From contig NZ_LR593887.1 in NCBI RefSeq assembly GCF_901538355.1, positions 4,998,920 through 5,062,919 of the forward strand: a stretch of 64,000 bases of DNA, in the 5' to 3' direction. Under the pieces are notes generated by a model. The model made no database searches. It saw only the letters and a list, made by a program, of their open reading frames with translations, and was not told the DNA's origin. Within the stretch, counting starts at the first letter, position 1. The number at the start of each line of letters is the position of its first letter. Of the stretch, positions 1-64,000 are shown one piece after another. The position numbers were made by a program, and so were the translations under genes. Source of the stretch: Tuwongella immobilis (GTDB taxonomy: Bacteria; Planctomycetota; Planctomycetia; Gemmatales; Gemmataceae).

Positions 1-1
1 T

Positions 2-166
2 CCTGACGGTGACGAATTTCTGGGCTGGATGCGTACCGCAGGACTCACCGATCTGCAGCAGATTCCCCTCACACTGGGAATTGCCACCCTGTACATTGGG
101 AGAAAGCTGGACACGGGCACGATTCCTCCGCATGATAGGGATGAATCTGCGACATCCGAAGACTGA
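2..166 (+). CDS. ubiE: UbiE/MenG-type methyltransferase, C-terminal fragment
   Basis: Only the last 54 codons lie in the window; the gene starts to the left. The reading frame ending with TGA at 164-166 gives a tail with PDGDEFLGWMRTAGL followed by PLTLGIATLYIGRK. This matches the end of the UbiE/MenG demethylmenaquinone (ubiquinone) C-methyltransferases, where the motif PLTxGIATLYxGxK is typical. The family methylates the quinone ring in the last steps of menaquinone or ubiquinone synthesis, using S-adenosylmethionine. The SAM-binding part is outside the window, so the call rests on the tail alone. hemE begins 15 bases downstream, so the two are probably cotranscribed, joining quinone and heme synthesis. 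Confidence 0.75.
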   Translation, partial: PDGDEFLGWMRTAGLTDLQQIPLTLGIATLYIGRKLDTGTIPPHDRDESATSED

Positions 167-181
167 CTGCCGAGCTGTTGT

Positions 182-1240
182 ATGACTGTCCCAACGCCTA
201 CCCCGTCAAGTTCCTCGCCCCATCTTCTTGTGCGTGCCGCTCGGGGCGAACCCGTCGAACGCACCCCGGTCTGGGCGATGCGACAAGCAGGCCGTTGGGA
301 CCCCGAATTCAATCGCGTTCGCGCGGGCATGACGTTCTACGAATTCAGCGAGAATGTCGAAAAATCGGCCCAGGCTTCGCTCTGCCCACGTCGGTTTGGC
401 GTGGACGGAATTATTCTGTTCTACGATATCACCACACTCCCCGTCGCCATGGGGCAGTCGTACACGCTGCAACCGCATCATGGCCCGGTGCCGGATCACC
501 CGATTCGGGACTTCGACGACCTGGAGCAACTCACCGCCCTGCCCGATCCGCGGAGTTATCAGCACATTCGCGATCTGCTGGCCCAAGTGAAGGCGGAACT
601 TCGCGGCGAATTGCCGATTCTCGTGTTCGCGGGTGCCCCCTTCACCGTGGCCACCTACTGCATCGGCACCGGCAAAAATATCGACGCCACCCGACAATTC
701 GCCCGCGAAAAGCCGGATCTGTGGGACGCTCTACTCGACCGACTCACCGGCGCCACCGTGCAATTCCTCAGCACACTCGCCTCCGATGGCGCAGACATGT
801 ACCAACTCTTCGATTCCTGGGCGGGCATGCTCACCCCCGAAGAATACGATTTGTGGGCACAGCCGCAGCACCGTTCGATCTTTTCGATGGTGTCCACGAT
901 TCCCCGCATCTTGTTCGTGAAGGAAAATCCGTACCTGGATCGCATGGCCCATAGCGGGGCGGACATTATCAGCCTGGGTAAACGTCATTCGCTGGCCGAG
1001 GCCAAAGCGCAATATCCGCATCTGGTGTTTCAAGGGAATGTCGATGACGATTTGATGCAAACCGGCACCCCGGAACAAGTTGCGGAAGCAACCCGCCGCT
1101 GCCTGGAGGAAGGTGGCGGCCATCGTCACATTCTCAACCTCAGCCATGGAATGGATCGTTCCTCACCGGTGGCCAACTTCGAAGCCTTCGTGCGAACCGC
1201 CCACACCTACACTCCTTCCACCCGCGCTGAATCGAGGTAA
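182..1240 (+). CDS. hemE: uroporphyrinogen decarboxylase
   Basis: A 352-residue cytoplasmic enzyme, the normal family length. It removes the four acetate carboxyl groups of uroporphyrinogen III to give coproporphyrinogen III in heme synthesis. The family signature RQAGR is at residues 34-38, in the context WAMRQAGRWDPE. LFDSWAGML, which forms part of the active-site cleft, is in the middle, and QGNVDDDLM plus NLSHGMD lie near the C-terminus. The last motif is usually NLGHGI; the Gly-to-Ser change at its third position is a small deviation. The ATG at 182 is the only sensible start, although the Shine-Dalgarno sequence is weak. The gene sits 15 bases after the ubiE fragment and 4 bases before the HtrA-like protease gene, so all three probably share a transcript. 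Confidence 0.95.
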   Translation: MTVPTPTPSSSSPHLLVRAARGEPVERTPVWAMRQAGRWDPEFNRVRAGMTFYEFSENVEKSAQASLCPRRFGVDGIILFYDITTLPVAMGQSYTLQPHHGPVPDHPIRDFDDLEQLTALPDPRSYQHIRDLLAQVKAELRGELPILVFAGAPFTVATYCIGTGKNIDATRQFAREKPDLWDALLDRLTGATVQFLSTLASDGADMYQLFDSWAGMLTPEEYDLWAQPQHRSIFSMVSTIPRILFVKENPYLDRMAHSGADIISLGKRHSLAEAKAQYPHLVFQGNVDDDLMQTGTPEQVAEATRRCLEEGGGHRHILNLSHGMDRSSPVANFEAFVRTAHTYTPSTRAESR

Positions 1241-1244
1241 TCGC

Positions 1245-2759
1245 ATGGCTCAGGCCCGTTGGCGTGCATGGTCATGGCTGTTGGTGCTGTGGATGGGGCT
1301 GCCGTTGAGCGCAGTCGCCCAGCCGGATGATCCGCGCGCCCAGTTGCTCGCGGTGCAAAAAGCCATGCAATCCGCCATCGAACAGGCCGAACCCGCCATC
1401 GCCTGCGTGCTGGTCTCCCGTTCGGATCGCTACACGCAACTCGCGCCGCGATTCGCGCCTGCCAATGCCTCGATCCCCGGTCAGTTGGGCAACTTCGATT
1501 CGCGGCCATTTCTCAACGGCCCCGACGAGAAATTGGCCCGCCGATTGGATCTCAGCGACCCGGACACCGTCCCCGATGCCTACGGCTCGGGTGTCGTCCT
1601 CGCATCCACCGGCTTGATTCTGACCAACTACCACGTCATTCAAGACGCCACGAAAATCTTCGTTCGCCTGCCAGGGCGAATCGGCAGTTATGCCGACATT
1701 CACGCGGCCGATCCCCGATCCGATCTCGCCGTCCTGAAATTGCAGCGCAACCTCGGTCCGCTCAAGACGTTACCGCTGGGTGATGGTGCCGCGGTCCGCA
1801 AAGGCGACTGGGTGATTAGCCTCGCCAACCCGTTCGCCGTCGGCTTCCGCGATGGCTCCCCGTCGGCCTCTTGGGGGATCATCAGCAACCTGCGCCGCCG
1901 CGCTCCCGGCTCGCTACGTGAAGAACAACGCACCCGCTCGCTGCACCATTACGGCACACTCATTCAGACAGATGCCCGACTGAATCTCGGCGTCTCCGGC
2001 GGGGCATTGATTTCGCTGCAAGGCGAACTGATTGGCCTGACCACATCGCTGGCCGCCGTTGTCGGTGGCGAGACTGCGGGCGGATTCGCCATCCCCATGG
2101 ATCGCAATCTCAAGCGGATTGTGCAGGTGCTGCTCGACGGCCGCGAGGTGGAATACGGCTTTCTAGGAATCGCTGTCGGTCCGCCCGGCCCGCCCAGTCC
2201 CAGTGTGGGAATCGAGGTGCGCTCCGTGACCCCCGGCTCCCCCGCCGCCATCGCCGGAATCCGCCCCGGCGACACACTCACCGGAATCGACGGCCAGCCC
2301 GTCCGCGAACCCGATGATCTGTTTCTGCATGTCGGCAGCGCATTAGCCGGGAACGAAGTGGTGCTCTCGCTGGTTTCGCAGCTGGGAAATGCCCGCCGCG
2401 TCACCACTCGATTGGCAAAATTCTACCTGAATCAGGGCAGCATCGCCTCGCAACGCCCGCCCGCTGTCTTTGGATTGCGCGTCGATTATTCCAGCGTCAT
2501 GCTCGACGCCGTTCGACTCACCGAAGTGCCGCGTGGCGTGCTCGTCCGCGAAATCGAGCCGGGATCGCCCGCCGAGCAAAAATTGAAGAAACTCCAAGAC
2601 AACGTCGGTCGGCTCCTGATTACCGAAGTGAACGGCGTGCCCATCATCAATCCGAGCGAATTTCTGCGTGAATCCGCCAAAAAGCCGCAGCAAATCACCC
2701 TCAGCGTAGTCGATGCCAACCGCCCCGACGATCCCCCGCAAACGATTCGCCTCCCCTGA
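1245..2759 (+). CDS. HtrA/Deg-like serine protease with two PDZ domains
   Basis: A 504-residue exported protease. The start at 1245 follows GAGG and gives a proper signal peptide (WSWLLVLWMGLPLSAVAQ); a longer frame beginning inside hemE would lack one. The trypsin-like domain holds the triad: His130 in TNYHVIQD, Asp160 in DPRSDLAVL and Ser251 in GVSGGALIS. The usual GNSGG is GVSGG here, with the serine kept. Two PDZ domains follow at about residues 300-385 (FLGIAVGPP to the SPAAIAGIRPGDTL loop) and 405-500. The family degrades or refolds damaged envelope proteins. Placement 4 bases after hemE is unexpected for a quality-control protease and probably reflects shared transcription, not shared function. 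The substrate is unknown. Confidence 0.88.
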   Translation: MAQARWRAWSWLLVLWMGLPLSAVAQPDDPRAQLLAVQKAMQSAIEQAEPAIACVLVSRSDRYTQLAPRFAPANASIPGQLGNFDSRPFLNGPDEKLARRLDLSDPDTVPDAYGSGVVLASTGLILTNYHVIQDATKIFVRLPGRIGSYADIHAADPRSDLAVLKLQRNLGPLKTLPLGDGAAVRKGDWVISLANPFAVGFRDGSPSASWGIISNLRRRAPGSLREEQRTRSLHHYGTLIQTDARLNLGVSGGALISLQGELIGLTTSLAAVVGGETAGGFAIPMDRNLKRIVQVLLDGREVEYGFLGIAVGPPGPPSPSVGIEVRSVTPGSPAAIAGIRPGDTLTGIDGQPVREPDDLFLHVGSALAGNEVVLSLVSQLGNARRVTTRLAKFYLNQGSIASQRPPAVFGLRVDYSSVMLDAVRLTEVPRGVLVREIEPGSPAEQKLKKLQDNVGRLLITEVNGVPIINPSEFLRESAKKPQQITLSVVDANRPDDPPQTIRLP

Positions 2760-2769
2760 CGAGAACGCC

Positions 2770-3585
2770 ATGCGCTACGCCATCTGCAACGAGACTTTCG
2801 CCGATTGGGACCACGCCCGAATCTGCGACACGGTCGCCAGTTTGGGCTACACCGGCCTGGAAATCGCCCCATTCACGCTTGCTCCGCGGATTACCGATGT
2901 GTCGGCCACCCGCCGCGCGGAACTCACCCAGCAGGCCAAAGCCGCCGGCATCGAAATCCTCGGCCTGCACTGGCTGCTGGCCAAAACCACCGGCTTCATG
3001 ATTACCTCGCCGGATGCCGAAATTCGGGCCACCACCGCCGCCTATCTGTGCGAACTCGCCCGCGCCTGCCGCGACCTGGGCGGGAATATTCTCGTGCTCG
3101 GCTCACCGCTGCAACGACGCATCCCCGAAGGCGCAACCCGTTCGCAGGCAACCGATTACGCACTGCTGACCTTGGAGCAAGTGCTTCCCGCACTCGATGA
3201 AACCGGCGTGCAATTGTGCCTGGAGCCACTCGCCCCAACCGAAGCAGATTTCCTGAATACCGCCGATGAAGGCTTGGCGATGATGCAGCGATTGAACCAC
3301 CCGCTGGTCAAACTGCACCTGGACGTGAAGGCGATGTCCAGCGAAGCCGAGCCGATTCCGACGATTCTGCGCAAGCACATCCCGCACACCGGCCATTTCC
3401 ACGCCAACGACCCGAATCTCCGCGGCCCCGGCTTCGGCGACATGGATTTCCGCCCAATTTTCGCCGCCCTGCACGAAACCAATTACCCCGGCTGGGTATC
3501 CGTCGAAGTCTTCGATTACAAACCCGACCCCGTCACCATCGCCCGCGAATCGATCCGCTACATGCGCGAATGCGCCGCCAACTAA
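2770..3585 (+). CDS. sugar phosphate isomerase/epimerase (TIM barrel)
   Basis: A 271-residue protein of the xylose-isomerase-like TIM-barrel family (AP endonuclease 2 fold). It begins MRYAICNETFADW; the start at 2770 lies 10 bases after the protease stop, and an earlier ATG at 2713 would overlap that gene. Metal-binding stretches typical of the family are seen: LCLEPLAP in the middle, KLHLDVKAM, HFHANDPNLRGPGFGDMDF and WVSVEVFDY near the end, giving the usual Glu/Asp/His/Glu ligands. Members isomerise or epimerise sugars or inositol derivatives. There is no signal peptide, so it is cytosolic. The substrate cannot be inferred from the neighbours. It is the last gene of the ubiE-hemE-protease run. 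Confidence 0.82.
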   Translation: MRYAICNETFADWDHARICDTVASLGYTGLEIAPFTLAPRITDVSATRRAELTQQAKAAGIEILGLHWLLAKTTGFMITSPDAEIRATTAAYLCELARACRDLGGNILVLGSPLQRRIPEGATRSQATDYALLTLEQVLPALDETGVQLCLEPLAPTEADFLNTADEGLAMMQRLNHPLVKLHLDVKAMSSEAEPIPTILRKHIPHTGHFHANDPNLRGPGFGDMDFRPIFAALHETNYPGWVSVEVFDYKPDPVTIARESIRYMRECAAN

Positions 3586-3760
3586 CCCTCCCCCCCAGCA
3601 ACCCCACCAACACGCCAACTCCGCCCAACAGCCCCCCGCCCCCTTCCGCGACACGCCCCCGACTGGTTTGCCCCGGAAATTCACGGGGCGACGGCTGGGG
3701 CGGTGTGTCGTGAATGGAGTGGTGGAATCTCGTCTGGTGGAATTGGGGCTGGAAATGACA

Positions 3761-3801
3761 CAAACTCCGAATCAGCGACAAATCGCGTGATTCGGAGTTT
3801 G
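3761..3801 (-). terminator. stem-loop terminator downstream of tRNA-Ser
   Basis: A perfect 14-base inverted repeat (3761-3774 and 3788-3801, arm CAAACTCCGAATCA) whose loop can itself pair GCGA with TCGC. It starts 15 bases past the 3' end of the minus-strand tRNA. The T-tract is weak (TGTGTCATTT), so termination is inferred from position and stem strength. Confidence 0.65.
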
Positions 3802-3815
3802 AAGATTGTCTGGAT

Positions 3816-3904
3816 CGGAGAGAGCGGGATTCGAACCCGCGGTACGGTATTACCCGTACGCCGCTTTAGCAAAGCGGTGCTTTCGACCACTCAGCCATCT
3901 CTCC
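3816..3904 (-). tRNA. tRNA-Ser (GCT anticodon)
   Basis: An 89-base class II tRNA on the minus strand. The acceptor arms GGAGAGA and TCTCTCC pair, the discriminator base is G, and the anticodon loop reads CTTTGCTAAAG with anticodon GCT, which decodes AGC and AGT serine codons. The long variable arm (GTACGGGTAATACCGTAC) is typical of tRNA-Ser, and the T arm contains GGTTCGAATCC. CCA is not encoded. A sigma70-like promoter lies just upstream and a strong hairpin downstream, so it is a single-gene unit. Confidence 0.97.
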
Positions 3905-3917
3905 TGAGTGTCTCTGT

Positions 3918-3946
3918 TTTATAGCAGGCAGTTTCGTGCTCCGCAA
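3918..3946 (-). promoter_or_regulatory. sigma70-like promoter of tRNA-Ser
   Basis: On the minus strand TTGCGG (3946-3941) and TATAAA (3923-3918) are separated by exactly 17 bases. Transcription would start near 3911, about 7 bases before the tRNA 5' end, which is the usual arrangement for a tRNA gene. The -10 box matches the consensus at five of six bases, the -35 box at three. Confidence 0.6.
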
Positions 3947-4094
3947 TCCTGTCCGGGGATTTTTTCCGGCCAATTTGCCCCGTGACATCCTCCAACTCTC
4001 GTTGGATCGCATCACCAGCCGGGATCGGGGTTCCGTGCCGATCGCGGCTGGGTCGAACGGTAGCGAGGCATCCGCCAACGCGATTGGCGACCAC

Positions 4095-5543
4095 TCACCC
4101 GGCGAGCGGAATTTGCAGATTCTGGAACGGGGCCACTCCCACTTGGCCGAGTTTCTTTCGCAGGGCACCCAAGGCGGCGTCTAGCACGCGGTCGGTGAAT
4201 TCCGGTTTGCTGTCCGGCTTCTTGGTCTGCGCTTTTTCTTCGGTCGGCTTCTCCGGGGTTTGAGGAGCTTGAGGGGCCATCGGCATCGGGCCTTTGCCGC
4301 GAATCACGTCGCGCGATCGACGCCATTCCAGGAATCGGAATCGCTCTTCGTCTTTGAGCGTGATCGTGAGATCCTTTTCCGGCAGCACGCCCCACTCATC
4401 CGATTCTTTGCTATCCGGGTGCCGGTGGATATTGTGGCCGCTGGGCCGCCAATAGGTGTCCGTGGTCAGTTTCAGCGCGGTCGGTTGATCCCGCGAGCTA
4501 TTGCGGAAGACCTGCTGCACGCTGCCTTTGCCGTAAGAACGCTCCCCCACCACCACTGCCCGTTTGTGATCCTGCAGCGCGGCGGCCAGGACTTCGCTGG
4601 CGCTGGCGGAGTTCTTGTTGATGAGCACGGCCATCGGGTGCTGTTCCGCGGGCAGGAACATGGTGCCTGCTTCCTTCGCTTCCAACACCGGGCCTTGCCC
4701 GTGGCGATTCTTGGTGCTCACAATCACGCCGTTGCTGAGGAACAGATCGGCAATCTCGACCGCCGATTGCAGCAAGCCGCCGGGATTGTCGCGCAAATCC
4801 AGCACCAGCCCGCGTGCGCCGCGTTGTTGGATGATCTCCATGGCTTGTTGGATGTCGCGGTAGGTGTGATCGCTGAACTGCACGATGCGCAGATAGGCGA
4901 TTTTGTTGGCCGGGTCGGCGAAGTAGTCCCACTTGGTGGGGTCGGCCGGATCACGCTGCCAACCCAGGACGGTTTGAATTTCGATGATCGCCCGCTTCAT
5001 GGACACTTCGACCGGCTCGTTGCTGCCTTCATGCAGAACGGTCAAGCGAATTTCTTTGCCGGGTTCGCCCTGAATCAGCTTGACAGCTTCGTTGCTGCGA
5101 AGTTGCTCCGTGGTGGTATCGTCGATTTTGAGAATCAGATCCCCGGCGAGAATCCCGGCATCATACGCTGGGGTGCCAACCATTGGGCTGATGACGACGA
5201 GGCGACCGGTCGCGGGATCGACTCCGATTTGCACGCCGATGCCGCCGAAGTTGCCTTTGGCCGTGGTATCGAACGCTCGCAAATCGTCGCTGTTGAAGTA
5301 GACCGAATGCGGATCGAGCCGTTCCAGCCCGCCGTTGATCATATCTTCGACCAGCTTTTCCATCTGCTTTTCGTCCAATTCGCGGACGTAGCGCTTATCG
5401 ACTTCAGAAAGGACATCGACAATCGTTCGCACAAGTCGATAATTGTGGTCGCGGTCGCGGGCGGGTGCGCTGTAGCTGAGCGTCAACCCCAAGAGGACCA
5501 CCGCCGGAATTCCCAACAGCCAAGCCAGATTCCATCGGGACAT
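4095..5543 (-). CDS. ctpA: C-terminal processing peptidase, S41 family
   Basis: A 482-residue envelope protease. The start at 5543 follows AAGGAGC and gives an N-terminal hydrophobic segment (LAWLLGIPAVVLLGLTLSYS) acting as signal peptide or anchor; an upstream extension rich in arginine looks untranslated. After an N-terminal helical region come a PDZ domain (about residues 100-190, FGGIGVQIG to DAGILAGDLIL) and the S41 core. The catalytic pair is Ser314 in NSASASEV and Lys339 in SYGKGS, 25 residues apart as in known CtpA enzymes. The tail is rich in Pro, Lys and Glu before a final amphipathic helix. The family trims or degrades envelope proteins from their C-termini. The propeller gene upstream ends 132 bases before it. 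The symbol follows family usage. Confidence 0.9.
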   Translation of the reverse strand: MSRWNLAWLLGIPAVVLLGLTLSYSAPARDRDHNYRLVRTIVDVLSEVDKRYVRELDEKQMEKLVEDMINGGLERLDPHSVYFNSDDLRAFDTTAKGNFGGIGVQIGVDPATGRLVVISPMVGTPAYDAGILAGDLILKIDDTTTEQLRSNEAVKLIQGEPGKEIRLTVLHEGSNEPVEVSMKRAIIEIQTVLGWQRDPADPTKWDYFADPANKIAYLRIVQFSDHTYRDIQQAMEIIQQRGARGLVLDLRDNPGGLLQSAVEIADLFLSNGVIVSTKNRHGQGPVLEAKEAGTMFLPAEQHPMAVLINKNSASASEVLAAALQDHKRAVVVGERSYGKGSVQQVFRNSSRDQPTALKLTTDTYWRPSGHNIHRHPDSKESDEWGVLPEKDLTITLKDEERFRFLEWRRSRDVIRGKGPMPMAPQAPQTPEKPTEEKAQTKKPDSKPEFTDRVLDAALGALRKKLGQVGVAPFQNLQIPLAG

Positions 5544-5675
5544 CGTCGAAGCTCCTTTTCCCGACAGCCGATCATCACGATGCACCAGTATATCCCGGCG
5601 GGTCAATCTGCGGGAGATGAATCGGCGGGTGGGCCGCAGGCATCTCCCGAATCGTCGCATCTCCCGGCGGATTCA

Positions 5676-7034
5676 TCACTTGGCGGGAATTAGCTCCACC
5701 GCCAGCAGCCGATCTTTCCCGCGCACGTACAAGATTCCATGCGAGACCACCGGGGCGGCCCAACAGGGGTACGATAGCTTCTCGCACTCCCAAATCGCAC
5801 GTTCTTCATACTTTTCGGGATTGATCCGCAGCAGCCGCAGCACCCCTTCTTCGCTCTGCGAAATCAAATGGCCATCGATTTGCAGCAGCGACGATCGCCC
5901 GTGACCGGACTTTTTCCACTGCAACTCGCCGTCCGCCAATTTGATGCAGCGCAGCTCCGCATTGCTGGTGTGCCGCCCGCTGGAACCGTAGACATATCCA
6001 TCAACGTGAATCGGTGTATTCCAGTGGCACTGCATGCGCTTATCGCGTCCCTGGTCGGAATCGTCCCAGATCGATTCCACCTTTTTGCCATCGAATTTGA
6101 GCAACGCACTGCCCGGCCCGTAACATTCGGTAATCAAGATTTGATCCTTGACCACGATGGGATTGCTGGCGTTCACGCTCTCCAGAATGCGAGCCCGCCA
6201 GGGGAATTGGAACAAATCGGTGCCGGCTTTGGGGTCGAATCCGTACAGTCCGCCACGCGCGAAATACAACCCGACCCGCTGATTGCCGATGTTCGTGAGC
6301 ACCGGCGTGGCGTAACTCGCCAGATCGTTGCCGATGGTGTAGCGGACTTCGCCAGTCTTTTTATCCAGCGCCACAATCGCTTGCTGATTCGGCTTGGCGT
6401 CTCGGAAATCATCCGGTCGGCGCTCCCCGGCCGGCGATCCACCCACCGCCACCAGCAGCAAATCCCCTTCGACCACCGGCGTGGAACCGACGCCGAAGAA
6501 ATTCTGATGGATGTTGTACTTCTTCGCGGTATCCAACTGCCAAATGCGCTCGCCGGTCACCGCATGCAGACAGACCAGCATCCCTTCCGGGCCATAAATA
6601 TACACCCGGTCCTCATCCACCACGGGGCAACAGCGGGGGCCATTGGAATAGCCGTAAAAATCTTCATACGTTGTGGGATAGCGAAATTCCCAAAGGCGCT
6701 TTCCCGTCTCGGCATTGCGACAGGTCAGCACCTGCGAATTGTCCACACGATCGAAATGGTACAACCGCCCCAGCGATGTCGTGGGGGCCGCATAGCCTTC
6801 GCCCAGCGGAGCTTCCCAGATGATTTTCAGCCCCGTGGCAGGCCAAGTGGTGAGAATTCCCTTTTCAGGAGACACGCCGTCTTGCGTGGGGCCCAGGAAT
6901 CGCGGCCAATCGACCCCGGTTTTGCGAGTTCGCAGGTCGCGCTCGGTGGTGTTCACGGGCGCGGGTTCTTCCGCCACACTTCGCGAACAACCCACCACAC
7001 CCACCACGCACAGAATCATCAGCAATCTTCGCAT
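5676..7034 (-). CDS. PQQ-like beta-propeller lipoprotein
   Basis: A 452-residue exported protein. The N-terminus MRRLLMILCVVGVVGCSRS carries a lipobox (VVGC), so it is probably lipid-anchored. The mature part begins with WPRFLGPTQDG and then IIWEAPLGEGYAAPTTSLGRLY, the entry signature of planctomycete PQQ-like (outer-membrane quinoprotein type) propellers, followed by repeated blades with AxTGxxxW-type motifs such as HAVTGERIWQLDT and DKKTGEVRYT. The family is built from eight WD40-like blades; most members have no demonstrated enzyme activity or bound PQQ. The start at 7034 is supported by GAGG upstream. A close relative (10608-11894) lies beyond the giant surface gene. Function is unknown beyond an envelope location. 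Confidence 0.8.
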   Translation of the reverse strand: MRRLLMILCVVGVVGCSRSVAEEPAPVNTTERDLRTRKTGVDWPRFLGPTQDGVSPEKGILTTWPATGLKIIWEAPLGEGYAAPTTSLGRLYHFDRVDNSQVLTCRNAETGKRLWEFRYPTTYEDFYGYSNGPRCCPVVDEDRVYIYGPEGMLVCLHAVTGERIWQLDTAKKYNIHQNFFGVGSTPVVEGDLLLVAVGGSPAGERRPDDFRDAKPNQQAIVALDKKTGEVRYTIGNDLASYATPVLTNIGNQRVGLYFARGGLYGFDPKAGTDLFQFPWRARILESVNASNPIVVKDQILITECYGPGSALLKFDGKKVESIWDDSDQGRDKRMQCHWNTPIHVDGYVYGSSGRHTSNAELRCIKLADGELQWKKSGHGRSSLLQIDGHLISQSEEGVLRLLRINPEKYEERAIWECEKLSYPCWAAPVVSHGILYVRGKDRLLAVELIPAK

Positions 7035-7277
7035 GGCAACCTCGTCCGACAGTCATCAGGAGGGCATCGAACTGTCGATGCTACCACCTTTGCCCGACTT
7101 CCGCCAGCGGGAGCATCACCGGACCGATTCCGCATCTCGAAATCCAACCTGGAATTCGGCGATCGTGCCGGCGCACAGCGCGGAAATCAAACAAAACCAT
7201 CGCCGCCCCCACTCCCGAATTGATTCCGAGAGGAAGAACCGCGATGGCTCCATGATTTCCACCAGGCGATTGCCCAA

Positions 7278-10200
7278 TCAGCCGACGTAGACGCCGTTGA
7301 GCCCCAACGGATCGGGGAACGGCGTGAACGCTTCTTGAATCGGTCCCGCGTTCGGTGCCACCAAATTGAGCAGTGATGCCCGATAGGTTTGCACACGGGC
7401 ACTGACTCCGCCTCCGGTGCCGACGACGAGATCGGCCAGGGCATCGCCATCGATATTCTTCACCGCCACCCGCACACCGCCGCGAAGGTCCGGCGAGAAC
7501 GCGAAGAAGTTCGACAGCGGCGCATCCAGCGAAGCCGGTCGGCTGGGGTCGATGGTCGAGGCTTGCAGACTGCGAGCGCCATCGAGAATCATCACCCGCG
7601 GCCCCCCATTCGGGCCACCGCCCAAGACAATCTCCGCAAAGCCGTCGCCGTTCATGTCACCAGATGCGACATACACCCCATCGCGCAGCGACGGCTCGAA
7701 GGCGAAAAAGTCCGGAATCAGCTTCACCGGCGTGGATTGCGTCAGCGATTTCCCATCGTACAACGCCAGCCGCGGCCCACCGGAAATCCCTGCCCCGACG
7801 ATCAAATCCGGGGTGCCATCGTTGTTGATGTCGCCCATCGCAATGCGGGCACCGCCGCGGAAATTCAAATCGTCGATGCCAAAGAAATTCCCAATCTGCA
7901 CGAGTGTGCCATTCTGGAACCGGAAAATCTGGATGCGTGCCCCACCGCCGTTATCCGGCGAGACGACGATTTCCGCCTTGCCATCGCCGTCGAGATCGGC
8001 CGCCGCCACGAATAAGCCGATGTTGGTGAATTCTTCGCCCGGATTGGTGCGGAAGATGCCGCCGTTGAGCAGGTCCGTGCCGCTTCCGCCCCGCAGAATC
8101 CGCAGACGATCGCCGCCGCCCGGCCCGGTCACGAGGATATTGTCCTCGATCCCGTCGCCATCGACATCGCCGACCGTCCCGCGCACTTCGGCGGCAAATT
8201 CCGGGAACGGCACCAGCGTACTGACTTCGACGGTCTTCGCGGTCGCGGTGTCGAATCGATAGCGTTGGACGGTGTTGCCGCCGCCGGATGCCAGCAGCAC
8301 GGAACCGAGCGGCGACGGTTGCGGATTCGGGATCGGATCCACCGGCGTGGAAGTCAGGCTGAGCGCATCCGAAAATTCCGAGGTGTCGCCGGTCGTCAAA
8401 TCGGTCGCCGTGGCGGTCAGGGTGGTGAATTGACTGCCGATGCTGGAGAGCGACGCGGTGAAACTGGCGTTGCCGCTGGCGTCGCTGGTCACTTCGATGC
8501 TGCCGACGAACAACAGCCCTTCCGGCCCGGAGGCGGCGGTGTTGGCGAAAATTTCGATGCGGAATCGTCGGTTCGGCGTGCTGTTGATGCTCCCCTGCAC
8601 CGTCGGCGTGCTGCCGCTGGTCAGACTGCTGAGCGTGGGCCGATTCTGGAGCCGATTGGCGCCGGCGTCCGGGTCTTGATCGTCGTTGGCAGTCACGCCC
8701 ACGGGTGCGAGGTCGATGCCCAATCCGCCGTTGGCCGAAATGATATTGCTGAGGATGCGATTGCCGGTGCCCGATTCCACCAGCACGCCGGCCAAGGCAT
8801 TGTTGGCGATGCGATTGCCCGCGCCCGCGGCCAGCCCGCCGATGGTGTTGTTATTTCCCGTGATTCGCAGGCCGTTTCGTGCATTGGCGATCACCACCGT
8901 GTTGAGATCGTCCACGCCGGAGCCGATGCGCATGCCGGTGACGCTGTTGCTGTTGCCCGCCAGCACGATGCCATCGCCGAGGTTGCCGCTGACTGTCTGT
9001 CGGGAGCCGATGACGAATTTCCCGGCGAGCGTGTTGCTGTTGCCGGTGATGTGGATGCCGTCGCCGCCGTTGGCAATCGCTTTGGTGCTGGGTCCGTTGA
9101 TGCCGACGAAATTGCCTTCGATGGTATTGTTGTCGGTGCCAATGAAGATGCCGTGGCCGGTGTTGCCACTGACGGTGTTGCCCAGGAATGATCCCAGCGA
9201 ACCGATTCGATTGCTGCTGGCCCCGTCGCGCAGGCTGATTCCGTCGCCGCCGTTGCCGAGGTCCACCTCCGCGGCGAGATCGACCCCGATGGAATTGCCA
9301 TCAATGAGCGTGCCGGTGGCCTTGGTGCCGCTCAGCCGAATGCCATCGCTGGTGTTGCCGCTGATGACGTTGCCGGAATTGGCCAGCGATGGGCCGATGA
9401 CGTTTCCGCCGCCCGAAACGAAGACACCGAATCGCCCGTTGCCGATCGCGCCACTCCCGGTGGGGCCGACGCCGATGGAATTGCCGATGAGCTGGTTGCT
9501 GTTGCCGGTGAGTTGCACCCCGTCGGAGCCGTTTCCGCTGATGGTCTGATATTTTCCGGTGGTGAAATCACCCTGCACGGTGTTGGAATTCCCGGAAATG
9601 GCCACGCCAGCGAGGGTGTTGCCCAGCGCGGCGGTTGCGCCCACGGTCACGCCAATGCGATTGCTGGCGACGGTGTTGGTGTTGCCCGCGATCAGAACGC
9701 CGTTGCCCAGATTGCCGCTGATGAGATTGCCCGCGTTGACGCCGACTTCGCCGACGAAATTCCCCGTTGCGCCGCTGCTGACGGTCACGCCGTTGCCGCC
9801 ATTGGCGATTGCGGATTCCCCCGTTGCGGCGGTGCCGATGAAATTTTGCAGAAGCCGATTTCCCGTGGCTCCCTCCGCAATCAGCACGCCATCGCCGGAG
9901 TTGCCGGAAATCAAATTGCGCGAGTCCGGCAACGTGCCGCCGAGAATGTGATTATCGCCGGTGATGCGGATGCCCACGCCGTTTGGCGCGGCGGTGGTGC
10001 CAACTTCGTTGGTGCCGATGAAATTGCCGGTGATAATCGCTAGATCGGAATCGAGCTGAATGCCCGCCCCGGAGAAATTGCGGATGTTCAACCCGCTGAT
10101 ACTGCTGCCGGAATGCCCGGTGAGCGTCAGCCCGTTGACGGCATTGCCCGCGTTGGTGCCGTCGATGGCAATGCGAATGATGCTGTTAATCGCCAGTGGA

Positions 10201-10478
10201 TCGGTATTGTTCACTGATCCGGGCTGCGTGGTGCCGTCGATGATGACCGGCGCGGTGATCGCCGGCAGCGCCGATTCCACGCTGATGATCTGCGTTCCTT
10301 CGCCCGGAATGTTGAATTCGATGGTGTCAATGTCGGCACTGCCATTGGCGGCAATGATGGCCTCACGAAGCGACAACACGCTGTCCGAATCGTTCACCAC
10401 ATCGCTTGCAGTGGTCACCACAAACGTCGCGGGAACGGTTCGGTCTTCGAGCGGGAGAATCTTCAGTGGTTGCGACAT
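7278..10478 (-). CDS. giant surface protein: CSLREA, beta-helix and FG-GAP repeats
   Basis: A 1066-residue protein starting at ATG 10478, with GGAG ten bases upstream. No classical signal peptide is seen; instead residues 2-16 contain LKILPLEDRTVPATF, the LEDRTVPA leader common in very large planctomycete proteins. A CSLREA-like element (VLSLREAIIAANG) and DTIEFNIPG follow, then about 450 residues of right-handed beta-helix built from cycles such as NLISGNSGDGVLI and IAGNTNTVASNRIGV. Next come an Ig-like domain (about 610-700) and FG-GAP/VCBS-type propeller repeats with calcium-loop motifs DVDGDGIED, DLDGDGKAE, DINNDGTPD, DMNGDGFAE and NIDGDALAD. The protein ends LGLNGVYVG. Probably extracellular or surface-bound; ligand unknown. 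The domain order resembles the 1976-residue protein at 21539-27469. Confidence 0.82.
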   Translation of the reverse strand: MSQPLKILPLEDRTVPATFVVTTASDVVNDSDSVLSLREAIIAANGSADIDTIEFNIPGEGTQIISVESALPAITAPVIIDGTTQPGSVNNTDPLAINSIIRIAIDGTNAGNAVNGLTLTGHSGSSISGLNIRNFSGAGIQLDSDLAIITGNFIGTNEVGTTAAPNGVGIRITGDNHILGGTLPDSRNLISGNSGDGVLIAEGATGNRLLQNFIGTAATGESAIANGGNGVTVSSGATGNFVGEVGVNAGNLISGNLGNGVLIAGNTNTVASNRIGVTVGATAALGNTLAGVAISGNSNTVQGDFTTGKYQTISGNGSDGVQLTGNSNQLIGNSIGVGPTGSGAIGNGRFGVFVSGGGNVIGPSLANSGNVISGNTSDGIRLSGTKATGTLIDGNSIGVDLAAEVDLGNGGDGISLRDGASSNRIGSLGSFLGNTVSGNTGHGIFIGTDNNTIEGNFVGINGPSTKAIANGGDGIHITGNSNTLAGKFVIGSRQTVSGNLGDGIVLAGNSNSVTGMRIGSGVDDLNTVVIANARNGLRITGNNNTIGGLAAGAGNRIANNALAGVLVESGTGNRILSNIISANGGLGIDLAPVGVTANDDQDPDAGANRLQNRPTLSSLTSGSTPTVQGSINSTPNRRFRIEIFANTAASGPEGLLFVGSIEVTSDASGNASFTASLSSIGSQFTTLTATATDLTTGDTSEFSDALSLTSTPVDPIPNPQPSPLGSVLLASGGGNTVQRYRFDTATAKTVEVSTLVPFPEFAAEVRGTVGDVDGDGIEDNILVTGPGGGDRLRILRGGSGTDLLNGGIFRTNPGEEFTNIGLFVAAADLDGDGKAEIVVSPDNGGGARIQIFRFQNGTLVQIGNFFGIDDLNFRGGARIAMGDINNDGTPDLIVGAGISGGPRLALYDGKSLTQSTPVKLIPDFFAFEPSLRDGVYVASGDMNGDGFAEIVLGGGPNGGPRVMILDGARSLQASTIDPSRPASLDAPLSNFFAFSPDLRGGVRVAVKNIDGDALADLVVGTGGGVSARVQTYRASLLNLVAPNAGPIQEAFTPFPDPLGLNGVYVG
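7290..8270 (-). repeat. FG-GAP/VCBS-type repeats in the 1066-residue protein
   Basis: About five imperfect coding repeats, each holding an Asp/Asn-rich calcium-loop motif (DxDGDGxxD type) followed by a Gly-rich strand such as VSPDNGGGARIQIF or VGAGISGGPRLALYD. The arrangement predicts a beta-propeller at the C-terminus. Confidence 0.75.
8750..10060 (-). repeat. coding repeats of a parallel beta-helix
   Basis: Imperfect repeats of about 60 codons that alternate ISGNxxDGVxxxGNxN and NxIGVxxxGxxAxGN units. At DNA level the phrases GTGTTGCCGCTGATG and TTGCCGGTGAT recur in many variants. This is protein-level repetition, not a mobile or satellite element. Confidence 0.7.
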
Positions 10479-10607
10479 CAATCCAACTCCACAGAACGAA
10501 ACGGATGCTCGGGCGAGCCTACCAGTTCACTAGGGTAGTCGGATGCGCTCCCAGATGCAACGCTGGAGCCTTCCCAGTTTACCAAAACCTCCCAATCATC
10601 CTGCGGA

Positions 10608-11894
10608 TTACTCCACCAAGGGAATGCACACCAATTCATAGGGGCCGGTGGCGGTGGGGCGTTCGCCGCCGTCGTTGCGGGCAATCAGAAACTTCCCGGC
10701 AAACGCCGGATGCGACCACACCGCGCCGCTCAGCACTTGGGTGCGGGATTGCTCCTGGAAGCCCTCCGGAGACAATCGCCCGAGAATCAATTCGCCCCGA
10801 CTATTGAGGCTGAGAATCCGATCGCTCCCGTTCAGCCAAACGAAGCTGGCATGCGGATTGCGACCGGCAGGGGTCATGCTGTTTTCATCATCCCAGCGTT
10901 TGCGGCCCGTCTTGAGATCGAACGCGGTCAGCCCGTTGCCCTTATCGATGGTGTAAACGATGCCATTGCGTTCCAGCGGCTGGGCCATCAGCCCACGCAA
11001 ATTGCGACGGTCTTCCCAGATGAGTTCAAAATCCGTCGGTTTCGGCCCCAAGCGAATCGCCTTCGAGCCATCCCAATAACCGGTGATGAACAGGATTCCG
11101 TCTCGGTAAATCGGCGTGGCAATGGAGACACCATAGGTGATGGGATACGGCACTTTCCAAAGCGGTTTGCCATCGGCGGGATCGATTCCGCGAATGAATT
11201 CCGGCGTCCAGACAATCATCATCGGCCCGCTGGGCGCATCGATCAAAATCGGCGTGCAGTATCCCGCAGGATCGGGCAGACTCCGCCAGATTTCCCGCCC
11301 CGTGTGCCGATTCAACGCCAGAATGCAGCCATTGGGTTTGGCCGCGACATGCAGATAAACCTTGTCGCCATCAATCACCGGCGAGGCGGCAAATCCCCAC
11401 GTGGGAACCTCGGCTTGAACTTCCTTCACCAAATCTCGCTGCCAAACAACCTTGCCGGTGGCCACTTCCAGACAAGCGGCGTGGCCGACCGCCCCCAGCG
11501 TATAGACCCGATCGCCATGAATCGTCGGCGCGGCCCGTGGCCCATTCGCGTAGCCGCCCAGATTGCCGTATTTCACCGGCGTGCGATGTTCCCACAGCAA
11601 TTTGCCATCGGCCAGCGACAGGGCGACCACCCGCTCCACTTGCTGGGTGCCATCCAATTGCACATCCATGGTCAGCACCCGGCCATCGGCCACCGAGATG
11701 CCCGCGTAGCCGCCACCGATGGGGACTTTCCAAGCGGGTTTCAGCCCGGATTGCGGCCACTGTTCGGGCAATTTCGGGCCGTTCCAGGTGCCATCGCCGC
11801 GCGGCCCACGCCACTTTGGCCAATCTTCCGCTCGCGTCGCGGGTGCTCCAATCACCAGCAAAATCATCAGGATTGCGGTCGCCGATCGTCGCAT
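10608..11894 (-). CDS. secreted PQQ-like beta-propeller protein
   Basis: A 428-residue protein with a signal peptide (ATAILMILLVIGAPATRA) and no lipobox, so probably released into the periplasm. The mature start DWPKWRGPRGDG is the same entry motif as in the lipoprotein at 5676-7034. LKPAWKVPIGGGYAG and blades such as EVATGKVVWQRDL, NRHTGREIWRSL and LKTGRKRWDD follow, each ending a propeller strand. The start at 11894 has a near-ideal AAGGAGGG Shine-Dalgarno sequence. The gene lies 12 bases after the Gfo/Idh/MocA oxidoreductase gene, so the two are probably cotranscribed. The family rarely has a proven activity; binding of PQQ is not assumed. Confidence 0.82.
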   Translation of the reverse strand: MRRSATAILMILLVIGAPATRAEDWPKWRGPRGDGTWNGPKLPEQWPQSGLKPAWKVPIGGGYAGISVADGRVLTMDVQLDGTQQVERVVALSLADGKLLWEHRTPVKYGNLGGYANGPRAAPTIHGDRVYTLGAVGHAACLEVATGKVVWQRDLVKEVQAEVPTWGFAASPVIDGDKVYLHVAAKPNGCILALNRHTGREIWRSLPDPAGYCTPILIDAPSGPMMIVWTPEFIRGIDPADGKPLWKVPYPITYGVSIATPIYRDGILFITGYWDGSKAIRLGPKPTDFELIWEDRRNLRGLMAQPLERNGIVYTIDKGNGLTAFDLKTGRKRWDDENSMTPAGRNPHASFVWLNGSDRILSLNSRGELILGRLSPEGFQEQSRTQVLSGAVWSHPAFAGKFLIARNDGGERPTATGPYELVCIPLVE

Positions 11895-11906
11895 GGCCAG
11901 CCCTCC

Positions 11907-12800
11907 TTACATCCGAATCGAGACACCAGCCCCATGATTGGCCGCACTCTGATTCGCCGATTCGATGAACGCGACGATTTCCAGCGTTTCGCGGATGTCG
12001 ATGGGCGATTTACCGGTCTGGAACATGCACACGATTTTCTTGAGCAATTCGCGGTAGATCAACCCAGTGCCAATCGTCAGCGATTGCACGCCTTTTTCAG
12101 AAAAGACGGTCGCGCCGTACGCCGATTGCCCGGCTCGGATGCCGCGCACACTCGCCACACGGCCATCCTTCCAATGCCCCGTCACCAGGTCCACATCTTT
12201 GTCATAAATCGCCGTCACTCGGGAGCAGCCTGCGCCCATGAGTGTGTAGAGAATTTCGACCGCGTGAATGCCGTAATGGAACAATCCGGGGTTGCGGGGA
12301 TGCAGCGATGCCGGGCCGTAAGTCAATGCCCCCAAGGTCTTTCCGCGTTCGGCCTTGGTCACGAATTCGGCCAACTCCGGGGCGTATCGCAACGAGGAAC
12401 AGCTCATTAGCGGCAGTTTCTTCTTGTCCGCCAGCTCCACAATCGCCAGCGCATCTTTGAGCGAACAGGCAAACGGCTTATCGATGTAACAGGGAATGCC
12501 CGCCTCGAGAAACGGCCGCGCTCGCTCCAAATGCACGCTGCCATCAACGGCTTCAATGAGCATGCCATCGACTTTGCCAATCATCGACTTGGGATCATCG
12601 GTCAACGGAATGCCAATGGCGGCAATCTCTTTGCGGAATCCGGGGATGCGTTCGGGAGAGAGTTTGGATTCGCCGGGGCAGGCGATCACGATTTTCGCGC
12701 CATCGACGAATTGATCCGGCTTCACGCCAACATGGTGTAACCGTTGTGCAAATGCCACCACGTGCGAGGTATCGAAATCGAGCATTCCCAAGCGAAGCAT
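11907..12800 (-). CDS. Gfo/Idh/MocA family oxidoreductase
   Basis: A 297-residue protein that begins MLRLGMLDFDTSHVVAF. The ATG at 12800 has GGGAGAG upstream; an in-frame extension to 12944 has no family similarity. The Rossmann part is atypical: the usual GxGxxG is replaced by GMLDFDTSH, as in a planctomycete-enriched subfamily. Downstream, ARPFLEAGIPCYIDKPFACSL corresponds to the family's EKP motif, with Asp-Lys-Pro in place of Glu-Lys-Pro; its lysine contacts the nicotinamide ring and substrate. FHYGIHAVEILYTLMG is the usual histidine-containing helix. Members oxidise or reduce sugar or inositol carbons with NAD(P). It precedes a secreted propeller protein; the substrate is unknown. Confidence 0.8.
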   Translation of the reverse strand: MLRLGMLDFDTSHVVAFAQRLHHVGVKPDQFVDGAKIVIACPGESKLSPERIPGFRKEIAAIGIPLTDDPKSMIGKVDGMLIEAVDGSVHLERARPFLEAGIPCYIDKPFACSLKDALAIVELADKKKLPLMSCSSLRYAPELAEFVTKAERGKTLGALTYGPASLHPRNPGLFHYGIHAVEILYTLMGAGCSRVTAIYDKDVDLVTGHWKDGRVASVRGIRAGQSAYGATVFSEKGVQSLTIGTGLIYRELLKKIVCMFQTGKSPIDIRETLEIVAFIESANQSAANHGAGVSIRM

Positions 12801-13147
12801 GATGCGGCTCTCCCGAGGCAGGCAATGGAATCGGCGTGCTGGGATGATGGTAACCGGCAGAATCGTGCGAGTCGAGAGGCTGTCCGAATTCCGCCGGAAG
12901 GAATTTGCAAAAATGGACTGCTCAGATTGCATGCAGGATTGCATCCATTTCGAGCATTGGCAATTTGGAGAACGCCGTTCATGTTGTCAACAATCCTGAC
13001 GACGAACCGCAAAATCGCCGAAAATCACCGATTTCTGCCACGAAATGATCGAAAAATGTAACTCGGTATCCCATTTGCGATGTTCTTCGCTCCAGGGGCA
13101 TCCATCCTTTCATTTGCCCCATCGTCCGAGTTAAGGAAGCTGCCCTG
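12801..13147. other. intergenic region between divergent genes
   Basis: About 350 bases separate the oxidoreductase (minus) and the DUF1559 gene (plus). AAGGAAG near 13134 is a good ribosome-binding site for the DUF1559 gene. No convincing -35/-10 pair, hairpin, RNA gene or small open frame could be recognised; promoters for both directions are presumably here. Confidence 0.4.
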
Positions 13148-14080
13148 ATGAAACGCTTAACTTCGCGTCGCGCCTTCACGCTCATTGAGCTGTTGGTGGT
13201 CATTGCCATTATTGCCATTTTGATTGGTCTGCTGCTGCCCGCCGTGCAAAAGGTGCGCGAAGCAGCGGCCCGCATGCGCTGCCAAAACAATTTGAAGCAA
13301 ATCGGCCTGGGATTGCACAATTACGAAAGCGCCCAACAGCAATTCCCCATGGGGTCGCGTGGGGCGAACGTCGGCAACGCCAACTGGCGAGTTGAACTGT
13401 TCCCGTACATGGAACTCGACAACGTCTATCGTCAAATCAATGTCAGCGACGTGTTCAATTCCACCGTGCTGCATCGCTTGGTTTTGCCGGTTTGGAAGTG
13501 CCCCTCGCAAGTGGTGCCCGATACGCAACCGCAATCGTTCGTGACCTGGTTTGCGGCCACGAATCCACAAGTTCCGTCGTATGAAGGGATTATGGGTGCC
13601 TATCCCGATCCCGCGGGTGTGACGACGAATACGCTTGCATCGAACTATGGTGGCTGGTTTGCGAATTCTGGGATGCTCGTTCCCAACCAGCAAATCAAAA
13701 TGGCGGGCTGCTCGGACGGCACCTCCAACACCATCATCGTCGGCGAACAATCCGGCCGCGTTGGTACTCAAGACATCCGCAACGGCTACTATTCGCCCTG
13801 GGGTGGCAACACCTTCCCCGGCCCGGTCAACAACCCCGGCAGCGGCGACATCTGGGGCATGGGCCTGACCTGCGTCGCGTATCGCATCAATTCGCGAACC
13901 GCCGCCGCGGGCTCCAGCCAATCGTATCACGGCAACACGATTTTGAATTCCGAACACACCGGCGGCATCAACGTCGTCTTCACGGATGGCTCGGTCCGAT
14001 TCATCACCGATTCGATCGACTTCTTTGAATTCCAAAAACTGTGTACCCGAGCGGATGGATTGGTCAACAACCTGCCCTGA
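13148..14080 (+). CDS. DUF1559 pseudopilin-like protein
   Basis: A 310-residue protein with a type IV prepilin leader. [19 protein letters not shown] places the cleavage in front of FTLIE, with Glu at position +5, though Ala takes the place of the usual Gly at -1. The conserved DUF1559 spine [20 protein letters not shown] comes next. The C-terminus holds the family H-x9-DG signature in [16 protein letters not shown]. An internal CPSQ and a GTSNTI motif are also typical. Planctomycetes encode many such proteins. They are presumed pseudopilins of a type II secretion or pilus-like system, inserted in the inner membrane and processed by a prepilin peptidase, but their individual roles are unknown. 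The ribosome site AAGGAAG precedes the ATG. A small lipoprotein gene follows after about 65 bases. Confidence 0.92.
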
Positions 14081-14145
14081 TGATCGACCGATCCTCGTGG
14101 CGGAATGGACTTTTGGCTTCCTGTTGATGAAAAGGCATGGCACCG

Positions 14146-14553
14146 ATGATTCGAATTTCGACGATTGGACTCCGGGGATTGCTGCTGCTGGCACTCGTCG
14201 GGACGATGGGGTGTGGCTCAGGTGAGAAGCCAGCGGGCACCGTCAGCGGCACCGTCACCCTGGCGGGGAATCCGTTGCTGACCGGAGATGTGAACTTCTC
14301 CGGCAAAGACGGGTCGGCAGCCATCGCTCGCATCGGCGAAGGCGGAGCGTTCAAGGTCGATGGCGTCGTCGATACCGGCGAATACACCGTGTTCGTCACG
14401 CCGACACCGCCCGAACCGCAAATGCCTGGCAAAAAAGCGGCGGCTCCGAAGAAATTCGATGTCCCCGCCAAATTCCGATCCGCCTCCACCAGCCCGGTGA
14501 AGGTGACAGTGGAATCCGGCTCGAACAATCTCAAGATCGATCTGAAAGATTAA
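14146..14553 (+). CDS. small lipoprotein paired with DUF1559 gene
   Basis: A 135-residue lipoprotein. The leader LLLLALVGTMGCGSGEKP has a lipobox ending at Cys. The start at 14146 is preferred because AAAAGG lies ten bases upstream; an ATG at 14137 in the same frame is the alternative. The mature part, TVSGTVTLAGNPLLTGDVNF, resembles carboxypeptidase-regulatory/transthyretin-like beta-sandwich domains, with a later EYTVFVTP strand and a Pro/Lys-rich loop. It follows the DUF1559 gene on the same strand and ends before a stem-loop, so the two form one unit. Similar lipoproteins pair with the DUF1559 genes at 37359 and 45941. Probably envelope-anchored; function unknown. Confidence 0.82.
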   Translation: MIRISTIGLRGLLLLALVGTMGCGSGEKPAGTVSGTVTLAGNPLLTGDVNFSGKDGSAAIARIGEGGAFKVDGVVDTGEYTVFVTPTPPEPQMPGKKAAAPKKFDVPAKFRSASTSPVKVTVESGSNNLKIDLKD

Positions 14554-14576
14554 TTCGGCACGCGTTTGCGGAATCT

Positions 14577-14616
14577 CGACCCACCCCGCGATGGTGATCC
14601 ATCCGGGGTGGTGTCG
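14577..14616 (+). terminator. stem-loop after DUF1559-lipoprotein unit
   Basis: The arms CGACCCACCCCG and CGGGGTGGTGTCG can pair (with one bulged T), starting 24 bases after the lipoprotein stop. Only a short T-tract (GTTTG) follows, so this is a probable, not certain, intrinsic terminator. Confidence 0.55.
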
Positions 14617-14663
14617 TTTGCAGCCCAGTCGTTCCACATCGCGACCTCGCTCCCACACATCGA

Positions 14664-15485
14664 TCAATCCACGCGATGTGCCGCCGCCGATCTCGGATCA
14701 GCATCCGCAGGCTTTTCCAGTGCCAACAAATAGCCATACGAGCGCACGATTGGCAGCAACCAGGGCATTGCCAGCGGCCCGATCTGATTCGGGGCGATCG
14801 TCTCGCTGGCGAGTAGCCGCAGCCCGACTCGCCGCGTTTCCCGAAGAATCTCACCGTAGCCGAAATGATGCAGCGTCACATCCGCCCCGGCTCGCGGCAT
14901 TGGCATTGTTCGATCGCCCACTTTCGGACTGCGAATCAGTCGCCGCCACAGATCCCGCAGCCACCACCCTCGCCCGTACGGCACCAACAAATGATGATCG
15001 CGATTGTGAACGTGCAGCGCTAACCGCCCACCGGGTTTGAGGATGCGCACCATTTCCGCCAGGGCTTGCCGACGCGGCTCCACTCCGCGAATCATCCCCA
15101 ACGTGCTGAACAGACAAGCGGCATGGTCGAACGTGGCGTCTTTGATCGCTCCGAGATCGACGAGACTCGCCTTCAGGCGATCGATGGAATATCCCTGTTT
15201 TTGGACTTTGACAGAGAGTTCGAGCAGCATTGGTTCGGAGAGATCGACCCCGACGCCGGAATATCCCAGCGGTGCCAAGAATGTCAGCAGTCGCCCGGTG
15301 CCGCAGCCCAGATCGAGAATGCGTCCCGGCGGGGTGAGCCAGCGTTGGCAGAATTGCAGGTCGTGTTCCAAAAGTGGAGTGCCGGCCATAACTGTATCGT
15401 ATTGTTCGGCTTGCGCTTCGGATTGCATGTAATCCCATAAGCCGCGATCCACACCGGCAGGCAGTTTCCAATCGGGTATGCTCAT
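14664..15485 (-). CDS. class I SAM-dependent methyltransferase
   Basis: A 273-residue cytosolic enzyme. The SAM-binding motif I is ILDLGCGTGRLL, followed by VGVDLSEPML (motif II, acidic residue binding the ribose). FDHAACLFSTLGMI and MVRILKPGGRLALHVHN (motif post I to III) also fit the Methyltransf_11/25 type. The C-terminal third is unusual, with a tryptophan and arginine-rich stretch (GRGWWLRDLWRRLI) that may bind the substrate or membrane. The ATG at 15485 is used; a GTG at 15515 in frame is possible. No neighbouring gene points to the substrate, and the convergent unit upstream is unrelated. Confidence 0.82.
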   Translation of the reverse strand: MSIPDWKLPAGVDRGLWDYMQSEAQAEQYDTVMAGTPLLEHDLQFCQRWLTPPGRILDLGCGTGRLLTFLAPLGYSGVGVDLSEPMLLELSVKVQKQGYSIDRLKASLVDLGAIKDATFDHAACLFSTLGMIRGVEPRRQALAEMVRILKPGGRLALHVHNRDHHLLVPYGRGWWLRDLWRRLIRSPKVGDRTMPMPRAGADVTLHHFGYGEILRETRRVGLRLLASETIAPNQIGPLAMPWLLPIVRSYGYLLALEKPADADPRSAAAHRVD

Positions 15486-15582
15486 GATTCGACTCGGTGG
15501 GATCCGAAAATGCACTCAGCCCCAATCGCGCCGAGTCCTTCGGCACGGTTGGGGCTGGTATACGGGTTGATCCGGGTGAGGA

Positions 15583-16143
15583 TCAATAGCCGGTGTATTC
15601 GCGGGTCACTTTCCGCTGGAGATCGGGGTCGGGCCCGACATATTGATGCAGGTGGTCCTTGTCGATGTAGAGCACTTCGACGCGACGTTTCTTGAGCTTC
15701 ATGGGGAACGGGTAATCGGTCTGCACCGTTTCCGTCCAATACACCGTGCACTTCCAGTGGCAGTGGTGCAGTTGGGCCATGCCGACCAGCGGGAAGAATC
15801 GCGGCGGATCAATCTTATCGACCAGCCGTTCCTTGACGATCTGGATATCGTCGCGGAACTCTTCATACAGATAAGGCACCCCACGAGCAATCTTCGGGAG
15901 CGTGCGAATCACTTCCGCATCGCTGGGTGCATCCTCGCATCGAGGCGGGAATGCTTCGTTGACCGGTGGCATGATCGGCGTGCGACGATCATTCTTGTGC
16001 AGGTACTTGTCTTCGAGTTCCTTGGTCGCCCATGGCTGAACCGGCACCGGAACCAGCCCCCCGAAGGGAGGAAAACAGCCGCTGGCACCCAGCGGGGCCA
16101 AGCATGCAATGAGCAGGAACAGTTTCTTTCGCAACCCGAGCAT
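15583..16143 (-). CDS. hypothetical lipoprotein
   Basis: A 186-residue protein not recognised as a known family. The leader LFLLIACLAPLGASGCFPPF contains a lipobox, and the ATG at 16143 has a strong GGAGG ribosome site. The mature part has no repeats or membrane segments. It contains an odd aromatic/His-Cys cluster, AQLHHCHWKCTVYW, that could bind metal, and a charged C-terminal stretch. It looks like an envelope-anchored protein restricted to relatives. It is separated from the methyltransferase gene by about 100 bases and diverges from the cobalamin adenosyltransferase gene. Confidence 0.75.
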   Translation of the reverse strand: MLGLRKKLFLLIACLAPLGASGCFPPFGGLVPVPVQPWATKELEDKYLHKNDRRTPIMPPVNEAFPPRCEDAPSDAEVIRTLPKIARGVPYLYEEFRDDIQIVKERLVDKIDPPRFFPLVGMAQLHHCHWKCTVYWTETVQTDYPFPMKLKKRRVEVLYIDKDHLHQYVGPDPDLQRKVTREYTGY

Positions 16144-16361
16144 GTGCCCCTCCGAGACATTGCGTTCGGCCCGATCGAATTCCGGTTCATCCGTGAACTG
16201 GCTTCGCTACCGGGGAACGAGGTAAGCGAGTTAGCGTTTGTTACCGAATGTATCGGTCCTTCGGATGGGCCGACTTTAGCGAACTGGCCAGTTCCATCGA
16301 TTCCCCGTGATTTGGCGATTGATCGTCGAATGCGGGCCGATTCCCAACCCCTTGAGGCATC

Positions 16362-16949
16362 ATGGTTTACCTATCCCGCATTTACACCAAAACCGGCGAT
16401 TCCGGACAAACCAGTCTGGGTGATGGCAGCCGTCGGCCCAAGCATGATGGGCGTGTCGCCGCTTATGGCGAGGTCGATGAATTGAATTCCGTTCTGGGAT
16501 TGCTGCTGGCGATGGTGCCCGATTATCCGGAGGCCAGCTTCATTACGCGCATCCAACATGATCTCTTTGATTTGGGCGCAGATTTGTGCATCCCCCTGCC
16601 CGATGGCGATGCCCCCGAATCGCCCGGCATGCTGCGAATTGTCCCCGAACAAGTCACCGCACTCGAACAAACGATTGACCGACTCAACGACACGCTGCAA
16701 CCGCTGCGCAGTTTCATCCTGCCCGGCGGAACTCCCGCTGCCGCTTGGCTGCACCTGGCCCGCACCGTCTGCCGCCGTGCGGAACGATCGCTCACCGCCT
16801 TGCAAGAACACGAACGCATCAATCCGCAGGCGCTGATGTATTTGAACCGCCTCTCCGACCTGCTGTTCGTCATGGGCCGCGCCGCCAACCAGGGCGGTCA
16901 AGCCGACATTCTCTGGGTGCCAGGACAAAATCGCAGCGCCCCCCAATAA
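16362..16949 (+). CDS. ATP:cob(I)alamin adenosyltransferase, PduO type
   Basis: A 195-residue cytosolic enzyme, the usual PduO/MMAB length. It transfers adenosyl from ATP to reduced cobalamin, making coenzyme B12. The N-terminal ATP-binding motif is complete: YTKTGDSGQTSLGDG. It is followed by AYGEVDELNSVLGL, and later FILPGGTPAAAWLHLART and CRRAERSL, which carry the Arg and Asp/Glu contacts of the trimer interface. The ATG at 16362 has TTGAGG in front. Other B12 genes are not in the window, and no cobalamin riboswitch was recognised in the 218 bases upstream. Confidence 0.92.
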   Translation: MVYLSRIYTKTGDSGQTSLGDGSRRPKHDGRVAAYGEVDELNSVLGLLLAMVPDYPEASFITRIQHDLFDLGADLCIPLPDGDAPESPGMLRIVPEQVTALEQTIDRLNDTLQPLRSFILPGGTPAAAWLHLARTVCRRAERSLTALQEHERINPQALMYLNRLSDLLFVMGRAANQGGQADILWVPGQNRSAPQ

Positions 16950-17307
16950 GGAGCGGATTTTCCCGAACTTGCGAATTTTTGAGAATTCCGCGCCTTTGGT
17001 TGGGAATTGGACTAGCTTTTCGGAACGTGCCTGTCTACAGTGTGGGGTAGATCAGGCACGGTATGTGACGTGCTCGATCAGGAATCAGGTCAATTGAAGG
17101 GATTGTCGAGATTTTCTCCGATCGCAAAGTCACCGTTTTCTCAGCCTTTCCGCCCATTCGACGGTTTCCTGAGCAAGTAGTAACTGGTTGCCCTTGGAGC
17201 GAACCACACACTCCAAACCATTGGTGCGTTCTCATTGTTCGAGTCGCCAACGGTTGGTGCGGTGCGTTCTCCGGAATCACCCCCACTTGAATTGCCCCCG
17301 CTTTCCG

Positions 17308-17326
17308 CATTCAACGATGTTGAATG
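17308..17326 (+). promoter_or_regulatory. leader hairpin with short loop
   Basis: CATTCAAC and GTTGAATG pair perfectly around GAT, followed by TTTCG. It lies about 50 bases upstream of the RRM start codon and could act as an attenuator or stabilising stem. Confidence 0.4.
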
Positions 17327-17345
17327 TTTCGCGATTTCGTAGACC

Positions 17346-17366
17346 GCGGGTCCTCCGGGACACCGC
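17346..17366 (+). promoter_or_regulatory. stem next to the RRM ribosome-binding site
   Basis: GCGGGTCC pairs with GGACACCGC (one bulged A), loop TCCG. The right arm ends one base before the Shine-Dalgarno AGGGG at 17367-17371, so it could stack on it or affect ribosome access. Confidence 0.4.
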
Positions 17367-17377
17367 AGGGGATTCTG

Positions 17378-17746
17378 ATGAGCAGCAATTTGTATGTCGG
17401 TAATTTGCCGTTTTCCACCACCGCGGAAGACCTCGTGACGGCGTTCAGCCCTTACGGTACCGTGACCCGCGCCCAAGTGGTGGAAGACCGAGAAACGGGC
17501 CGCTCCCGCGGTTTCGGTTTCGTGGAAATGGCCGACGGCGCCGACCAAGCGATCGAAGCCCTCAACGGGGCCATGTTCCAAGGCCGAGCCTTGACTGTTA
17601 ACGAAGCTCGCCCCCGCAGCAACGATCGCGGCCCCCGCATGGGTGGCGGCGGTGATCGTGGCGACCGCGGCGGTGATCGTGGCCCCCGCAGCAGCGGCGG
17701 ACCGCGCGGCGGTGGCATGGGCGGTTCGCGTGGCTCGCGCTACTAA
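17378..17746 (+). CDS. RRM-domain RNA-binding protein with RG-rich tail
   Basis: A 122-residue cytosolic protein with one RNA-recognition motif. RNP2 is LYVGNLPFS and RNP1 is RGFGFVEM, both intact with their aromatic residues. The tail from about residue 82 is rich in Arg, Gly and Asp (GGGGDRGDRGGDRG and similar), like eukaryotic RGG tails and the cyanobacterial Rbp proteins. Such proteins bind single-stranded RNA and are often cold-induced. The start at 17378 has AGGGG upstream and agrees with family N-termini; a longer frame from 17324 would run through the hairpin. A long leader and a following stem-loop suggest a monocistronic, post-transcriptionally controlled gene. Confidence 0.92.
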   Translation: MSSNLYVGNLPFSTTAEDLVTAFSPYGTVTRAQVVEDRETGRSRGFGFVEMADGADQAIEALNGAMFQGRALTVNEARPRSNDRGPRMGGGGDRGDRGGDRGPRSSGGPRGGGMGGSRGSRY

Positions 17747-17767
17747 GAATCCCGGCTAATTCAAACC

Positions 17768-17824
17768 GACCATGCCCAGGGTGTCCGGCAATCCGCCACA
17801 CCTGGACATGGTCGTCTGGTTTTT
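17768..17824 (+). terminator. intrinsic terminator of the RRM gene
   Basis: GACCATGCCCAGGGTGT and ACACCTGGACATGGTC form a nearly perfect long stem 21 bases after the stop codon, followed by GTCTGGTTTTT. A classic rho-independent layout. Confidence 0.8.
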
Positions 17825-17872
17825 CACCAGTCCGCCCCTTGACAATCTCCCGCAGAATCTCTTCCATAAAAA

Positions 17873-18550
17873 ATGGATGTTCTGCTCGAACTCTTCTCCA
17901 CCTCCGATCGTATCAGAGAGTACAAGAGTGCGGTGAAGGCGCTCGATCCGCTACGGCTGTGTTCCGATGAAGACCTTGTCCTGCGACTCAAGCAAGGACA
18001 ATCGGAAGTGCTCGGCCTGTTGATCCGCCGATACGAACGCGAAATCTACGGCTACCTGCGCCGTTATCTCGGCGATCACCACCTCGCGGACGACGTGTTT
18101 CAAAACACCTTCCTGCAACTCTTCCTGAAAGTCAGCCAATACGAAGCCGGTCGCCCCGTGCGCCCGTGGCTCTATACCATCGCCACCAACCAGGCCATTG
18201 ATGCCCTGCGAAAGCATCAACGGCAAACGATGGTCTCGCTCGATCAACACGCGGCAGAATCTGCGGACGGTGAATTACGCAGCCTGCTCGAATTACTCGA
18301 ATCTCGGGATTCTGGCCCACTTGACCGATCCGTCGATCGAGAACGCCAATCGCTCATCCAAAATTGGATTGACCGCCTTCCCGATTTTCTCCGCCAGGTA
18401 GTTCATCTTGCATACTACCAAGGTTTAAAATATCGTGAGATCGCCGACCAACTGCAAATTCCGGTCGGAACTGTGAAATCCCGATTACATACCGCCCTGC
18501 TCAAATTGCAGGAGTCGGGCAGCCCCATTGGTTCGTTGCCGGAGTTGTGA
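17873..18550 (+). CDS. ECF-type RNA polymerase sigma factor
   Basis: A 225-residue sigma factor. Region 2 contains LLIRRYEREIYGYLRRYLGDHHLADDVFQNTFLQLF, in which the DDVFQNTF stretch corresponds to core-binding region 2.2, and RPWLYTIATNQAIDALRKHQR corresponds to region 2.4, which reads the -10 element. Region 4 is LPDFLRQVVHLAYYQGLKYREIA followed by the helix-turn-helix PVGTVKSRLHTALLKL. The ATG at 17873 lacks a good ribosome site. The gene is followed 10 bases later by a membrane protein gene with anti-sigma-like features, so the pair probably forms a signal module at the membrane. Confidence 0.92.
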   Translation: MDVLLELFSTSDRIREYKSAVKALDPLRLCSDEDLVLRLKQGQSEVLGLLIRRYEREIYGYLRRYLGDHHLADDVFQNTFLQLFLKVSQYEAGRPVRPWLYTIATNQAIDALRKHQRQTMVSLDQHAAESADGELRSLLELLESRDSGPLDRSVDRERQSLIQNWIDRLPDFLRQVVHLAYYQGLKYREIADQLQIPVGTVKSRLHTALLKLQESGSPIGSLPEL

Positions 18551-18560
18551 GGAGGGGGTC

Positions 18561-19631
18561 ATGATCGAGCAATTCCTCCAGTATCTGTTAGGCACGCTGG
18601 ACCCCACCGCCCGGCGACAGGTCGAAACCCATCTCGCCGAGCATCCCGAAGCGCAAGTCGAATTCGACCGATTGCAAGCCGCCCTATCCCCTGTCGATGC
18701 CGACGCCGTCGAGGATCATCCCCCCGCGGACTTGGCCACGCGCACCGTCGCATTCATCGCAAGTCATTGCATCACCGAGCGATACGGCGATCGGCTCCCC
18801 GAATGGCCGACACCCAGCGACGCCTCAAGCGGCGCGGGATCGCGGGATGCTGCCGCGGTTGTCCCGGGTGGATTGGCCGCTGCGCTCACCACCAGCCCCC
18901 CGCGATTGGCCGAAGCCGCCGTGCAGCCGAACCGCTCAATGCCCAGTCGCTTGGCGCGCTTGGTCTCCTGGGCAGGGAACGATCCGGAAATGTCGCAAAG
19001 CTGGTGGAGCCGTCGGAATGTCGTCGCTGGAGCGATGATGATTCTGTTCGGGTTCGGAATCATCATTCCGGGAATTTACTATGCCCAGATGCAGCGGCAA
19101 TTGCATGCCTGCCAGGAACAATTACGGGAACAGTATGCGGCATTGACCGGATATGCTGATGTTCACGATGGTTATTTTCCGAAAATTCAGAATGTACCGC
19201 CTCATGATACGGCGCGGAGTTATCTGACGCAGTTGATCCAATCGGGTTACTGGGACGAAACCGCACCATGGGGCAACTCGCGAGAGGCTCGCCACTCGCA
19301 TGATCCATCGATGTTCGCCTACACATTAGGCTACCGTGATGAATCGGGGACGCTGACCGGTTATTCTCGAACCCACGAAGACGCATCCGAGCATTTGCCA
19401 CTGATGGCAGACCGCCCACGCGATGCCCAGCAAGTGGCAATCGGGACAAAATCGGAATGGGTGTCCCATCATGGGCAGAATGTGTTATATCTGGGTGGAC
19501 ACGTGCGAGCGTGTCGGGATTCGCGTGTTGGCATTGCGGGTGATGAAATCTATTCCAGCGAGCGGGGCCGGGTTGAAGCCGGTCGCCATCGTTGGGACAC
19601 GGTTCTCGGCTGGGATCAGGCCTCGCCGTGA
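18561..19631 (+). CDS. membrane anti-sigma-like protein with pseudopilin-like outer domain
   Basis: A 356-residue protein starting at 18561 after GAGGAGGGG. Residues 1-40 (LDPTARRQVETHLAEHPEAQ) resemble the N-terminal anti-sigma (ZAS) domain, but the H-x3-C-x2-C zinc ligands are absent: HLAEH has no following cysteines. A linker follows, then one membrane segment at about 155-176 (GAMMILFGFGIIIPGIYYA). The outer part begins with CQEQLREQYAALTGYADVHDGYFP, resembling the LKQIGLALHNYHDTxGxFP stretch of DUF1559 proteins. It ends with HHGQNVLYLGGHV, comparable to the DUF1559 H-x9-DG tail, but with GG in place of DG. Position next to the sigma gene supports an anti-sigma role; the outer domain may be the sensor. 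Confidence 0.72.
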   Translation: MIEQFLQYLLGTLDPTARRQVETHLAEHPEAQVEFDRLQAALSPVDADAVEDHPPADLATRTVAFIASHCITERYGDRLPEWPTPSDASSGAGSRDAAAVVPGGLAAALTTSPPRLAEAAVQPNRSMPSRLARLVSWAGNDPEMSQSWWSRRNVVAGAMMILFGFGIIIPGIYYAQMQRQLHACQEQLREQYAALTGYADVHDGYFPKIQNVPPHDTARSYLTQLIQSGYWDETAPWGNSREARHSHDPSMFAYTLGYRDESGTLTGYSRTHEDASEHLPLMADRPRDAQQVAIGTKSEWVSHHGQNVLYLGGHVRACRDSRVGIAGDEIYSSERGRVEAGRHRWDTVLGWDQASP

Positions 19632-19678
19632 ACGACAGGACAGGCTTGACTGCAAGCCTCGGTAAGGAGATCCTCGGT

Positions 19679-21277
19679 ATGGTCGAAGTCGCCACCCCCG
19701 GAACCTCGGCAAAGCAAAACGCTTACGATGAGGTTCCCTACGAAAGCTACCCGTTCACGCAAGCTCATCCGAATCGGATGGCGACCGTGGCGACGCTGTT
19801 CGGATTGCGTCCCACCCCGTTCACCAAATGTCGCGTGCTGGAACTCGGCTCGGCGGCGGGTGGCAACCTGATTCCGATGGCCTTGGAATCGCCCGAAAGC
19901 GAATTCGTTGGCATCGATTTGTCCGCTCGGCAAATCGACGACGGCAAACGACTCATCGAACAGCTCGGCCTGACCAACATCAAGTTGATCTCGGGCAGCA
20001 TTCTGGACATTGACGCCAGCTACGGCCAATTCGATTACGTCATTTGCCATGGCGTGTTTAGCTGGGTGCCCAACGAAGTTCAGGACAAGATTCTGGAAAT
20101 CGCCGGCACCATGATGACTCCGCAAGGGGTTGCCTACATTAGCTACAACACCTATCCCGGTTGGCACATGCGCGGCATGATCCGCGATATGATGCGCTAC
20201 CACTCCGAGCGATTCAACTCGCCGAAGATCCGCACTCGCCAAGCTCGGGCGCTGCTCGATTTCTTGTCGCAATCGGTCAAGCAAGAAGGCTCGGCCTATG
20301 CGGCCCTGCTCAAGCAAGAAGTCGAAACCCTGCGTCACCAAGCCGACCACTACCTGTACCACGAGCATCTGGAAGAAATCAACGAACCATTGTACTTCCA
20401 TCAATTCGCGGAACGGGCCGGCTCCAAGGGGCTGCAATATCTGGGCGAATCTCGCGTGGGCACGATGGTGCTCTCCAACTTCGGCCCGGATATCGAAAAG
20501 ACGCTCCGCATTCTGGCCACCGACCAAATCATGGTCGAACAATACATGGACTTCCTGCGAAACCGCATGTTCCGCGAAACGCTGTTGGTCTCCAATCGCG
20601 TTCAACCGAACTGGTCGGTCCAGCCGGAAGTGCTGCGTCGCTTCTTCGTCGCGTCGGCGGCGGCTCCGGTGGGCGATCCCGGCGATCTGAACAGCCCGGA
20701 TAACATTTCGTTCAAGTCGCCCAGTGGCATGTCGATGGCCACCACCCAACCGCTGCTCAAGGCGGCGATGGTGGTTCTCCGCAAGAATTGGCCGCAGCCC
20801 ATTCAGTTCGACAAGCTCCGCGAAGAAGCCCGCACCCTGCTGGGTGGCAACGCATCGACCGAACAAGTGGCCAAGGATCAGCAACTGCTCGCCGTTGGCC
20901 TGCTGAACTGCTACATGGGTTCGGATCTGATCGAACTGCACACCCATCAGCCGACCTTCACCCGCGAACCGGGCGACAAGCCGATTGTCAGCCCGTTGGC
21001 GCGACTGCAAGCCGCCACTGGCCCAGCCGTCACCAACCGCCGTCACGAAGTCGTTCGACTGAACGACCTCGATCGCCAAATCGTGCCGTTGCTGGATGGC
21101 AGCATGGACCGAGCCGCCATTCTGGATAAGCTGGTGACACTGGCGAAGTCTGGCGTGTTGACCGTGCAACAAGATAACAACACGCTGACCGACGAAGCCC
21201 GCATCCGCGAAGCGATGAAGGGCGTCGTGGATCCCAGCTTGCGTGGGTTGGCCGGGCATGCCCTGCTGATCGCGTAA
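19679..21277 (+). CDS. methyltransferase with MethyTransf_Reg domain
   Basis: A 532-residue protein. The start at 19679 has TAAGGAG upstream; an earlier frame overlapping the previous gene is not needed. The N-terminal methyltransferase domain has VLELGSAAGGNLIPMAL (motif I) and FVGIDLSARQIDDGK (motif II). A regulatory domain of the PF10119 type spans about residues 200-320 and includes EVETLRHQADHYLYHEHLEEI and YFHQFAERAGSKGLQYLGE. The C-terminal third (RLNDLDRQIVPLLDGSMDR) resembles the helical tail of this family. Its methyl acceptor is unknown. It follows the sigma/anti-sigma pair after 47 bases on the same strand and is probably cotranscribed with it. A stem-loop follows. Confidence 0.85.
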   Translation: MVEVATPGTSAKQNAYDEVPYESYPFTQAHPNRMATVATLFGLRPTPFTKCRVLELGSAAGGNLIPMALESPESEFVGIDLSARQIDDGKRLIEQLGLTNIKLISGSILDIDASYGQFDYVICHGVFSWVPNEVQDKILEIAGTMMTPQGVAYISYNTYPGWHMRGMIRDMMRYHSERFNSPKIRTRQARALLDFLSQSVKQEGSAYAALLKQEVETLRHQADHYLYHEHLEEINEPLYFHQFAERAGSKGLQYLGESRVGTMVLSNFGPDIEKTLRILATDQIMVEQYMDFLRNRMFRETLLVSNRVQPNWSVQPEVLRRFFVASAAAPVGDPGDLNSPDNISFKSPSGMSMATTQPLLKAAMVVLRKNWPQPIQFDKLREEARTLLGGNASTEQVAKDQQLLAVGLLNCYMGSDLIELHTHQPTFTREPGDKPIVSPLARLQAATGPAVTNRRHEVVRLNDLDRQIVPLLDGSMDRAAILDKLVTLAKSGVLTVQQDNNTLTDEARIREAMKGVVDPSLRGLAGHALLIA

Positions 21278-21332
21278 TCTCCCGCTCGTTGGTGGAACTC
21301 CACTGACGGTGTCGAGTAACCCGAAGTCATCG

Positions 21333-21371
21333 TCCCCCTGCGAATTCGCCGCAAGCGAGTCCGCAGGGGGA
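21333..21371 (+). terminator. stem-loop after the methyltransferase gene
   Basis: TCCCCCTGCG and CGCAGGGGGA pair perfectly about 55 bases beyond the stop codon. The following T-tract is short (TTTGC), so termination is likely but not certain. Confidence 0.55.
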
Positions 21372-21476
21372 TTTGCATTGGCTCCGGCGAATTACGAGTC
21401 GTGAGAACGACTCGCGCATGCGATCGAATGCCACAGCTCGAGATGGCGAGCCGATTTCGCCTGCCGAAAATGCCAA

Positions 21477-21510
21477 CCGCCGCCGAGAGTCGTGACACTC
21501 TCGGCGGCGG
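21477..21510 (-). terminator. strong hairpin between convergent genes
   Basis: A perfect 14-base GC-rich stem (CCGCCGCCGAGAGT with ACTCTCGGCGGCGG) around the loop CGTGAC. AATGCC and GGCATT extend it outside small internal loops, ending with AAAA on one side and TTTC on the other. It lies 28 bases past the giant minus-strand gene and can stop transcription from either side. Confidence 0.7.
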
Positions 21511-21538
21511 CGGCATTTCGGACACTCAGACGATTGGC

Positions 21539-24500
21539 TTAGCCGACCCACACCCCGCTCAGGCTGAGCAGATCGTTGTTGGCGTAGAACTCATCCAACA
21601 GCGTCGGGGTCGAGGTGTTGCCTTGGTTCACACCGGTGGCATAGGTCTTGACCAAGTTCCCATGGCCGGGGCCAGCACCGATGATGAGATCCCAGTTATC
21701 GTCGGAGTTGAGTTGCGCCGTCGCCACTCGAACACCCGTTCGCCAGTTCGGATTGAAGGCGAAGAAGTTCAACAGCGTGGATGGGATGCCGTTGACCACG
21801 AGATTGGCAGCATCGAAGACCGCCACCCGCGGACCGCCACCCGGACCAGCTCCGACGACCACATCAAAGCGGCCATCGTCGTTGACATCGCCCGCGGCGA
21901 CATAGACGCCATCGCGTTGCGTTTGCTCGAAGGCGAAGAAGTCGGCGAGTCGTCGGGTGTTCGCTCCCGCTCCCGCGGCGAGTTCCTTCCCGTCGAACAC
22001 GGTCACCCGCGGACCACCACCGAAACCGGCACCCGTGATTAAGTCCGGGGTACCATCGCCGTTGACATCGCCCGCCCCAACTCGCACGCCACCGAGGAAG
22101 GTTTCCTCGTAGGCGAAGAAGTCGGCAATGGCCTTGTTGCTGGCACCGTCGAAGATTCGCACCCGCGAACCACCGCCCAAGTCTGCCCCAACGACCAGTT
22201 CCACCAGACCATCGCCGTTGAAGTCGGCCGCTGCGACGAGCACGCCGCCGGTGAACCGCGCTTCGTAAGCGAAGAAGTCTCGCAGAACCGATCCATCGCG
22301 GCCACTGAAGACCGTGACGCGCGGACCACCACCCGGACCGGCCCCAGTGATGATGTCTTCGATGCCGTCGCCGTTGACATCGCCCGACGCGACTCGGATT
22401 TCACCCGAGAAGGCACCGAACGGCTGATACGACGAACTTGCCGTCGAGCGACCATTTTCATCCACGGAATAACCGGTGATGATGCCCGCACTGCCGGACT
22501 GCGTGAGGTAGACCGGCGGCACGAAACCGGGCGGAACCGGCGGATTCGGCGGAACCGGCGGATTTGGCGGCGTCTGAACCACTTGATTGAAGAAGTTCTG
22601 ATCGGCCAGACCACCCGCGCTGACGATCGAGACCACCCCGTCGGCTGCGGCGCCCGGCAATCGGATGATCTGCCAGCCCGTTTGCAGCACTTCCGACAGC
22701 TTGTGCGTGCCATCCGGGACATTCGCGAAGGAGTATGCCCCCGTCGCATCCGTCACCGTGGTCGCATCGATGGTTCCATCGTTGTTGATGTCGAGTTGGA
22801 TGGTCCAACCCGCCAGCCCCACTTCGCCGGTGTCGAGCGTGCCGTTGCCGTTCAGGTCGTTGACCTTGATCCCGCTGATGGTCGCAGGCGGGACCACTGG
22901 CGGAGGCGGAACAACCCCTTGCGTGGTGTTCAAGAAGTTGTTGTCGGCGCGGGTTTCCCCGTTGATGATCGTAATCAATCCCGGAGCCGCCGTTTGCCGC
23001 CAGCCGGTTTGCAGCACTTCGCTGACCGCGTGCGTGCCGTTGGGCAGACCCAGCCCACCGAATCCCGGAGTGGTCGGACCGAACGAATACGCCCCGGTCG
23101 AACTGGTGATCGTAGTCGCGTCGATGGTGCCGTTGTTGTCCAAATCCAGTTGGATCGTCCAACCCGCTAATCCCGGTTCGCCCGGATCGAGAATCCCGTT
23201 GGCATTCAAATCATCGAACTTGAAGCCGGAGATCGTCCCAGTCGATGCCGTCACCAGACGGACATCGGAGTATCGGGAAGTCCCGTCTGAGTTCGGTCGC
23301 AGGATGCCATCCGAGAAGATCAAGCCCGGCGTCAAGTCGGTCGCTGTCGCGGTGATCGGCGTGTTCACGGGGAACGGAGCCGACTTCCCGGCAAAGCGAT
23401 CGATCACGAACTTGGTCGAACCGTTCCCTTGGGCATCCGTCGTGATCGTCGCCGATCCGATGTAGGTCTGCCCGATGCGTTGGTTCAGGCCAACTTCCGC
23501 GGCCGCGTTGATGTAGTAATCGATGCGGTAGGTGCGGAATGGTCGGGTGACCATCGCCGTCGGGATTTCCGTCCGATCGAACGACGACTGCGAAATCTGC
23601 AACAACGGATAGTTCTGACCGCGGTTCGGTCCACCATCCAAGTCCAACAAGTCGGAGATCCGATCCGGTTGGAGTTGGTTGGGATCTTGTGCCCCGTTGT
23701 AGAACGTGATGCCGTTGTTCGGCTGCGTTCCGTTGCGGAAAATACTGTTGGCATATACTCGGGTATCGACTGGGCTACCCAAAATATTGTTCGCCACCGG
23801 CAGAATGTTCGGCGCGGGGTAAGCGTCAATCGCCAACGCTTGGGTTGCGCTGCCATCCACCGTCCGCACGGTCAATCCACCAATCGCGCCTTCGGGCACG
23901 GTGACGAAGATCGCTCGTTTGTTCTGGGCAATCACCGGGTCAATCCCGTTGATCTGCCCGTTGAAAACGGTCGTGAACGTCACCGAGTTCGGAGCAATCG
24001 CCGAGGTGATGTCCAGATCGAACAGCAAGGCAATCCGTTGCCCGATTTGGGCACTGGTGATGGCCGAGAAGTTGCCCGAATCGATTTCGCGGATGGCATT
24101 CTGATCGGCGAAATCGACCTTGGAATGCTTGGCGATCGTCGCCTTGTTGCCAAACGCGGTCGAGCCTTCCAAGTTGGTGACCGTGACGATCTGATCGGCC
24201 AACGGGAACTCTGCCCCAGTGGCATATTCCGGCACTTCCACGAGCAATTGCGTATCGCTGAGCACCTTGAAGCGGGCTTGCAAGCCACCCGCGAAGACCA
24301 CTTGCTGCGTGTTGGTGAACCGCTGCCCGTTGAAGGTGAAATGCGCCCCGGGAATGATCCCAGCCAGCGAGACACTTGCCGTCGTCAGAACCGGAGCGCC
24401 ACCGATGCCGTTGACGGAGATCGAGCTCCCCGCAACTGCCGTTCCAGCCGGTGTTTCCAGTTCGACGATGTAGTTCGTTCCCACAGTCAACGAATCTGGG

Positions 24501-27469
24501 ACAATCACCCGTACTTCGTTATCCGAGATGACCTGGAAGAACTTCGTGGTTTGGTCGTTAATGCCACCCACATCGTTAAACAGAATCTCCGTGGTGCCGG
24601 TGAATCCGGTACCGGTGATCGTCATAATCCCGTTCGTGGAAGTCCCGGAAGCGAGATTATTCAGATCCACGCGGAAGTATTCGTTGTGGAAATTCGGCTC
24701 ATTTCCACGCACCACCGTACCACTGGAAAGGGTATTGATGGTCGGCAGCGGCGCCGGAGTCAGCACAAATCGCTCACCCAAGTTCACCGTCACAAATGAA
24801 TCGGTGTTGACTTCGATGTACGAGTTGGAAGATTGCCCCCGATTGAACGTCTGCCCGTTGGGTCCAAGCTGATCGTAGCCGGGCGGCCGTTCAGGGGCCG
24901 ACAACCCGTTGATGCTCGTCAGCGATCCCAACGCGCTGGGGGTCGTTCCGGGCGCAATCACGGTAAACATGACTTCGCCGAACACGCCTTGGAGTTCCGG
25001 GGTGTTCGGAATGCGGAACACCAAATCGTAGTCAACGATTGCACCAAACGGATCGGTGACCGGAATCAGCCGGAACCCCTCGGGATTAGTCACCGAGTTA
25101 TACGGAGCAATGACGGCCAGATTGTTGTAGCCACCGAAACCGACTTCGCGACCAGATGGCGAAAACGGATCATAGCGCGAGATGATGATTCGCGAGACAC
25201 CCCGGACGTTCGTCCCGTTCAGCCGTACCAGCGTCCCAATTGGACCCGTGGCAGCTTGCTCGAATGAGGGAATCGTCGGAATCGGCGGAGCAATCACGCT
25301 GAAGCTTGGGTTGGTCAGCAGATTGGTCGTTGCCGTGCCGAACGGAGTTTGCAGCGTCAGCACGCCGGAGGTCGCATTCAGCGGCACCTTCACCCGCACG
25401 AAGGTATCGGAGATCACTTCGATATCCGCCGGATTCACGGCCAAGCCGTTGAACAGAATTCCGGTGGTAAACAGCAATCCCGAGCCGCCGATACCGATGG
25501 TCGAACCGACCACCCCACCCGGCGTGAAGGTGTTAATGACCGGCGCGGCGGATGCCGTAAAGGTGAATTTCTGATTCGCCAGCGGCAGATCCGACGTATC
25601 GTCGTTGCCGCCTGCGGTGAAGACTTCGACGAAGCCGCTGGAGCCTGCAACCACATTCGGGACGATCACCCGCAGCCGTTCACCCGTGGGATCAATCTCG
25701 AATGACTTCGCTTCGACGCCAGCAATGGTGACCTTGCTGGTCGTCCAGAACATCCCCACCCGCTGATTGAACGGGAGCGTTTCATCCGCGAAAATGGTGA
25801 TTTCCGTACCTGCCGGGCCGGTTCGTGCCAGGAAGTTTCCAATATCCGGCACGGGCGTCGGTGTGATCGTCAAGAATGTCGTTGCGGAGCCGGCGGCGGT
25901 GAACACTTCCAGGACGTTTGGCCCGTTGACCACACCGACCGGAACAATGAACTCGATCCGCGAATCACTGATAATGTTCAGCGTCGACAGATCGACATCC
26001 ACCCCGTCAATTTGAACTTTGTTCGTCGCCGTCAGACCGAAGCCGGTGACGGTAATCGTCTGCCCGCGTTGTGCGGTCGGGTTGTTCGTCACCCCCAGCG
26101 AAACCGGAGCCACCGGGATTTCCACTGTGAACGATGCCGTACTGGTGACGGTTCCACCAACGGTAGCCAGCGTCAGGGTCTGATCGCCAACCGGGACATT
26201 GTCCGTGACTGTGATGCGAACTCGAGTGTCGGACAGCACCTCGAAGGGCACCACCACGCCACCCAGCTTCACGGTTTGCGTGCTGGTCAGGTCGGTACCA
26301 TTGATGATGAGCACCGTACCGGGACCACCACTGCCGAACGAGTTCGACCCGTTGACCAATTCGATGATTGGTGCATTCCACGTGAAGTAACGCGGCGTGA
26401 ACGAGCCATCGTACGTCGTCGGGAACAGCCCCTTGTAGAAGCTCGCCGAGATCGGGTACGGCGTGGGGGCAACGCGAATCCCGTCGTTGCGGTTGAAGGT
26501 AATCAGGTTTTGCAGATCCGACCGCAGCGGGTTACCGATGACGTTGCCGTCGGCCCCGTTGATGACTTCGATGCCGACGATGTTCGGCAACGCCGTCTTG
26601 CCGTCCGCTGCCGTGCCGATGTAGTTGCCCTGAATCAGGTTGCTGGTCGTGCCCACATCCTGAAGCCGCACACCGGGGCCAGACGCATAGCTGGGATTGA
26701 TTTGCGAATCGAGTTGCAGCGGAGTCGGCGTGTTCGACAACACGTTACGGTTGGTGTCGATGGTGCCGCCAATGACTCGCCCGCCCGCATCGACCAGCGG
26801 ATTGCCCGCCAGATCCACCGTACCGCCGATGATGTTGTTGGTGGCGCCGTTGGCAACCAAAACTTGCACCAAGTTCGGCCGAGTGGCCAGCGTCTTGTCG
26901 GTTCCCGTGAACCCGTTGATATCCGTGCCGATGTAGTTGCCGACGATGATGTTGTTGTCGGAACCGTTGATATGAATGCCCGCGACCGGCATCCCGTTGA
27001 TGATAAACCCGCGAATCATATTGTTCGCCGAGGTGGGGCCGAGCTCGAAGCCGCTCTTGTTCCCCTGCCCCGTGGCGAAAATCGTCGAGCCAGTGATTTC
27101 GATGATGGGCACATTGCCCGCCGCGGCGTAGCCCGGCTGAGTGGTGGCATCAATCGCCACACCCGAGGGATCCGTCAGCACCGGCAGGCCGGTGGCCAAG
27201 CGGATGCTGAACCGCGCACCAATCGACGGGTCGGTCGGAATCGCAAATTGGATGCGATCGAAGCCCGGCGTGGCGTTCGCCTGGTCCATCGCATCTCGCA
27301 ACGAACCGGTACCGGAATCCAGCACGTTGGTGACCGTGAAGACCGCTGGCACCGAGCGATCTTCCAACCCCTGCAGCTCCAGCATCGGGGTGGCGGGTTG
27401 ATGATACCGACGCGAACGAGGGCTCTGGAGGAACGCCCTCATCCAGCGTTGCAGGCGAGACGAGGTCAT
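21539..27469 (-). CDS. giant surface protein: beta-helix, IPT/TIG, SdrD-B-like and FG-GAP domains
   Basis: A 1976-residue protein starting at ATG 27469, nine bases after AAGGA; an upstream TTG in frame is too close to that site. A basic N-terminus leads to MLELQGLEDRSVPAVFTV, the LEDRSVPA leader, then a CSLREA-like segment (SGTGSLRDAMDQANATPGF). A short beta-helix follows. From about residue 350 to 1150 come several IPT/TIG-like Ig domains with repeated VTGxGF and VISDSRIEFIVP-type strands. Two SdrD-B-like domains lie at about 1411-1510 and 1530-1630 (DLNANGILDPGEPGLAGW, DLNGNGTLDTGEVGLAGW), and FG-GAP propeller repeats from about 1660 to the end. The protein ends LLSLSGVWVG. Probably a long extracellular adhesin or matrix protein with calcium sites; the partner is unknown. 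Confidence 0.85.
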   Translation of the reverse strand: MTSSRLQRWMRAFLQSPRSRRYHQPATPMLELQGLEDRSVPAVFTVTNVLDSGTGSLRDAMDQANATPGFDRIQFAIPTDPSIGARFSIRLATGLPVLTDPSGVAIDATTQPGYAAAGNVPIIEITGSTIFATGQGNKSGFELGPTSANNMIRGFIINGMPVAGIHINGSDNNIIVGNYIGTDINGFTGTDKTLATRPNLVQVLVANGATNNIIGGTVDLAGNPLVDAGGRVIGGTIDTNRNVLSNTPTPLQLDSQINPSYASGPGVRLQDVGTTSNLIQGNYIGTAADGKTALPNIVGIEVINGADGNVIGNPLRSDLQNLITFNRNDGIRVAPTPYPISASFYKGLFPTTYDGSFTPRYFTWNAPIIELVNGSNSFGSGGPGTVLIINGTDLTSTQTVKLGGVVVPFEVLSDTRVRITVTDNVPVGDQTLTLATVGGTVTSTASFTVEIPVAPVSLGVTNNPTAQRGQTITVTGFGLTATNKVQIDGVDVDLSTLNIISDSRIEFIVPVGVVNGPNVLEVFTAAGSATTFLTITPTPVPDIGNFLARTGPAGTEITIFADETLPFNQRVGMFWTTSKVTIAGVEAKSFEIDPTGERLRVIVPNVVAGSSGFVEVFTAGGNDDTSDLPLANQKFTFTASAAPVINTFTPGGVVGSTIGIGGSGLLFTTGILFNGLAVNPADIEVISDTFVRVKVPLNATSGVLTLQTPFGTATTNLLTNPSFSVIAPPIPTIPSFEQAATGPIGTLVRLNGTNVRGVSRIIISRYDPFSPSGREVGFGGYNNLAVIAPYNSVTNPEGFRLIPVTDPFGAIVDYDLVFRIPNTPELQGVFGEVMFTVIAPGTTPSALGSLTSINGLSAPERPPGYDQLGPNGQTFNRGQSSNSYIEVNTDSFVTVNLGERFVLTPAPLPTINTLSSGTVVRGNEPNFHNEYFRVDLNNLASGTSTNGIMTITGTGFTGTTEILFNDVGGINDQTTKFFQVISDNEVRVIVPDSLTVGTNYIVELETPAGTAVAGSSISVNGIGGAPVLTTASVSLAGIIPGAHFTFNGQRFTNTQQVVFAGGLQARFKVLSDTQLLVEVPEYATGAEFPLADQIVTVTNLEGSTAFGNKATIAKHSKVDFADQNAIREIDSGNFSAITSAQIGQRIALLFDLDITSAIAPNSVTFTTVFNGQINGIDPVIAQNKRAIFVTVPEGAIGGLTVRTVDGSATQALAIDAYPAPNILPVANNILGSPVDTRVYANSIFRNGTQPNNGITFYNGAQDPNQLQPDRISDLLDLDGGPNRGQNYPLLQISQSSFDRTEIPTAMVTRPFRTYRIDYYINAAAEVGLNQRIGQTYIGSATITTDAQGNGSTKFVIDRFAGKSAPFPVNTPITATATDLTPGLIFSDGILRPNSDGTSRYSDVRLVTASTGTISGFKFDDLNANGILDPGEPGLAGWTIQLDLDNNGTIDATTITSSTGAYSFGPTTPGFGGLGLPNGTHAVSEVLQTGWRQTAAPGLITIINGETRADNNFLNTTQGVVPPPPVVPPATISGIKVNDLNGNGTLDTGEVGLAGWTIQLDINNDGTIDATTVTDATGAYSFANVPDGTHKLSEVLQTGWQIIRLPGAAADGVVSIVSAGGLADQNFFNQVVQTPPNPPVPPNPPVPPGFVPPVYLTQSGSAGIITGYSVDENGRSTASSSYQPFGAFSGEIRVASGDVNGDGIEDIITGAGPGGGPRVTVFSGRDGSVLRDFFAYEARFTGGVLVAAADFNGDGLVELVVGADLGGGSRVRIFDGASNKAIADFFAYEETFLGGVRVGAGDVNGDGTPDLITGAGFGGGPRVTVFDGKELAAGAGANTRRLADFFAFEQTQRDGVYVAAGDVNDDGRFDVVVGAGPGGGPRVAVFDAANLVVNGIPSTLLNFFAFNPNWRTGVRVATAQLNSDDNWDLIIGAGPGHGNLVKTYATGVNQGNTSTPTLLDEFYANNDLLSLSGVWVG
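21560..22440 (-). repeat. FG-GAP/VCBS-type repeats in the 1976-residue protein
   Basis: About five coding repeats of 60-65 codons with DVNGDGIED, DFNGDGLVE, DVNGDGTPD, DVNDDGRFD and a last degenerate LNSDDNWD, each followed by GAGPGGGPRVTVF or a close variant. The same DNA phrase (ACATCGCCCG, CGCGGACCACC) recurs in each. Confidence 0.78.
22580..23240 (-). repeat. tandem pair of SdrD-B-like domains
   Basis: Two successive coding units of about 300 bases. Both contain GLAGWTIQLD, NNGTIDATT or NDGTIDATT, GAYSF and SEVLQTGW. An internal duplication is clear, with one copy carrying an extra FGGLGLP insertion. Both contain calcium-type Asp/Asn clusters, as in staphylococcal B repeats. Confidence 0.78.
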
Positions 27470-28210
27470 GAGCAAGTATCCTTCCCAATTTCGTGAATCG
27501 ACCGATGGTGGTTATCCAGAATACAACCGAATCGCATCCCGGACATCTCACCCTCGCGGTTATCCTTACCACGGGCATACCCACGCGCAGGTTCGGGACA
27601 GCCGATCGCATCGCAATTATGATCGATCACAGCTTCGGGGCCGGAAATTCCCCAGAACTTTGTCCCACAAACCTACCGCCCAATGCGCTCTTTTCAGGAA
27701 ACTACCGATCAATCGAGATCATCGGATTGCAACGATTCCGAAAGCTGTCTGGATTTCGCGAATTCTCATGCGTTCGCTTCCAACGATTCGCCGCATCATT
27801 CGGGTTATTCCAGCACCACTTTCCCCGTCTCACCCCAAAAATCCATTGACGGATTCAAGTTGGGGCCTGTACCGACTCACGCGATGGTTTCTCCAGTCTT
27901 TTCCCGCATTGGGGCCATTTTCCAGAATGCGAAACACAACAAACCGACTTCAATCGCTACAGTCTGCGTCCGGCTGAACTCTGGAATCGGGGAGGATTCC
28001 AGAACCGCCATCCGCCTGTCACTGACCCCGGATCGACCTGCAAATGCCAATCTTCCTGCCCAGTTTGCCCGTGTCGCAGTCCGGCTTCATGGGGGTATGC
28101 AAATGAATTCCACGCCTCGGACAATTCGAGCCGGATTTTTCTCCCGCGTCGAATCGACCCCAGCGATCAACCACCCCGTTCCGGATCATCCACCGCGTGA
28201 AATGAGATCA
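27470..28210. other. long region without a recognisable gene
   Basis: About 740 bases between the 5' end of the giant surface gene and the terminator of the gatB unit. Open frames here are short, rich in Arg, Ser and Pro and without family features. AAGGA near 27482 is the ribosome site of the giant gene. No clear promoter pair, RNA gene or repeat was recognised; it may hold the giant gene's promoter and a long 5' leader. Confidence 0.45.
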
Positions 28211-28250
28211 AAAAATGACACCAGCCGATCGAGTCTCCCCGATCGGCTGG
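28211..28250 (-). terminator. intrinsic terminator of the gatB transcript
   Basis: On the minus strand CCAGCCGATC and GATCGGCTGG form a perfect 10-base stem with a 10-base loop, followed by TGTCATTTTTT. It lies about 55 bases past the gatB stop codon. Confidence 0.85.
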
Positions 28251-28305
28251 CGTGATAGGTCGGCAATTGTCGTCGCACGATTCCCGTGTGTGGGAATCGG
28301 CCGGA

Positions 28306-29778
28306 TTAGGCGTTCTCCAACTCCTGCAGCAGCAGTTGTTGCACCATTTCCATCTTGGCCATCCCCTTGGTTTCCTTCATCACCGCACCTTTGATCGCGT
28401 CGGCGGCCTTCACCTTCCCGCCCTTGAAGTCCGCAACCGCCTTCGGATTCTTGGCAATGGCCGCGCGAATAATCTCGCGAAGCTGCCCTTCATCTGCCAC
28501 CGTCTTGAAGCCGAGCTTGGCAATGATCGCCGCCGCTTCCTCTTGCGAGGCCAGCATCTCAGCGTACACTTCGCGGGCACGCTGCTTGTTCAATCCAGTC
28601 TTCACCAGCTCAGCAACCAGCCCACCCATCCGCTCTGCCGAGATCGGGAACTCGTCAATCTCGACCTTCAAATCCTTCAGCGAGGCCAACACATCGTTGG
28701 TAATCCAGTTGCTGGCTACCTTCGGATCGCCGGACAATTTTGCGACCGACTCGAAATACGCGACCGTCTTCCGGCCTTGCGATGCAATCACGTCCGCATC
28801 ATATTCCGACAATCCATACGGCGGCTGCTGCAAGCGAACCCGTTGTTCCGACGGCAATTCGCCCATCTCCGCGCGTTCCGCCTCAATCATCTGCGGCGTG
28901 ACGATCACCGGCACCAAGTCCGGCTCGGGGAAGTAGCGATAATCCGCCGCATCTTCTTTCCGACGTTGGACCCACGTGCGGCCCAGTGCATCATCCCAAC
29001 CCCGCGTTTCCTTCTGACCGGGAACGAACCGATCGTTCGTCTCGGCATATTCATCGTATTGGCGTTTGGCCTCGTAGCGAATCGCCCGCTCCACCGAGCG
29101 AATGCTGTTGAGGTTCTTGACCTCAACAATCCCCGTCGCAATCGTCGAGCCATCCGGCTGCGGAATCAGCACGTTGACGTTGGCATCGCACCGCAGCGAT
29201 CCCTGCTGCATTTCGCAGTCCGAAACGCCCAGCTCACGCAGCATCAGCCGCAACTCTTCCAGATACGCCCGCGCTTCTTCCGGGGTGTTGATTTCGGGCT
29301 TGGAGACGATTTCGATGAGCGGCGTCCCAGTCCGGTTGAGATCCACTTTGGTATCCCCGCCGCGACCGGATTCATCGTGCATCGACTTGCCAGCATCTTC
29401 TTCCAAGTGCGCCCGAATGATGCCGACCTTCTTCGGCCCATTCTCCGTCCGAATTTCCAAATATCCTTCGGAACTGAACGGGAGATCATACTGCGAGATC
29501 TGATAATTCTTAGGCAAATCCGGGTAGTAATAATTCTTGCGGTCCCACTTGGTAAAGTGGGCAATCTCGCAATTCAGGGCAATCGCCCCACGCATTGCCA
29601 GCTTGAACGCCTTGCGATTCATCACTGGCAGCGATCCGGGCATCCCCAGGCAGACGGGGCATGTCGCGGAATTGGGCGGCAACCCAAACAGGGTGCTGCA
29701 GCCACAGAATAATTTCGTCTTGGTGAGCAGTTGGACGTGAACTTCCAGCCCGACGAGAATGCGATACGGGTCAGCCAT
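28306..29778 (-). CDS. gatB: Asp-tRNA(Asn)/Glu-tRNA(Gln) amidotransferase subunit B
   Basis: A 490-residue subunit, the usual GatB length. It binds mischarged Glu-tRNA(Gln) or Asp-tRNA(Asn) and transfers ammonia made by GatA to the activated amino acid. The N-terminus ILVGLEVHVQL is the family signature. Zinc-type cysteines occur in FCGCSTLFG and ATCPVCLGMPG, and YYPDLPKNYQISQYDLP follows. HLEEDAGKSMHDE and DLNRTGTPLIEIVS are also characteristic. The C-terminal YqeY-like tail carries the tRNA-binding helices. It lies 99 bases after gatA; the ribosome site is weak. The gene is the last of the rpmB-gatC-gatA-gatB cluster and is followed by a strong terminator. Confidence 0.97.
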   Translation of the reverse strand: MADPYRILVGLEVHVQLLTKTKLFCGCSTLFGLPPNSATCPVCLGMPGSLPVMNRKAFKLAMRGAIALNCEIAHFTKWDRKNYYYPDLPKNYQISQYDLPFSSEGYLEIRTENGPKKVGIIRAHLEEDAGKSMHDESGRGGDTKVDLNRTGTPLIEIVSKPEINTPEEARAYLEELRLMLRELGVSDCEMQQGSLRCDANVNVLIPQPDGSTIATGIVEVKNLNSIRSVERAIRYEAKRQYDEYAETNDRFVPGQKETRGWDDALGRTWVQRRKEDAADYRYFPEPDLVPVIVTPQMIEAERAEMGELPSEQRVRLQQPPYGLSEYDADVIASQGRKTVAYFESVAKLSGDPKVASNWITNDVLASLKDLKVEIDEFPISAERMGGLVAELVKTGLNKQRAREVYAEMLASQEEAAAIIAKLGFKTVADEGQLREIIRAAIAKNPKAVADFKGGKVKAADAIKGAVMKETKGMAKMEMVQQLLLQELENA

Positions 29779-29877
29779 GATAGCATCCGGTTTCCAGAAC
29801 CATGGAAGCGAGCCGAACGTGGAATCGGGCAGACTCCAAACGGAACTCCTGCCCGCACATCAGTTTGCAGCGTGATC

Positions 29878-31338
29878 TCACAGCGTGGGACGACGCAAGT
29901 GCCAGTCGGTAGCCGCTTCGTACATCCGCGCCACCCGCAGCATCTTCTCTTCTTCAAACGGAGCCGCGAGAATCTGCAACCCGATCGGCAACCCCGACTG
30001 GGTGAAGCCGCACGGAATGCTGATGCCGGCAATCCCCGCCAGATTGCAGCTAATCGTATAGATGTCCGACAGATACATCGCCAGCGGATTGTCCGTTTTC
30101 TCGCCCATCTTGAACGCCGCCGTCGGAGCCGTCGGCCCGAGCACCACATCGCATTGGGCGAACGCGGTATCGAAATCGTTCTTGATGAGCCGACGAACTT
30201 TCAACGCCTTCAGATAGTATGCATCTTTGTAGCCGCTCGAAAGTGCATAGGTGCCGAGCATGATCCGGCGCTGCACTTCTTTGCCAAATCCTTCTCCACG
30301 CGATCGGCTATAAGTGCCGATGAGGTCAGCCTTTTCGGCCGTGCGATAGCCGTAGTGCATCCCTTCGTAGCGTGCCAGGTTGCTCGATGCTTCCGCGGTC
30401 GCAACCAGATAATACACCGCGACAGCATACGGACTATGCGGCAACGAAACTTCGACGATCTTCGCGCCGAGCTTTTCGTATTCCTTCAACGCAAGTCGAA
30501 CTGCTGTTTCGACTTCCGGATCCAACCCTTCGCTGAAATATTCCTTCGCCACACCAATCGTCAGCGGGCGAATCGGGTCGTTGAGCGTCTTGGTATATTC
30601 GGGAACAGGCTGATCCACACTCGTCGAATCGTGCGAATCATGTCCACTGATGACTTCCATCAGCAGAGCGGCATCGGTGACATCGTGCGTGAACGGCCCG
30701 ACTTGATCCAACGAACTCGCAAACGCAATCAGACCATAGCGCGAGACGCGGCCATACGTCGGTTTGATGCCGACGATTCCGCACAAACTCGCAGGCTGAC
30801 GAATCGAGCCGCCAGTGTCGGTCCCCAACGAAGCGGGAACCTCACACGCCGCGACGCAAGCTGCGGAGCCACCAGAACTTCCGCCCGGAATGCGTTCGAG
30901 ATCCCACGGGTTTTTCGTCGTCTGGTAGGCTGAGTTTTCGGTGGATGACCCCATGGCGAACTCGTCCATGTTGGTCTTGCCAAACAGAATCGCATCGGCC
31001 TGTTTCAGCCGAGCCACCACCGTCGCATCATAAGGCGGCACAAAGTGTTGCAGCATTTTGCTGCCACATGTCGCCGGTTGACCCTGCACACAGAGCACGT
31101 CTTTGATGGCGATTGGCACCCCGGCCAACTTCCCGAGCGGCTCGCCCCGTTGACGGCGGGCATCCACATTTCGCGCTGCCGCGAGAATTCCGTCCCGATC
31201 CAAATGCAAAAACGCCTGGATTCGGCCATCGCGCGCTGCGACCGCATCCAGGAATGCTTGCGTCAATGCTTCGGAGGTAATTTCGCCAGCCGATTGCATC
31301 CGAACCAAGTCGGCAACGGTGCGTTCGATCAACTTCAT
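29878..31338 (-). CDS. gatA: Asp-tRNA(Asn)/Glu-tRNA(Gln) amidotransferase subunit A
   Basis: A 486-residue amidase-family subunit that hydrolyses glutamine and channels ammonia to GatB. The catalytic Ser-cisSer-Lys set is visible: Lys in PIAIKDVLC, the glycine-rich IPGGSSGGSAACVAA stretch carrying one serine, and SLGTDTGGSIRQPASLCG carrying the nucleophile. VGIKPTYGRVSRYGL is the typical following segment. The ATG at 31338 comes 12 bases after the gatC stop, so translation is probably coupled. The presence of GatCAB implies that Gln-tRNA and/or Asn-tRNA are made by the indirect route here; which of the two depends on aminoacyl-tRNA synthetases outside the window. Confidence 0.97.
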   Translation of the reverse strand: MKLIERTVADLVRMQSAGEITSEALTQAFLDAVAARDGRIQAFLHLDRDGILAAARNVDARRQRGEPLGKLAGVPIAIKDVLCVQGQPATCGSKMLQHFVPPYDATVVARLKQADAILFGKTNMDEFAMGSSTENSAYQTTKNPWDLERIPGGSSGGSAACVAACEVPASLGTDTGGSIRQPASLCGIVGIKPTYGRVSRYGLIAFASSLDQVGPFTHDVTDAALLMEVISGHDSHDSTSVDQPVPEYTKTLNDPIRPLTIGVAKEYFSEGLDPEVETAVRLALKEYEKLGAKIVEVSLPHSPYAVAVYYLVATAEASSNLARYEGMHYGYRTAEKADLIGTYSRSRGEGFGKEVQRRIMLGTYALSSGYKDAYYLKALKVRRLIKNDFDTAFAQCDVVLGPTAPTAAFKMGEKTDNPLAMYLSDIYTISCNLAGIAGISIPCGFTQSGLPIGLQILAAPFEEEKMLRVARMYEAATDWHLRRPTL

Positions 31339-31350
31339 GGGATACTCGTC

Positions 31351-31653
31351 TTAGGATGCCTCGGACTGATCGAGAACCGCCGGAACGCCGAAGAAGTCAC
31401 CCACCCGCTTGGGCGCATTCGCCAGCGCGGCGTCGACCGGCAACGATGGCACTGGCTCATCATCGCGGAAGACATTCTGGATCGGCAACGGGTGCGCCAT
31501 CGGCTCGACACCATCGGTGTTGAGCGCACCGAGCTGATCCACATAGGTGAGAATCGCGCTCAACTGTTCGGTCATCTTCTGGAGGTCGGCTTCGCTTAGC
31601 GACAGGCGCGCAAGCGTAGCGACCTTCCGGACGGTCTGCAAATCAAGTGCCAT
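31351..31653 (-). CDS. gatC: Asp-tRNA(Asn)/Glu-tRNA(Gln) amidotransferase subunit C
   Basis: A 100-residue subunit of normal size. It wraps around GatA and stabilises its contact with GatB. VRKVATLARLSLSEADLQ at the N-terminus and YVDQLGALNTDGVEPMAH in the middle are the conserved GatC segments. The C-terminal part (FRDDEPVPSLPVDAALANAP, then GDFFGVPAVL) is also standard. The gene follows rpmB after 38 bases and precedes gatA by 12, so the order C-A-B is intact. Confidence 0.95.
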   Translation of the reverse strand: MALDLQTVRKVATLARLSLSEADLQKMTEQLSAILTYVDQLGALNTDGVEPMAHPLPIQNVFRDDEPVPSLPVDAALANAPKRVGDFFGVPAVLDQSEAS

Positions 31654-31691
31654 CCGAATACCCTACTGACGACGTTCTGATTGACCACAAG

Positions 31692-31955
31692 TTAGCTAGC
31701 GGCACCGACTTGGAACGGCTTGCGCTTCAGCGGACGTTGCACCTTGCCGCTGCGGATGCACTGCACGCAAACGCGCTTGCGAACGACTTCACCATCCACG
31801 ACGACTTGGATGCGTTGCAGGTTCGGGTAGAACACGCGCGGGCTGGTCCCGGTGATCTTCTTACCGACCCCGCCGAGGTACTTGGCCTTACCACGGTAGG
31901 TCTTTTGGTTGCCGTGAACCGGCTTCTTGCCACACACGAAGCACTGCATGCCCAT
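31692..31955 (-). CDS. rpmB: 50S ribosomal protein L28
   Basis: An 87-residue ribosomal protein of the L28 family, zinc-ribbon type. CFVCGKKPVHGN at the N-terminus and CVQCIRSGK near the C-terminus provide two CxxC pairs for zinc, and PNLQRIQVVV is the family core. The start at 31955 follows GGGAG with good spacing; a second ATG two codons later is less well placed. A basic tail (RPLKRK) suits rRNA binding. It is the first gene of the gat transcript, with a clear promoter 64 bases upstream. Cysteine-containing L28 forms often coexist with zinc-free paralogues, but none is seen in this window. Confidence 0.93.
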   Translation of the reverse strand: MGMQCFVCGKKPVHGNQKTYRGKAKYLGGVGKKITGTSPRVFYPNLQRIQVVVDGEVVRKRVCVQCIRSGKVQRPLKRKPFQVGAAS

Positions 31956-32018
31956 TTGATCGCTCCCGCCCGATGACCGAAAGACGCAATTCGGCCAATT
32001 CTAATTCTGAAAACCATC

Positions 32019-32046
32019 ACTATAGCGACCGCATCGAACTTGGCAA
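32019..32046 (-). promoter_or_regulatory. sigma70-like promoter of rpmB-gatCAB
   Basis: On the minus strand TTGCCA (32046-32041) and TATAGT (32024-32019) are separated by 16 bases, each matching the consensus at five of six positions. The predicted transcript would start near 32012, giving a leader of about 57 bases before rpmB. Confidence 0.7.
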
Positions 32047-32141
32047 GCAGCCTTCCCGGAACATTCTTGCTGCCGGGGGTGGTCCACGGGCCACGATCGG
32101 GGTACACCGAGTTCATGGTGCATTGTGACGGAGGATCAGTC

Positions 32142-33197
32142 ATGGACGAAGCGAAACCCATTCGATTAACCCAATTTGCCAAGCGCGCGGGCTGCGCTGC
32201 GAAGCAACCGCCCGGCTATCTGCTGCCGCTTCTGGGCATGCTCCCGCCGATTACCGATCCGAACGTCCTGATTGGGAACGCCACTTCGGACGATGCGGCG
32301 GTCTATCGCATCTCGAATGACCTCGCGATCGTTCTGACGACTGACTTTTTCACACCGATTGTCGATGATCCGTACGATTTTGGCGCAATCGCCGCAACCA
32401 ATGCCATCAGCGATGTTTACGCGATGGGCGGCACACCGATGACCGCACTCAATTTAGTCGGATTCCCGGACGATCAATTGCCGGTCACCGTCCTTGCCGA
32501 CATCCTCCGCGGCGCGGCGGACCAAGCGGCGGCGGCGGGAATCGCTATCGTCGGCGGGCACACCATCAAAGCGGCGGAACCCACCTTCGGTCTGGCCGTC
32601 ATTGGAACCATCCACCCGAACAAAATTCTCAGCAACACCGGTGCCAAACCGGGAGATCTGCTGATTTTGACCAAACCGATCGGCTTAGGAATCATTACCA
32701 CCGCTGCAAAAAATAATGAAGATTCCTTGGGGGCCATTTCCGAAGCGATTGTGCAGATGAAGACGCTCAACCGCTCCGCTGCGGAAGTGTTGACGCGATT
32801 CGAGATCCGTGCCCTCACCGATATCACCGGGTTTGGCCTGCTCGGTCATTTGCGAAATATCACCGCAGGAAGTCATGTCACTGCCCATATTTCGCGCAAA
32901 CTTGTGCCTACGATCGAAGCAGCCTGGCAGTATGTGCAAGCCGGAATTGCGCCGGGTGGGACCCATGCCAACTGGCGATTCCTGCAAGATTGGGTCACGT
33001 ATGCTCCGGAATTGAGCAAAGCCGATCAGTTGCTGTTGTGCGATGCCCAGACATCGGGCGGATTGTTAGCCGCCGTGCCACGCGAATCGGCGTCGCAGAT
33101 CGTCGCCGAATTGCGGGCGGCGGGGTTGGCGTATGCCGCCGAGATCGGATGGATCGATTCTGGCGAGTCGGGTAGGATCATCATCCATTCCGATTGA
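32142..33197 (+). CDS. selD: selenide, water dikinase (selenophosphate synthetase)
   Basis: A 351-residue cytosolic enzyme that makes selenophosphate from selenide and ATP. The N-terminal active-site loop is RAGCAAKQPPGYL: the reactive residue is Cys, not selenocysteine, and the catalytic Lys follows three positions later. SDDAAVYRI and LTTDFFTPIVDDPYDFG carry the Asp residues that bind magnesium and ATP, and VGGHTIKAAEPTFGL is also family-specific. The start at 32142 follows GGAGG; an upstream in-frame ATG at 32040 overlaps the rpmB promoter region. No selA, selB, selU or tRNA-Sec is visible here, so whether it serves selenoprotein or selenouridine synthesis cannot be told. It diverges from rpmB. 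Confidence 0.93.
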   Translation: MDEAKPIRLTQFAKRAGCAAKQPPGYLLPLLGMLPPITDPNVLIGNATSDDAAVYRISNDLAIVLTTDFFTPIVDDPYDFGAIAATNAISDVYAMGGTPMTALNLVGFPDDQLPVTVLADILRGAADQAAAAGIAIVGGHTIKAAEPTFGLAVIGTIHPNKILSNTGAKPGDLLILTKPIGLGIITTAAKNNEDSLGAISEAIVQMKTLNRSAAEVLTRFEIRALTDITGFGLLGHLRNITAGSHVTAHISRKLVPTIEAAWQYVQAGIAPGGTHANWRFLQDWVTYAPELSKADQLLLCDAQTSGGLLAAVPRESASQIVAELRAAGLAYAAEIGWIDSGESGRIIIHSD

Positions 33198-33223
33198 TGC
33201 TCTTCGCAGGCAGGATGCCGCCG

Positions 33224-34468
33224 ATGGAATGGATGAATCGCTTGCCGCTGGCCACGCTGCGCACGCTGACGTGGCTGGGCATTCTGCTCATCGTGTTGGT
33301 CAAAAATACGGGGTGGCCGCAGAAAAACTCGGTCTATCCACTATACGCTCAAGCCAGCCGCGAACTGTGGGCAGGAGTTCCGCCCACCTCGCCGACCGCG
33401 ATTCAACATTTGCCATGGTTCGCCGACCTGCTCGCCCCATTCGCGTGGCTGCCAGACCGCATCGGCGCGACGTTGTGGTTCGCCACCATTCTGCTGGTGT
33501 TCGTCACGGGCATTCAGCGATTCGCTCGCCATGCGTTGCCGCCACAACTGCCACACTGTCAACGACTTTGGTTCGAATGCCTGATTCCGTGGATCGGCTT
33601 GGGGAGTCTGCTGAACAATCAAACCAATACGCTAATCGCTGGTCTGTTTCTGTGGGCGACCGTGGGGATGATCGAACGTCGCTGGTGGCTCACGAGTATC
33701 GCCATCGCATTGACGAGCTTCAAACTGTACCCCGTCGGCCTCGGGTTGGTCTTCGCGGCACGCCAACCACGCGAGTTGATCCCTCGCATGCTCATCTGCG
33801 GATTAGCGCTGGTGGCCTTGCCTTGGCTCATTCACGCCGATGAATGGGTCGCTCAACGACATCTTGGAATGTGGGAGTATCTGCGGAGCGGCGTCCACTA
33901 TCAATTGTATGCCTATACCAGTCTGCGTGAGTTCGGCTTGCGATGGTTCGGCGGGTGGCCCCCACTGGGGTATTCCACGCTCCAAATCGGCAGTTTCGTG
34001 GCCATCCTCGTGGTGGCGCGTTGGTGTCGTCTTGGGATCGACTCGCCGAAACCGGTGATTGACTTGCTCACATTGACGACGATCTGGATGATTACCCTGG
34101 GGCCATCGGTCGAACCGCATACGTTTCTGATCGCCAGCGTGCCGATTGCGTGGCTGAGCTTGCGGGTGATGCGCGAGCGGCCTGGCCTCACCATTCCGAT
34201 GGTCGGAATGCTCAGCATCATCGGCATCTTGCAGAACGAAGTGCTAGGACGCACGATCCATCATGCGATTCTCGAATCCAAAATCGCCGCAGTCGTCAAC
34301 CTGCTGTTTGGCATCTTGGCGATTGTGGCGATGATGCGCGATGGTCAATCGAATCGAGAACAGTCTCAACCGCGTGAGAATTCTTGCCAATCGGCTTCGA
34401 TGCGATCGGCGGCGATGGCGGCTCCCGATTCTTCGTGGATGCGGTGGCCCAGTTCGTTGGCCCGCTGA
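33224..34468 (+). CDS. DUF2029/GT87-type membrane glycosyltransferase
   Basis: A 414-residue protein with about nine to ten membrane segments. The pattern NSVYPLYAQASRELWAG, then PFAWLP, LNNQTNTLIAGLFLWA, ALTSFKLYPVGLGL and a late GPSVEPHTFLI matches the DUF2029/GT87 family. Its members transfer mannose or related sugars from polyprenyl-phosphate donors outside the inner membrane. The start at 33224 has AGGA eight bases upstream; ATGs at 33197 (overlapping the selD stop as TGATG) and 33215 are alternatives. After the last membrane segment (FGILAIVAMM) the tail is Ser/Arg-rich and lies antisense to the convergent glycosyltransferase, so it may be extra. The acceptor is unknown. Confidence 0.75.
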   Translation: MEWMNRLPLATLRTLTWLGILLIVLVKNTGWPQKNSVYPLYAQASRELWAGVPPTSPTAIQHLPWFADLLAPFAWLPDRIGATLWFATILLVFVTGIQRFARHALPPQLPHCQRLWFECLIPWIGLGSLLNNQTNTLIAGLFLWATVGMIERRWWLTSIAIALTSFKLYPVGLGLVFAARQPRELIPRMLICGLALVALPWLIHADEWVAQRHLGMWEYLRSGVHYQLYAYTSLREFGLRWFGGWPPLGYSTLQIGSFVAILVVARWCRLGIDSPKPVIDLLTLTTIWMITLGPSVEPHTFLIASVPIAWLSLRVMRERPGLTIPMVGMLSIIGILQNEVLGRTIHHAILESKIAAVVNLLFGILAIVAMMRDGQSNREQSQPRENSCQSASMRSAAMAAPDSSWMRWPSSLAR

Positions 34469-35646
34469 GCGATGGCGGGATCGTGCAGAAGCGGCTGCAA
34501 CGCGGCGACGGCGGCACGGGGTGACCAGCGGCTTCGCTTCAGTTTGCCGCCGACTCCTAAGCGACGAATGCGGGCAGCGTTGTCGTGCTGATCGTGGGCG
34601 AACGGCACCACCAACATCGGCACGCCCGCCCGCATCGCCTGAGCGGTGGTGCCAATGCCGCCTTGGTGGATCACCGCCGCCGCTCGTGGAAAGAGTTGCG
34701 AGTAGGGTGCATATTCGACCACACGAATCGAATCTGGCAATTGCGTGGGGCGATTCCGCTCATCGGTGCCAATCATCAGAATCGCTCGCCGTTTGAGTCG
34801 GCGGGCGGCTTCCATCGCGTGAACATAAAAGGATCCCGCATCGAACACGGCGGCGGTCCCCAGCGTGAACACCAGCGGCGGATCACCGGCATCCAGGAAA
34901 TCGCGGACATCGTCGGGCAGCGCATCGTTCGCATTGCGATCATACCACGGAAAGCCGGTGACGTGCGTTTGCGTGGGCCAATCGACCTGCGGGGCGGCGT
35001 AATGCTGGGAGAACATCGCCAGGACGCGATGCGGCGAATGCTGGGCATCAAACAGCGGATTCTCCCGAATCGGCGGCAGACCGAGTTCGGCCCGCAACGC
35101 ATGCCAGGGAGCGCCCCACGCATGTGTCGCCCGCTTGGCGAAATCGAAGAACCCACGAAAGAACCACGGCCCGAGAAACCGCCACTCGGCGAGACCGGGA
35201 ATCACCGGAACCGCAGGCGGATCATATGCGGATAAAAAACTGATCGGTGCCAGCACACTCGAAATCCACGGAATGCCCCGCGATTCGGCCACCAGGCGAA
35301 CGGTGAAGGTAATTGGGTGACCGATCAGAAGATCCGCTCCGTTCGCGGCAGCCAGCGTATCTGCGAAACTATTGGCCAATTGCGGCAGGAAGAATTCCGT
35401 CATCAGCCGCTGTGTCCCCTTGGAGGGGTGCATCATCCGCTTCAGAAATGGGCCGTATTCGCTGGGGTCCGGCAAATCGGGCCGCACCGGAGCGAATTCC
35501 AGCCCCAACGATTCAACTTTCGCACGATATGCGGGGGAAGTCGCCACGACGGGTGTGTGCCCGCGGCGCTGCAACTCCAGTGCCACGGCGATATACGGGT
35601 GCAGATCGCCAAACGAGCCAAAGGTCGCCAAGACGATGCGTGCCAT
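34366..35646 (-). CDS. UGT/MGT-type glycosyltransferase (GT1-like)
   Basis: A 426-residue cytosolic or membrane-associated enzyme. The N-terminal ARIVLATFGSFGDLHPYIAVALELQRRGH is the acceptor-side Rossmann start of the sterol-glucosyltransferase/macrolide-transferase group. The C-terminal domain has PPLVFTLGTAAVF, then VVEYAPYSQLFPRAAAVIHQGGIGTTAQAMRAGVPMLVVPFAHDQHDNA, the nucleotide-sugar-binding HQGGxGT...P..D..DNA signature. The start at 35646 follows GGGGGC. Members add a sugar from a UDP- or TDP-donor to lipids, sterols or secondary metabolites. The last 103 bases overlap the 3' end of the convergent GT87-type gene. The acceptor cannot be inferred. Confidence 0.85.
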   Translation of the reverse strand: MARIVLATFGSFGDLHPYIAVALELQRRGHTPVVATSPAYRAKVESLGLEFAPVRPDLPDPSEYGPFLKRMMHPSKGTQRLMTEFFLPQLANSFADTLAAANGADLLIGHPITFTVRLVAESRGIPWISSVLAPISFLSAYDPPAVPVIPGLAEWRFLGPWFFRGFFDFAKRATHAWGAPWHALRAELGLPPIRENPLFDAQHSPHRVLAMFSQHYAAPQVDWPTQTHVTGFPWYDRNANDALPDDVRDFLDAGDPPLVFTLGTAAVFDAGSFYVHAMEAARRLKRRAILMIGTDERNRPTQLPDSIRVVEYAPYSQLFPRAAAVIHQGGIGTTAQAMRAGVPMLVVPFAHDQHDNAARIRRLGVGGKLKRSRWSPRAAVAALQPLLHDPAIAQRANELGHRIHEESGAAIAADRIEADWQEFSRG

Positions 35647-35852
35647 GCGTGTGCCCCCGAGAATCGTGCTGTGGCGGAATCGCAGCCACGCGATGGGGTT
35701 ACGGTACGACCAACGGCGCACTTTGGCCAATCGCCACCGCGTTGCGAATGGCGGGGTGAGTGGCATTCTGGGCATTCGACGGCGGGAATCGAGCCGATGT
35801 CAGAGAGGCGATCGGCCAGGGCGGATGGTCCCTAGCCGACCGATGATGGGAA

Positions 35853-36827
35853 TCAGAAATCGGTGGCGGAGAGCAATTCCCCGCCAGCAATGCTGACCAA
35901 AGCGATGAGCATTTCTTGAGACATGCCAGAGCGGAGGAAGCGAACCGAACCATCGACAAACAACGCATTTGCGCCGTTGGGATGGAAGGCATAAATCGCA
36001 GCGCCGTTGCTGCAATTGACGGCACACGGCCCGAACGGCGCTTGGCCATCCCAGGAGTGCGACCGCAGATGATTCCAGTTGGGGGCGGCCCACTGTCCGG
36101 CCAGCGCGGGCATTTGCGGCACATCCGCACGATCGTCTTTCAATTTCCCGGCGTGCCACTGATTCGGCTTGTCGGCCATCTCGACGACCAACAGCGTGAA
36201 ACTGGTGCCATCTTGCACATCGGCTTCACGAATCCGCCGCGTGATCTTGCGATGCTGCATCGCCCCGGAGTGCAGACTGGCGGGATCATTGTTGAGGTAG
36301 TACGCCCCAGCGGAACCAACGTAATCCGTCGCCCCCGCGCGAAAGGGTGCATTCGGGGCATCTGGCGATTGCGTCAATACCTGACGATTCGCCGATGGGG
36401 CCGCAGGACACAGAAAGATTGGCACCCGCGCTTGGGCCACCGCCCGATTCCCAGCCCCCTGCCCGAACGGCGAGGCATCGTACCATTCCTTCTCGAATCG
36501 GTATTGCCGGGCGAGCGCCTCCTGGCCGATGTAGGGGAGAATTTCGGTATTCCAACTCGATCGCGGAGCAACGACTCGATCGCGGGGCAAGGTCTGCTGA
36601 TTCTGCGTCGCATAGCCACGAGCCCCCTGCCCGATGTTCCGCAGATGATCGGCACATTTCGCCCGATCGGCGACGGATCGCAGGCTCATCACGGCAGGCA
36701 ACGCCAGTCCGAGCAGGCCAACGGCGAACACCACCCCAACCAGCAAATCGCGGAGTGCAAAGCCCTGCCGGGGAGATCGATTCCAGGAGAATCGCGTGCG
36801 GGGAGATTGTCGAATCACTCGAATCAT
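35853..36827 (-). CDS. DUF1559 protein with altered prepilin leader
   Basis: A 324-residue protein, start at 36827 after GAGGGAG. The C-terminus is fully DUF1559: NWNHLRSHSWDG, CSNGAAIYAFHPNGANALFVDGSVRF (H-x9-DG) and a final SQEMLIALVSIAGGELL. The N-terminus, however, reads RQGFALRDLLVGVVFAVGLLGLALPAV, not [19 protein letters not shown]. Gly at -1 and Phe at +1 remain, but positions +4 and +5 are Arg-Asp instead of Ile-Glu. The usual KVREAAARM segment is also replaced (SVADRAKCADHL). It may be processed inefficiently or not at all, or be a minor subunit. It lies 13 bases after a lipoprotein gene and is the last gene of a three-gene unit with the DUF1559 gene at 37359. Confidence 0.88.
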   Translation of the reverse strand: MIRVIRQSPRTRFSWNRSPRQGFALRDLLVGVVFAVGLLGLALPAVMSLRSVADRAKCADHLRNIGQGARGYATQNQQTLPRDRVVAPRSSWNTEILPYIGQEALARQYRFEKEWYDASPFGQGAGNRAVAQARVPIFLCPAAPSANRQVLTQSPDAPNAPFRAGATDYVGSAGAYYLNNDPASLHSGAMQHRKITRRIREADVQDGTSFTLLVVEMADKPNQWHAGKLKDDRADVPQMPALAGQWAAPNWNHLRSHSWDGQAPFGPCAVNCSNGAAIYAFHPNGANALFVDGSVRFLRSGMSQEMLIALVSIAGGELLSATDF

Positions 36828-36840
36828 GGCAACCACTCCC

Positions 36841-37290
36841 TCACGGCGTCGGCAATGCAAAATCGATGGTATTTTCCTGGGCGGCAACCTTCGCCCGCAG
36901 CTTGGAAGTCGCTTTGTTGGCGTAGACTTCCTTGAGTTGATCGGGCGGAAGATCCCCATCGTCGTTGGGCAGACCGCGACGTTTTCCGGGCCAGTAGATC
37001 GTCACCCGATATTCGCCAGCGGGTGCGCCATCGCCGCTGAAATACGTCGTGAGACGGTATTTCCCATCGGCATCGGCTGTTGCCGATGGAGCGGCGGCGA
37101 ATTTCTCCCCGGTCGTCATCGGGTAGAACGTGACAATCGCCCCGCCCATCGGTTTGCCCTTGAACGTCACAGTCCCGGAAACGGGGTGCGGCTTCGGGCC
37201 ACAGTCAATTGGTGTCGCATCCGAACTGCACCCCAGCAAGCCGATGCTCATCAGCAACGGCACCGCCCCAACCATCCAGCGATTCGACAT
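36841..37290 (-). CDS. small lipoprotein within DUF1559 module
   Basis: A 149-residue lipoprotein. The leader VGAVPLLMSIGLLGCSSD has a lipobox. The start at 37290 has GGGGA eight bases upstream; an ATG at 37314 in the same frame is less likely. The mature part, HPVSGTVTFKGKPMGGAIVTFYP, then DADGKYRLTTYF and APAGEYRVTIYWPG, is a transthyretin-like/carboxypeptidase-regulatory beta-sandwich. It lies between two DUF1559 genes, 68 bases after the first and 13 before the second. Same layout as the lipoproteins at 14146 and 45499. Probably displayed on the periplasmic or outer face; function unknown. Confidence 0.85.
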   Translation of the reverse strand: MSNRWMVGAVPLLMSIGLLGCSSDATPIDCGPKPHPVSGTVTFKGKPMGGAIVTFYPMTTGEKFAAAPSATADADGKYRLTTYFSGDGAPAGEYRVTIYWPGKRRGLPNDDGDLPPDQLKEVYANKATSKLRAKVAAQENTIDFALPTP

Positions 37291-37358
37291 CGGATTGTTC
37301 CCCGAAACGGTCATTGGCTCAGTGACGCCGTGGTGATTCGTCCGTGCTCGACGCGGCA

Positions 37359-38327
37359 TCATTCCACGGTAAAGACTTCGCCGCTGGCGATGCTGACCAT
37401 GGCAACCAGCATCGCTTGCGGGGTGCTGGCTTGTTTGAGAAAGCGAACCGAGCCATCGCAAAAGACCACGTTGGCACCAGCGGTGTGGAAGGAATAGACT
37501 CCGGCCCCGTTGCTGCAATTGACCGAACATTCGCCGAACTGCGTTAAACCATCGAAGGAATGCGTGCGGAGGTGATTCCAATTCGGGGCCGCCCATTGAC
37601 CGGAACCAATCGTGCTGCCGGTGACGGTGTACACGGTCGCGGAATTGTCGGTGAGGAGTTTCCCCGCTCGCCAGGCGTTCGGTTTGTCGGCCATTTCCAC
37701 GACGAAAATCGTATTCGAGGTGCCATCGGTAATGTCGGTAAGTCGGATCTTGAAGGAGCCGAATCGCGTGTTCATCGCCCCGGCAAACAGGCTGGAATTC
37801 TGCGTATTGTTGAGATACGCCGCCGGCACCCCGCAATAATCCGTCGCCCCGGCCGCGAATTGTTGGCCATTGTGCAGACTTTGCACCGTGCGGGTCGGAC
37901 CTTTCGGACTACTGGGACAGACGTAGGTTTTGATGAGCGTGGTTGCCGCTTGCCAATTCTGCGAGTTCACATTGTCGTACCAGTCGTAGCGCAAATCGAA
38001 TTGATTGTAGACGTTGTTCTGCTCGATATACGGGAGAATCACCGTGTTCCAACTGCCAATGGGCGTCATGATATTGTTCGACGCGGGGTTACTCCCCGTC
38101 ACTGGCTGAATGTTGAAATTGTTGGGCAGCACATCGCCATTGGCCCCCGCATAATTGTGCGCCGCCAGGCCAATTTGCTTGAGATTGTTTTGACAGGTCA
38201 TGCGAGCAGCCGCTTCGCGCACCTTTTGCACGGCAGGAAGAAGTAACCCGATCAAGATCGCAATGATTGCAATCACCACCAGCAACTCGATCAAGGTAAA
38301 ACCACGCCGCGAAACCGGCTGAATCAT
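37359..38327 (-). CDS. DUF1559 pseudopilin-like protein
   Basis: A 322-residue protein with a canonical leader [19 protein letters not shown], followed by [53 protein letters not shown] and [17 protein letters not shown] complete the DUF1559 pattern, and the protein ends [15 protein letters not shown], closely matching the neighbour at 35853. The ATG at 38327 follows GGGGAGTG. It is the first gene of the DUF1559-lipoprotein-DUF1559 unit. The paralogue two genes downstream shares the C-terminal half but not the leader, suggesting a duplication and later divergence. Confidence 0.93.
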
Positions 38328-38550
38328 CGAAGTCACTCCCCGGGTGTGTCCATCTGGAAGCAGTGGCAACATCGTGTGCCCAGACTCTTAGCAAAGCGGA
38401 TGCCGAATCTGCCGCCGTGAGAAAACGGGGCGATTTCTCCCCATTCGCGTGCGATTCTCCCGGTTCACCGGCTAAGTTTTGCCCAGTCGTGCGCAGAAAA
38501 TGATCGCCACTCGGGGCAGATCCCTCGCGTTGGCGGGGCATCATCGATGT

Positions 38551-38562
38551 CAACACGTGTTG
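38551..38562. promoter_or_regulatory. 12-base palindrome upstream of the BamD-like gene
   Basis: CAACACGTGTTG is a perfect palindrome in the region between divergent genes, 11 bases in front of a TTGACA box. TGTCAA and TTGACA also form a looser inverted repeat beside it. A dimeric regulator could bind here, but none is identified. Confidence 0.35.
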
Positions 38563-38573
38563 TCAATTTGCGA

Positions 38574-38601
38574 TTGACAGCAATTCCGAAGACGCTATAT
38601 C
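38574..38601 (+). promoter_or_regulatory. sigma70-like promoter of the BamD-like gene
   Basis: TTGACA (38574-38579), a perfect -35 box, is followed after 16 bases by TATATC (38596-38601). Transcription would start near 38608, about 50 bases before the ATG at 38657. Confidence 0.55.
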
Positions 38602-38656
38602 CCGACGCTCGGTTGGGGACGAAGTAGTGCGAGAAATCTCGGGGGAGAGGTTCGCC

Positions 38657-39982
38657 ATGGACATTGCTCGCCGGCTATTGCTCGGGCAGCGTTGGCTTGT
38701 GAGAGCATCGCTGGGGCTTGGTGTGTTCGCTGCGACCGGGTGTGCGGGTACCGCCCCTTGGAAGTCGGGCACCACCACGATGGAAGTCTCCGCAGAGGCT
38801 CCGGCGCAACCCACCCAAGATACGATGATCCTACGAGCCGGGCACGTCGAAGAAGCCGCTGCTCAGGAATCGCACTCGGAACTCGCCGAGGCAGAAGATT
38901 ATTTCCGACAAGAGAAATATCGCGATGCCGAGCGTATGTTCCATCGCATCGCAGACAATGAAAAGAATCCACCGCTCTTGGCTGAGAAGGCACGCTATTA
39001 CGAAGCCGAATGTCTTCGCTTGCAAGGGCATTATCCCAAAGCGGTGAATACCTATTCTCGCCAATTGCAAGACTTCAATACCGGAGTCTACCGCGAGCAA
39101 GCCTGTGCGCGGATGTTCGACATCGCCAATTATTGGCTCGATGACGTCCGCGAAGAAATGGAACGCCAGGTTGCCAAAGATGAAGGGCGTGATCCGGGTT
39201 GGAAGCTGCCCACGATCGTGAATATCGACAAAACCAAGCCGATGTTCGACATCGAAGGCCACGCCATCAAAGCGCTGGAATTGGTTCACCTGCACGACAT
39301 TACCGGCCCGTATGCCGACAAAGCCTTGTGGCTCTGCGGATATGTGCAGTTCTTCCGCAACAACTTCGCGGAAGCCGATCACTATCTGTCCCAATTGTGC
39401 GACTACCACAAAGATAGCAAACTGCGTCCGCAGGCGTTGGAACTGGCAATCATGGCCAAGAACAACAGCACCGGCGGCGCGCTCTACGATGCTCGCAAGA
39501 GTTCAGAAGCGTTGCGACTGGTCCACAATGCCCGCGCCACCTGCCCGGAATTGGTCCGGGAACGCGGCGATTTCCTGGATCGGCAATTGCTCGCAATCAA
39601 CTATCAGCAGGCCGAGAAAGATTATCAGATTGCCGAGTTTTACCTGCGCACCAAACACCCCGGATCGGCGTATTTTTACTTCGATCTGGTCAAGCGACGC
39701 TACCCCGGCACCAAGTTCGCCGAGGCCGCCACGGAACAACTCGCCAGCCTGGAAGAACTCAAACAGGCCGCCCCGACCGCGCCAACACCCGCCCCGTTGA
39801 ACTTCTTGCAACAGGCCCAACAAGAGGTGCAGTTGCTAGCGGGCCGCGAATTGATCATCCCCAAACTTCAGGCGGATGCCCCGACGACCAAGGTGCCCGA
39901 ATCGACCGCCCAACCGGGCTTGCAAGGAACGCTCACGGGTGGTAGTTCCGCCAATCCGCAGGGCCAAGATCCGAATCGCTAA
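38657..39982 (+). CDS. BamD-like TPR outer-membrane lipoprotein
   Basis: A 441-residue protein. The leader ASLGLGVFAATGCAGT contains a lipobox; the start at 38657 follows GGGGGAGAGG. The mature protein has TPR helices: AEDYFRQEKYRDAERMFHRI, AECLRLQGHYPKAVNTYSRQ, AKDYQIAEFYLRTK-like repeats, and FYFDLVKRRYPGTKFAEAAT near the end, comparable to the BamD pattern of repeated hairpins. BamD is the essential lipoprotein of the outer-membrane protein assembly machine, but this protein is longer and has a Pro/Thr-rich tail, so it is called BamD-like only. It lies 27 bases in front of the LptE gene, an outer-membrane assembly context that fits. Confidence 0.75.
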   Translation: MDIARRLLLGQRWLVRASLGLGVFAATGCAGTAPWKSGTTTMEVSAEAPAQPTQDTMILRAGHVEEAAAQESHSELAEAEDYFRQEKYRDAERMFHRIADNEKNPPLLAEKARYYEAECLRLQGHYPKAVNTYSRQLQDFNTGVYREQACARMFDIANYWLDDVREEMERQVAKDEGRDPGWKLPTIVNIDKTKPMFDIEGHAIKALELVHLHDITGPYADKALWLCGYVQFFRNNFAEADHYLSQLCDYHKDSKLRPQALELAIMAKNNSTGGALYDARKSSEALRLVHNARATCPELVRERGDFLDRQLLAINYQQAEKDYQIAEFYLRTKHPGSAYFYFDLVKRRYPGTKFAEAATEQLASLEELKQAAPTAPTPAPLNFLQQAQQEVQLLAGRELIIPKLQADAPTTKVPESTAQPGLQGTLTGGSSANPQGQDPNR

Positions 39983-40009
39983 GGTCTGGCTTGCGTGGAG
40001 ATTTGAACC

Positions 40010-40705
40010 ATGACGCGACCGCAACCCAATCGACGCCAGTTTTTCGGATGGATGACCATCTCGCTCGGCAGTCTGTCGCTGACAGGCTGCCTGGAGGGGG
40101 GGCACCTCTCTGTGCTGGGGTACACCACGCAGCCCAATTACGATCTGTCGTTCCGCACGGTTTATGTGCCCATTTTCAAGAACACCGTGTTCCAAACGGG
40201 GCCGTATCGCGGCATGGAATTCACACTGACCCGAGCGGTCATTCGCGAAATCGAAGCGAAAACGCCGTATAAGATCGTCAGCAATCCGCAAGCCGCTGAT
40301 ACCGAGTTACTCGGCACCGTCGTCGGGCTGACCAAAAACACGCTCAATACCAACCAGGAAAACGAAGTCCGCGAAGGCGAACTGCTGTTGATGGTCGATC
40401 TGGTCTGGCGCGATCTTCGCACCGGCAAAGTGCTGTCGAATTCCGCCGCTCGCAACGTGGTGGATACCACGCAGATTCCGCGATTCGACCCCACCCAGCC
40501 GCAGCCAATCTCCGGCCCCGACACCGCTCGCCCGGTGCGTCTCACGGCCTCCGGTCGCGTGCTTCCCGAAGCCGGCGAATCCAGCACCACCGGCCTGCAA
40601 ATGGCCATCGATCGCATGGCCCTGCAAATCATCCACCTGATGGAAAAGCCCTGGAATCTGAAAAAAGAAGTGCCCACCGAAGCGGTCCCACCCCCGCCTC
40701 AGTGA
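40010..40705 (+). CDS. lptE: LptE-type LPS-assembly lipoprotein
   Basis: A 231-residue lipoprotein. The leader MTISLGSLSLTGCLEGG has a lipobox, preceded by a twin-arginine-like RRQFFGWM. The mature part contains FRTVYVPIFKNTVFQTGPYRGMEFTLTRAVIREIEAKTPYKIV, the characteristic LptE (COG2980) opening of envelope-spanning LPS transport plugs. AADTELLGTVVGL and LLLMVDLVWRDLRTGKVL follow. LptE sits inside the LptD beta-barrel and helps place LPS in the outer leaflet. With the BamD-like gene 27 bases upstream, it points to a gram-negative-type outer membrane. The ribosome site is GGAGA. The Pro-rich end (EAVPPPPQ) is not conserved. Confidence 0.85.
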   Translation: MTRPQPNRRQFFGWMTISLGSLSLTGCLEGGHLSVLGYTTQPNYDLSFRTVYVPIFKNTVFQTGPYRGMEFTLTRAVIREIEAKTPYKIVSNPQAADTELLGTVVGLTKNTLNTNQENEVREGELLLMVDLVWRDLRTGKVLSNSAARNVVDTTQIPRFDPTQPQPISGPDTARPVRLTASGRVLPEAGESSTTGLQMAIDRMALQIIHLMEKPWNLKKEVPTEAVPPPPQ

Positions 40706-40734
40706 CCGGCACGCGAGAAGAATTGACACCATCC

Positions 40735-40774
40735 ATCGCCCCACGGATCGAATTTCTCGGTCTCGTGGGGCGAT
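40735..40774. terminator. stem-loop between convergent lptE and DUF1501 gene
   Basis: ATCGCCCCAC and GTGGGGCGAT form a perfect 10-base stem with a 20-base loop. It lies 30 bases past lptE and ten before the DUF1501 stop codon. No T-tract follows on either strand, so function as terminator is inferred. Confidence 0.5.
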
Positions 40775-40783
40775 TCGCGTCAG

Positions 40784-42208
40784 TCACGCCAGAATCGGTC
40801 GGATCACGTTGCCGGAAACGTCCGTCAATCGGAAATTCCGCCCCTGGTAAAAGAACGTCAGCCGCTCGTGATCGATGCCCAGCAGATGCAGCATCGTCGC
40901 ATGCAGATCATGCACGCTCACGCGATTTTCCGCCGCGTGATAGCCAAATTCGTCCGTCGCCCCGTAGCTGATGCCCGGCTTGATGCCGCCACCCGCCATC
41001 CACATGCTGAACCCTTTCATGTGGTGATCGCGGCCGTTGCCCTGAGCCATCGGCGTGCGACCAAACTCGCCGCCCCAAATCACCAACGTATCTTTGAGCA
41101 TATCCCGCTGCTTCAGATCGGTCAGCAACGCCGCCATCCCCTGATCGACTTCCTTGGCGACCACTTCCATTTGCTGCTTCAGCCCGCCGTGTTGATCCCA
41201 ATCGCGATGGTACAACTGAATGAATCGCACGCCACGTTCCGCCAGCCGACGCGCCAAGAGACAGTTCGCCGCGAACGAGCCATCGCCGCCCTTGGTGCCG
41301 TACAGCTCCAGCGTCTTGGCATCTTCTTTGCGGAGATCCATCAAGTCCGGCACACTCGTCTGCATGCGGAACGCCATTTCGTATTGGGCGACTCGCGTGG
41401 CAATTTCGGGATCATTTGCCGAAGAATCAAACAATTGATTCAACGCCTGCGTCGCATCCACGACATCCCGCTGCCGCTCCGACGTCACCCCGTTGGGCCG
41501 TCCGACATACAGCACCGGATCCCCCTTGGAGCGGAATTCGACCCCTTGGAAGTTGCTCGGCAGAAATCCCGAGTGCCATTGGCGCGCAGCAATCGGCTGC
41601 TGCTGCCCCGCCCGCCCGGTGGAGGTCATCACCACAAACCCTGGCAGGCTATCGGTTTCCGCTCCCAATCCGTACCACAGCCATGACCCCATACTCGGAC
41701 GACCGGAAATGGTCGTCCCTGTGTTCATGAATGTGTGCGCCGGATCGTGATTGATCGCTTCCGTATACAACGAACGCACGATGCACAGATCATCTGCATG
41801 TTTGGCCAAGTGCGGGAACACCGAACAGATTTCCTGCCCCGATTTCCCATACTTCCCAAACGGATGCTGCGGCGGAAAGCAGGTCAGCTTCGCACCCTGC
41901 AATTGGGCAATCGGCTGCCCCTTGGTAATCGATTCTGGCATCGGCTGACCGGCCATTTTCGCCAGCATCGGCTTGTAATCGAGCGTTTCCAGGTGGCTCG
42001 GACCACCGGCCATGTACAGGTAAATCACCCGCTTCGCCTTGGCCGGATGATGCGGCTGAATTGCCCCCTTCGCTGTCGCTAACGGATTGCCAGCAAACAA
42101 CTTGGGTTGCAGCAACGCACCCAGCGCGGTCGTGCCCAGGGCCAAACCACCACGGGCCAGAAACGTCCGCCGATTGACGTCGGTTCGCATCCATTCTTGT
42201 GGATTCAT
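40784..42208 (-). CDS. DUF1501 family protein
   Basis: A 474-residue protein with a twin-arginine leader (NRRTFLARGGLALGTTALG), so it is folded before export. RVIYLYMAGGPSHLETLDYKP and a late WGGEFGRTPMAQGNGRDHHMKGFSMWMAGGGI carry the metal-type Asp/His/Glu residues of the sulfatase-like (alkaline phosphatase superfamily) fold. No Cys/Ser formylglycine motif is seen, so it need not be a sulfatase. It lies 3 bases after the DUF1549/DUF1553 cytochrome gene. This pair is one of the most typical gene couples in planctomycetes and is often multi-copy. Its substrate is unknown; a carbohydrate-related role is often suggested but not shown. Confidence 0.9.
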   Translation of the reverse strand: MNPQEWMRTDVNRRTFLARGGLALGTTALGALLQPKLFAGNPLATAKGAIQPHHPAKAKRVIYLYMAGGPSHLETLDYKPMLAKMAGQPMPESITKGQPIAQLQGAKLTCFPPQHPFGKYGKSGQEICSVFPHLAKHADDLCIVRSLYTEAINHDPAHTFMNTGTTISGRPSMGSWLWYGLGAETDSLPGFVVMTSTGRAGQQQPIAARQWHSGFLPSNFQGVEFRSKGDPVLYVGRPNGVTSERQRDVVDATQALNQLFDSSANDPEIATRVAQYEMAFRMQTSVPDLMDLRKEDAKTLELYGTKGGDGSFAANCLLARRLAERGVRFIQLYHRDWDQHGGLKQQMEVVAKEVDQGMAALLTDLKQRDMLKDTLVIWGGEFGRTPMAQGNGRDHHMKGFSMWMAGGGIKPGISYGATDEFGYHAAENRVSVHDLHATMLHLLGIDHERLTFFYQGRNFRLTDVSGNVIRPILA

Positions 42209-42211
42209 GGT

Positions 42212-45200
42212 TCAGTTCCGCGTGATGGTTTCATGAAGATTCAACAGGACGCGGGCCACCCCGGTCCACGCCGCCAATTCCGCCCGATCGAGCTTTTCCG
42301 GGATCTTCGCCAACCCGATCGCCAGCAGCGCATCCACTGCCGGTTGATCGGAGCGATATTGCGCCAAATGTTTGGCATACACTCCCGCCAACACCGCCGA
42401 TTCATTCGCCGATGGCGACCGACCCACCGCACGCCGGAACATCCAAGCGATTCTTGCATCAATCGAGGGTGGCGCATCGGTCATCGCTTTCGACGCAAAG
42501 GCCCGTGCCGCTTCAACATACGATGGATCATTCAGCAGCACCAACGCCTGCAATGGCGTGCTCGACCGTGGACGATCGGCCGTGCATTCTTCCCGAGTTG
42601 GGGCATCGAACGCCGCCAGACTCGGATGCAAGAAACTTCGGCACCAATAGGTGTAAATCCCACGGCGATATTGGTTTGCGTCCAAATCTGCCTGCCAATC
42701 CCGTTTCGGGAAATTCAAATACGACCAATACCCTTCCGGCTGATACGGCTTCACACTCGCCCCGCCCACCTGCGGATTCAACAATCCACTAATCGCCAGA
42801 GCGTTATCACGCACCATTTCCGCATCAATCCGGAAGCGATTTTGTCGGGCCAGCCACAGATTCTGCGGATCGCGATTGCGCAGATCATCCGTCGCCACTG
42901 AGCTTTGTCGATAGGTCGCCGATTCGAGCATCAGCCGCAACAATCGCTGCACATCCCACCCGGAGTCGATGAACTCAAGTGCAAGCCAATCCAGAAGTTG
43001 CGGATGCGTCGGCGGTGTCCCCTGGGTGCCAAAATCCTCAACCGATCGCACCAATCCCTGTCCGAACATCAACTTCCACATCCGATTCACAAAGACTCGT
43101 GCCACCAGCGGATTGTCCCGACTGGTCAACCACTTGGCCAACGCCAGCCGATCGGCCTTTTCGCCCTTCGGAATCTGCGGCAGAAATTCGGGAACGCCCG
43201 GTTCCACAATCGGCCCGCTATCATCCAGCCAATTGCCACGCGGCAGCACCCGCAGCATGCGTCGATTCGTCGCAACCGTCACCAATGTCTTGGGATACGA
43301 CGCCTCCAATGCCTTCCGAGCCGCTTCCAAATCCGCGATCGACTTGCGAACGGACTCGGTCTCGGGGGCAGACTTGCGGAATTCGCTCATCAGCAGCGTT
43401 CGTTCCGTTGGCGTTCGTTTGTCTGCCGCAGTCTTCAACGCCGCTTGGACGGTAGCAGGCACCCCACCAGCACTCAATTCGGGCTGTTTCGCCGTCGTGG
43501 TCGCCACGCGCAACCGACCGATATTGTGTTTCGCAAACGGCGATTCATGCACCAACGTCAGCACCAGCGATGAACCAACCGGCACCGCTAACGGCTTCGC
43601 AAACACAAACAGTGCTTGATGATCCGCCGGCGAGATATGCCCATTGATCGCCCAACCGGGACCGCCATTCGGGCTGATGGTCGAAGCAATCGGGAACCCC
43701 GGCTGTTCGTAGTCGGCCACCACTTTGGCCAGTTCCACTGGCACCGCTTTGGCCGCATCCTTCGCTTTCACATCCAGGCGAATTTTCGTGACGACGAAAT
43801 TTCCATTCGCACGCGAAAGTGCCCCATCGGTCAAACTCGCATGCTTCAGAACTTCCAGCCGCAACCCCGTGAGATTTTCCCGATCCACTGGAATGGTCAG
43901 GGTATACGTCGCACGATCCGGATTTGCACCCGTCGCCAGCAGCGATTGATCGTCCAATGGTTTCAGGATCTGTTTCCCGGTCGATTTCGCATCGGTCGGG
44001 GTGATCGTCACCCAAGGATTCGCGCCGGTCGCAATCGCTTGTTGAAGCGTCGCCTCCCATTTGGCCTGCGCCGCATCCCATTGTGGATTCACGGCTTGCA
44101 GCGATTGCTTGGCTGCTTCCCACTTCGCTGTCAACGCCGCAAATTGCTTCTCTTGCTCCGGCGTTGGAATCGGCGTCTGAGGCTGTCGCCCCACCGCCAA
44201 CTCCTGAATGTCCGTAAAGAAACTACCCCAACGATAAAAGTCTTTCTGACTAATCGGATCATATTTGTGATTGTGGCATTCCGCACAGCCAACCGTCTGG
44301 GCCAGCCAAACTGCGGTCGAATTCCGCACGCGATCGGCGACATACTTCGCCTGATATTCTTTCGCTTGCGAACCACCTTCTTCCGTCGTCATCAACAAAC
44401 GGTTGTACCCCGACGCGATTTTCTGCTCGGTCGAGGCATTCGGCATCAGATCCCCCGCAATTTGCTCGAACGTGAACTGGTGAAATGGTTTATTGCGTTG
44501 GAATGCCTCGATGACATAATCCCGAAACAGGGCGATATCCCGGTGGTTGTCGCTGTGATAACCACCCGTATCGGCATATCGCACCAGATCAAGCCAATAG
44601 AGCGCCATTCGCTCACCATAATGCGGACTTGCAAACATCCGGTCGAGGAGCTTTGCATAAGCATCTGCCGATTGATCCGCAACAAATTGCTCCACTTCTT
44701 CGGGCGTGGGTGGCAAACCACGAAGATCAAACGACAACCGTCGAATCAGGGTCCGCCGATCCGCTTCCGGTGCCGGTTTCAAACCGTTGGCCAACTGTTT
44801 CTCGGCAACCCACGCATCGACCGGATTGCGTACCCAACCGCGAATCGCTTCCGGAAGTGCTGGCGGTGTCGGACGTTGCGGCGGCACATACGCCCAATGC
44901 GCATCGTACTTCGCACCTTGATCGATCCATCGCTTGAGAATCGCAACTTGTTCCTTGGGAATCGCCGGCTTCTTGGAGCGAGGCGGCGGCATGAACGTCT
45001 CGGGATCATCGGTGACAATCCGCGCGATCAGTTCGCTCTCGGCCGACTTGCCGGGCACAATCGCGCCACCGGCAATCGCCGCATCTCGAACATCCAGACG
45101 AAGATCGGCTTTTCGGAGATTCTCATCCGGCCCATGGCAGGCAAAGCAATGATTCGACAGAATGGGCTTCACATCACGCGTGAAATCGACCGGAGCATCT

Positions 45201-45295
45201 GCGGCATGAAGTGTCGGAAGTGCCAACAGCGTCAGTGGTAGCGTCCAAACCGCCACCAGCAGTGAACGCCTCGGAAGAGTGCGGGAATGATTCAT
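42212..45295 (-). CDS. cytochrome c-type DUF1549/DUF1553 protein
   Basis: A 1027-residue secreted protein. The start at 45295 has GGGAACC upstream and gives a clean signal peptide (LVAVWTLPLTLLALPTLHAA); an in-frame extension to 45427 is unlikely. A cytochrome c-like domain (PSCyt1) holds the heme motif CFACH, with Met in ETFMPPP as possible axial ligand. DUF1549 (PSCyt2) includes WVAEKQLANGLKPAPEADR and CAECHNHKYDPIS, a second CxxCH. DUF1553 (PSD1) follows, with PLVARVFVNRMWKLMFGQGLV. A non-catalytic sugar-binding-like insert lies between. It couples with the DUF1501 gene 3 bases downstream. Role unknown; the set is planctomycete/verrucomicrobial. Confidence 0.92.
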   Translation of the reverse strand: MNHSRTLPRRSLLVAVWTLPLTLLALPTLHAADAPVDFTRDVKPILSNHCFACHGPDENLRKADLRLDVRDAAIAGGAIVPGKSAESELIARIVTDDPETFMPPPRSKKPAIPKEQVAILKRWIDQGAKYDAHWAYVPPQRPTPPALPEAIRGWVRNPVDAWVAEKQLANGLKPAPEADRRTLIRRLSFDLRGLPPTPEEVEQFVADQSADAYAKLLDRMFASPHYGERMALYWLDLVRYADTGGYHSDNHRDIALFRDYVIEAFQRNKPFHQFTFEQIAGDLMPNASTEQKIASGYNRLLMTTEEGGSQAKEYQAKYVADRVRNSTAVWLAQTVGCAECHNHKYDPISQKDFYRWGSFFTDIQELAVGRQPQTPIPTPEQEKQFAALTAKWEAAKQSLQAVNPQWDAAQAKWEATLQQAIATGANPWVTITPTDAKSTGKQILKPLDDQSLLATGANPDRATYTLTIPVDRENLTGLRLEVLKHASLTDGALSRANGNFVVTKIRLDVKAKDAAKAVPVELAKVVADYEQPGFPIASTISPNGGPGWAINGHISPADHQALFVFAKPLAVPVGSSLVLTLVHESPFAKHNIGRLRVATTTAKQPELSAGGVPATVQAALKTAADKRTPTERTLLMSEFRKSAPETESVRKSIADLEAARKALEASYPKTLVTVATNRRMLRVLPRGNWLDDSGPIVEPGVPEFLPQIPKGEKADRLALAKWLTSRDNPLVARVFVNRMWKLMFGQGLVRSVEDFGTQGTPPTHPQLLDWLALEFIDSGWDVQRLLRLMLESATYRQSSVATDDLRNRDPQNLWLARQNRFRIDAEMVRDNALAISGLLNPQVGGASVKPYQPEGYWSYLNFPKRDWQADLDANQYRRGIYTYWCRSFLHPSLAAFDAPTREECTADRPRSSTPLQALVLLNDPSYVEAARAFASKAMTDAPPSIDARIAWMFRRAVGRSPSANESAVLAGVYAKHLAQYRSDQPAVDALLAIGLAKIPEKLDRAELAAWTGVARVLLNLHETITRN

Positions 45296-45439
45296 GGCAG
45301 GGTTCCCAAACAGAATCGGGGTCGGCCCGAGTGCAAGCGGCAAGATTGGTCGATTGTGACACAATTCTAGCGGCGTCGCAATCATCTGTTGGGATCGATG
45401 CGATTTTTTCGGATTTCCACAAATCACTGGAAAAACAAC

Positions 45440-45475
45440 ATTCCGAGAGTCGAATCACTCCGTCTCTCGGAATGC
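45440..45475 (-). terminator. intrinsic terminator of the DUF1559-lipoprotein unit
   Basis: On the minus strand CATTCCGAGAG and CTCTCGGAATG form a perfect 11-base stem with a 14-base loop, followed by TTGTTTTTCC, 23 bases after the lipoprotein stop codon. Confidence 0.8.
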
Positions 45476-45498
45476 GAATTCATCCCATTCTCCGCTCA

Positions 45499-45954
45499 TC
45501 AAGCCCCTTCCGGCAACTTGATTTGCAGGTCGTTCGATCCGGGTTGAACCGTGATTTCGGTCTTCGACTTTTCGGGGCTCATCGCCCCTTTCAATCGATC
45601 GGCTTGCTTGGGAGTCCCCGACTTTGTAACCGCTGATCCCGCAAGAATTTGCAGCGCAACCCGATATTTACCAGGCGGTAATTCGCCGCCACTGGCGATC
45701 ACCTCGAATTGCCCATTTCCCTGCACCATCGCGGGATAAGTCGCTTCGGAGTTGATGGCACCAGACTCGCCCACTTGACAGAATGTCAGAAATGCTTGTT
45801 CCCCGGCTTGCAATGCAAACGGTGAGCCATCGCTTTTCTGCAATTGTCCTTTTAGTGTCGATTTCCCGGTATCGCCACAGCCCGAATTTGTGAGCAGCAT
45901 CAGGCCGAACAGTAGTCCCACCAAGGACTTCCGGCAGAGATCAATAGTCGCCAT
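45499..45954 (-). CDS. small lipoprotein overlapping DUF1559 gene
   Basis: A 151-residue lipoprotein with leader SLVGLLFGLMLLTNSGCGDT, a proper lipobox. The first bases overlap the end of the DUF1559 gene by 14 bases, so translation is coupled. The mature part contains LKGQLQKSDGSPFALQAGEQ, QFEVIASGGELPPGKYRVALQI and a final SNDLQIKLPEG. This suits a small beta-sandwich domain like those of the lipoproteins at 14146 and 36841, although similarity is limited to the PxGxYxV strand and the end (SNxLxIxL is shared with the 14146 protein). Probably anchored in the envelope. A terminator follows. Confidence 0.82.
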   Translation of the reverse strand: MATIDLCRKSLVGLLFGLMLLTNSGCGDTGKSTLKGQLQKSDGSPFALQAGEQAFLTFCQVGESGAINSEATYPAMVQGNGQFEVIASGGELPPGKYRVALQILAGSAVTKSGTPKQADRLKGAMSPEKSKTEITVQPGSNDLQIKLPEGA

Positions 45955-46981
45955 TGATCACCTGCCCGTCATTTCGGCTATGCAGCAAGAACCACGTACG
46001 GGTCGTGACGCTGTTGGCGACAAATTTGACGGAACCATCTGCAAATGCAGTGTTTACGCCGCCCGTATGTCGGCTCTTGGCAGTCACTTGCCAGCTGAGG
46101 CACCCCGAGCAGCACCCCATCCCGACAGCCGGCGCATCGGTCCCGCCTTGGATGTCATCGCAGCCACTGCAGCTGACGTTCGGCGTGGGGGTGTCGCTAC
46201 GACCGTTGCCGGCCGAAATGCTCGCCCCGGTCTGCCCCATCGCCCAGGTTCCACGAATGTCATTCGCATCCGGCCCAATCCGCATTTCGTCGATCAAGAT
46301 TGTGCTCGAAGTGCCATCGGTGATGGACGTAAACGATTGCCCGGTATTGACATTCATCACGCCACCGCCCGAGAACGCCAACCCTGCGTACCCGCCCGGA
46401 TCGGGGTTGAACGACGGCGAATTATCCGTCCAAGCACCGGTGGGGCCACCAATCAACGCAGCCGTCCCACCGACCCAGAACATCCCCGGACCAGCGTTGG
46501 CAGCGTAGTTTCCACGTGCCCAGTTGCCACCCGCACGAGCGCAGGGGGTGTCGCCACCCGTATCCGACGGACAACGATACGTCTTAATATTCGTCGAACG
46601 AATCACCCGCCACGCATTTTCGGCAGGCGTCGTCGCATAGCGATTGATACTGTCCGAAACTTGTCGGAACAGATTATCCTGTTCCATGTACGGCAGGACC
46701 AGCACCATCCAGTTTGGTCCAAAATTCTGATTATGATCGGCCGGATTATTCACCGATGCATTCATCAGCACAGCGGCGGGGAGTTTCCCCGTGGAATCGT
46801 GATAGTTGTGGCACGCTAACCCCAACTGCTTCATATGGTTCTGGCACGTCATGCGTGCGGCGGCTTCGCGGACTTTCTGCACAGCGGGAAGCAGCAATCC
46901 AATCAAAATCGCAATGATTGCGATAACAACTAACAATTCGATGAGCGTAAACGCTCGCCGACGAGGACAGATGGTTGCCAT
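45941..46981 (-). CDS. DUF1559 pseudopilin-like protein
   Basis: A 346-residue protein with leader [20 protein letters not shown] (Ala at -1 instead of Gly) and [34 protein letters not shown] and HTGGVNTAFADGSVKF at the end are standard DUF1559. An unusual middle insertion is rich in Cys (VSCSGCDDIQ and GMGCCSGCLSW), six cysteines that could form disulfides or bind metal. The ATG at 46981 follows GAGG. Its stop codon overlaps the following lipoprotein start by 14 bases, giving tight coupling. Ends VINGDY, so the C-terminus differs from the 37359 and 35853 pair. Confidence 0.92.
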   Translation of the reverse strand: MATICPRRRAFTLIELLVVIAIIAILIGLLLPAVQKVREAAARMTCQNHMKQLGLACHNYHDSTGKLPAAVLMNASVNNPADHNQNFGPNWMVLVLPYMEQDNLFRQVSDSINRYATTPAENAWRVIRSTNIKTYRCPSDTGGDTPCARAGGNWARGNYAANAGPGMFWVGGTAALIGGPTGAWTDNSPSFNPDPGGYAGLAFSGGGVMNVNTGQSFTSITDGTSSTILIDEMRIGPDANDIRGTWAMGQTGASISAGNGRSDTPTPNVSCSGCDDIQGGTDAPAVGMGCCSGCLSWQVTAKSRHTGGVNTAFADGSVKFVANSVTTRTWFLLHSRNDGQVINGDY

Positions 46982-47086
46982 CAGAAGACCTCGACAAGTC
47001 CAAAGGAGAGATTAAAGAAATGATAATAGCCAGCGTTTCGGCGGCTCGTCAAGGACAAACCCTCGTCTTGGCATCCCAAATCATCC

Positions 47087-49468
47087 TCATCCCGCTTGCC
47101 GAATTGGCGGAACAATCGGCCGAACAACAGGAAGTGGCTGGCGCGTCCGCTCGTATCGTGCGGCGTCTCGACCAACCAAAACGAGGAACGCGGGTACCAA
47201 AAATGGCCGCACCACGAAGGTGTCTAGAATCACTCCCACTGCGAGCGCAAACCCAATCTGCATCAGGGTATTCAGCGATGCGAGCATGAGCGTTCCAAAG
47301 GTTCCCGCCATGATAATTCCGCAAGCGGTGATGGTGCCGCCAGTGGCTGCCAGACCGCGCCGCACGCCTTCGATCAGACCATATTTTTCGCGCTCTTGTA
47401 GAATCCGATGCACGAGCAAAATGTTGTAATCTTCGCCGACCGCGACCAAAATTGTGAATAAAAAAAATGGCACCCGCCACTCGATGGTCTGCATCCATTC
47501 GCCTTGCAACGCGCTGGCGAACAGCATGGTCAGCCCCAACGTCGCGTAGTAACTCAGCAGCACGGTGCCCATCAGATACGCAGCCAGCCAAATTCGTTTG
47601 ACGACGACAATCAGGATCAAAAACACGCCTGCCACCACCAACGCATTCACCCGAAGTCGATCGCGGGCAACGAGTTTCGCCATATCTCGCGTGTGGACAG
47701 TCACCCCGAAGCATTCCGTGTGGACATCGCCCACCAGAGCGGTACGGATGGGCAGCAGTTTTTCCATCCAGATTTCGATCTGCTTGAATGTCTCCACCGA
47801 TTTTGCGTCGAAGGGGTCCGATTGGAAGACAACATCCAGCCGCGTGAGATGCTTGGTTTGACCATTCACTTCGGCAGTGGATAGATAGTGCTTTTCCGCG
47901 ACTAATCGAATCGCCTTCTCTTTAACGGCTTCCAGATCAAACAACTTGGATTGGAACATCCCCAATGGACTCGCCGCCTGCGGAGTTGGCGGGGATGGAT
48001 CGGCTGTCGCAAACCCATTGGGGCCAAGCGGTTGGGTTAGACTTCGCACCTCAGCGACATTGTCCAAATGCGCCATGCCGAGGCTTAAATGGGTGATGAG
48101 CTCTCGGCCTTCGGGCGAACTCCACGGGCGATCCGCCGCGAGCAGAATTGTAAGCGGCCCAGTCTCGCCTGCGGTAAAATGCTCTTGCAACAGTGCTAAC
48201 CCGCGAACACTTTCCGACTGCGGACTCAACTCGCCGATGGGGCGGAAACTGGGCACGACTTGCCCGCCCAAAATCGCCAGCGGCACCAGCCCCATGAGGC
48301 AAAGTGCGAGCACCATCACTGGGCGGCGGACAACCACCGTGCTCATGCGATTCCAAAAGCCGCCTCGGGCTCGGCCCGGCATCACCGGATGCACTTTCAG
48401 TGGCCAGAATGCTCCACGTCCGAGAATTCGCAACAACGCCGGAGTGATCGTCAGCGATGCCAGCAGGCCAATGCCCAACGCCAGGGCGATCACGGGGCCA
48501 GCGCAGCGAATTTTCCCGAACTCGGCAAAGCCCATCATCCCCAGGCCGCACATGACCGTCCCGGCACTGGCCGCGAGCGCCCCACCGACCGCGCTCACAC
48601 TCGCGTTCAAGCTGAACGGAGCCGTTTGGCCTGCTTCCAACTCTTCACGATACCGGCTGATGAGAAAGAGACAGTAATCGGTTCCGGCTCCGAATAGAAT
48701 CACGATCGCAAAAATCTGCGAGATATTGACGAGATGCACACCAGGAATCAGTGTCACAATCGCCAGAACTTCCAAAGATACCCACACCGCAAGGCCAATG
48801 GTGATGAGCGGAATGAACGCCATCACGGGCGATCGATAAACGATCAACAGAACGCTGACCACCAGAATGATGGTAGCCAAGGTGGTATGGTCGAGACTGG
48901 CAGCGCTGGCCTTGACCATGTCGCGGCCGATCCCAGCAGGGCCGGTGATGAGTACATTCGGCGGATTTGACACATCCTTCAGCAGGGATTGAACTTCCGT
49001 CTGCACATGTTCGACGGTATCCCGCGTCTTCACTGCCAGATATGGGGTGCTGAGTAGCACTTGCACCAGCGTACAAGTGCCATCGTGAGAAGTCAGCCGC
49101 GATCCGACCGGACCATCCCGATAGGAAGTGATGCCGGTAATGTTCCATTCCGGGTGTTCTTGTTTGACGGTGGTTAATCGCTCGGTGAGGCGATCGACCC
49201 AAGCGAAGTCGGATGGTTGGAGTTTTCCTTCGGGGCGTTCGATGGCGATGATGGCGCGAGCGGCGGAGACATCCTTCGGAAAAGCTTGCTCCATCAGCAG
49301 ATGCGCTCGCACGCTGGGAAATTCGGCGGGCAGAAATCGGATGTCATCGTCGTGACTATTGCGTTCCCAATTCGGCGCTACTTTGGTCAGCCCGATTCCC
49401 GCGGCAATCCAGAACAGCAGCACCAGCCAGGGGTGACGAACCGCAACCCGACCGAGAAAATCGAACAT
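47087..49468 (-). CDS. MMPL/RND-superfamily transporter (HAE3-like)
   Basis: A 793-residue polytopic membrane protein; the start at 49468 follows GGAGGG. It has one N-terminal segment (HPWLVLLFWIAAGIGLT), then two large periplasmic domains and two bundles of about six segments, such as TLATIILVVSVLLIVYRSP and NALVVAGVFLILIVV, the RND internal duplication. FGAGTDYCLFLISRYREEL and VGEDYNILLVHRILQERE hold the Asp residues of segments 4 and 10, which relay protons. The HAE3/MMPL group moves lipids, hopanoids or hydrophobic compounds across the inner membrane. No adaptor or TolC-like gene is adjacent. The propeller gene upstream ends 98 bases before it. Confidence 0.85.
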   Translation of the reverse strand: MFDFLGRVAVRHPWLVLLFWIAAGIGLTKVAPNWERNSHDDDIRFLPAEFPSVRAHLLMEQAFPKDVSAARAIIAIERPEGKLQPSDFAWVDRLTERLTTVKQEHPEWNITGITSYRDGPVGSRLTSHDGTCTLVQVLLSTPYLAVKTRDTVEHVQTEVQSLLKDVSNPPNVLITGPAGIGRDMVKASAASLDHTTLATIILVVSVLLIVYRSPVMAFIPLITIGLAVWVSLEVLAIVTLIPGVHLVNISQIFAIVILFGAGTDYCLFLISRYREELEAGQTAPFSLNASVSAVGGALAASAGTVMCGLGMMGFAEFGKIRCAGPVIALALGIGLLASLTITPALLRILGRGAFWPLKVHPVMPGRARGGFWNRMSTVVVRRPVMVLALCLMGLVPLAILGGQVVPSFRPIGELSPQSESVRGLALLQEHFTAGETGPLTILLAADRPWSSPEGRELITHLSLGMAHLDNVAEVRSLTQPLGPNGFATADPSPPTPQAASPLGMFQSKLFDLEAVKEKAIRLVAEKHYLSTAEVNGQTKHLTRLDVVFQSDPFDAKSVETFKQIEIWMEKLLPIRTALVGDVHTECFGVTVHTRDMAKLVARDRLRVNALVVAGVFLILIVVVKRIWLAAYLMGTVLLSYYATLGLTMLFASALQGEWMQTIEWRVPFFLFTILVAVGEDYNILLVHRILQEREKYGLIEGVRRGLAATGGTITACGIIMAGTFGTLMLASLNTLMQIGFALAVGVILDTFVVRPFLVPAFLVLVGRDAARYERTRQPLPVVRPIVPPIRQAG

Positions 49469-49566
49469 CCCTGCCACCCTCCGCTGCCCACTCCGTGGCA
49501 TGCCCCGCACCAGCGTGCGACGCTACCCGGAAACTGGCACGGCGTCAAGGCAGAGCAATCCAGCTG

Positions 49567-50442
49567 TTATTTCGGACGCGGAAGTTTCAAGCAGCAGATT
49601 GTGCTGTCTTGCAAGGCTGCATACAGACGTTCTCCCGAGGATTCGAGAGCAATGCCAACGGCAGGGGAAGCGGTCGGCAGATGGAACCAATGCGCTCCCG
49701 AATCGCGGAATCCGTCGATTCGCGCCTCCACACCAGCGAGCGCCCAAAGTGGTGCAAGTACGGCCGTGGCGACATCCCGGCAGGCTGGCTGTTTCTCGTG
49801 AAAGCGCATGGGGTTGCCGCGCGAATCGTATCCCCGAACACCATCGGAGAAACAGGCAACAATGGCTTGCGATTGCAGCGAATTGGCCTTCGTTTCCGTG
49901 AGAATCGCTAAGCCGCCATGATGGATCACCGGGGTATCCCGCCAGGTGATTGCTCCGGATTGCGGATTCACACGAACGACGAATCCATAATTGGAAATTC
50001 CGACCAATTCGGATTCGCCGGGACACCAACGAAGCTGATGGAGCGGCCGAGGCAGTTTGATCCGAGACTGAACAATTCCATGATCGTCGAACAGATGCAA
50101 TTGCGAGTCGGAATCGCACATGGCAACCAGCGATCCCGGCGCATCGAGTGCCACGCACAGCGGTTTGGACGGCAGCGACTCCTGCCAGCGAATCGAAAAA
50201 TCGGGCCGATACCAGAATACCGAACCGGACTGATCGGCAGCAACAATCGCCGTTCCATCTTCCGAAATCGTTGCCGACACAATCCGAGCCGATTGATGCA
50301 CTTTGCCTTGCGATCGCCCGTCGGAATCGAATCGGGTAATCCAGTATTGATCGTCCCAGAGGATGAGTTCATTCGATTCCCGAGCCATTTGAAGGCCACG
50401 TGGATTCGCGGTCGATTGCAGAGACCAGACCAATTCCGGCAT
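49567..50442 (-). CDS. WD40-like beta-propeller protein
   Basis: A 291-residue protein with no signal peptide, so probably cytosolic. The start at 50442 follows GAGGAC. Repeats such as IVSATISEDGTAIVAADQSG, CVALDAPGSLVAMCDSDSQLHLFD and RWCPGESELVGISNYG are WD40-like blades (seven expected), though the GH and WD pairs are missing. It follows the S41 protease gene after 42 bases on the same strand and precedes the MMPL gene. It may scaffold or sense something linked to them, but no partner is recognisable. PQQ-type entry motifs (WxxRGP) are absent, so it is not of the same family as the 5676 and 10608 proteins. Confidence 0.7.
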   Translation of the reverse strand: MPELVWSLQSTANPRGLQMARESNELILWDDQYWITRFDSDGRSQGKVHQSARIVSATISEDGTAIVAADQSGSVFWYRPDFSIRWQESLPSKPLCVALDAPGSLVAMCDSDSQLHLFDDHGIVQSRIKLPRPLHQLRWCPGESELVGISNYGFVVRVNPQSGAITWRDTPVIHHGGLAILTETKANSLQSQAIVACFSDGVRGYDSRGNPMRFHEKQPACRDVATAVLAPLWALAGVEARIDGFRDSGAHWFHLPTASPAVGIALESSGERLYAALQDSTICCLKLPRPK

Positions 50443-50484
50443 AGCGTCCTCAACTGGGGACCAGCCCCCGCTCAACGCAACCGA

Positions 50485-52128
50485 CTATCGCATGCTTGCA
50501 AGTCGAGATGCCTGTTCGATGGCCAGTTCAAGCTGTCGATCGCGGTGCGGTTCTACAACGTTGGGACTAACGCCTTGGCTTTGGATTGGAGTTCCCATTG
50601 GGGTGAGCAGGCGACCAATCGACACGCGCAGGGCACCATTTTGGGGCGTGGGTTGGCCCATGTCGTCGCGCTTGGCGCCGGTCATCAACGGGATCATCGC
50701 TTGCAGCAAGCCTTTGCCGTAAGTGACAGTGCCAATGAGGGTTGCGCGCTGATTCTCCTTGAGTGCGGCCGCGAGCACCTCGGCGGAGCTAGCAGTTTCG
50801 CTGTCGATCAGCACGATCATCGGGTGAATCCACGCATTCGGGCCGCTCTGCGCGGTGTAGGTGCGATTCAGTTCTTCGAGTTGGCCTTGCGTGGAGACGA
50901 TGATTCCATCGGGCAGAAAGCGCTCGGCCACTTGCACGGCGATCAGGAATTGGCCACCGGGATTGCCACGCAGATCGAGGATCAGCGATTTCATCCCCGC
51001 GGCCCGCAACTGATTCAAGGCGGCATCGACTTCGGAGATGGACGATTCCCGAAAACCGTTCAGATGCAGATAGCCGACTGCATCTCGAATAATTCGCGCA
51101 CCAACGACCGTGGGCAAATCATTTGGCACCCGAACGACCATCCGGTCTTCGGCTTCGACGGGCTGGACTTCGAGTTCGACGGTGGAGGTGAAGGTGGCCC
51201 GCACCCATTCGGCGATTCGCATGGCGCTGGGGCGTTCGATTCGGTTGCGATTGATTCGCAGAATCCGATCTCCTTTGTGGAGAAGCCCTTGCGTTGCGGC
51301 CATCGACCCCGAACGAATATCTGCGACTCGGAGCTGATCGCCATCGATTTGCAGGGTGATTCCGTAGGAGGCAAACTCGCTGAGCGGTCGTGCGGCTTCG
51401 GCAACAAGCGTTTCGGGCGATTGAAAGCTGGTATACTCATCCAGCCCTTCGCATGCCCCGGAAAGCGCTTCCAGAATCAGCGCACCGGGCGGCGCGAAAT
51501 GCAGATCCCGCTTGGCTTGGAAGACAATTTCGCTGAGCAACGATCGCGCATCTCGACCCGATTGAACGGCCCGATTTTGCCAACCATCCCGCAATTTGGC
51601 TTGGAAGATCCGCAGTTCAGACTCACTGGCGATGGGACAGTAGCGTTGGCGGAACTGGGCATCTTCCAGGGCCGCGCTGATCGATTCCAGCCCAAGTCGC
51701 ACCAATCGGCCGGGCAGACTGCGTTCCCGGTCCAGATAATTTTGCTGCAATCGGGTGATGGCCTCGGCATAGACATCCAAGGCACGAGCGAGGGGGAGAT
51801 TCACGAATTGCGCATGGATCGCTGGATCGTGCAAGCGTCGCAATTGTAGCACATGCCGCAAGCAGAGTTGAATGCGTTCGCGGAGTTCCGGAAAGCGTTC
51901 GTTGGCGGCCAGTTGCAGATACAGCGAGAGGGCATCTTCCCAGCGTTGGGCAGCGACCAATTGGTCGGCTTGATCGCGGAGGGTGCGTTGTTTGCGCTCG
52001 GATTCCGATGCTGGAAGATGCGTTCCATTCTCGGCACGCACCGGAGCCAGGGAATGCACTCCGCTTGCGACAAAGCAAGTCAGGAGAAACAGCCGCCAAG
52101 TGCGAATGCGGGTCCATCGCTCCGTCAC
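50485..52128 (-). CDS. S41-family protease with long N-terminal domain
   Basis: A 547-residue exported protease. No ATG fits. The GTG at 52128 has GGGGAGGACG eight to nine bases upstream and opens a frame with a signal peptide (LFLLTCFVASGVHSLAPVRA), so it is preferred. An N-terminal helical region with a TPR-like ADQLVAAQRWEDALSLYLQLAAN spans about 50-200. A PDZ domain (SYGITLQIDGDQLRVADI to GLLHKGDRILRIN) and the S41 core with DLRGNPGGQFL follow. The catalytic Ser is in SETASSAEV and the Lys 25 residues later in VTYGKG. Related to the ctpA product at 4095-5543, but with a different N-terminus. Target unknown. Confidence 0.85.
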   Translation of the reverse strand: MTERWTRIRTWRLFLLTCFVASGVHSLAPVRAENGTHLPASESERKQRTLRDQADQLVAAQRWEDALSLYLQLAANERFPELRERIQLCLRHVLQLRRLHDPAIHAQFVNLPLARALDVYAEAITRLQQNYLDRERSLPGRLVRLGLESISAALEDAQFRQRYCPIASESELRIFQAKLRDGWQNRAVQSGRDARSLLSEIVFQAKRDLHFAPPGALILEALSGACEGLDEYTSFQSPETLVAEAARPLSEFASYGITLQIDGDQLRVADIRSGSMAATQGLLHKGDRILRINRNRIERPSAMRIAEWVRATFTSTVELEVQPVEAEDRMVVRVPNDLPTVVGARIIRDAVGYLHLNGFRESSISEVDAALNQLRAAGMKSLILDLRGNPGGQFLIAVQVAERFLPDGIIVSTQGQLEELNRTYTAQSGPNAWIHPMIVLIDSETASSAEVLAAALKENQRATLIGTVTYGKGLLQAMIPLMTGAKRDDMGQPTPQNGALRVSIGRLLTPMGTPIQSQGVSPNVVEPHRDRQLELAIEQASRLASMR

Positions 52129-52400
52129 CGGATCGTCCTCCCCGAGAAGCTCGACGAGCGTGCCAAAATGGGAATTCGCGAGGGGCTGGAGAGATTGCCC
52201 ATACCCCAAGCAGTATAACCGCCTTGACAACGTGGCGTCAAACAAACTCCTGCCATTGTGAAGAAATTCGGAAAATTCCGTGATGGCTGGGGCGTTTTTC
52301 CTGTCGAACGCTGGGCCGACTCGTGCTTGACGTGGGCGGGGGGTCGAGATATGGAACGGTTCGATCGATGGTCCGCCGATCTGAGCAGGGAGGCTCGCAC

Positions 52401-53141
52401 ATGCGTCTGATTGCCCCGGATCTTTTGGAAGAGAGTCTCGGTCTCTCCTTGGCAATCCAGGTGGGTGTGCTGCTGGTGGGGCTGATGCTGTGGTTTGGTG
52501 GCTATCGGTGGCACCGATTTTGGATTGTTCTGGGAGTGACGGCATTTGCCGGCTTGCTCGGTCTGGCATCGGGGCGAGCGATTGGCGGACAGGTGCTCGT
52601 CTTCGGCATGCTGCTGGCGGTGGCCGGTGGGATGCTGGCGATGGAATTGGCCCGATTGCTGGCGTTCACCATCGGCGGATTTGCTGCGTGGGTGGCGGTG
52701 CATTCGCTGCTGCCGCACGCTCAGGATTTGTCGGTCGCGTTCCTGATCGGCGGGCTGATGGGGATTTTTCTGTACCCACTTTGGATTATGACCATCACCA
52801 GTTTCGTCGGGACGCTCTTCACCTGGTATGGTGGGTTGGGAATCCTGGTCAAATTCACCAAAATCAATGCGATGACCTTGGCGAATGATCGGGTGGCGAT
52901 GCTGAACGCGGGGATTGCGCTGGCGACGATTTTGGGCGTGATTCTGCAAGGCTGGCTGGAGCGACGCTTGCGTGGCAAACCACACGGATCATCCCACGGA
53001 ACGGGACATGGCAAGAAAGCGGACACAGCGGATTCCGACTCCGCCTCCACGGGCAAAGAATCGCGAGTGAAATGGCCCGGTCGACCGCCGCGATTGGTGC
53101 GAAATATCCGGGATTTATTCAGCACCCGCGAATCTCGATAG
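52401..53141 (+). CDS. polytopic membrane protein, unknown function
   Basis: A 246-residue protein; the start at 52401 follows AGGGAGG. About seven hydrophobic segments fill the first 185 residues, for example QVGVLLVGLMLWFGG, WIVLGVTAFAGLLGLASG and AWVAVHSLL. The tail is polar, with HGSSHGTGHGKK and a Ser/Asp stretch and then basic residues. The family is not recognised. Membrane number, Gly-rich helices and a short cytosolic tail resemble small exporters or channel-like proteins, but nothing fixes a function. The gene diverges from the S41 protease and precedes bioB by about 100 bases. Confidence 0.72.
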   Translation: MRLIAPDLLEESLGLSLAIQVGVLLVGLMLWFGGYRWHRFWIVLGVTAFAGLLGLASGRAIGGQVLVFGMLLAVAGGMLAMELARLLAFTIGGFAAWVAVHSLLPHAQDLSVAFLIGGLMGIFLYPLWIMTITSFVGTLFTWYGGLGILVKFTKINAMTLANDRVAMLNAGIALATILGVILQGWLERRLRGKPHGSSHGTGHGKKADTADSDSASTGKESRVKWPGRPPRLVRNIRDLFSTRESR

Positions 53142-53242
53142 CAAAATTGCGAAAAGTCGAAGAATGGCACTCTCACCACTTCGCCGAAATTTAGCTACAA
53201 TCCAACCGGATGAAGTCGTTGCGATTCACTGGAGAGTGGACC

Positions 53243-54340
53243 ATGCCCGTAGACCCGATTGACCCGATCGCGATTTCCCGTCGGATTCTCGCCGGTGGTG
53301 AAATCACCCGCGAAGAAACGCACGCTCTGCTGAGCCTGCCGTGCGATGGGGAAGAAATCTACGATCTTTTCTATGCCGCCCACAAGGTCCGCCGCCATTT
53401 TCATGGCAACCGGGTGACGTTCTGTAGCATTGTGGCCAGCAAGTTTGGCAAATGCTCCGAAGATTGCAAATTCTGTGCGCAATCCGCACATTACGATACG
53501 AATATCACCTCCCACGAAATGATGAGCAAAGAGCAGGTCAAATCGGCCTGCACCGATGCCCGCAATCGGGGAGCCAGCTCGTTTGGGATCGTCAACAGCG
53601 GTCGCGGCCCGAACAAGAAGGAATGGCCGAAGATTCTGGAAGCCATTGAAGGGATGAAGGAAGTCGACGGCATCGGCCACTGCGCCACGCTGGGCGAACT
53701 CACCCCCGAACAGGCCCGCGATCTGAAGGCCGCCGGCATTGCGCGAGTGAATCACAACTTGGAAACGTCCAAGGAATTCTACTCGCAAATCGTCAAGACG
53801 CACACCTGGCAAGACCGCGTGCGCACGCTGAAGATCGCCCGCGATGCAGGCTTGGAACTTTGCACCGGCTGCATCTTCGGCATGGGCGAAAGCATTGAAG
53901 ATCGCGTCTCGGTGGCGTTCAGCCTGAAGGAAATCAACCCGCATGTGGTGCCGATTAACTTCCTGAATCCGATTCCCGGCACGCCGCTGGAACACGCTCC
54001 CAAGCTGCGCCCGCTGCAAATTCTGCAAATCACCGCCGTGATGCGATTGGTGCTGCCCCGCACCGATCTGAAAGTCGCCGGTGGCCGCGAAAAGAATCTG
54101 CGCGACCTGCAAAGCTGGATCTTCTACGTGGGCGGCACCAGCGCCATCATCGGCAACTACCTGGCGACCATGGGACGCACCAACGACGAAGATATGCGCA
54201 TGGTGCAAGACCTGGAACTCACTTGGACGTCCGAAGTGGGCAACGCCGACGAAACGAAGCCGTTTGAATTTGGCACCCTGCCCGGCTTCGAATCGATGCA
54301 GCAGCTCGAATCGCGCATCACCTCGCTGCCGTTGGTGTGA
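53243..54340 (+). CDS. bioB: biotin synthase
   Basis: A 365-residue radical-SAM enzyme inserting sulfur into dethiobiotin. KFGKCSEDCKFCAQSAHY gives the CxxxCxxC set for the 4Fe-4S cluster. GHCATLGELT and LCTGCIFGMGE supply further cysteines that bind the 2Fe-2S cluster, and VAGGREKNLRDLQ carries its arginine ligand. The start at 53243 has GGAGAG upstream; an ATG at 53210 in frame is less likely. The C-terminal stretch after the barrel is slightly longer than usual (FEFGTLPGFESMQQL). bioF lies two genes downstream, with a nucleotidyltransferase gene in between. bioA, bioD and bioC are not in the window. Confidence 0.96.
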   Translation: MPVDPIDPIAISRRILAGGEITREETHALLSLPCDGEEIYDLFYAAHKVRRHFHGNRVTFCSIVASKFGKCSEDCKFCAQSAHYDTNITSHEMMSKEQVKSACTDARNRGASSFGIVNSGRGPNKKEWPKILEAIEGMKEVDGIGHCATLGELTPEQARDLKAAGIARVNHNLETSKEFYSQIVKTHTWQDRVRTLKIARDAGLELCTGCIFGMGESIEDRVSVAFSLKEINPHVVPINFLNPIPGTPLEHAPKLRPLQILQITAVMRLVLPRTDLKVAGGREKNLRDLQSWIFYVGGTSAIIGNYLATMGRTNDEDMRMVQDLELTWTSEVGNADETKPFEFGTLPGFESMQQLESRITSLPLV

Positions 54341-54415
54341 ACCGATTCCGGGGCATGATTGTCTTCCAATCAGTCCCCGGATTCCCATGCGACCCGATGC
54401 GGAGCGAACCGAACG

Positions 54416-55267
54416 ATGGACCGATTTTCGTCATCGCCCGCATCGTCGTCAGTGCATCACCCGACCCCGTTCGGCAATCCGCACGCGATCGATCCGCACT
54501 GGTTGGCCCGCATTGATGCCGAACTCTCGGCCATCGAATTGCGGGAACAGGTGCGGATCTTGTACGCGGTCGAGTCCGGCAGCCGCGCTTGGGGATTCCC
54601 ATCTCAAGACAGCGATTACGATGTGCGGTTCCTTTACGTCCGCCCACGGGATTGGTATCTTTCCATTCGCGTGGAATCGCAGCGCGATGTCATCGAATGT
54701 CCGCTCGATGATCTTCTCGATTGCAACGGTTGGGATCTCCGCAAAGCCCTGCAACTATTCGCCAAGGCCAATCCTTCGTTGACCGAATGGTTGCAATCGC
54801 CAATTGTCTACCGCGATTGCGAAGGTTTGGCCGACCGTCTGCGCGGGCTGCAATCGGAATTCTTCTCCCCCGTTGCGGCATTGGCCCACTATTTGAGCAT
54901 GGCACGCGGCAACTTCCGCACCTTTCTCCAAGGGCCGACCGTCAAATTGAAGAAATATTTCTACGTACTTCGCCCCGTGTTGGCGGCTCGCTGGTTGGAA
55001 CAGGGGCGCGGGATTGTCCCGATGCCGTTCGCCGAGTTGCTGACCGTGTTGCCCGATGATGCCCCGCTTCGAGCCGACATCGAATCCCTGCTCGCCAAGA
55101 AGTTGGCCAGCGAGGAACTCGATTCCGGGCCGCGAATCGATTCGATTCACGAATTCCTGACACGGGAACTCGAACGATTGTCTCCCAACAGCGTGTCTCA
55201 CCATGGGCCGCAAGGTTCGATGGAGACATTGGATGCGCTATTTCGGGATTATCTGAAGAATCGGTAA
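54416..55267 (+). CDS. RlaP-type nucleotidyltransferase
   Basis: A 283-residue cytosolic protein of the PF10127 type (polymerase-beta fold, named RlaP in RNA repair loci). ILYAVESGSRAWGFPSQDSDYDVRFLYV contains the nucleotidyltransferase signature GSxxxG...SDxD, whose two aspartates bind the metal. YLSMARGNFRTFL and KLKKYFYVLRPVLAARWLE are the typical following helices. The start at 54416 has GGAG 11 bases upstream; a TTG at 54359 is an alternative. It lies between bioB and bioF, 7 bases before bioF and 75 bases after bioB. No RNA ligase or other RNA repair gene is adjacent. Role in this position unknown. Confidence 0.85.
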   Translation: MDRFSSSPASSSVHHPTPFGNPHAIDPHWLARIDAELSAIELREQVRILYAVESGSRAWGFPSQDSDYDVRFLYVRPRDWYLSIRVESQRDVIECPLDDLLDCNGWDLRKALQLFAKANPSLTEWLQSPIVYRDCEGLADRLRGLQSEFFSPVAALAHYLSMARGNFRTFLQGPTVKLKKYFYVLRPVLAARWLEQGRGIVPMPFAELLTVLPDDAPLRADIESLLAKKLASEELDSGPRIDSIHEFLTRELERLSPNSVSHHGPQGSMETLDALFRDYLKNR

Positions 55268-55274
55268 GCCGACG

Positions 55275-56453
55275 ATGCCAGACTGGATGGACGAGGAACT
55301 GCAACTCCGTCACGATCGCGGCCTGCTGCGACAACGCCGATTGCGCACCGTGCACGGGGTGCAGATGGCGCAGGATGGTCATTCGCTGATCGGGTTTGCC
55401 TCGAATGATTATCTCGATCTGGCCCACGATCCACGCCTCGCACGAGCCGCCGCACGAGCCGCCCAACGCTTCGGCACCGGCGCAGGAGCGGCCGCACTCG
55501 TCACCGGCTACCAATCACCGCACGCCGCATTGGAACACGCCTTGGCACGCTGGGAATGCTGCGAATCCGCCGTGTTATTCGCCAGCGGATACACTGCCAA
55601 TGTGGCGACGTTGGCCAGTCTGGCCGATCGTTCCGATGCCATCTTCTCGGATTCGCTGAATCATGCGAGTTTGATCGATGGTTCCCGGTTGAGTCGGGCC
55701 ACCGTCGCCGTCTACCAGCATCTCGATTGCGATCATTTGGAATCGCTGCTCCGCACAGTCGGGGCATCCGCCCGGCGACGCATCATCGCCACCGATACCG
55801 TGTTTAGCATGGATGGCGATGTGGCACCGCTGGCGGAATTGATCGAACTGGCCGAACGGTACGATGCGTTGCTGGTGCTGGATGAGGCCCACGGAACCGG
55901 GGTGCTGGGACCGACCGGCGGCGGACTCGTGGAAACGCTCCCGGAATCCGCTCGCGGCAATCCCGATCGACGCCTGAAAATCGGTACGCTGTCCAAGGCA
56001 TTGGGCGGACAGGGCGGATTCGCCGTTGGCCCGCGCCGCAGCATCGAATTTCTGGTGAATCACGCACGCGGATTTGTCTTTTCCACGGCAATGGCTCCAC
56101 CGTTGGCGGCGATTGGTCGAGCGGCCGTGCGGATTGCCCGCCAAGCAACCGACCGCCGCGCCACGCTTCAGCGACTGCACACGCGCCTCGTGAATGGATT
56201 GCAGACGCTGGGCTATCCACCGCCGCCCAGCCGCCTGCCCACGCCGATTGTGCCCATCATCCTGGGCGATCCCGATGTGGCGATTGCCGCCAGTCAGCGA
56301 TTGCAACAACTCGGCTTTTTGGTTCCCGCCATTCGCCCGCCGACGGTGCCGATCGGCACATCCCGCCTGCGCATCAGCCTTTCCGCTGGACACAGCGACG
56401 CCCAACTCGACGCCTTGCTGGACGCCCTGCGAATCACGCTTCCGCCGCGATAA
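55275..56453 (+). CDS. bioF: 8-amino-7-oxononanoate synthase
   Basis: A 392-residue PLP enzyme of the alpha-oxoamine synthase group. It condenses pimeloyl-ACP (or CoA) with alanine at the start of the biotin ring steps. LIGFASNDYLDLAHDPR near the N-terminus, SDSLNHASLIDG with the His that stacks on PLP, DEAHGTGVLGPTGGG with Asp and His, and GTLSKALGGQGGFA with the PLP-binding lysine are all conserved. The start is 7 bases after the nucleotidyltransferase stop without a clear ribosome site, so it may depend on translational coupling to that gene. bioB is on the same strand upstream. Confidence 0.94.
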   Translation: MPDWMDEELQLRHDRGLLRQRRLRTVHGVQMAQDGHSLIGFASNDYLDLAHDPRLARAAARAAQRFGTGAGAAALVTGYQSPHAALEHALARWECCESAVLFASGYTANVATLASLADRSDAIFSDSLNHASLIDGSRLSRATVAVYQHLDCDHLESLLRTVGASARRRIIATDTVFSMDGDVAPLAELIELAERYDALLVLDEAHGTGVLGPTGGGLVETLPESARGNPDRRLKIGTLSKALGGQGGFAVGPRRSIEFLVNHARGFVFSTAMAPPLAAIGRAAVRIARQATDRRATLQRLHTRLVNGLQTLGYPPPPSRLPTPIVPIILGDPDVAIAASQRLQQLGFLVPAIRPPTVPIGTSRLRISLSAGHSDAQLDALLDALRITLPPR

Positions 56454-56536
56454 TTTCGGCGGATGGAACCGCGATTCGCAGTCGGCTCGCTTCACCGGCG
56501 TGGCTCACGCATCCGACACCGAGTCGGGCTACGCAC

Positions 56537-57637
56537 TCACGCCTTCAGCGAGGCCATATCGATGGTGAAGCGATACTTGACATCGCTCTTGAGCATGCGC
56601 TCGTAAGCCTGGTTGACGTGCTGCATGGGAATGACTTCGACATCGGCGGTGATGCCGTGCTTGCCGCAGAAATCGAGCATTTCTTGCGTCTCGGCAATGC
56701 CGCCGATCATCGATCCACTGAGGGTTTTGTTGCCGAACAGCAGGCCAAAAATGCCGATCGGCAACGGCTTCTCCGGCGCTCCCACCATCGTGAGATTCCC
56801 GCCCGTGCGAAGCAGAGCCAGGAAGATATTCAAGTCGTGCTCGGCCGAGACACAATCGAGGATCATATCGAAGGTGCCCATGTGGCGGGCCAATTCTTCG
56901 GGATTTTTCGTGATGACCACCTCGTCGGCCCCCAACCGCAAGGCATCGTCGCGCTTGCTGGGCGAGGTCGAAAACACGACCACATGCGCTCCCATGGCGT
57001 GGGCCAATTTCACGCCCATATGCCCCAACCCGCCAAGACCGACGATGCCAACTTTCTTGCCCGGCCCGACGCCTTGACGTTTCAGCGGCGAATAGGTGGT
57101 GATGCCCGCACACAACAGCGGTGCCGCCCCGGCGAGATCGAGATTCCCCGGAATCCGCAGCACCATCTCCTCTTCGACCACGATCGCCTCGGAATAGCCG
57201 CCATAGGTCACTGGCGCAGTGCCGTGCTTATCTGGGGCGTTGTAGGTAAACGCTGCGTGGGCACAGAATTGCTCTTGGCCGTGCTGACACGTCGGGCAGG
57301 TGTGATCCGCCGCCACCAAGCAGCCGACGCCGACGGTATCCCCGACTTGAAATTTGGTGACCGCCGGACCAATTTTCGTCACTTTCCCGACGATTTCGTG
57401 TCCCGGAACGCAGGGATACACGGTCGGCATCACCGATTTCCATTCATCCCGCGCCGTGTGCAGATCCGAGTGACAAATCCCGCAATACAAAATCTCGATT
57501 TGCACATCGCGATCCGTCGGCGTGCGACGGGGAATCACCGCTTCGGCAAGCTCCGCAGTGGGGTTGGCAGCAGCAAAGGCTTTCGCTTGAAACACGGGTT
57601 TCTCCCGGCCAGTCAGGTCGCTTGAGTCCGCGAGCAT
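56537..57637 (-). CDS. zinc-dependent alcohol dehydrogenase, YahK/CAD-like
   Basis: A 366-residue cytosolic NADP-dependent oxidoreductase (medium-chain group). Catalytic zinc ligands are Cys and His-Glu in YCGICHSDLH and PGHEIVGKV, with a third Cys in TTYSPL-preceding LLCAGI. The structural zinc loop is altered: DHTCPTCQHGQEQFC has Asp where the first of four cysteines is expected. The Rossmann motif is GLGGLGHMG, followed by NADP-type SKRDDALRLGAD. Members reduce aldehydes such as cinnamaldehyde or furfural. The start at 57637 follows GAGCGG; an ATG at 57691 in frame is an alternative. It diverges from an AraC regulator, its likely controller. Confidence 0.88.
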   Translation of the reverse strand: MLADSSDLTGREKPVFQAKAFAAANPTAELAEAVIPRRTPTDRDVQIEILYCGICHSDLHTARDEWKSVMPTVYPCVPGHEIVGKVTKIGPAVTKFQVGDTVGVGCLVAADHTCPTCQHGQEQFCAHAAFTYNAPDKHGTAPVTYGGYSEAIVVEEEMVLRIPGNLDLAGAAPLLCAGITTYSPLKRQGVGPGKKVGIVGLGGLGHMGVKLAHAMGAHVVVFSTSPSKRDDALRLGADEVVITKNPEELARHMGTFDMILDCVSAEHDLNIFLALLRTGGNLTMVGAPEKPLPIGIFGLLFGNKTLSGSMIGGIAETQEMLDFCGKHGITADVEVIPMQHVNQAYERMLKSDVKYRFTIDMASLKA

Positions 57638-57811
57638 CGAACCGCTCAATGCCCCGATCACGCAGGGTATGGTATGCGGCCCCTGCTTCATTCCAGTAAC
57701 CCGATTTTCTTGATTCCTTGCCTAATCCTCCGGCATCTCATGAAATGTCAGGAATCGCCTCCGCCGATGGTCGCAGTTGTACAGACGACGTAAAACACGC
57801 GAGAACGAAGT

Positions 57812-58708
57812 ATGTCAACATCGCTGGTTTCGGACATGGCGGGGATCATCCGCCGGCACCTACCACACGATGGGATGATGCCGACGGCGATTCCGGGACT
57901 CGCCCTGGCTCGGTCGTCCACCCCGACGGTGATGAACGCAGTCGTCTACGATCCCTGCATGTGCGTGATCGTTCAGGGGGCCAAAGAGGTCATATTCGCT
58001 GGGGAAACCCTGAGATACGATTCCGCACAATGGCTGCTGGTGTCGGTCGCCGTCCCAGTGGCCGCTCGGGTCGTGGAAGCCACAACGGATCAACCGTGCT
58101 TGATGGTTCACATCACGTTGGATCCCGCAATGATCGGCGAATGGCTGACCGATGGGGCAATTCCCCCTTCCGGGCCACCGTCGCGCGGGCTGGCGATCAC
58201 CCCATCGGATGCGTCGCTGTTTCAGGCCATCACGCGGTTCGTTGGCTTGCTCGATACTCCAGCAGATATCGGCCCGCTCGCCCCGCTGATTCGGCGTGAG
58301 ATGATTTACCGCATCCTCACCGGCCCGCAGGGGGCACGGCTGCGACAAATGGCCGCGACCGGTGGAATCGCCCAACGCATTACTGCGGCCGTGCGATGGC
58401 TCAAGGAGCATCTCGCTCTGCCGCTCCACGTTGAAGCGTTAGCCCGGCAAAGCCAGATGAGCCCCTCCGCGTTCCATCTCCATTTCAAGGAAATTACCGG
58501 ACTCAGCCCGTTGCAGTATCAGAAGCGATTGCGGTTGCAAGAAGCCCGGCGATTGATGGTGAGCGACGGATTGGATGCGGCATCCGCTGCCTATCGCGTG
58601 GGATACGAAAGCCCGTCCCAATTCAGCCGCGAATACCGTCGCTGCTTCGGTGTCCCGCCCCGGCAAGATGTCGCCGCCCTGCTGCGCTCCGATCTCGTCA
58701 CCGGCTAA
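57812..58708 (+). CDS. AraC-family transcriptional regulator
   Basis: A 298-residue regulator. The C-terminal third has two helix-turn-helix motifs: LPLHVEALARQSQMSPSAFHLHFKEITG and AAYRVGYESPSQFSREYRRCFG. The latter carries the family signature around SQFSREYRR. The N-terminal domain matches the AraC_N (PF06719) effector domain, with YDPCMCVIVQGAKEVIF and LRYDSAQWLLVSVAVPVAARV. It diverges from the alcohol dehydrogenase gene across about 170 bases, the standard layout for a regulator of an aldehyde/alcohol dehydrogenase, so it is likely to regulate that gene. The ribosome site is GAGAACG. The effector is unknown. Confidence 0.92.
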   Translation: MSTSLVSDMAGIIRRHLPHDGMMPTAIPGLALARSSTPTVMNAVVYDPCMCVIVQGAKEVIFAGETLRYDSAQWLLVSVAVPVAARVVEATTDQPCLMVHITLDPAMIGEWLTDGAIPPSGPPSRGLAITPSDASLFQAITRFVGLLDTPADIGPLAPLIRREMIYRILTGPQGARLRQMAATGGIAQRITAAVRWLKEHLALPLHVEALARQSQMSPSAFHLHFKEITGLSPLQYQKRLRLQEARRLMVSDGLDAASAAYRVGYESPSQFSREYRRCFGVPPRQDVAALLRSDLVTG

Positions 58709-58795
58709 CTCGATTCCGAGGAAATCGCATTGCAGAATCGGGACGGAGTTGCGTACCATCGGGAGGGTTCTCGTTTTCTGGTTCGAGGGTATCCG

Positions 58796-60289
58796 ATGAG
58801 CGTTTCGCGTCGTGAATTTTTGCACTCGGCACTGCTCACAGGTTCGCTGGCGAGTCTGCATCCGGGGACACGTTTGGCCGCCGCCGGGGACGCCCCCAAA
58901 TGGCCGAAAAACCCGTTTTTGCAAGGCAATTACGCGCCAGTTCATGAAGAAGTCACCCGCGATTCGCTGGATGTGGATGGCGAGATTCCCGCCGAGCTGG
59001 ATGGGATGTTCGTGCGGAATGGTCCGAATCCGCAGTTTCCCCCCATCGGCAATTATCACTGGTTCGATGGCGATGGCATGCTCCACGGCGTTCGCCTGAA
59101 GAATGGTAAGGCCAGCTACCGAAACCGCTACATTCGCACTGCCGGATTTTTGGAAGAATCCAAAGCCGGAAAGGCCATTTATGGTGGGCTTACCGATCCA
59201 CCCGATGTCAAGAAAATGATCAGCGGCGGCGAAATGTTCAAAAACGTCGCCAATACGTCGCTGCAATGGCACCATGACAAGCTGCTCGCCCAGTGGGAAG
59301 GCGGTGTCCCCCACGCGATTGCCCCATTCACGCTGGAAACCGAAGGCCGCTACACCTTCGGCAACAAACTCAAACACGCATGGACGGCCCATCCCAAAGT
59401 CGATCCGCACACCGGCGAGATGGTCGGATTCGGCTACGATACCCGCAAGCCGTATGTGCAATTTTCCGTGGTCAATGCCGCCGGCCAACTCATCCGCACC
59501 ACCCCGGTGGATATTCCCGAACCGGTGATGATGCACGACTTTGCGATCACGCAAAATTACGCCGTGTTCATGGATCTGCCGATGACCTTCGCCCTGAAGC
59601 GGCTGGTCAGCACCGGTTCGCCGTGGTTCTTCGACGCCGAGCGCGAAAGCCGCTTCGGACTGGTGCCGCGCCAACCGACCGCTCCCGGAGCCGCCCCGGC
59701 GAAAATTCGCTGGTTCACCGCCCCGTCGTGCTTCGTGTTCCACGTCATGAATGCCTGGGAAGCCGACGACAGCGTCTACCTCATCGCCTGCCGATACAAC
59801 CGCTTCCCCGGCGCACTCGGACTGGGTGGCAAATCGTCTGCCCCGGCCACGCCCAATGTGCCGAAATTGCATCAATGGCGATTCGACCTGAAGACCGGCA
59901 AAACCCACGAAACCGCACTCGATGATACGGGCTGCGAGTTCCCCCGAATTCCCGAATCGCTGCAAGGATGCCCCGTGCGATACGGCTATGTCGGCGAAGG
60001 CAGCGACGACTTTTTCGATGCGATTCGCAAAATCGACCTCAAACGAGGCATCACCACCCGACATGCGCTGCCGAAGCACGAAAGTTGCGGGGAAGCCGTG
60101 TTCATTCCGCATCCCAAAGCGACGAGCGAAGACCACGGTTGGCTGATTACCTATTCGCACAATTTGCAAAGCAATCGCTCCAGTGTCATCATCGTGGATG
60201 CCCGCAATGTGGCGGATAAGCCCCTGGCCGTCATCCATCTGCCGACACGAGTTCCCTACGGATTCCACGGCACCTGGATTCCGGCGTAA
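58796..60289 (+). CDS. carotenoid oxygenase, Tat-exported
   Basis: A 497-residue protein of the RPE65/CCD family, which cleaves carotenoid or stilbene-like double bonds with non-heme iron. The start at 58796 follows GAGGG and yields a twin-arginine leader (SRREFLHSALLTGSLASL), unusual for this family, so the enzyme should be folded and exported. The four iron-binding histidines are seen: WTAHPKVDPH (about 197), MMHDFAITQNY (about 247), FHVMNAWEADD (about 315) and GFHGTWIPA (about 490). FVRNGPNPQF and HWFDGDGMLHGV are the family N-terminal motifs. The substrate is unknown. No carotenoid synthesis gene is adjacent. Confidence 0.93.
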   Translation: MSVSRREFLHSALLTGSLASLHPGTRLAAAGDAPKWPKNPFLQGNYAPVHEEVTRDSLDVDGEIPAELDGMFVRNGPNPQFPPIGNYHWFDGDGMLHGVRLKNGKASYRNRYIRTAGFLEESKAGKAIYGGLTDPPDVKKMISGGEMFKNVANTSLQWHHDKLLAQWEGGVPHAIAPFTLETEGRYTFGNKLKHAWTAHPKVDPHTGEMVGFGYDTRKPYVQFSVVNAAGQLIRTTPVDIPEPVMMHDFAITQNYAVFMDLPMTFALKRLVSTGSPWFFDAERESRFGLVPRQPTAPGAAPAKIRWFTAPSCFVFHVMNAWEADDSVYLIACRYNRFPGALGLGGKSSAPATPNVPKLHQWRFDLKTGKTHETALDDTGCEFPRIPESLQGCPVRYGYVGEGSDDFFDAIRKIDLKRGITTRHALPKHESCGEAVFIPHPKATSEDHGWLITYSHNLQSNRSSVIIVDARNVADKPLAVIHLPTRVPYGFHGTWIPA

Positions 60290-60443
60290 TCCAGCGGCGA
60301 TTGCGACGCTTACCCATCGCCATTTGGGAAATCCCGCGAACTTGCCGCCGATGCGGGCTGCGAGTTCGCGCCCGGTGGCCGATGCCAGCAACGACTGCTA
60401 AGACGATGGGGATTGTTCCCCGGATGTTGCGGAGGGTTGAGCC

Positions 60444-60992
60444 ATGGCAGAGCGAATTGGGATGCGCACAGGTGAGGCACTGGTCGAAGGAGCGTTGGAT
60501 TATTTGTGTGCGGAGCCGGAAATTGTCATCGGCGAACTCGATGGGCCGGTGGGGCATGCGCTGGCCAATCTCGTCGGCGATCAGGTCAAAGGGCACACGC
60601 GAGTCTTCGCCATTTTGAATTCCGATGTGCAAGTCCGCCCGGCGACGCTGATGGTCTCCAAAGTGACCGTCAACAGCACCGCGTACACTAACATTCTCAT
60701 GGGCACCGTCCAAGCCGCCATCGCCAATGGGGTGCTGGATGCCGTCCGCGAGGGGATTATCCCCAAAGAGAAGGTCAACGAGATTGGCATCATCTATTCG
60801 GTGTGGCTCGATCCGGCGGTGCTGAAGGCCGAGCAAGTGGATCACGCAGCGCTGTTTGCCGTGCATCGAGAAGCGACCACCAAGGTGATTCGCAAAGCGA
60901 TGAACCATGAGCCGAACATCGATTGGCTGCTGGAAAATCAAGACAAAGTCGAACACTTCTTCCATCAACAAGGGTTGGAAGGCAATCTGTAA
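60444..60992 (+). CDS. Fae-family protein (formaldehyde-activating enzyme homologue)
   Basis: A 182-residue protein with the Fae fold: TGEALVEGALDYL at the start, then IVIGELDGPVGHALANLVGDQVKGHTRVFAILNSD, PATLMVSKVTVNSTAYTNILMGTVQAAIANGVLDAV, EGIIPKEKVNEIGIIYSVWLDP and a final EATTKVIRKAMNHEP. True Fae condenses formaldehyde with tetrahydromethanopterin. The catalytic His of methylotroph Fae, in AHIDLxIG, is replaced here: the aligned segment reads AEPEIVIG. It is therefore a Fae-like paralogue with uncertain activity. The ribosome site is GCGGAGGG. Planctomycetes are known to carry H4MPT-linked C1 genes, but none other is in this window. Confidence 0.82.
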   Translation: MAERIGMRTGEALVEGALDYLCAEPEIVIGELDGPVGHALANLVGDQVKGHTRVFAILNSDVQVRPATLMVSKVTVNSTAYTNILMGTVQAAIANGVLDAVREGIIPKEKVNEIGIIYSVWLDPAVLKAEQVDHAALFAVHREATTKVIRKAMNHEPNIDWLLENQDKVEHFFHQQGLEGNL

Positions 60993-61070
60993 TCGACCGC
61001 GATTCGGCACGGTCCTGCCGAGCGTTCCACCGTCTCAGCAGGTTCCGTGTCGATGCAGAACATGCACAGC

Positions 61071-61868
61071 TCAACCGAATGACTTTTCGGCCTCGGTGAT
61101 CGGTCGCAGGGCCATCTGTTGGGCATCGAGTCCGCCATCGACCGTGACAATGCAGCCGGTGGAATAGCTGGCGGCATCGCTGGCCAGAAAGACAAACCAC
61201 GGAGCGATATCGTCCACGGTGGCGATTCGTCGCACGGGAATCTGATCGATGACCGCTTGTCGGCCAGCCGCATCCGAACGCAGTCCCATATCGGTCAGCG
61301 GCGTCTCGACCAACCCCGGAGCGACGGCGGCGGTGGTGAACCCCATCGGTGCCAACTCGATGGCCAATTGCCGAGTCAGGGCATTCACCGCGCCTTTGCT
61401 GGCGTCGTACAGCGTGTGCAGCGGCTCGGAACGACTGCCGTTGAGCGATGTGCTGAACAGAATCCGCCCGCCCCGCTTGGCCGCAACATTTCGCCGCACC
61501 ATGGCTTGCGTCAACGCAATTCCCGACCACACATTCAGATGCATAATCCAATCGAACTGCTGGCGTGTCACCTCAAGTAGCGGCGGCTCCCGATAGGTGC
61601 CCAGATTGTTCACGAGAATATCGACCGCGCCGAACTGCTGCCAGGCGGCATCGATCAGCCGTTCGGCTTGGCCATCTTCCAACAGATTGGCGGCGACATA
61701 GATTGCCGATTGCGGATCGAGCGAGGCGGTGAGTTCGGGCAGCGATTCCGCCGGTCGTTCGGAGCTGAACACGACTTTCGCCCCGGCCCGCAGCATGGCG
61801 TGGGCCACCGCCAACCCGATGCCGGAACTACTGCCACTGACCACCGCCACTTTGCCATCCAATCGCAT
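61071..61868 (-). CDS. short-chain dehydrogenase/reductase
   Basis: A 265-residue cytosolic SDR enzyme. The nucleotide motif is SGSSSGIG, NNLGTY is the NNAG-type segment, and the catalytic set is Ser in FSTSLNG and Tyr-x3-Lys in LYDASKGAV. ELAPMGFTTAAVAPGLVETPL and FLASDAASYSTGCIVTVDGGL are the family C-terminal motifs. Start at 61868, eight bases after AGGAGA; a second ATG two codons upstream is too near that site. The product resembles sugar or steroid alcohol dehydrogenases, with no hint of the substrate. It is convergent with the Fae-like gene and divergent from the SMP-30-type gene. Confidence 0.9.
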   Translation of the reverse strand: MRLDGKVAVVSGSSSGIGLAVAHAMLRAGAKVVFSSERPAESLPELTASLDPQSAIYVAANLLEDGQAERLIDAAWQQFGAVDILVNNLGTYREPPLLEVTRQQFDWIMHLNVWSGIALTQAMVRRNVAAKRGGRILFSTSLNGSRSEPLHTLYDASKGAVNALTRQLAIELAPMGFTTAAVAPGLVETPLTDMGLRSDAAGRQAVIDQIPVRRIATVDDIAPWFVFLASDAASYSTGCIVTVDGGLDAQQMALRPITEAEKSFG

Positions 61869-62002
61869 GAGCATTTCTCCTGTCGGAATCCGAATCACTC
61901 GTGGAGCGATTGTAGCAAAATTGCGGGCCGATTCCGCTTCCGTCGTGAGCGTGGTACAATCCGAAGCAATTGCCCCGACCGCATCGCACCGGAGAAACAG
62001 GC

Positions 62003-62974
62003 ATGCCGACAATTCCCACGCACACCGCAAGCGTTCTCTGGACTCCGCATTCGGAATCGGAACGCTTCCTGCCGGAAGGGCCGCGAATGGTCCACGCCAT
62101 GGGCTGGGATTGGCTGATGTGGGTGAATATCCAGACCGGGCCAGACGCCGGTAGCGGCAGCATTCATTTGCTGGATCGCAAGACCGGCGAGCATCGGGAG
62201 TTACCGCAGCCCGCCCGCCCGGGCTTTGTCATGCCCACCACGCAGCCGAATCAAGTCCTTGTCGGCCTGGAAAAAGAGATTGTCGTGCTGGATCTGACCA
62301 CCAACAGCCGCACGCCGCTAGCCCGCATTCCGGATGAATCCCCGCGAACGATCATCAACGATGGCGAAATCCTACCCGGCGGGGAGTCGATTCTGTTCGG
62401 CACCAAGGACATTCGCTTTGCCGATCCGCTGGCCGCCGTCTACCGATTCCACATCGCCTCGCGGCGCATCGAACCGATTCTGCCGGGGCAAACGTGCTCC
62501 AACGGCAAAGTCTTTCGCCACACGCCCAACGGTTTGGAATGGCTGGACATTGACACCCCCACGCGCGTGGTGCGACGCTTCCGATTCGAGCCGGGGAGCG
62601 AGATGGTTCTGGACGACGGAATCGCCCTGGACCTGCGGAAAACCGACGGATTTCCCGATGGGATGGTGGCGGCGGACGATCATTCGGTCATCATCGCCTT
62701 TTACAACCCGTCGCCGATTCCGGCGGGGTGCGCCATTCGATTCGATCTCCGCACCGGCCAGGCCATCGAGCGGTACGCAACGCCCGGCTCGCCGCGTGTC
62801 ACCTGCCCGCTGCTGATTCCGCATGCCAACGGCGGCTCCGAATTGATTCTCACCACTGCGGATGAGGGAATGCCCGCCGAGCAGCAGGCATCCGCCCCCA
62901 ATCGCGGCTGTCTGTTTGCGCTGCATCTGCCGCAACTGACGGCACCGGCGAGTGAAACCGTCCAACTTGCCTGA
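62003..62974 (+). CDS. SMP-30/gluconolactonase-type beta-propeller protein
   Basis: A 323-residue protein of the SMP-30/LRE propeller group. The opening FLPEGPRMVHAMG carries the metal-binding Glu in an EGP motif. NDGEILPGGESILFGTKD has Asn-Asp residues near the metal, and GFPDGMVAADDHSVIIAFY is the PDGxxxD region. There is no signal peptide. The family hydrolyses lactones or acts as a calcium-binding regulator. The start at 62003 follows GGAGAAAC. Divergent from the SDR gene; a shared pathway such as sugar acid oxidation is conceivable but not shown. Confidence 0.78.
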   Translation: MPTIPTHTASVLWTPHSESERFLPEGPRMVHAMGWDWLMWVNIQTGPDAGSGSIHLLDRKTGEHRELPQPARPGFVMPTTQPNQVLVGLEKEIVVLDLTTNSRTPLARIPDESPRTIINDGEILPGGESILFGTKDIRFADPLAAVYRFHIASRRIEPILPGQTCSNGKVFRHTPNGLEWLDIDTPTRVVRRFRFEPGSEMVLDDGIALDLRKTDGFPDGMVAADDHSVIIAFYNPSPIPAGCAIRFDLRTGQAIERYATPGSPRVTCPLLIPHANGGSELILTTADEGMPAEQQASAPNRGCLFALHLPQLTAPASETVQLA

Positions 62975-63052
62975 TTGCGAGTCGGGCACCAGCCGGGTAT
63001 GATCGGCGGAATGGATCGACTCTCCCCCCTTCCGCTGAAGGATTGCTGCTGC

Positions 63053-64000
63053 ATGAAACGAACCCGCCTGCTCGTGGGCCTTGCGCTGGCCGGCTGGCTG
63101 TCCACCACCGGCTTCTCCGCGCCGCCCGACCTGCCCGATGGCACCGCCAAAGCGCTCGCCACCATCGGCACACTGAAAGCACCAGCCGGCCTGAAAATCG
63201 AGCTATTCGCCAGCGAGCCGAAACTCGCCAGCCCCGTCGCCATTGGCCTGGATGAGCGCAATCGCGTCTTTGTCGCCGAGGAATATCGCTTCAATCAAGG
63301 CACCGAAGAGAACCGCACCCGCCCGTTCTTCCTCGAAGAAGATTTGCAAGTGAAAACGATGGACGATCGGCTGGCGATGATTCGCAAGCACGCCCATCGA
63401 TTCGAAGGCGGCATGGATTGGTTTCGCAAGCACAGCGACCAAATCCGCCTGCTGGAAGACACCAACGGCGACGGCAAAGCCGACAAATCGACCGTGTTCG
63501 CCGCCGGTTTCAACGACCCGCTCGATGGACTCGGTGCCGGGGTCATGGCCCGCGATGGCGAGGTGTGGTACACCAATATTCCGAATCTGTGGAAGCTCAA
63601 AGACACCAACAACGACGGGATCGCCGACACTCGAGAAGTCGTCGCCACCGGCTTCGGCACTGGATTCGCCTTCCTGGGGCACGACCTGCACGGTCTCACC
63701 TGGGGGCCAGACGGCAAGCTGTATTTCTCGCTCGGCGATCGCGGCTTTCACGTCACCACCCGCGAAGGCAAGGTACTGCACGGCCCCCGAGTCGGCGGCG
63801 TCTTCCGATGCAATGCCGATGGTTCCGAGTTGGAATTGGTCCACCGCGGACTGCGGAACCCGCAGGAACTCGCCTTCGACGAGCATGGTAACCTGTTTGC
63901 CGATGACAATAACTGCGACAAGGGCGATCATGCCCGACTCGTCTACGTGGTCGAAGGTGGCGAAACCGGCTGGAACATGGCCTATCAAACGATCCAGCCG
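63053..64000 (+). CDS. PVC-type dehydrogenase (membrane-bound dehydrogenase domain), N-terminal part
   Basis: The first 316 codons of a gene that runs beyond the window. The start at 63053 follows GAAGGA and gives a signal peptide (LLVGLALAGWLSTTGFSA). The mature start is PAGLKIELFASEPKLASPVAIGLDERNRVFVAEEYRF. DTNGDGKADKSTVFAAGFND, DGEVWYTNIPNLWKLKDTNNDGIAD, LHGLTWGPDGKLYFSLGDRG and RGLRNPQELAFDEHGNLFADDNNCDKGD follow. This is the propeller of the planctomycete PSD / membrane-bound dehydrogenase family (TIGR02604-type). Such proteins usually continue with HEAT-like repeats and a C-terminal cytochrome c domain (CxxCH), which would lie to the right. Substrate unknown. Confidence 0.88.
   Translation, partial: MKRTRLLVGLALAGWLSTTGFSAPPDLPDGTAKALATIGTLKAPAGLKIELFASEPKLASPVAIGLDERNRVFVAEEYRFNQGTEENRTRPFFLEEDLQVKTMDDRLAMIRKHAHRFEGGMDWFRKHSDQIRLLEDTNGDGKADKSTVFAAGFNDPLDGLGAGVMARDGEVWYTNIPNLWKLKDTNNDGIADTREVVATGFGTGFAFLGHDLHGLTWGPDGKLYFSLGDRGFHVTTREGKVLHGPRVGGVFRCNADGSELELVHRGLRNPQELAFDEHGNLFADDNNCDKGDHARLVYVVEGGETGWNMAYQTIQP

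What the first reader, a model, noticed from the sequence alone, without database searches (positions are those of the whole stretch)
7278..10478. Shared start and end signatures of the two giant surface proteins
Two large proteins (1066 and 1976 residues) that differ in the middle both start with a basic stretch then LEDR(T/S)VPA, and both end with L-x-L-(N/S)-GV(Y/W)VG at the very C-terminus after FG-GAP repeats. Neither has a classical signal peptide. The leader may be a planctomycete export signal and the end may be a last propeller strand or sorting tag.
Basis: partly seen in the sequence, partly recalled or inferred. Interest (0 to 1): 0.6.

Follow-up and report, generated by a model that had tools for sequence, protein, structure and literature searches.

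The report
Export leader and propeller-closing end strand
Two large proteins of a planctomycete bacterium share a start that looks like an already described export label and an end that looks like the strand snapping a ring-shaped domain shut, and dozens of sister proteins carry the same pair, so the finding is real but mostly explained.

Summary
START: the Gemmataceae form of the planctomycete cell-surface export motif, in print for Rhodopirellula and for Tuwongella immobilis (52 genes; PMC8567305), which this genome most likely is. It has no hydrophobic core, and 0 of 577 sampled ORFs reach a score that 51 of 54 family members reach. END: the inner strand A that closes a six-bladed FG-GAP/integrin-type propeller. 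The AlphaFold model (pLDDT 91) has 3 + 5x4 + 1 strands; its best VIA-align matches are six-bladed and aligned to the last residue; inner strands alternate arginine/aromatic, so an aromatic is expected in blade 6. A separate sorting-tag role is weakened, not excluded: the terminal glycine is stricter than inner strands explain. Start and end are separable modules. Verdict: known leader plus ordinary velcro closure; the propeller as common surface anchor is the open question.

The parts
10428..10478 (-). P0001 leader MSQPLKILPLEDRTVPA (residues 1-17)
   Evidence: leader HMM hit E 2.3e-10 at G000 5009302-5009442 (this row is in the model); AF2 mean pLDDT 30 and 38 for residues 1-20
8531..10427 (-). 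P0001 middle: right-handed beta-helix-like repeats and linker, starting with a strand directly after VPA
   Evidence: Pfam Beta_helix 29.9 bits, cut-off 25.9; first strand residues 19-22 of the model; inner border approximate
7281..8306 (-). P0001 six-bladed FG-GAP propeller, strands 3 + 5x4 + 1
   Evidence: Pfam FG-GAP_3 74.3 and FG-GAP 63.4 bits, over cut-off; AF2 pLDDT 91, pTM 0.90; pdb_via Z 21.6-19.4
7281..7295 (-). P0001 C-terminal GVYVG, closing strand A of the sixth blade; stop 7278-7280
   Evidence: strand at model residues 352-354 of 355; pattern hit
27344..27469 (-). P0002 leader, 42 residues, arginine-rich, ending LEDRSVPA
   Evidence: leader HMM hit E 9.2e-11 (this row is in the model)
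21542..22606 (-). P0002 C-terminal segment with the same propeller (pre-unit, five full units, closing strand)
   Evidence: FG-GAP 46.6 bits over cut-off; 43% identical to the P0001 segment in alignment A1; units read from the sequence printed
21542..21556 (-). P0002 C-terminal GVWVG, closing strand; stop 21539-21541
   Evidence: alignment A1 last columns; pattern hit

Best explanation
The two signatures belong to a large family of modular proteins: leader, variable middle, propeller. The start (a short, usually basic stretch without hydrophobic core, then L-x-x-E-x-L-E-x-R-x-x-P-A) is the Gemmataceae form of the known planctomycete export leader; inferred, it is read by an unidentified export route and probably cut after the A, where the folded domain begins. 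The end (G-V-[FYW]-V-G-stop) is the innermost strand A of the sixth blade of an FG-GAP/integrin-type, calcium-loop propeller: the domain starts with strands B, C, D, runs through five full A-B-C-D blades and finishes with the missing strand A, which zips the ring shut (velcro closure). Shown by computation: motif distribution, module separability, strand count and fold. Inferred: export, cleavage, calcium binding, surface role.
For: Family: 57 distinct own-genome ORFs examined, 46 with the end motif, all 46 with a start motif by pattern. Start motif specific: leave-one-out score of 14 bits or more in 51 of 54 family leaders, in 0 of 577 ORFs from 39 sampled 20-kb stretches; strict pattern 49 of 57 against 2 of 577. 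No hydrophobic core: 0 of 66 candidate leaders reach mean hydropathy 2.0 over 10 residues, median 0.32; four classical signal peptides of the window 2.2-3.3. Leaders are followed by domains such as trypsin, subtilase, glucose dehydrogenase, beta-1,3-glucanase, kinds of enzyme usually exported (general knowledge). AF2 leaves residues 1-20 unfolded (pLDDT 30 and 38) with the first strand at 19-22. Published: the motif and 52 genes in T. immobilis, 20 detected, 8 only in the SDS fraction. End: AF2 propeller pLDDT 91, pTM 0.90, 24 strands with the last at 352-354; pdb_via best rows nidogen, designed SAKe6 and Keap1 Kelch, aligned to residue 355; the profile matches integrin alpha-V, E about 2e-13. 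In 91 aligned domains residue 3 of strand A (GGVxVA, fourth column printed) is R in blades 1, 3, 5 (77, 73, 80 rows) and F/Y/W in blades 2, 4 (75, 77 rows), so the aromatic of blade 6 follows the alternation. The end pattern is absent from 577 sampled ORFs.
Against: The blade-6 aromatic count (91 of 91) is conditioned, since rows were picked by an end pattern that demands it. The terminal residue is G in 89 of 91 rows, while inner strands have mostly A at that place, so the fold alone may not explain it; the same conditioning applies. In the 16 more divergent own members inner strands are more mixed. PF07595, the curated model of the leader, gives 7 weak hits and none over its cut-off, and 3 of 47 leaders match it at E up to 10. 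The low pLDDT of the leader model extends to residue 32, and only 7 sequences backed it. No strand-to-strand contact was measured in the model; closure is read from strand order and alignment to closed six-bladed propellers. Export and cleavage have no direct evidence here.
Confidence: 0.78

Rival explanations
1. The C-terminal GV[FYW]VG is a sorting or processing tag read by a dedicated machine, in the manner of the C-terminal signals of type IX secretion, PEP-CTERM or LPXTG proteins.
For: It sits exactly at the end in 41 of 46 own-genome members and the terminal G is stricter than in inner strands; a single exosortase gene is present.
Against: Found only on propellers: 0 of 577 sampled ORFs, and the non-family pattern hits are implausible frames or not stops. 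Five of 46 run 2-3 residues further and one more propeller ORF about 12 further. The same kind of strand occurs inside the domain in blades 2 and 4. No Por_Secre_tail domain in the genome. No hydrophobic or basic tail, PEP or LPXTG in the listed ends.
Confidence: 0.12
2. The shared ends only reflect recent duplication of whole genes and carry no function of their own.
For: Large paralogous expansion in this genome (87 matches).
Against: Middles differ (10 proteins scanned) and the propellers have diverged to 36-46% identity with P0001, while the leader alignment has 23% mean column identity with R, E and P kept. Leader and propeller occur apart: about 18 leader ORFs of the own genome lack the end (my reading).
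Confidence: 0.05
3. The leader is cut and exported by the NHLP-type C39 peptidase ABC exporter, as a double-glycine-like leader.
For: One C39 exporter with a neighbouring HlyD-type adaptor in the genome; leaders of both kinds lack a hydrophobic core (for double-glycine leaders recalled).
Against: C39 is missing in 7 of 13 genomes that all have leader hits, among them a 97% complete one with 124 leader hits and no C39; the leader ends in PA, not GG or GA.
Confidence: 0.04
4. The start motif is not an export signal but a domain-start or regulatory motif of proteins that stay inside the cell.
For: No hydrophobic core and no direct localisation evidence here; published fractionation found 8 of 20 detected members exclusively in the SDS fraction, so 12 were not exclusive to it.
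Against: It precedes secreted-type domains and is not seen in ordinary ORFs.
Confidence: 0.1

Closest known systems
Planctomycete extracellular leader (Studholme et al. 2004, known to me only through its citation in PMC8567305; Pfam PF07595; T. immobilis form in Seeger et al. 2021, PMC8567305)
   Same: N-terminal, core LExLExR, on very large surface-type proteins
   Different: Ends in xxPA rather than xLLA; below the PF07595 cut-off. P0001 departs from LxLExLExRxxP at two upstream letters, P0002 at one
Integrin alpha / FG-GAP (VCBS-type) beta-propeller
   Same: FG-GAP repeats with DxDxDG loops; profile match to integrin alpha-V
   Different: Six blades instead of seven, and closed by strand A from the C-terminus, whereas integrins take a strand from before the first blade (PMC3192720, passage seen)
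Keap1-type Kelch and designed SAKe6 propellers
   Same: Alignment from the first strands to the last residue of the model; six blades and, for Keap1, closure by the C-terminal strand are recalled
   Different: Sequence identity 6-17% in these rows; no FG-GAP calcium loops (recalled)
Fungal PVL/AAL lectins
   Same: Top Foldseek rows, E about 1e-8; titles name GlcNAc binding
   Different: TM-score 0.45 only; seven blades (recalled); no binding residues compared

Membership tests
Planctomycete extracellular leader (motif of R. baltica / T. immobilis) | Located at the N-terminus of large proteins | tested here: met
Planctomycete extracellular leader (motif of R. baltica / T. immobilis) | Core LExLExR with invariant R | tested here: met
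   Consensus LxxExLExRxxPA, R invariant in 47 rows; P0001 and P0002 themselves miss some upstream letters
Planctomycete extracellular leader (motif of R. baltica / T. immobilis) | Score over the curated cut-off of PF07595 | tested here: not met
   Best 20.4 bits against 25.5; no own-genome match over it. So this is a divergent form, not a PF07595 member by the curated rule
Planctomycete extracellular leader (motif of R. baltica / T. immobilis) | Directs export | not testable with these tools
   Published only as 'thought to represent' an export signal
FG-GAP repeat propeller | FG-GAP repeats over the Pfam cut-offs | tested here: met
   for P0001 and P0002; for 10 of 10 further proteins
FG-GAP repeat propeller | Closed ring of four-stranded blades | tested here: met
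   Model with 3 + 5x4 + 1 strands, aligned to closed rings; prediction, not experiment
Integrin alpha propeller | Seven blades, closed by an N-terminal strand | tested here: not met
   integrin closure
Sec signal peptide | Hydrophobic core | tested here: not met
   0 of 66 leaders reach 2.0
Type IX secretion C-terminal domain | Por_Secre_tail homology | tested here: not met
   No match in the genome; other type IX tail families were not searched
PEP-CTERM | C-terminal PEP, membrane helix and basic tail | tested here: not met
   Read from listed ends; one exosortase gene exists

The most novel reading that the evidence does not exclude
The six-bladed propeller is the common surface anchor of the family: a calcium-dependent, lectin-like C-terminal domain that holds otherwise unrelated secreted enzymes and giant repeat proteins on the planctomycete cell surface. 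Its closing strand, with a fixed C-terminal glycine, makes anchoring possible only once the whole chain has been exported, so the end is at once the latch of the fold and a completeness check.
Probability: 0.25. Interest if true: 0.62.

Novelty: new member of a known kind. Interest (0 to 1): 0.36.

Why it matters
It links a published but mechanistically unexplained export leader to a specific C-terminal domain that is shared by most of its carriers in this genome, which gives a defined module to test for surface attachment in a phylum whose secretion and surface organisation are poorly known. It also shows that the strict end motif has an ordinary structural explanation, so it should not be used as a sorting signal without experiment.

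Tried and rejected
A general C-terminal sorting tag was tested by asking whether the end pattern occurs off propellers; it does not in 577 sampled ORFs and the two odd pattern hits are implausible short frames. The C39 exporter was considered as leader reader and set aside because 7 of 13 leader-bearing genomes lack C39. PF07595 as a direct annotation failed its cut-off. NCBIfam gave no leader family for the 47 leaders at E up to 10. LEPR-XLL, which I remembered as a related NCBI domain name, was looked for in papers: one search found 7,089 papers with either 'planctomycetes' or 'LEPRxLL', the 10 listed showing no occurrence of 'LEPRxLL'; one search found 2 papers with 'LEPR-XLL', about other organisms, not read.

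Weak points of my counts. The crude tail test for a propeller is unreliable: it calls P0001 itself domain-free; its counts (37 of 43 own, 39 of 45 from other genomes) are only a rough check, and of the 6 own misses 4 still end in an aromatic closing strand, one of them with a longer tail. One of the 54 start pieces was a wrong piece of the right protein (ORF at 1402887), which probably explains the score of -0.1. Thirty of the 46 C-terminal segments were aligned for the model; the other 16, a more divergent group with units of about 52 residues, were only read by pattern, where several show the same R/aromatic alternation and others have S, T or N instead. In one search the 91 rows were the 46 own segments plus 45 of the 57 loci of other genomes, those whose end passes the pattern. 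Of the 54 start pieces, 47 went into alignment A2.

In print: no paper of the library holds both 'GVFVG' and 'planctomycet', and the T. immobilis proteome paper has no FG-GAP mention in its main text; supplementary tables could not be opened, so whether P0001 and P0002 are among its 52 genes is unknown. Paper use: PMC8567305 outline, passages and sections 19 and 26; PMC3192720, PMC9218822, PMC12288469, PMC10952558, PMC3797127 passages only; Studholme 2004 not seen.
Full report
OBSERVATION. Both proteins exist as described. P0001 runs from ATG 10478 to stop 7278 (1066 aa) and P0002 from ATG 27469 to stop 21539 (1976 aa), both on the minus strand. Their starts are MSQPLKILPLEDRTVPA and, after a 34-residue arginine-rich stretch, LEDRSVPA; their ends are LGLNGVYVG and LSLSGVWVG, directly before the stop. 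In the window each motif, written as a DNA pattern, hits just these two genes, against 0.11 and 0.00 expected. The one correction is that P0001 has no real basic stretch: one lysine before the motif, leader net charge 0.

EXTENT. The window lies in a single-contig genome of 6,690,754 bases. P0001 has 87 matches there at E up to 0.001, which I grouped into 56 ORFs; with one more LEDR locus I examined 57 distinct ORFs. Of these 57, 46 end in the closing motif with at most three further residues; 41 of the 46 end exactly at it. All 46 have a start motif by pattern. Genome-wide, the DNA pattern for the end gives 38 hits and its reversed control 4. Most likely the organism is Tuwongella immobilis: the paper on its proteome gives 4,016 to 10,566 residues for the longest proteins with the motif, and matching frames here give 4015 and 10565 codons from an ATG, one less in each case. 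This is inference; no name was supplied.

START MOTIF. The leader alignment has the consensus LxxExLExRxxPA with an invariant R in 47 rows. A leave-one-out score of at least 14 bits is reached by 51 of 54 family leaders and by 0 of 577 ORFs called in 39 sampled 20-kb stretches of the genome; my ORF calling was a simple composition filter. A stricter pattern gives 49 of 57 against 2 of 577. A profile search finds 66 places at E up to 1, of which the training rows match by construction; by my reading belong to ORFs with the closing end, about 18 are leader ORFs without it (two of them not read to their end), and 3 look spurious. The 46th ORF with the closing end (at 5438229) has LEAREVMS and is missed by the profile. 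No leader has a hydrophobic core: the highest 10-residue mean hydropathy is below 2.0 in 66 of 66, median 0.32, while four classical signal peptides of the window give 2.2 to 3.3. In the AlphaFold model of P0001 residues 1-330 the first 20 residues have pLDDT 30 and 38 and the first strand is 19-22, right after VPA at 15-17; but only 7 sequences support the model and confidence stays low up to residue 32. After the leader come domains such as trypsin, subtilase with P-domain, glucose/sorbosone dehydrogenase, beta-1,3-glucanase and Ig-like domains (10 proteins scanned), kinds that are usually exported (general knowledge).

The motif is not new. The proteome paper states that RRLxxExLExRxLLA in R. 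[quoted passage not shown] immobilis genes with LxLExLExRxxP, 20 detected and 8 of these exclusively in the SDS fraction (PMC8567305, section 19). The curated model PF07595 does not reach its cut-off on this genome, so the Gemmataceae form is a divergent relative.

END MOTIF. The 355-residue C-terminal segment of P0001, aligned with 29 paralogues (36-46% identical), gives a model with pLDDT 91 and pTM 0.90. [quoted passage not shown] Among chains re-aligned with VIA-align 2 the best are nidogen (Z 21.6, rmsd 2.9, 255 aligned), designed SAKe6 proteins and Keap1 Kelch domains (Z about 20), six-bladed rings by their titles or by recall, aligned up to model residue 355. Foldseek alone ranks fungal GlcNAc lectins first, with integrins among its first rows, and a profile of the alignment matches integrin alpha-V at about 2e-13. 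Strand naming and velcro closure follow Kopec and Lupas (PMC3797127, passages).

The sequence also predicts what the last strand should look like. In 91 aligned domains the variable residue of strand A (GGVxVA) is R in blades 1, 3 and 5 (77, 73 and 80 rows) and F, Y or W in blades 2 and 4 (75 and 77 rows); the terminal strand is blade 6 and is F, Y or W in all 91. The last count is inflated because rows were chosen by an end pattern that demands it. What the fold does not obviously explain is the final residue, G in 89 of 91 against mostly A inside, and the stop right behind it. Five own members run on for two or three residues and one other propeller ORF for about twelve, so a free carboxyl group on that glycine is not an absolute need.

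OTHER GENOMES. A profile-based scan gave 57 loci, mostly Gemmataceae such as Limnoglobus and Fimbriiglobus. Of 56 with a complete end, 43 carry the end motif; of 44 with a complete start, 35 carry the start motif. In 12 relatives plus the own genome, leader hits occur in 13 of 13 (8 to 124 per genome), while in the 12 relatives the end pattern gives only 1 to 9 hits, with controls of 0 to 9: one genome with 124 leader hits has 7 end-pattern hits against 3 in the control. Start and end are therefore separate modules, and the leader serves more proteins than the propeller does.

MECHANISM. Best reading: leader, variable middle and a C-terminal calcium-loop propeller closed by its last strand. 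Shown by computation: distribution, separability, fold, strand count, lack of a hydrophobic core. Inferred: export, cleavage after the A, calcium binding, surface role. Export route unknown: the single C39 exporter with its HlyD-type neighbour is not conserved among leader-bearing genomes (7 of 13 lack C39), no Por_Secre_tail domain is present, and the single exosortase has no matching tail in the ends listed.

VERDICT. A real, strong pattern; the start is a described motif, the end an ordinary closing strand in a six-bladed FG-GAP propeller that is shared by dozens of paralogues. What remains interesting is the domain as a possible common anchor and the strictness of its last residue.

Noticed in passing
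L232 7422-9557 and 9570-11072 (-): Single NHLP-type peptidase ABC exporter (TIGR03796 828.5 bits, cut-off 853.3) beside a HlyD-type adaptor (TIGR03794, over its cut-off); substrate unknown.
   Followed up: partly
G000:C1:6601037-6601798 (L233): One exosortase gene (PF09721, 193 bits) although the leader family has no PEP-CTERM-like tails.
   Followed up: no
L044 about 1030-2900 (+): Leader protein with an FG-GAP-like part that ends in a long tyrosine/aspartate repeat (YYDDGY) in place of the closing strand.
   Followed up: no
L129 from about 6331, and L231: Frame of about 10,600 codons with a leader of the LEDRNLLS type, nearer to the R. baltica form, and no closing-strand end.
   Followed up: partly
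L173, L183, L212: Contigs titled Bacteroidales bacterium UW1SPNA076 carry typical Gemmataceae propellers with the end motif, two of them with a leader; the bin or its label may be wrong.
   Followed up: no
G008 (relative, unnamed): 124 leader-profile hits in a 5.6-Mb genome, about twice the own genome, with few end-pattern hits.
   Followed up: no
window 5676-7034 and 10608-11894 (-): P0001 lies between two PQQ-like repeat proteins (by eye) that have classical signal peptides, so both export classes sit side by side.
   Followed up: no

What the first reader, a model, noticed from the sequence alone, without database searches (positions are those of the whole stretch)
54416..55267. RlaP-like nucleotidyltransferase between bioB and bioF
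The gene order bioB - nucleotidyltransferase - bioF is tight at the bioF end (7 bases) and bioF lacks its own ribosome site, so bioF expression may depend on translation of the nucleotidyltransferase. An RNA repair-type nucleotidyltransferase has no obvious place in biotin synthesis. It could adenylylate a biotin-pathway protein, or just be a passenger.
Basis: partly seen in the sequence, partly recalled or inferred. Interest (0 to 1): 0.6.

Follow-up and report, generated by a model that had tools for sequence, protein, structure and literature searches.

The report
RNA-repair gene lodged in biotin operon
A gene for a probable RNA-end-repair enzyme has landed between two biotin-synthesis genes in this one bacterium; relatives have the two biotin genes side by side without it and keep the repair gene elsewhere, so it is most likely a passenger and not a part of biotin synthesis.

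Summary
The gene is real: 54416-55267 encodes a full-length RlaP nucleotidyltransferase (PF10127, 301.7 bits) with its motif intact, between bioB and bioF, 7 bases before bioF. The link with biotin is not conserved. Of 95 family genomes, 27 have bioB; 22 of these have bioF next on the same contig and strand. In 21 of the 22 the gap between matches is 55-203 bases, without room for a gene; only the window's genome has 937. The four other family genomes with this RlaP subtype give no bioB match at 1e-60. None of 28 other planctomycete RlaP loci and none of 80 loci elsewhere (mainly Bacillales) lies beside bioB or a true bioF. In Bacillales the orthologues often sit in RNA-repair islands. The window's genome has archease-rtcB about 0.85 Mb away. 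Best reading: a working RNA-end-repair nucleotidyltransferase that moved into an older bioB-bioF pair in this lineage. BioF may now depend on its mRNA or translation (untested). The 'passenger' alternative is favoured; 'adenylylates a biotin protein' has no support. Ordinary.

The parts
52323..53141 (+). membrane-protein-like gene; first gene of the conserved block (this gene - bioB - bioF)
   Evidence: no Pfam match; tblastn homologue upstream of bioB in many family loci; 'membrane' is judged from its sequence by eye
53243..54340 (+). bioB, biotin synthase (longest ORF starts at 53210; probable start 53243)
   Evidence: TIGR00433 375.4 bits over cut-off 225; ribosome-site duplex -6.8 at 53243, 0.0 at 53210
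54344..54384 (+). hairpin after the bioB stop, no T-run behind it; possible mRNA 3' end or attenuator
   Evidence: 75-nt gap folds at -27.1 kcal/mol, z -2.37, 3 of 200 shuffles as good; no plus-strand terminator-like site found
54416..55267 (+). rlaP, RlaP-family nucleotidyltransferase; conserved core from about residue 30; invariant G55 S56 R57 W59 G60, S66 D67 D69 R71, D102
   Evidence: PF10127 301.7 bits; alignment of 34; AlphaFold2 pLDDT 89.8, pTM 0.85
55275..56453 (+). bioF, 8-amino-7-oxononanoate synthase
   Evidence: TIGR00858 422.9 bits, cut-off 426.45; weak ribosome site -3.0; orthologues directly follow bioB in relatives

Best explanation
[quoted passage not shown] in this genome the likely partner is the separately encoded archease-RtcB. 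In an ancestor of this lineage it moved into the space between bioB and bioF, downstream of a hairpin behind bioB, and now precedes bioF by 7 bases, so bioF may share its mRNA and perhaps its translation. It has no role in biotin synthesis. Shown: family, intact motif, predicted fold, lineage-specific position, bioB-bioF adjacency without it in relatives, archease-rtcB elsewhere. Inferred: activity, substrate, partner, direction of the change (insertion here), co-transcription and coupling.
For: PF10127 at 301.7 bits; motif intact among 34 sequences; confident model whose best viral match is a phage nucleotidyltransferase (TM 0.81, 35% identity). Family of 95 genomes: 27 have bioB at E <= 1e-60; 22 have bioF on the same contig and strand, 21 with gaps of 55-203 between matches and only the window's with 937; 12 junctions read base by base have stop-to-start gaps of -17 to 146. 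Only five of the 95 have this RlaP subtype (over 280 bits; the next best is 189), and the other four give no bioB match at 1e-60. The tree puts the window with three of those four (98/91). None of 28 other planctomycete loci, from 27 genomes, has bioB within the flanks held, and the two with a BioF-like gene carry glycine C-acetyltransferase. None of 80 loci elsewhere has bioB or bioF within the flanks held, while 43 of 80 have TROVE, Hen1, Pnkp or RtcB. Own genome: archease-rtcB; bioA and bioD adjacent about 1.5 Mb away, and the only PF10127 gene of the genome is the window's. Prediction that RlaP restores lost nucleotides before ligation: PMC7824862, passages read.
Against: No planctomycete locus of this subtype has an RNA-repair gene of the kinds sought within the flanks held (0 of 28), so the RNA-repair role rests on the family and on Bacillales. 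Own genome has no TROVE and no PNKP ligase match. PNKP ligase is not enriched in the five genomes with this subtype: 3 of 5, against 34 of the other 90. RtcB was not counted in genomes lacking RlaP, so its presence is weak evidence of partnership; G091 has the subtype and no RtcB match. The best solved-structure matches are small-molecule nucleotidyltransferases and HalB, with low TM-scores (0.31-0.43 by query length among E <= 0.001). Only one genome of the window's genus is held, so the age of the insertion and whether selection keeps it there are unknown.
Confidence: 0.86

Rival explanations
1. Regulatory co-option: the RlaP enzyme is unrelated to biotin, but its position makes bioF translation depend on rlaP translation, so signals acting on rlaP also set BioF levels. 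This is compatible with the best explanation and adds to it.
For: 7-base spacing; weak site before bioF; hairpin between bioB and rlaP could separate bioB from rlaP-bioF expression.
Against: Weak sites are common among the window's ORFs; bioF in relatives follows bioB at -17 to 146 bases in 12 junctions, so close spacing does not depend on rlaP. No sigma-70-like promoter was found near, which neither helps nor hurts.
Confidence: 0.3
2. Biotin-pathway modifier: the enzyme adenylylates BioB, BioF or another biotin protein, or a pathway intermediate.
For: Position only; some Pol-beta nucleotidyltransferases modify proteins or small molecules (ANT and AadA among fold matches, and the MNT-HEPN pair at rank 38).
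Against: Orthologues occur in relatives with no bioB match and are away from bio genes everywhere else examined; bioA and bioD are elsewhere in the genome without it; 21 of 22 linked bioB-bioF pairs lack it.
Confidence: 0.03
3. The gene is a decaying or non-functional insert.
For: Lineage-specific position; poorly conserved N-terminal stretch.
Against: Full-length open frame with the motif residues kept, confident model, third-position G+C (0.675) like its neighbours (0.739 and 0.689).
Confidence: 0.04

Closest known systems
RlaP nucleotidyltransferase family (PF10127)
   Same: Full-length profile match, motif and fold; 59% identical to the G036 orthologue, 49-54% to the 14 Bacillales and Chloroflexota orthologues in the alignment
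   Different: Sits between bioB and bioF; no RNA-repair gene beside it
Paenibacillus RNA-repair islands (WYL, TROVE/Ro60, RlaP, Hen1, Pnkp, RtcB)
   Same: Orthologous RlaP
   Different: The window has none of these beside it; its genome has archease-rtcB elsewhere, and no TROVE or PNKP ligase match
bioB-bioF pair of the window's family
   Same: Same genes, order and upstream membrane-protein-like gene
   Different: Relatives with the linked pair have no gene between bioB and bioF

Membership tests
RlaP (PF10127) | profile match over the curated cut-off along the whole domain | tested here: met
   301.7 bits against 23; profile 4-249 of 249
RlaP (PF10127) | Pol-beta type catalytic motif, GS...DxD | tested here: met
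   G55 S56, D67 D69 invariant in 34 sequences; that these are catalytic is recalled from the superfamily
RlaP (PF10127) | encoded beside an RNA ligase or other RNA-repair genes | tested here: not met
   none beside the window gene; 0 of 28 planctomycete loci; 43 of 80 loci elsewhere do. The family is defined by sequence, so this weakens the functional inference, not membership
RlaP (PF10127) | genome encodes an RNA ligase | tested here: met
   archease-rtcB in the window's genome
RlaP (PF10127) | nucleotide addition to RNA ends | not testable with these tools
   predicted, not shown, in the literature passages read (PMC7824862)
biotin-operon gene | conserved with bio genes across relatives | tested here: not met
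   21 of 22 linked bioB-bioF pairs lack it; no other RlaP locus is beside bioB or a true bioF

The most novel reading that the evidence does not exclude
In this lineage the RNA-repair nucleotidyltransferase has been recruited as a link between tRNA damage and biotin supply: rlaP expression or activity sets BioF output, tying fatty-acid synthesis to the state of the translation machinery.
Probability: 0.04. Interest if true: 0.6.

Novelty: new member of a known kind. Interest (0 to 1): 0.13.

Why it matters
Mostly as a caution: gene order in one genome suggested a biotin-linked role, and comparison across the family removes it. If bioF is translationally coupled to rlaP, it would be a small case of a passenger gene becoming part of the expression of a vitamin pathway. 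For annotation, the gene should be called RlaP-family nucleotidyltransferase, not a biotin gene.

Tried and rejected
A biotin-linked role was tested by gene order from both sides (bioB and bioF in 95 family genomes; RlaP in 95 family and 392 phylum genomes, and 80 loci from genome contigs) and rejected. Two BioF-like genes near RlaP in L150 and L151 looked like support; both pass the glycine C-acetyltransferase model and fall below the bioF cut-off, next to a gene that looks like threonine dehydrogenase (recalled from its sequence, not scanned). Note that the window's own bioF is also just below that bioF cut-off, but it is far below the glycine C-acetyltransferase cut-off. Partner association: PNKP ligase is not enriched with this RlaP subtype. 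Flanking repeats at the insertion: nothing that I read as a target-site duplication. sigma-70-like promoters: none found, shuffles average 1.2; planctomycete promoters may differ. Search of solved-structure sequences: three weak hits to unrelated enzymes only. Literature: searches for bioB/bioF/nucleotidyltransferase/planctomycete, RlaP, Pnkp/Hen1/RtcB, Tuwongella, ycgL, biotin operons in Planctomycetes and RlaP/RNA repair/RtcB listed no paper whose title or abstract start is about RlaP in a biotin operon; only listings were seen, except passages of PMC7824862, PMC6514570 and PMC8567305. Burroughs and Aravind 2016 is not held; it is known here only as cited in PMC7824862.

Limits and dropped rows: five of 27 bioB genomes could not be counted for linkage (G005, G050, G028, G077, G068); G050 and G028 have about 3 kb behind bioB without bioF or RlaP. 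The tree used 54 rows: the window, 24 of 28 planctomycete rows (L144, L146, L148 with a stop inside the stretch taken, and the partial L163, left out) and 29 of 80 others; long branches make deeper joins unsure. The alignment used 34 sequences: the window, 19 of 28 planctomycete and 14 of 80 others. The 80 loci are the best 80 of 286 relatives. Flanks held differ between loci, from 0.5 to 8 kb on a side, because of contig ends.

Full report
What is there. The window lies in a single-contig 6.69 Mb genome. Its size fits the planctomycete Tuwongella immobilis, given as 6.7 Mb in a passage of PMC8567305, but no tool names the organism and the name is my inference. On the plus strand a membrane-protein-like gene (52323-53141) is followed by bioB (to 54340), a 75-base gap, the nucleotidyltransferase (54416-55267), 7 bases, and bioF (55275-56453). 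The nucleotidyltransferase matches one Pfam family, RlaP PF10127, along the whole profile at 301.7 bits. It is the only PF10127 gene found in the genome.

Is the protein intact? In an alignment of 34 orthologues, the motif GSRxWGF with S..SD.D.R behind it, and a later aspartate, are invariant or nearly so. The model has mean pLDDT 89.8 with a disordered start. Its best viral structural match is a nucleotidyltransferase of the Klebsiella phage vB_KvM-Eowyn (TM 0.81, 35% identity); solved-structure matches are more distant nucleotidyltransferases (ANT, HalB). The N-terminal 29 residues or so are not shared, so the true start may lie further in, although only ATG 54416 has a ribosome-site-like sequence among the starts tried.

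Is the position conserved? No. In 95 genomes held for the family, 27 have a bioB match at E <= 1e-60. In 22 of these bioF follows on the same contig and strand; the gap between matches is 55-203 bases in 21, and 937 in the window's genome. Twelve of the junctions, read base by base, have stop-to-start gaps from -17 to 146. The upstream membrane-protein-like gene is shared by many of them, so the block membrane gene - bioB - bioF is probably ancestral and rlaP the newcomer. Five bioB genomes could not be placed: in G005, G050 and G028 the listed bioB and bioF are on different contigs, and none of the three has any RlaP match; for G077 and G068 I entered no linked bioF.

Where is this RlaP elsewhere? 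PF10127 occurs in 48 of 95 family genomes, but only five, the window's included, carry the subtype (over 280 bits; the rest 189 or less). The other four (G036, G055, G072, G091) give no bioB match at 1e-60; a very divergent bioB is not excluded. Across the phylum, 24 of 392 genomes have a relative at E <= 1e-20. I read the surroundings of 28 planctomycete loci other than the window's, from 27 genomes: no bioB; two have a BioF-like gene that is glycine C-acetyltransferase. A tree groups the window with G036, G055 and G091 (98/91), so the gene was probably in the family before it came to lie between bioB and bioF; transfer within the family is not excluded.

What does it do? In 80 loci from genome contigs, mostly Paenibacillus and Bacillus, none has bioB or bioF within the flanks held. 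43 of 80 have at least one of a TROVE protein, Hen1, Pnkp and RtcB (20, 25, 24 and 14 loci), often in a row, and 50 have a WYL protein (families checked on one representative each). Loci of one genus are not independent. PMC7824862 (passages) describes RlaP as a nucleotidyltransferase predicted to restore lost nucleotides to RNA ends before ligation; PMC6514570 (passage) says it occurs across several counter-RNase repair systems. The window's genome has archease directly upstream of rtcB at about 5.899 Mb, some 0.85 Mb away, but no TROVE or PNKP ligase match. PNKP ligase is present in 3 of 5 subtype genomes and 34 of the other 90, so there is no sign of enrichment in so small a sample. The RNA-repair role is therefore inferred from the family, not from this locus.

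Is bioF expression tied to rlaP? The 7-base spacing allows it. The site before bioF is weak (-3.0), but so is the typical site of long window ORFs at their first ATG (median -3.15), so absence of a site is poor evidence for coupling. A hairpin behind bioB (z -2.37) without a T-run might end or protect the bioB message; strong hairpins also follow bioB in three of seven relatives folded (L174, L175, L177, z -4.75 to -6.13), a weak one in L173 (z -1.17), and nothing notable in L178, L179 or L183. No promoter-like site was found. This remains open.

Verdict. The gene is an ordinary RlaP that sits in an unusual place in one lineage. bioA and bioD lie together about 1.5 Mb away, so bioB, bioF, bioA and bioD are all present and rlaP accompanies only one of the two pairs.

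Noticed in passing
family genomes, e.g. L015:536-2250, L011, L012, L009, L008: About 20 family genomes carry two different RlaP genes in tandem (read off the table by eye; both checked with Pfam only in L015); in G043, G038, G032 and G033 a PNKP-ligase match follows on the same contig and strand, and in G094 it follows a single RlaP. Looks like a two-RlaP Pnkp repair operon.
   Followed up: partly
L052, L062, L065, L083 and others: Paenibacillaceae islands: WYL protein and a neighbour without Pfam match on one strand, then TROVE - RlaP - Hen1 - Pnkp on the other; other loci have RtcB beside RlaP.
   Followed up: partly
L174, L175, L177 between bioB and bioF; window 54344-54384: Strong hairpins of unlike sequence just behind bioB even where bioF follows directly; perhaps a way to set bioB and bioF message levels apart.
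   Followed up: partly
L170:2217-4245: In G033 the membrane-protein-like gene lies directly upstream of bioF and no bioB is found, as if bioB had been lost from the block.
   Followed up: no
L186:905-2811: Archease directly upstream of rtcB in the window's genome.
   Followed up: yes
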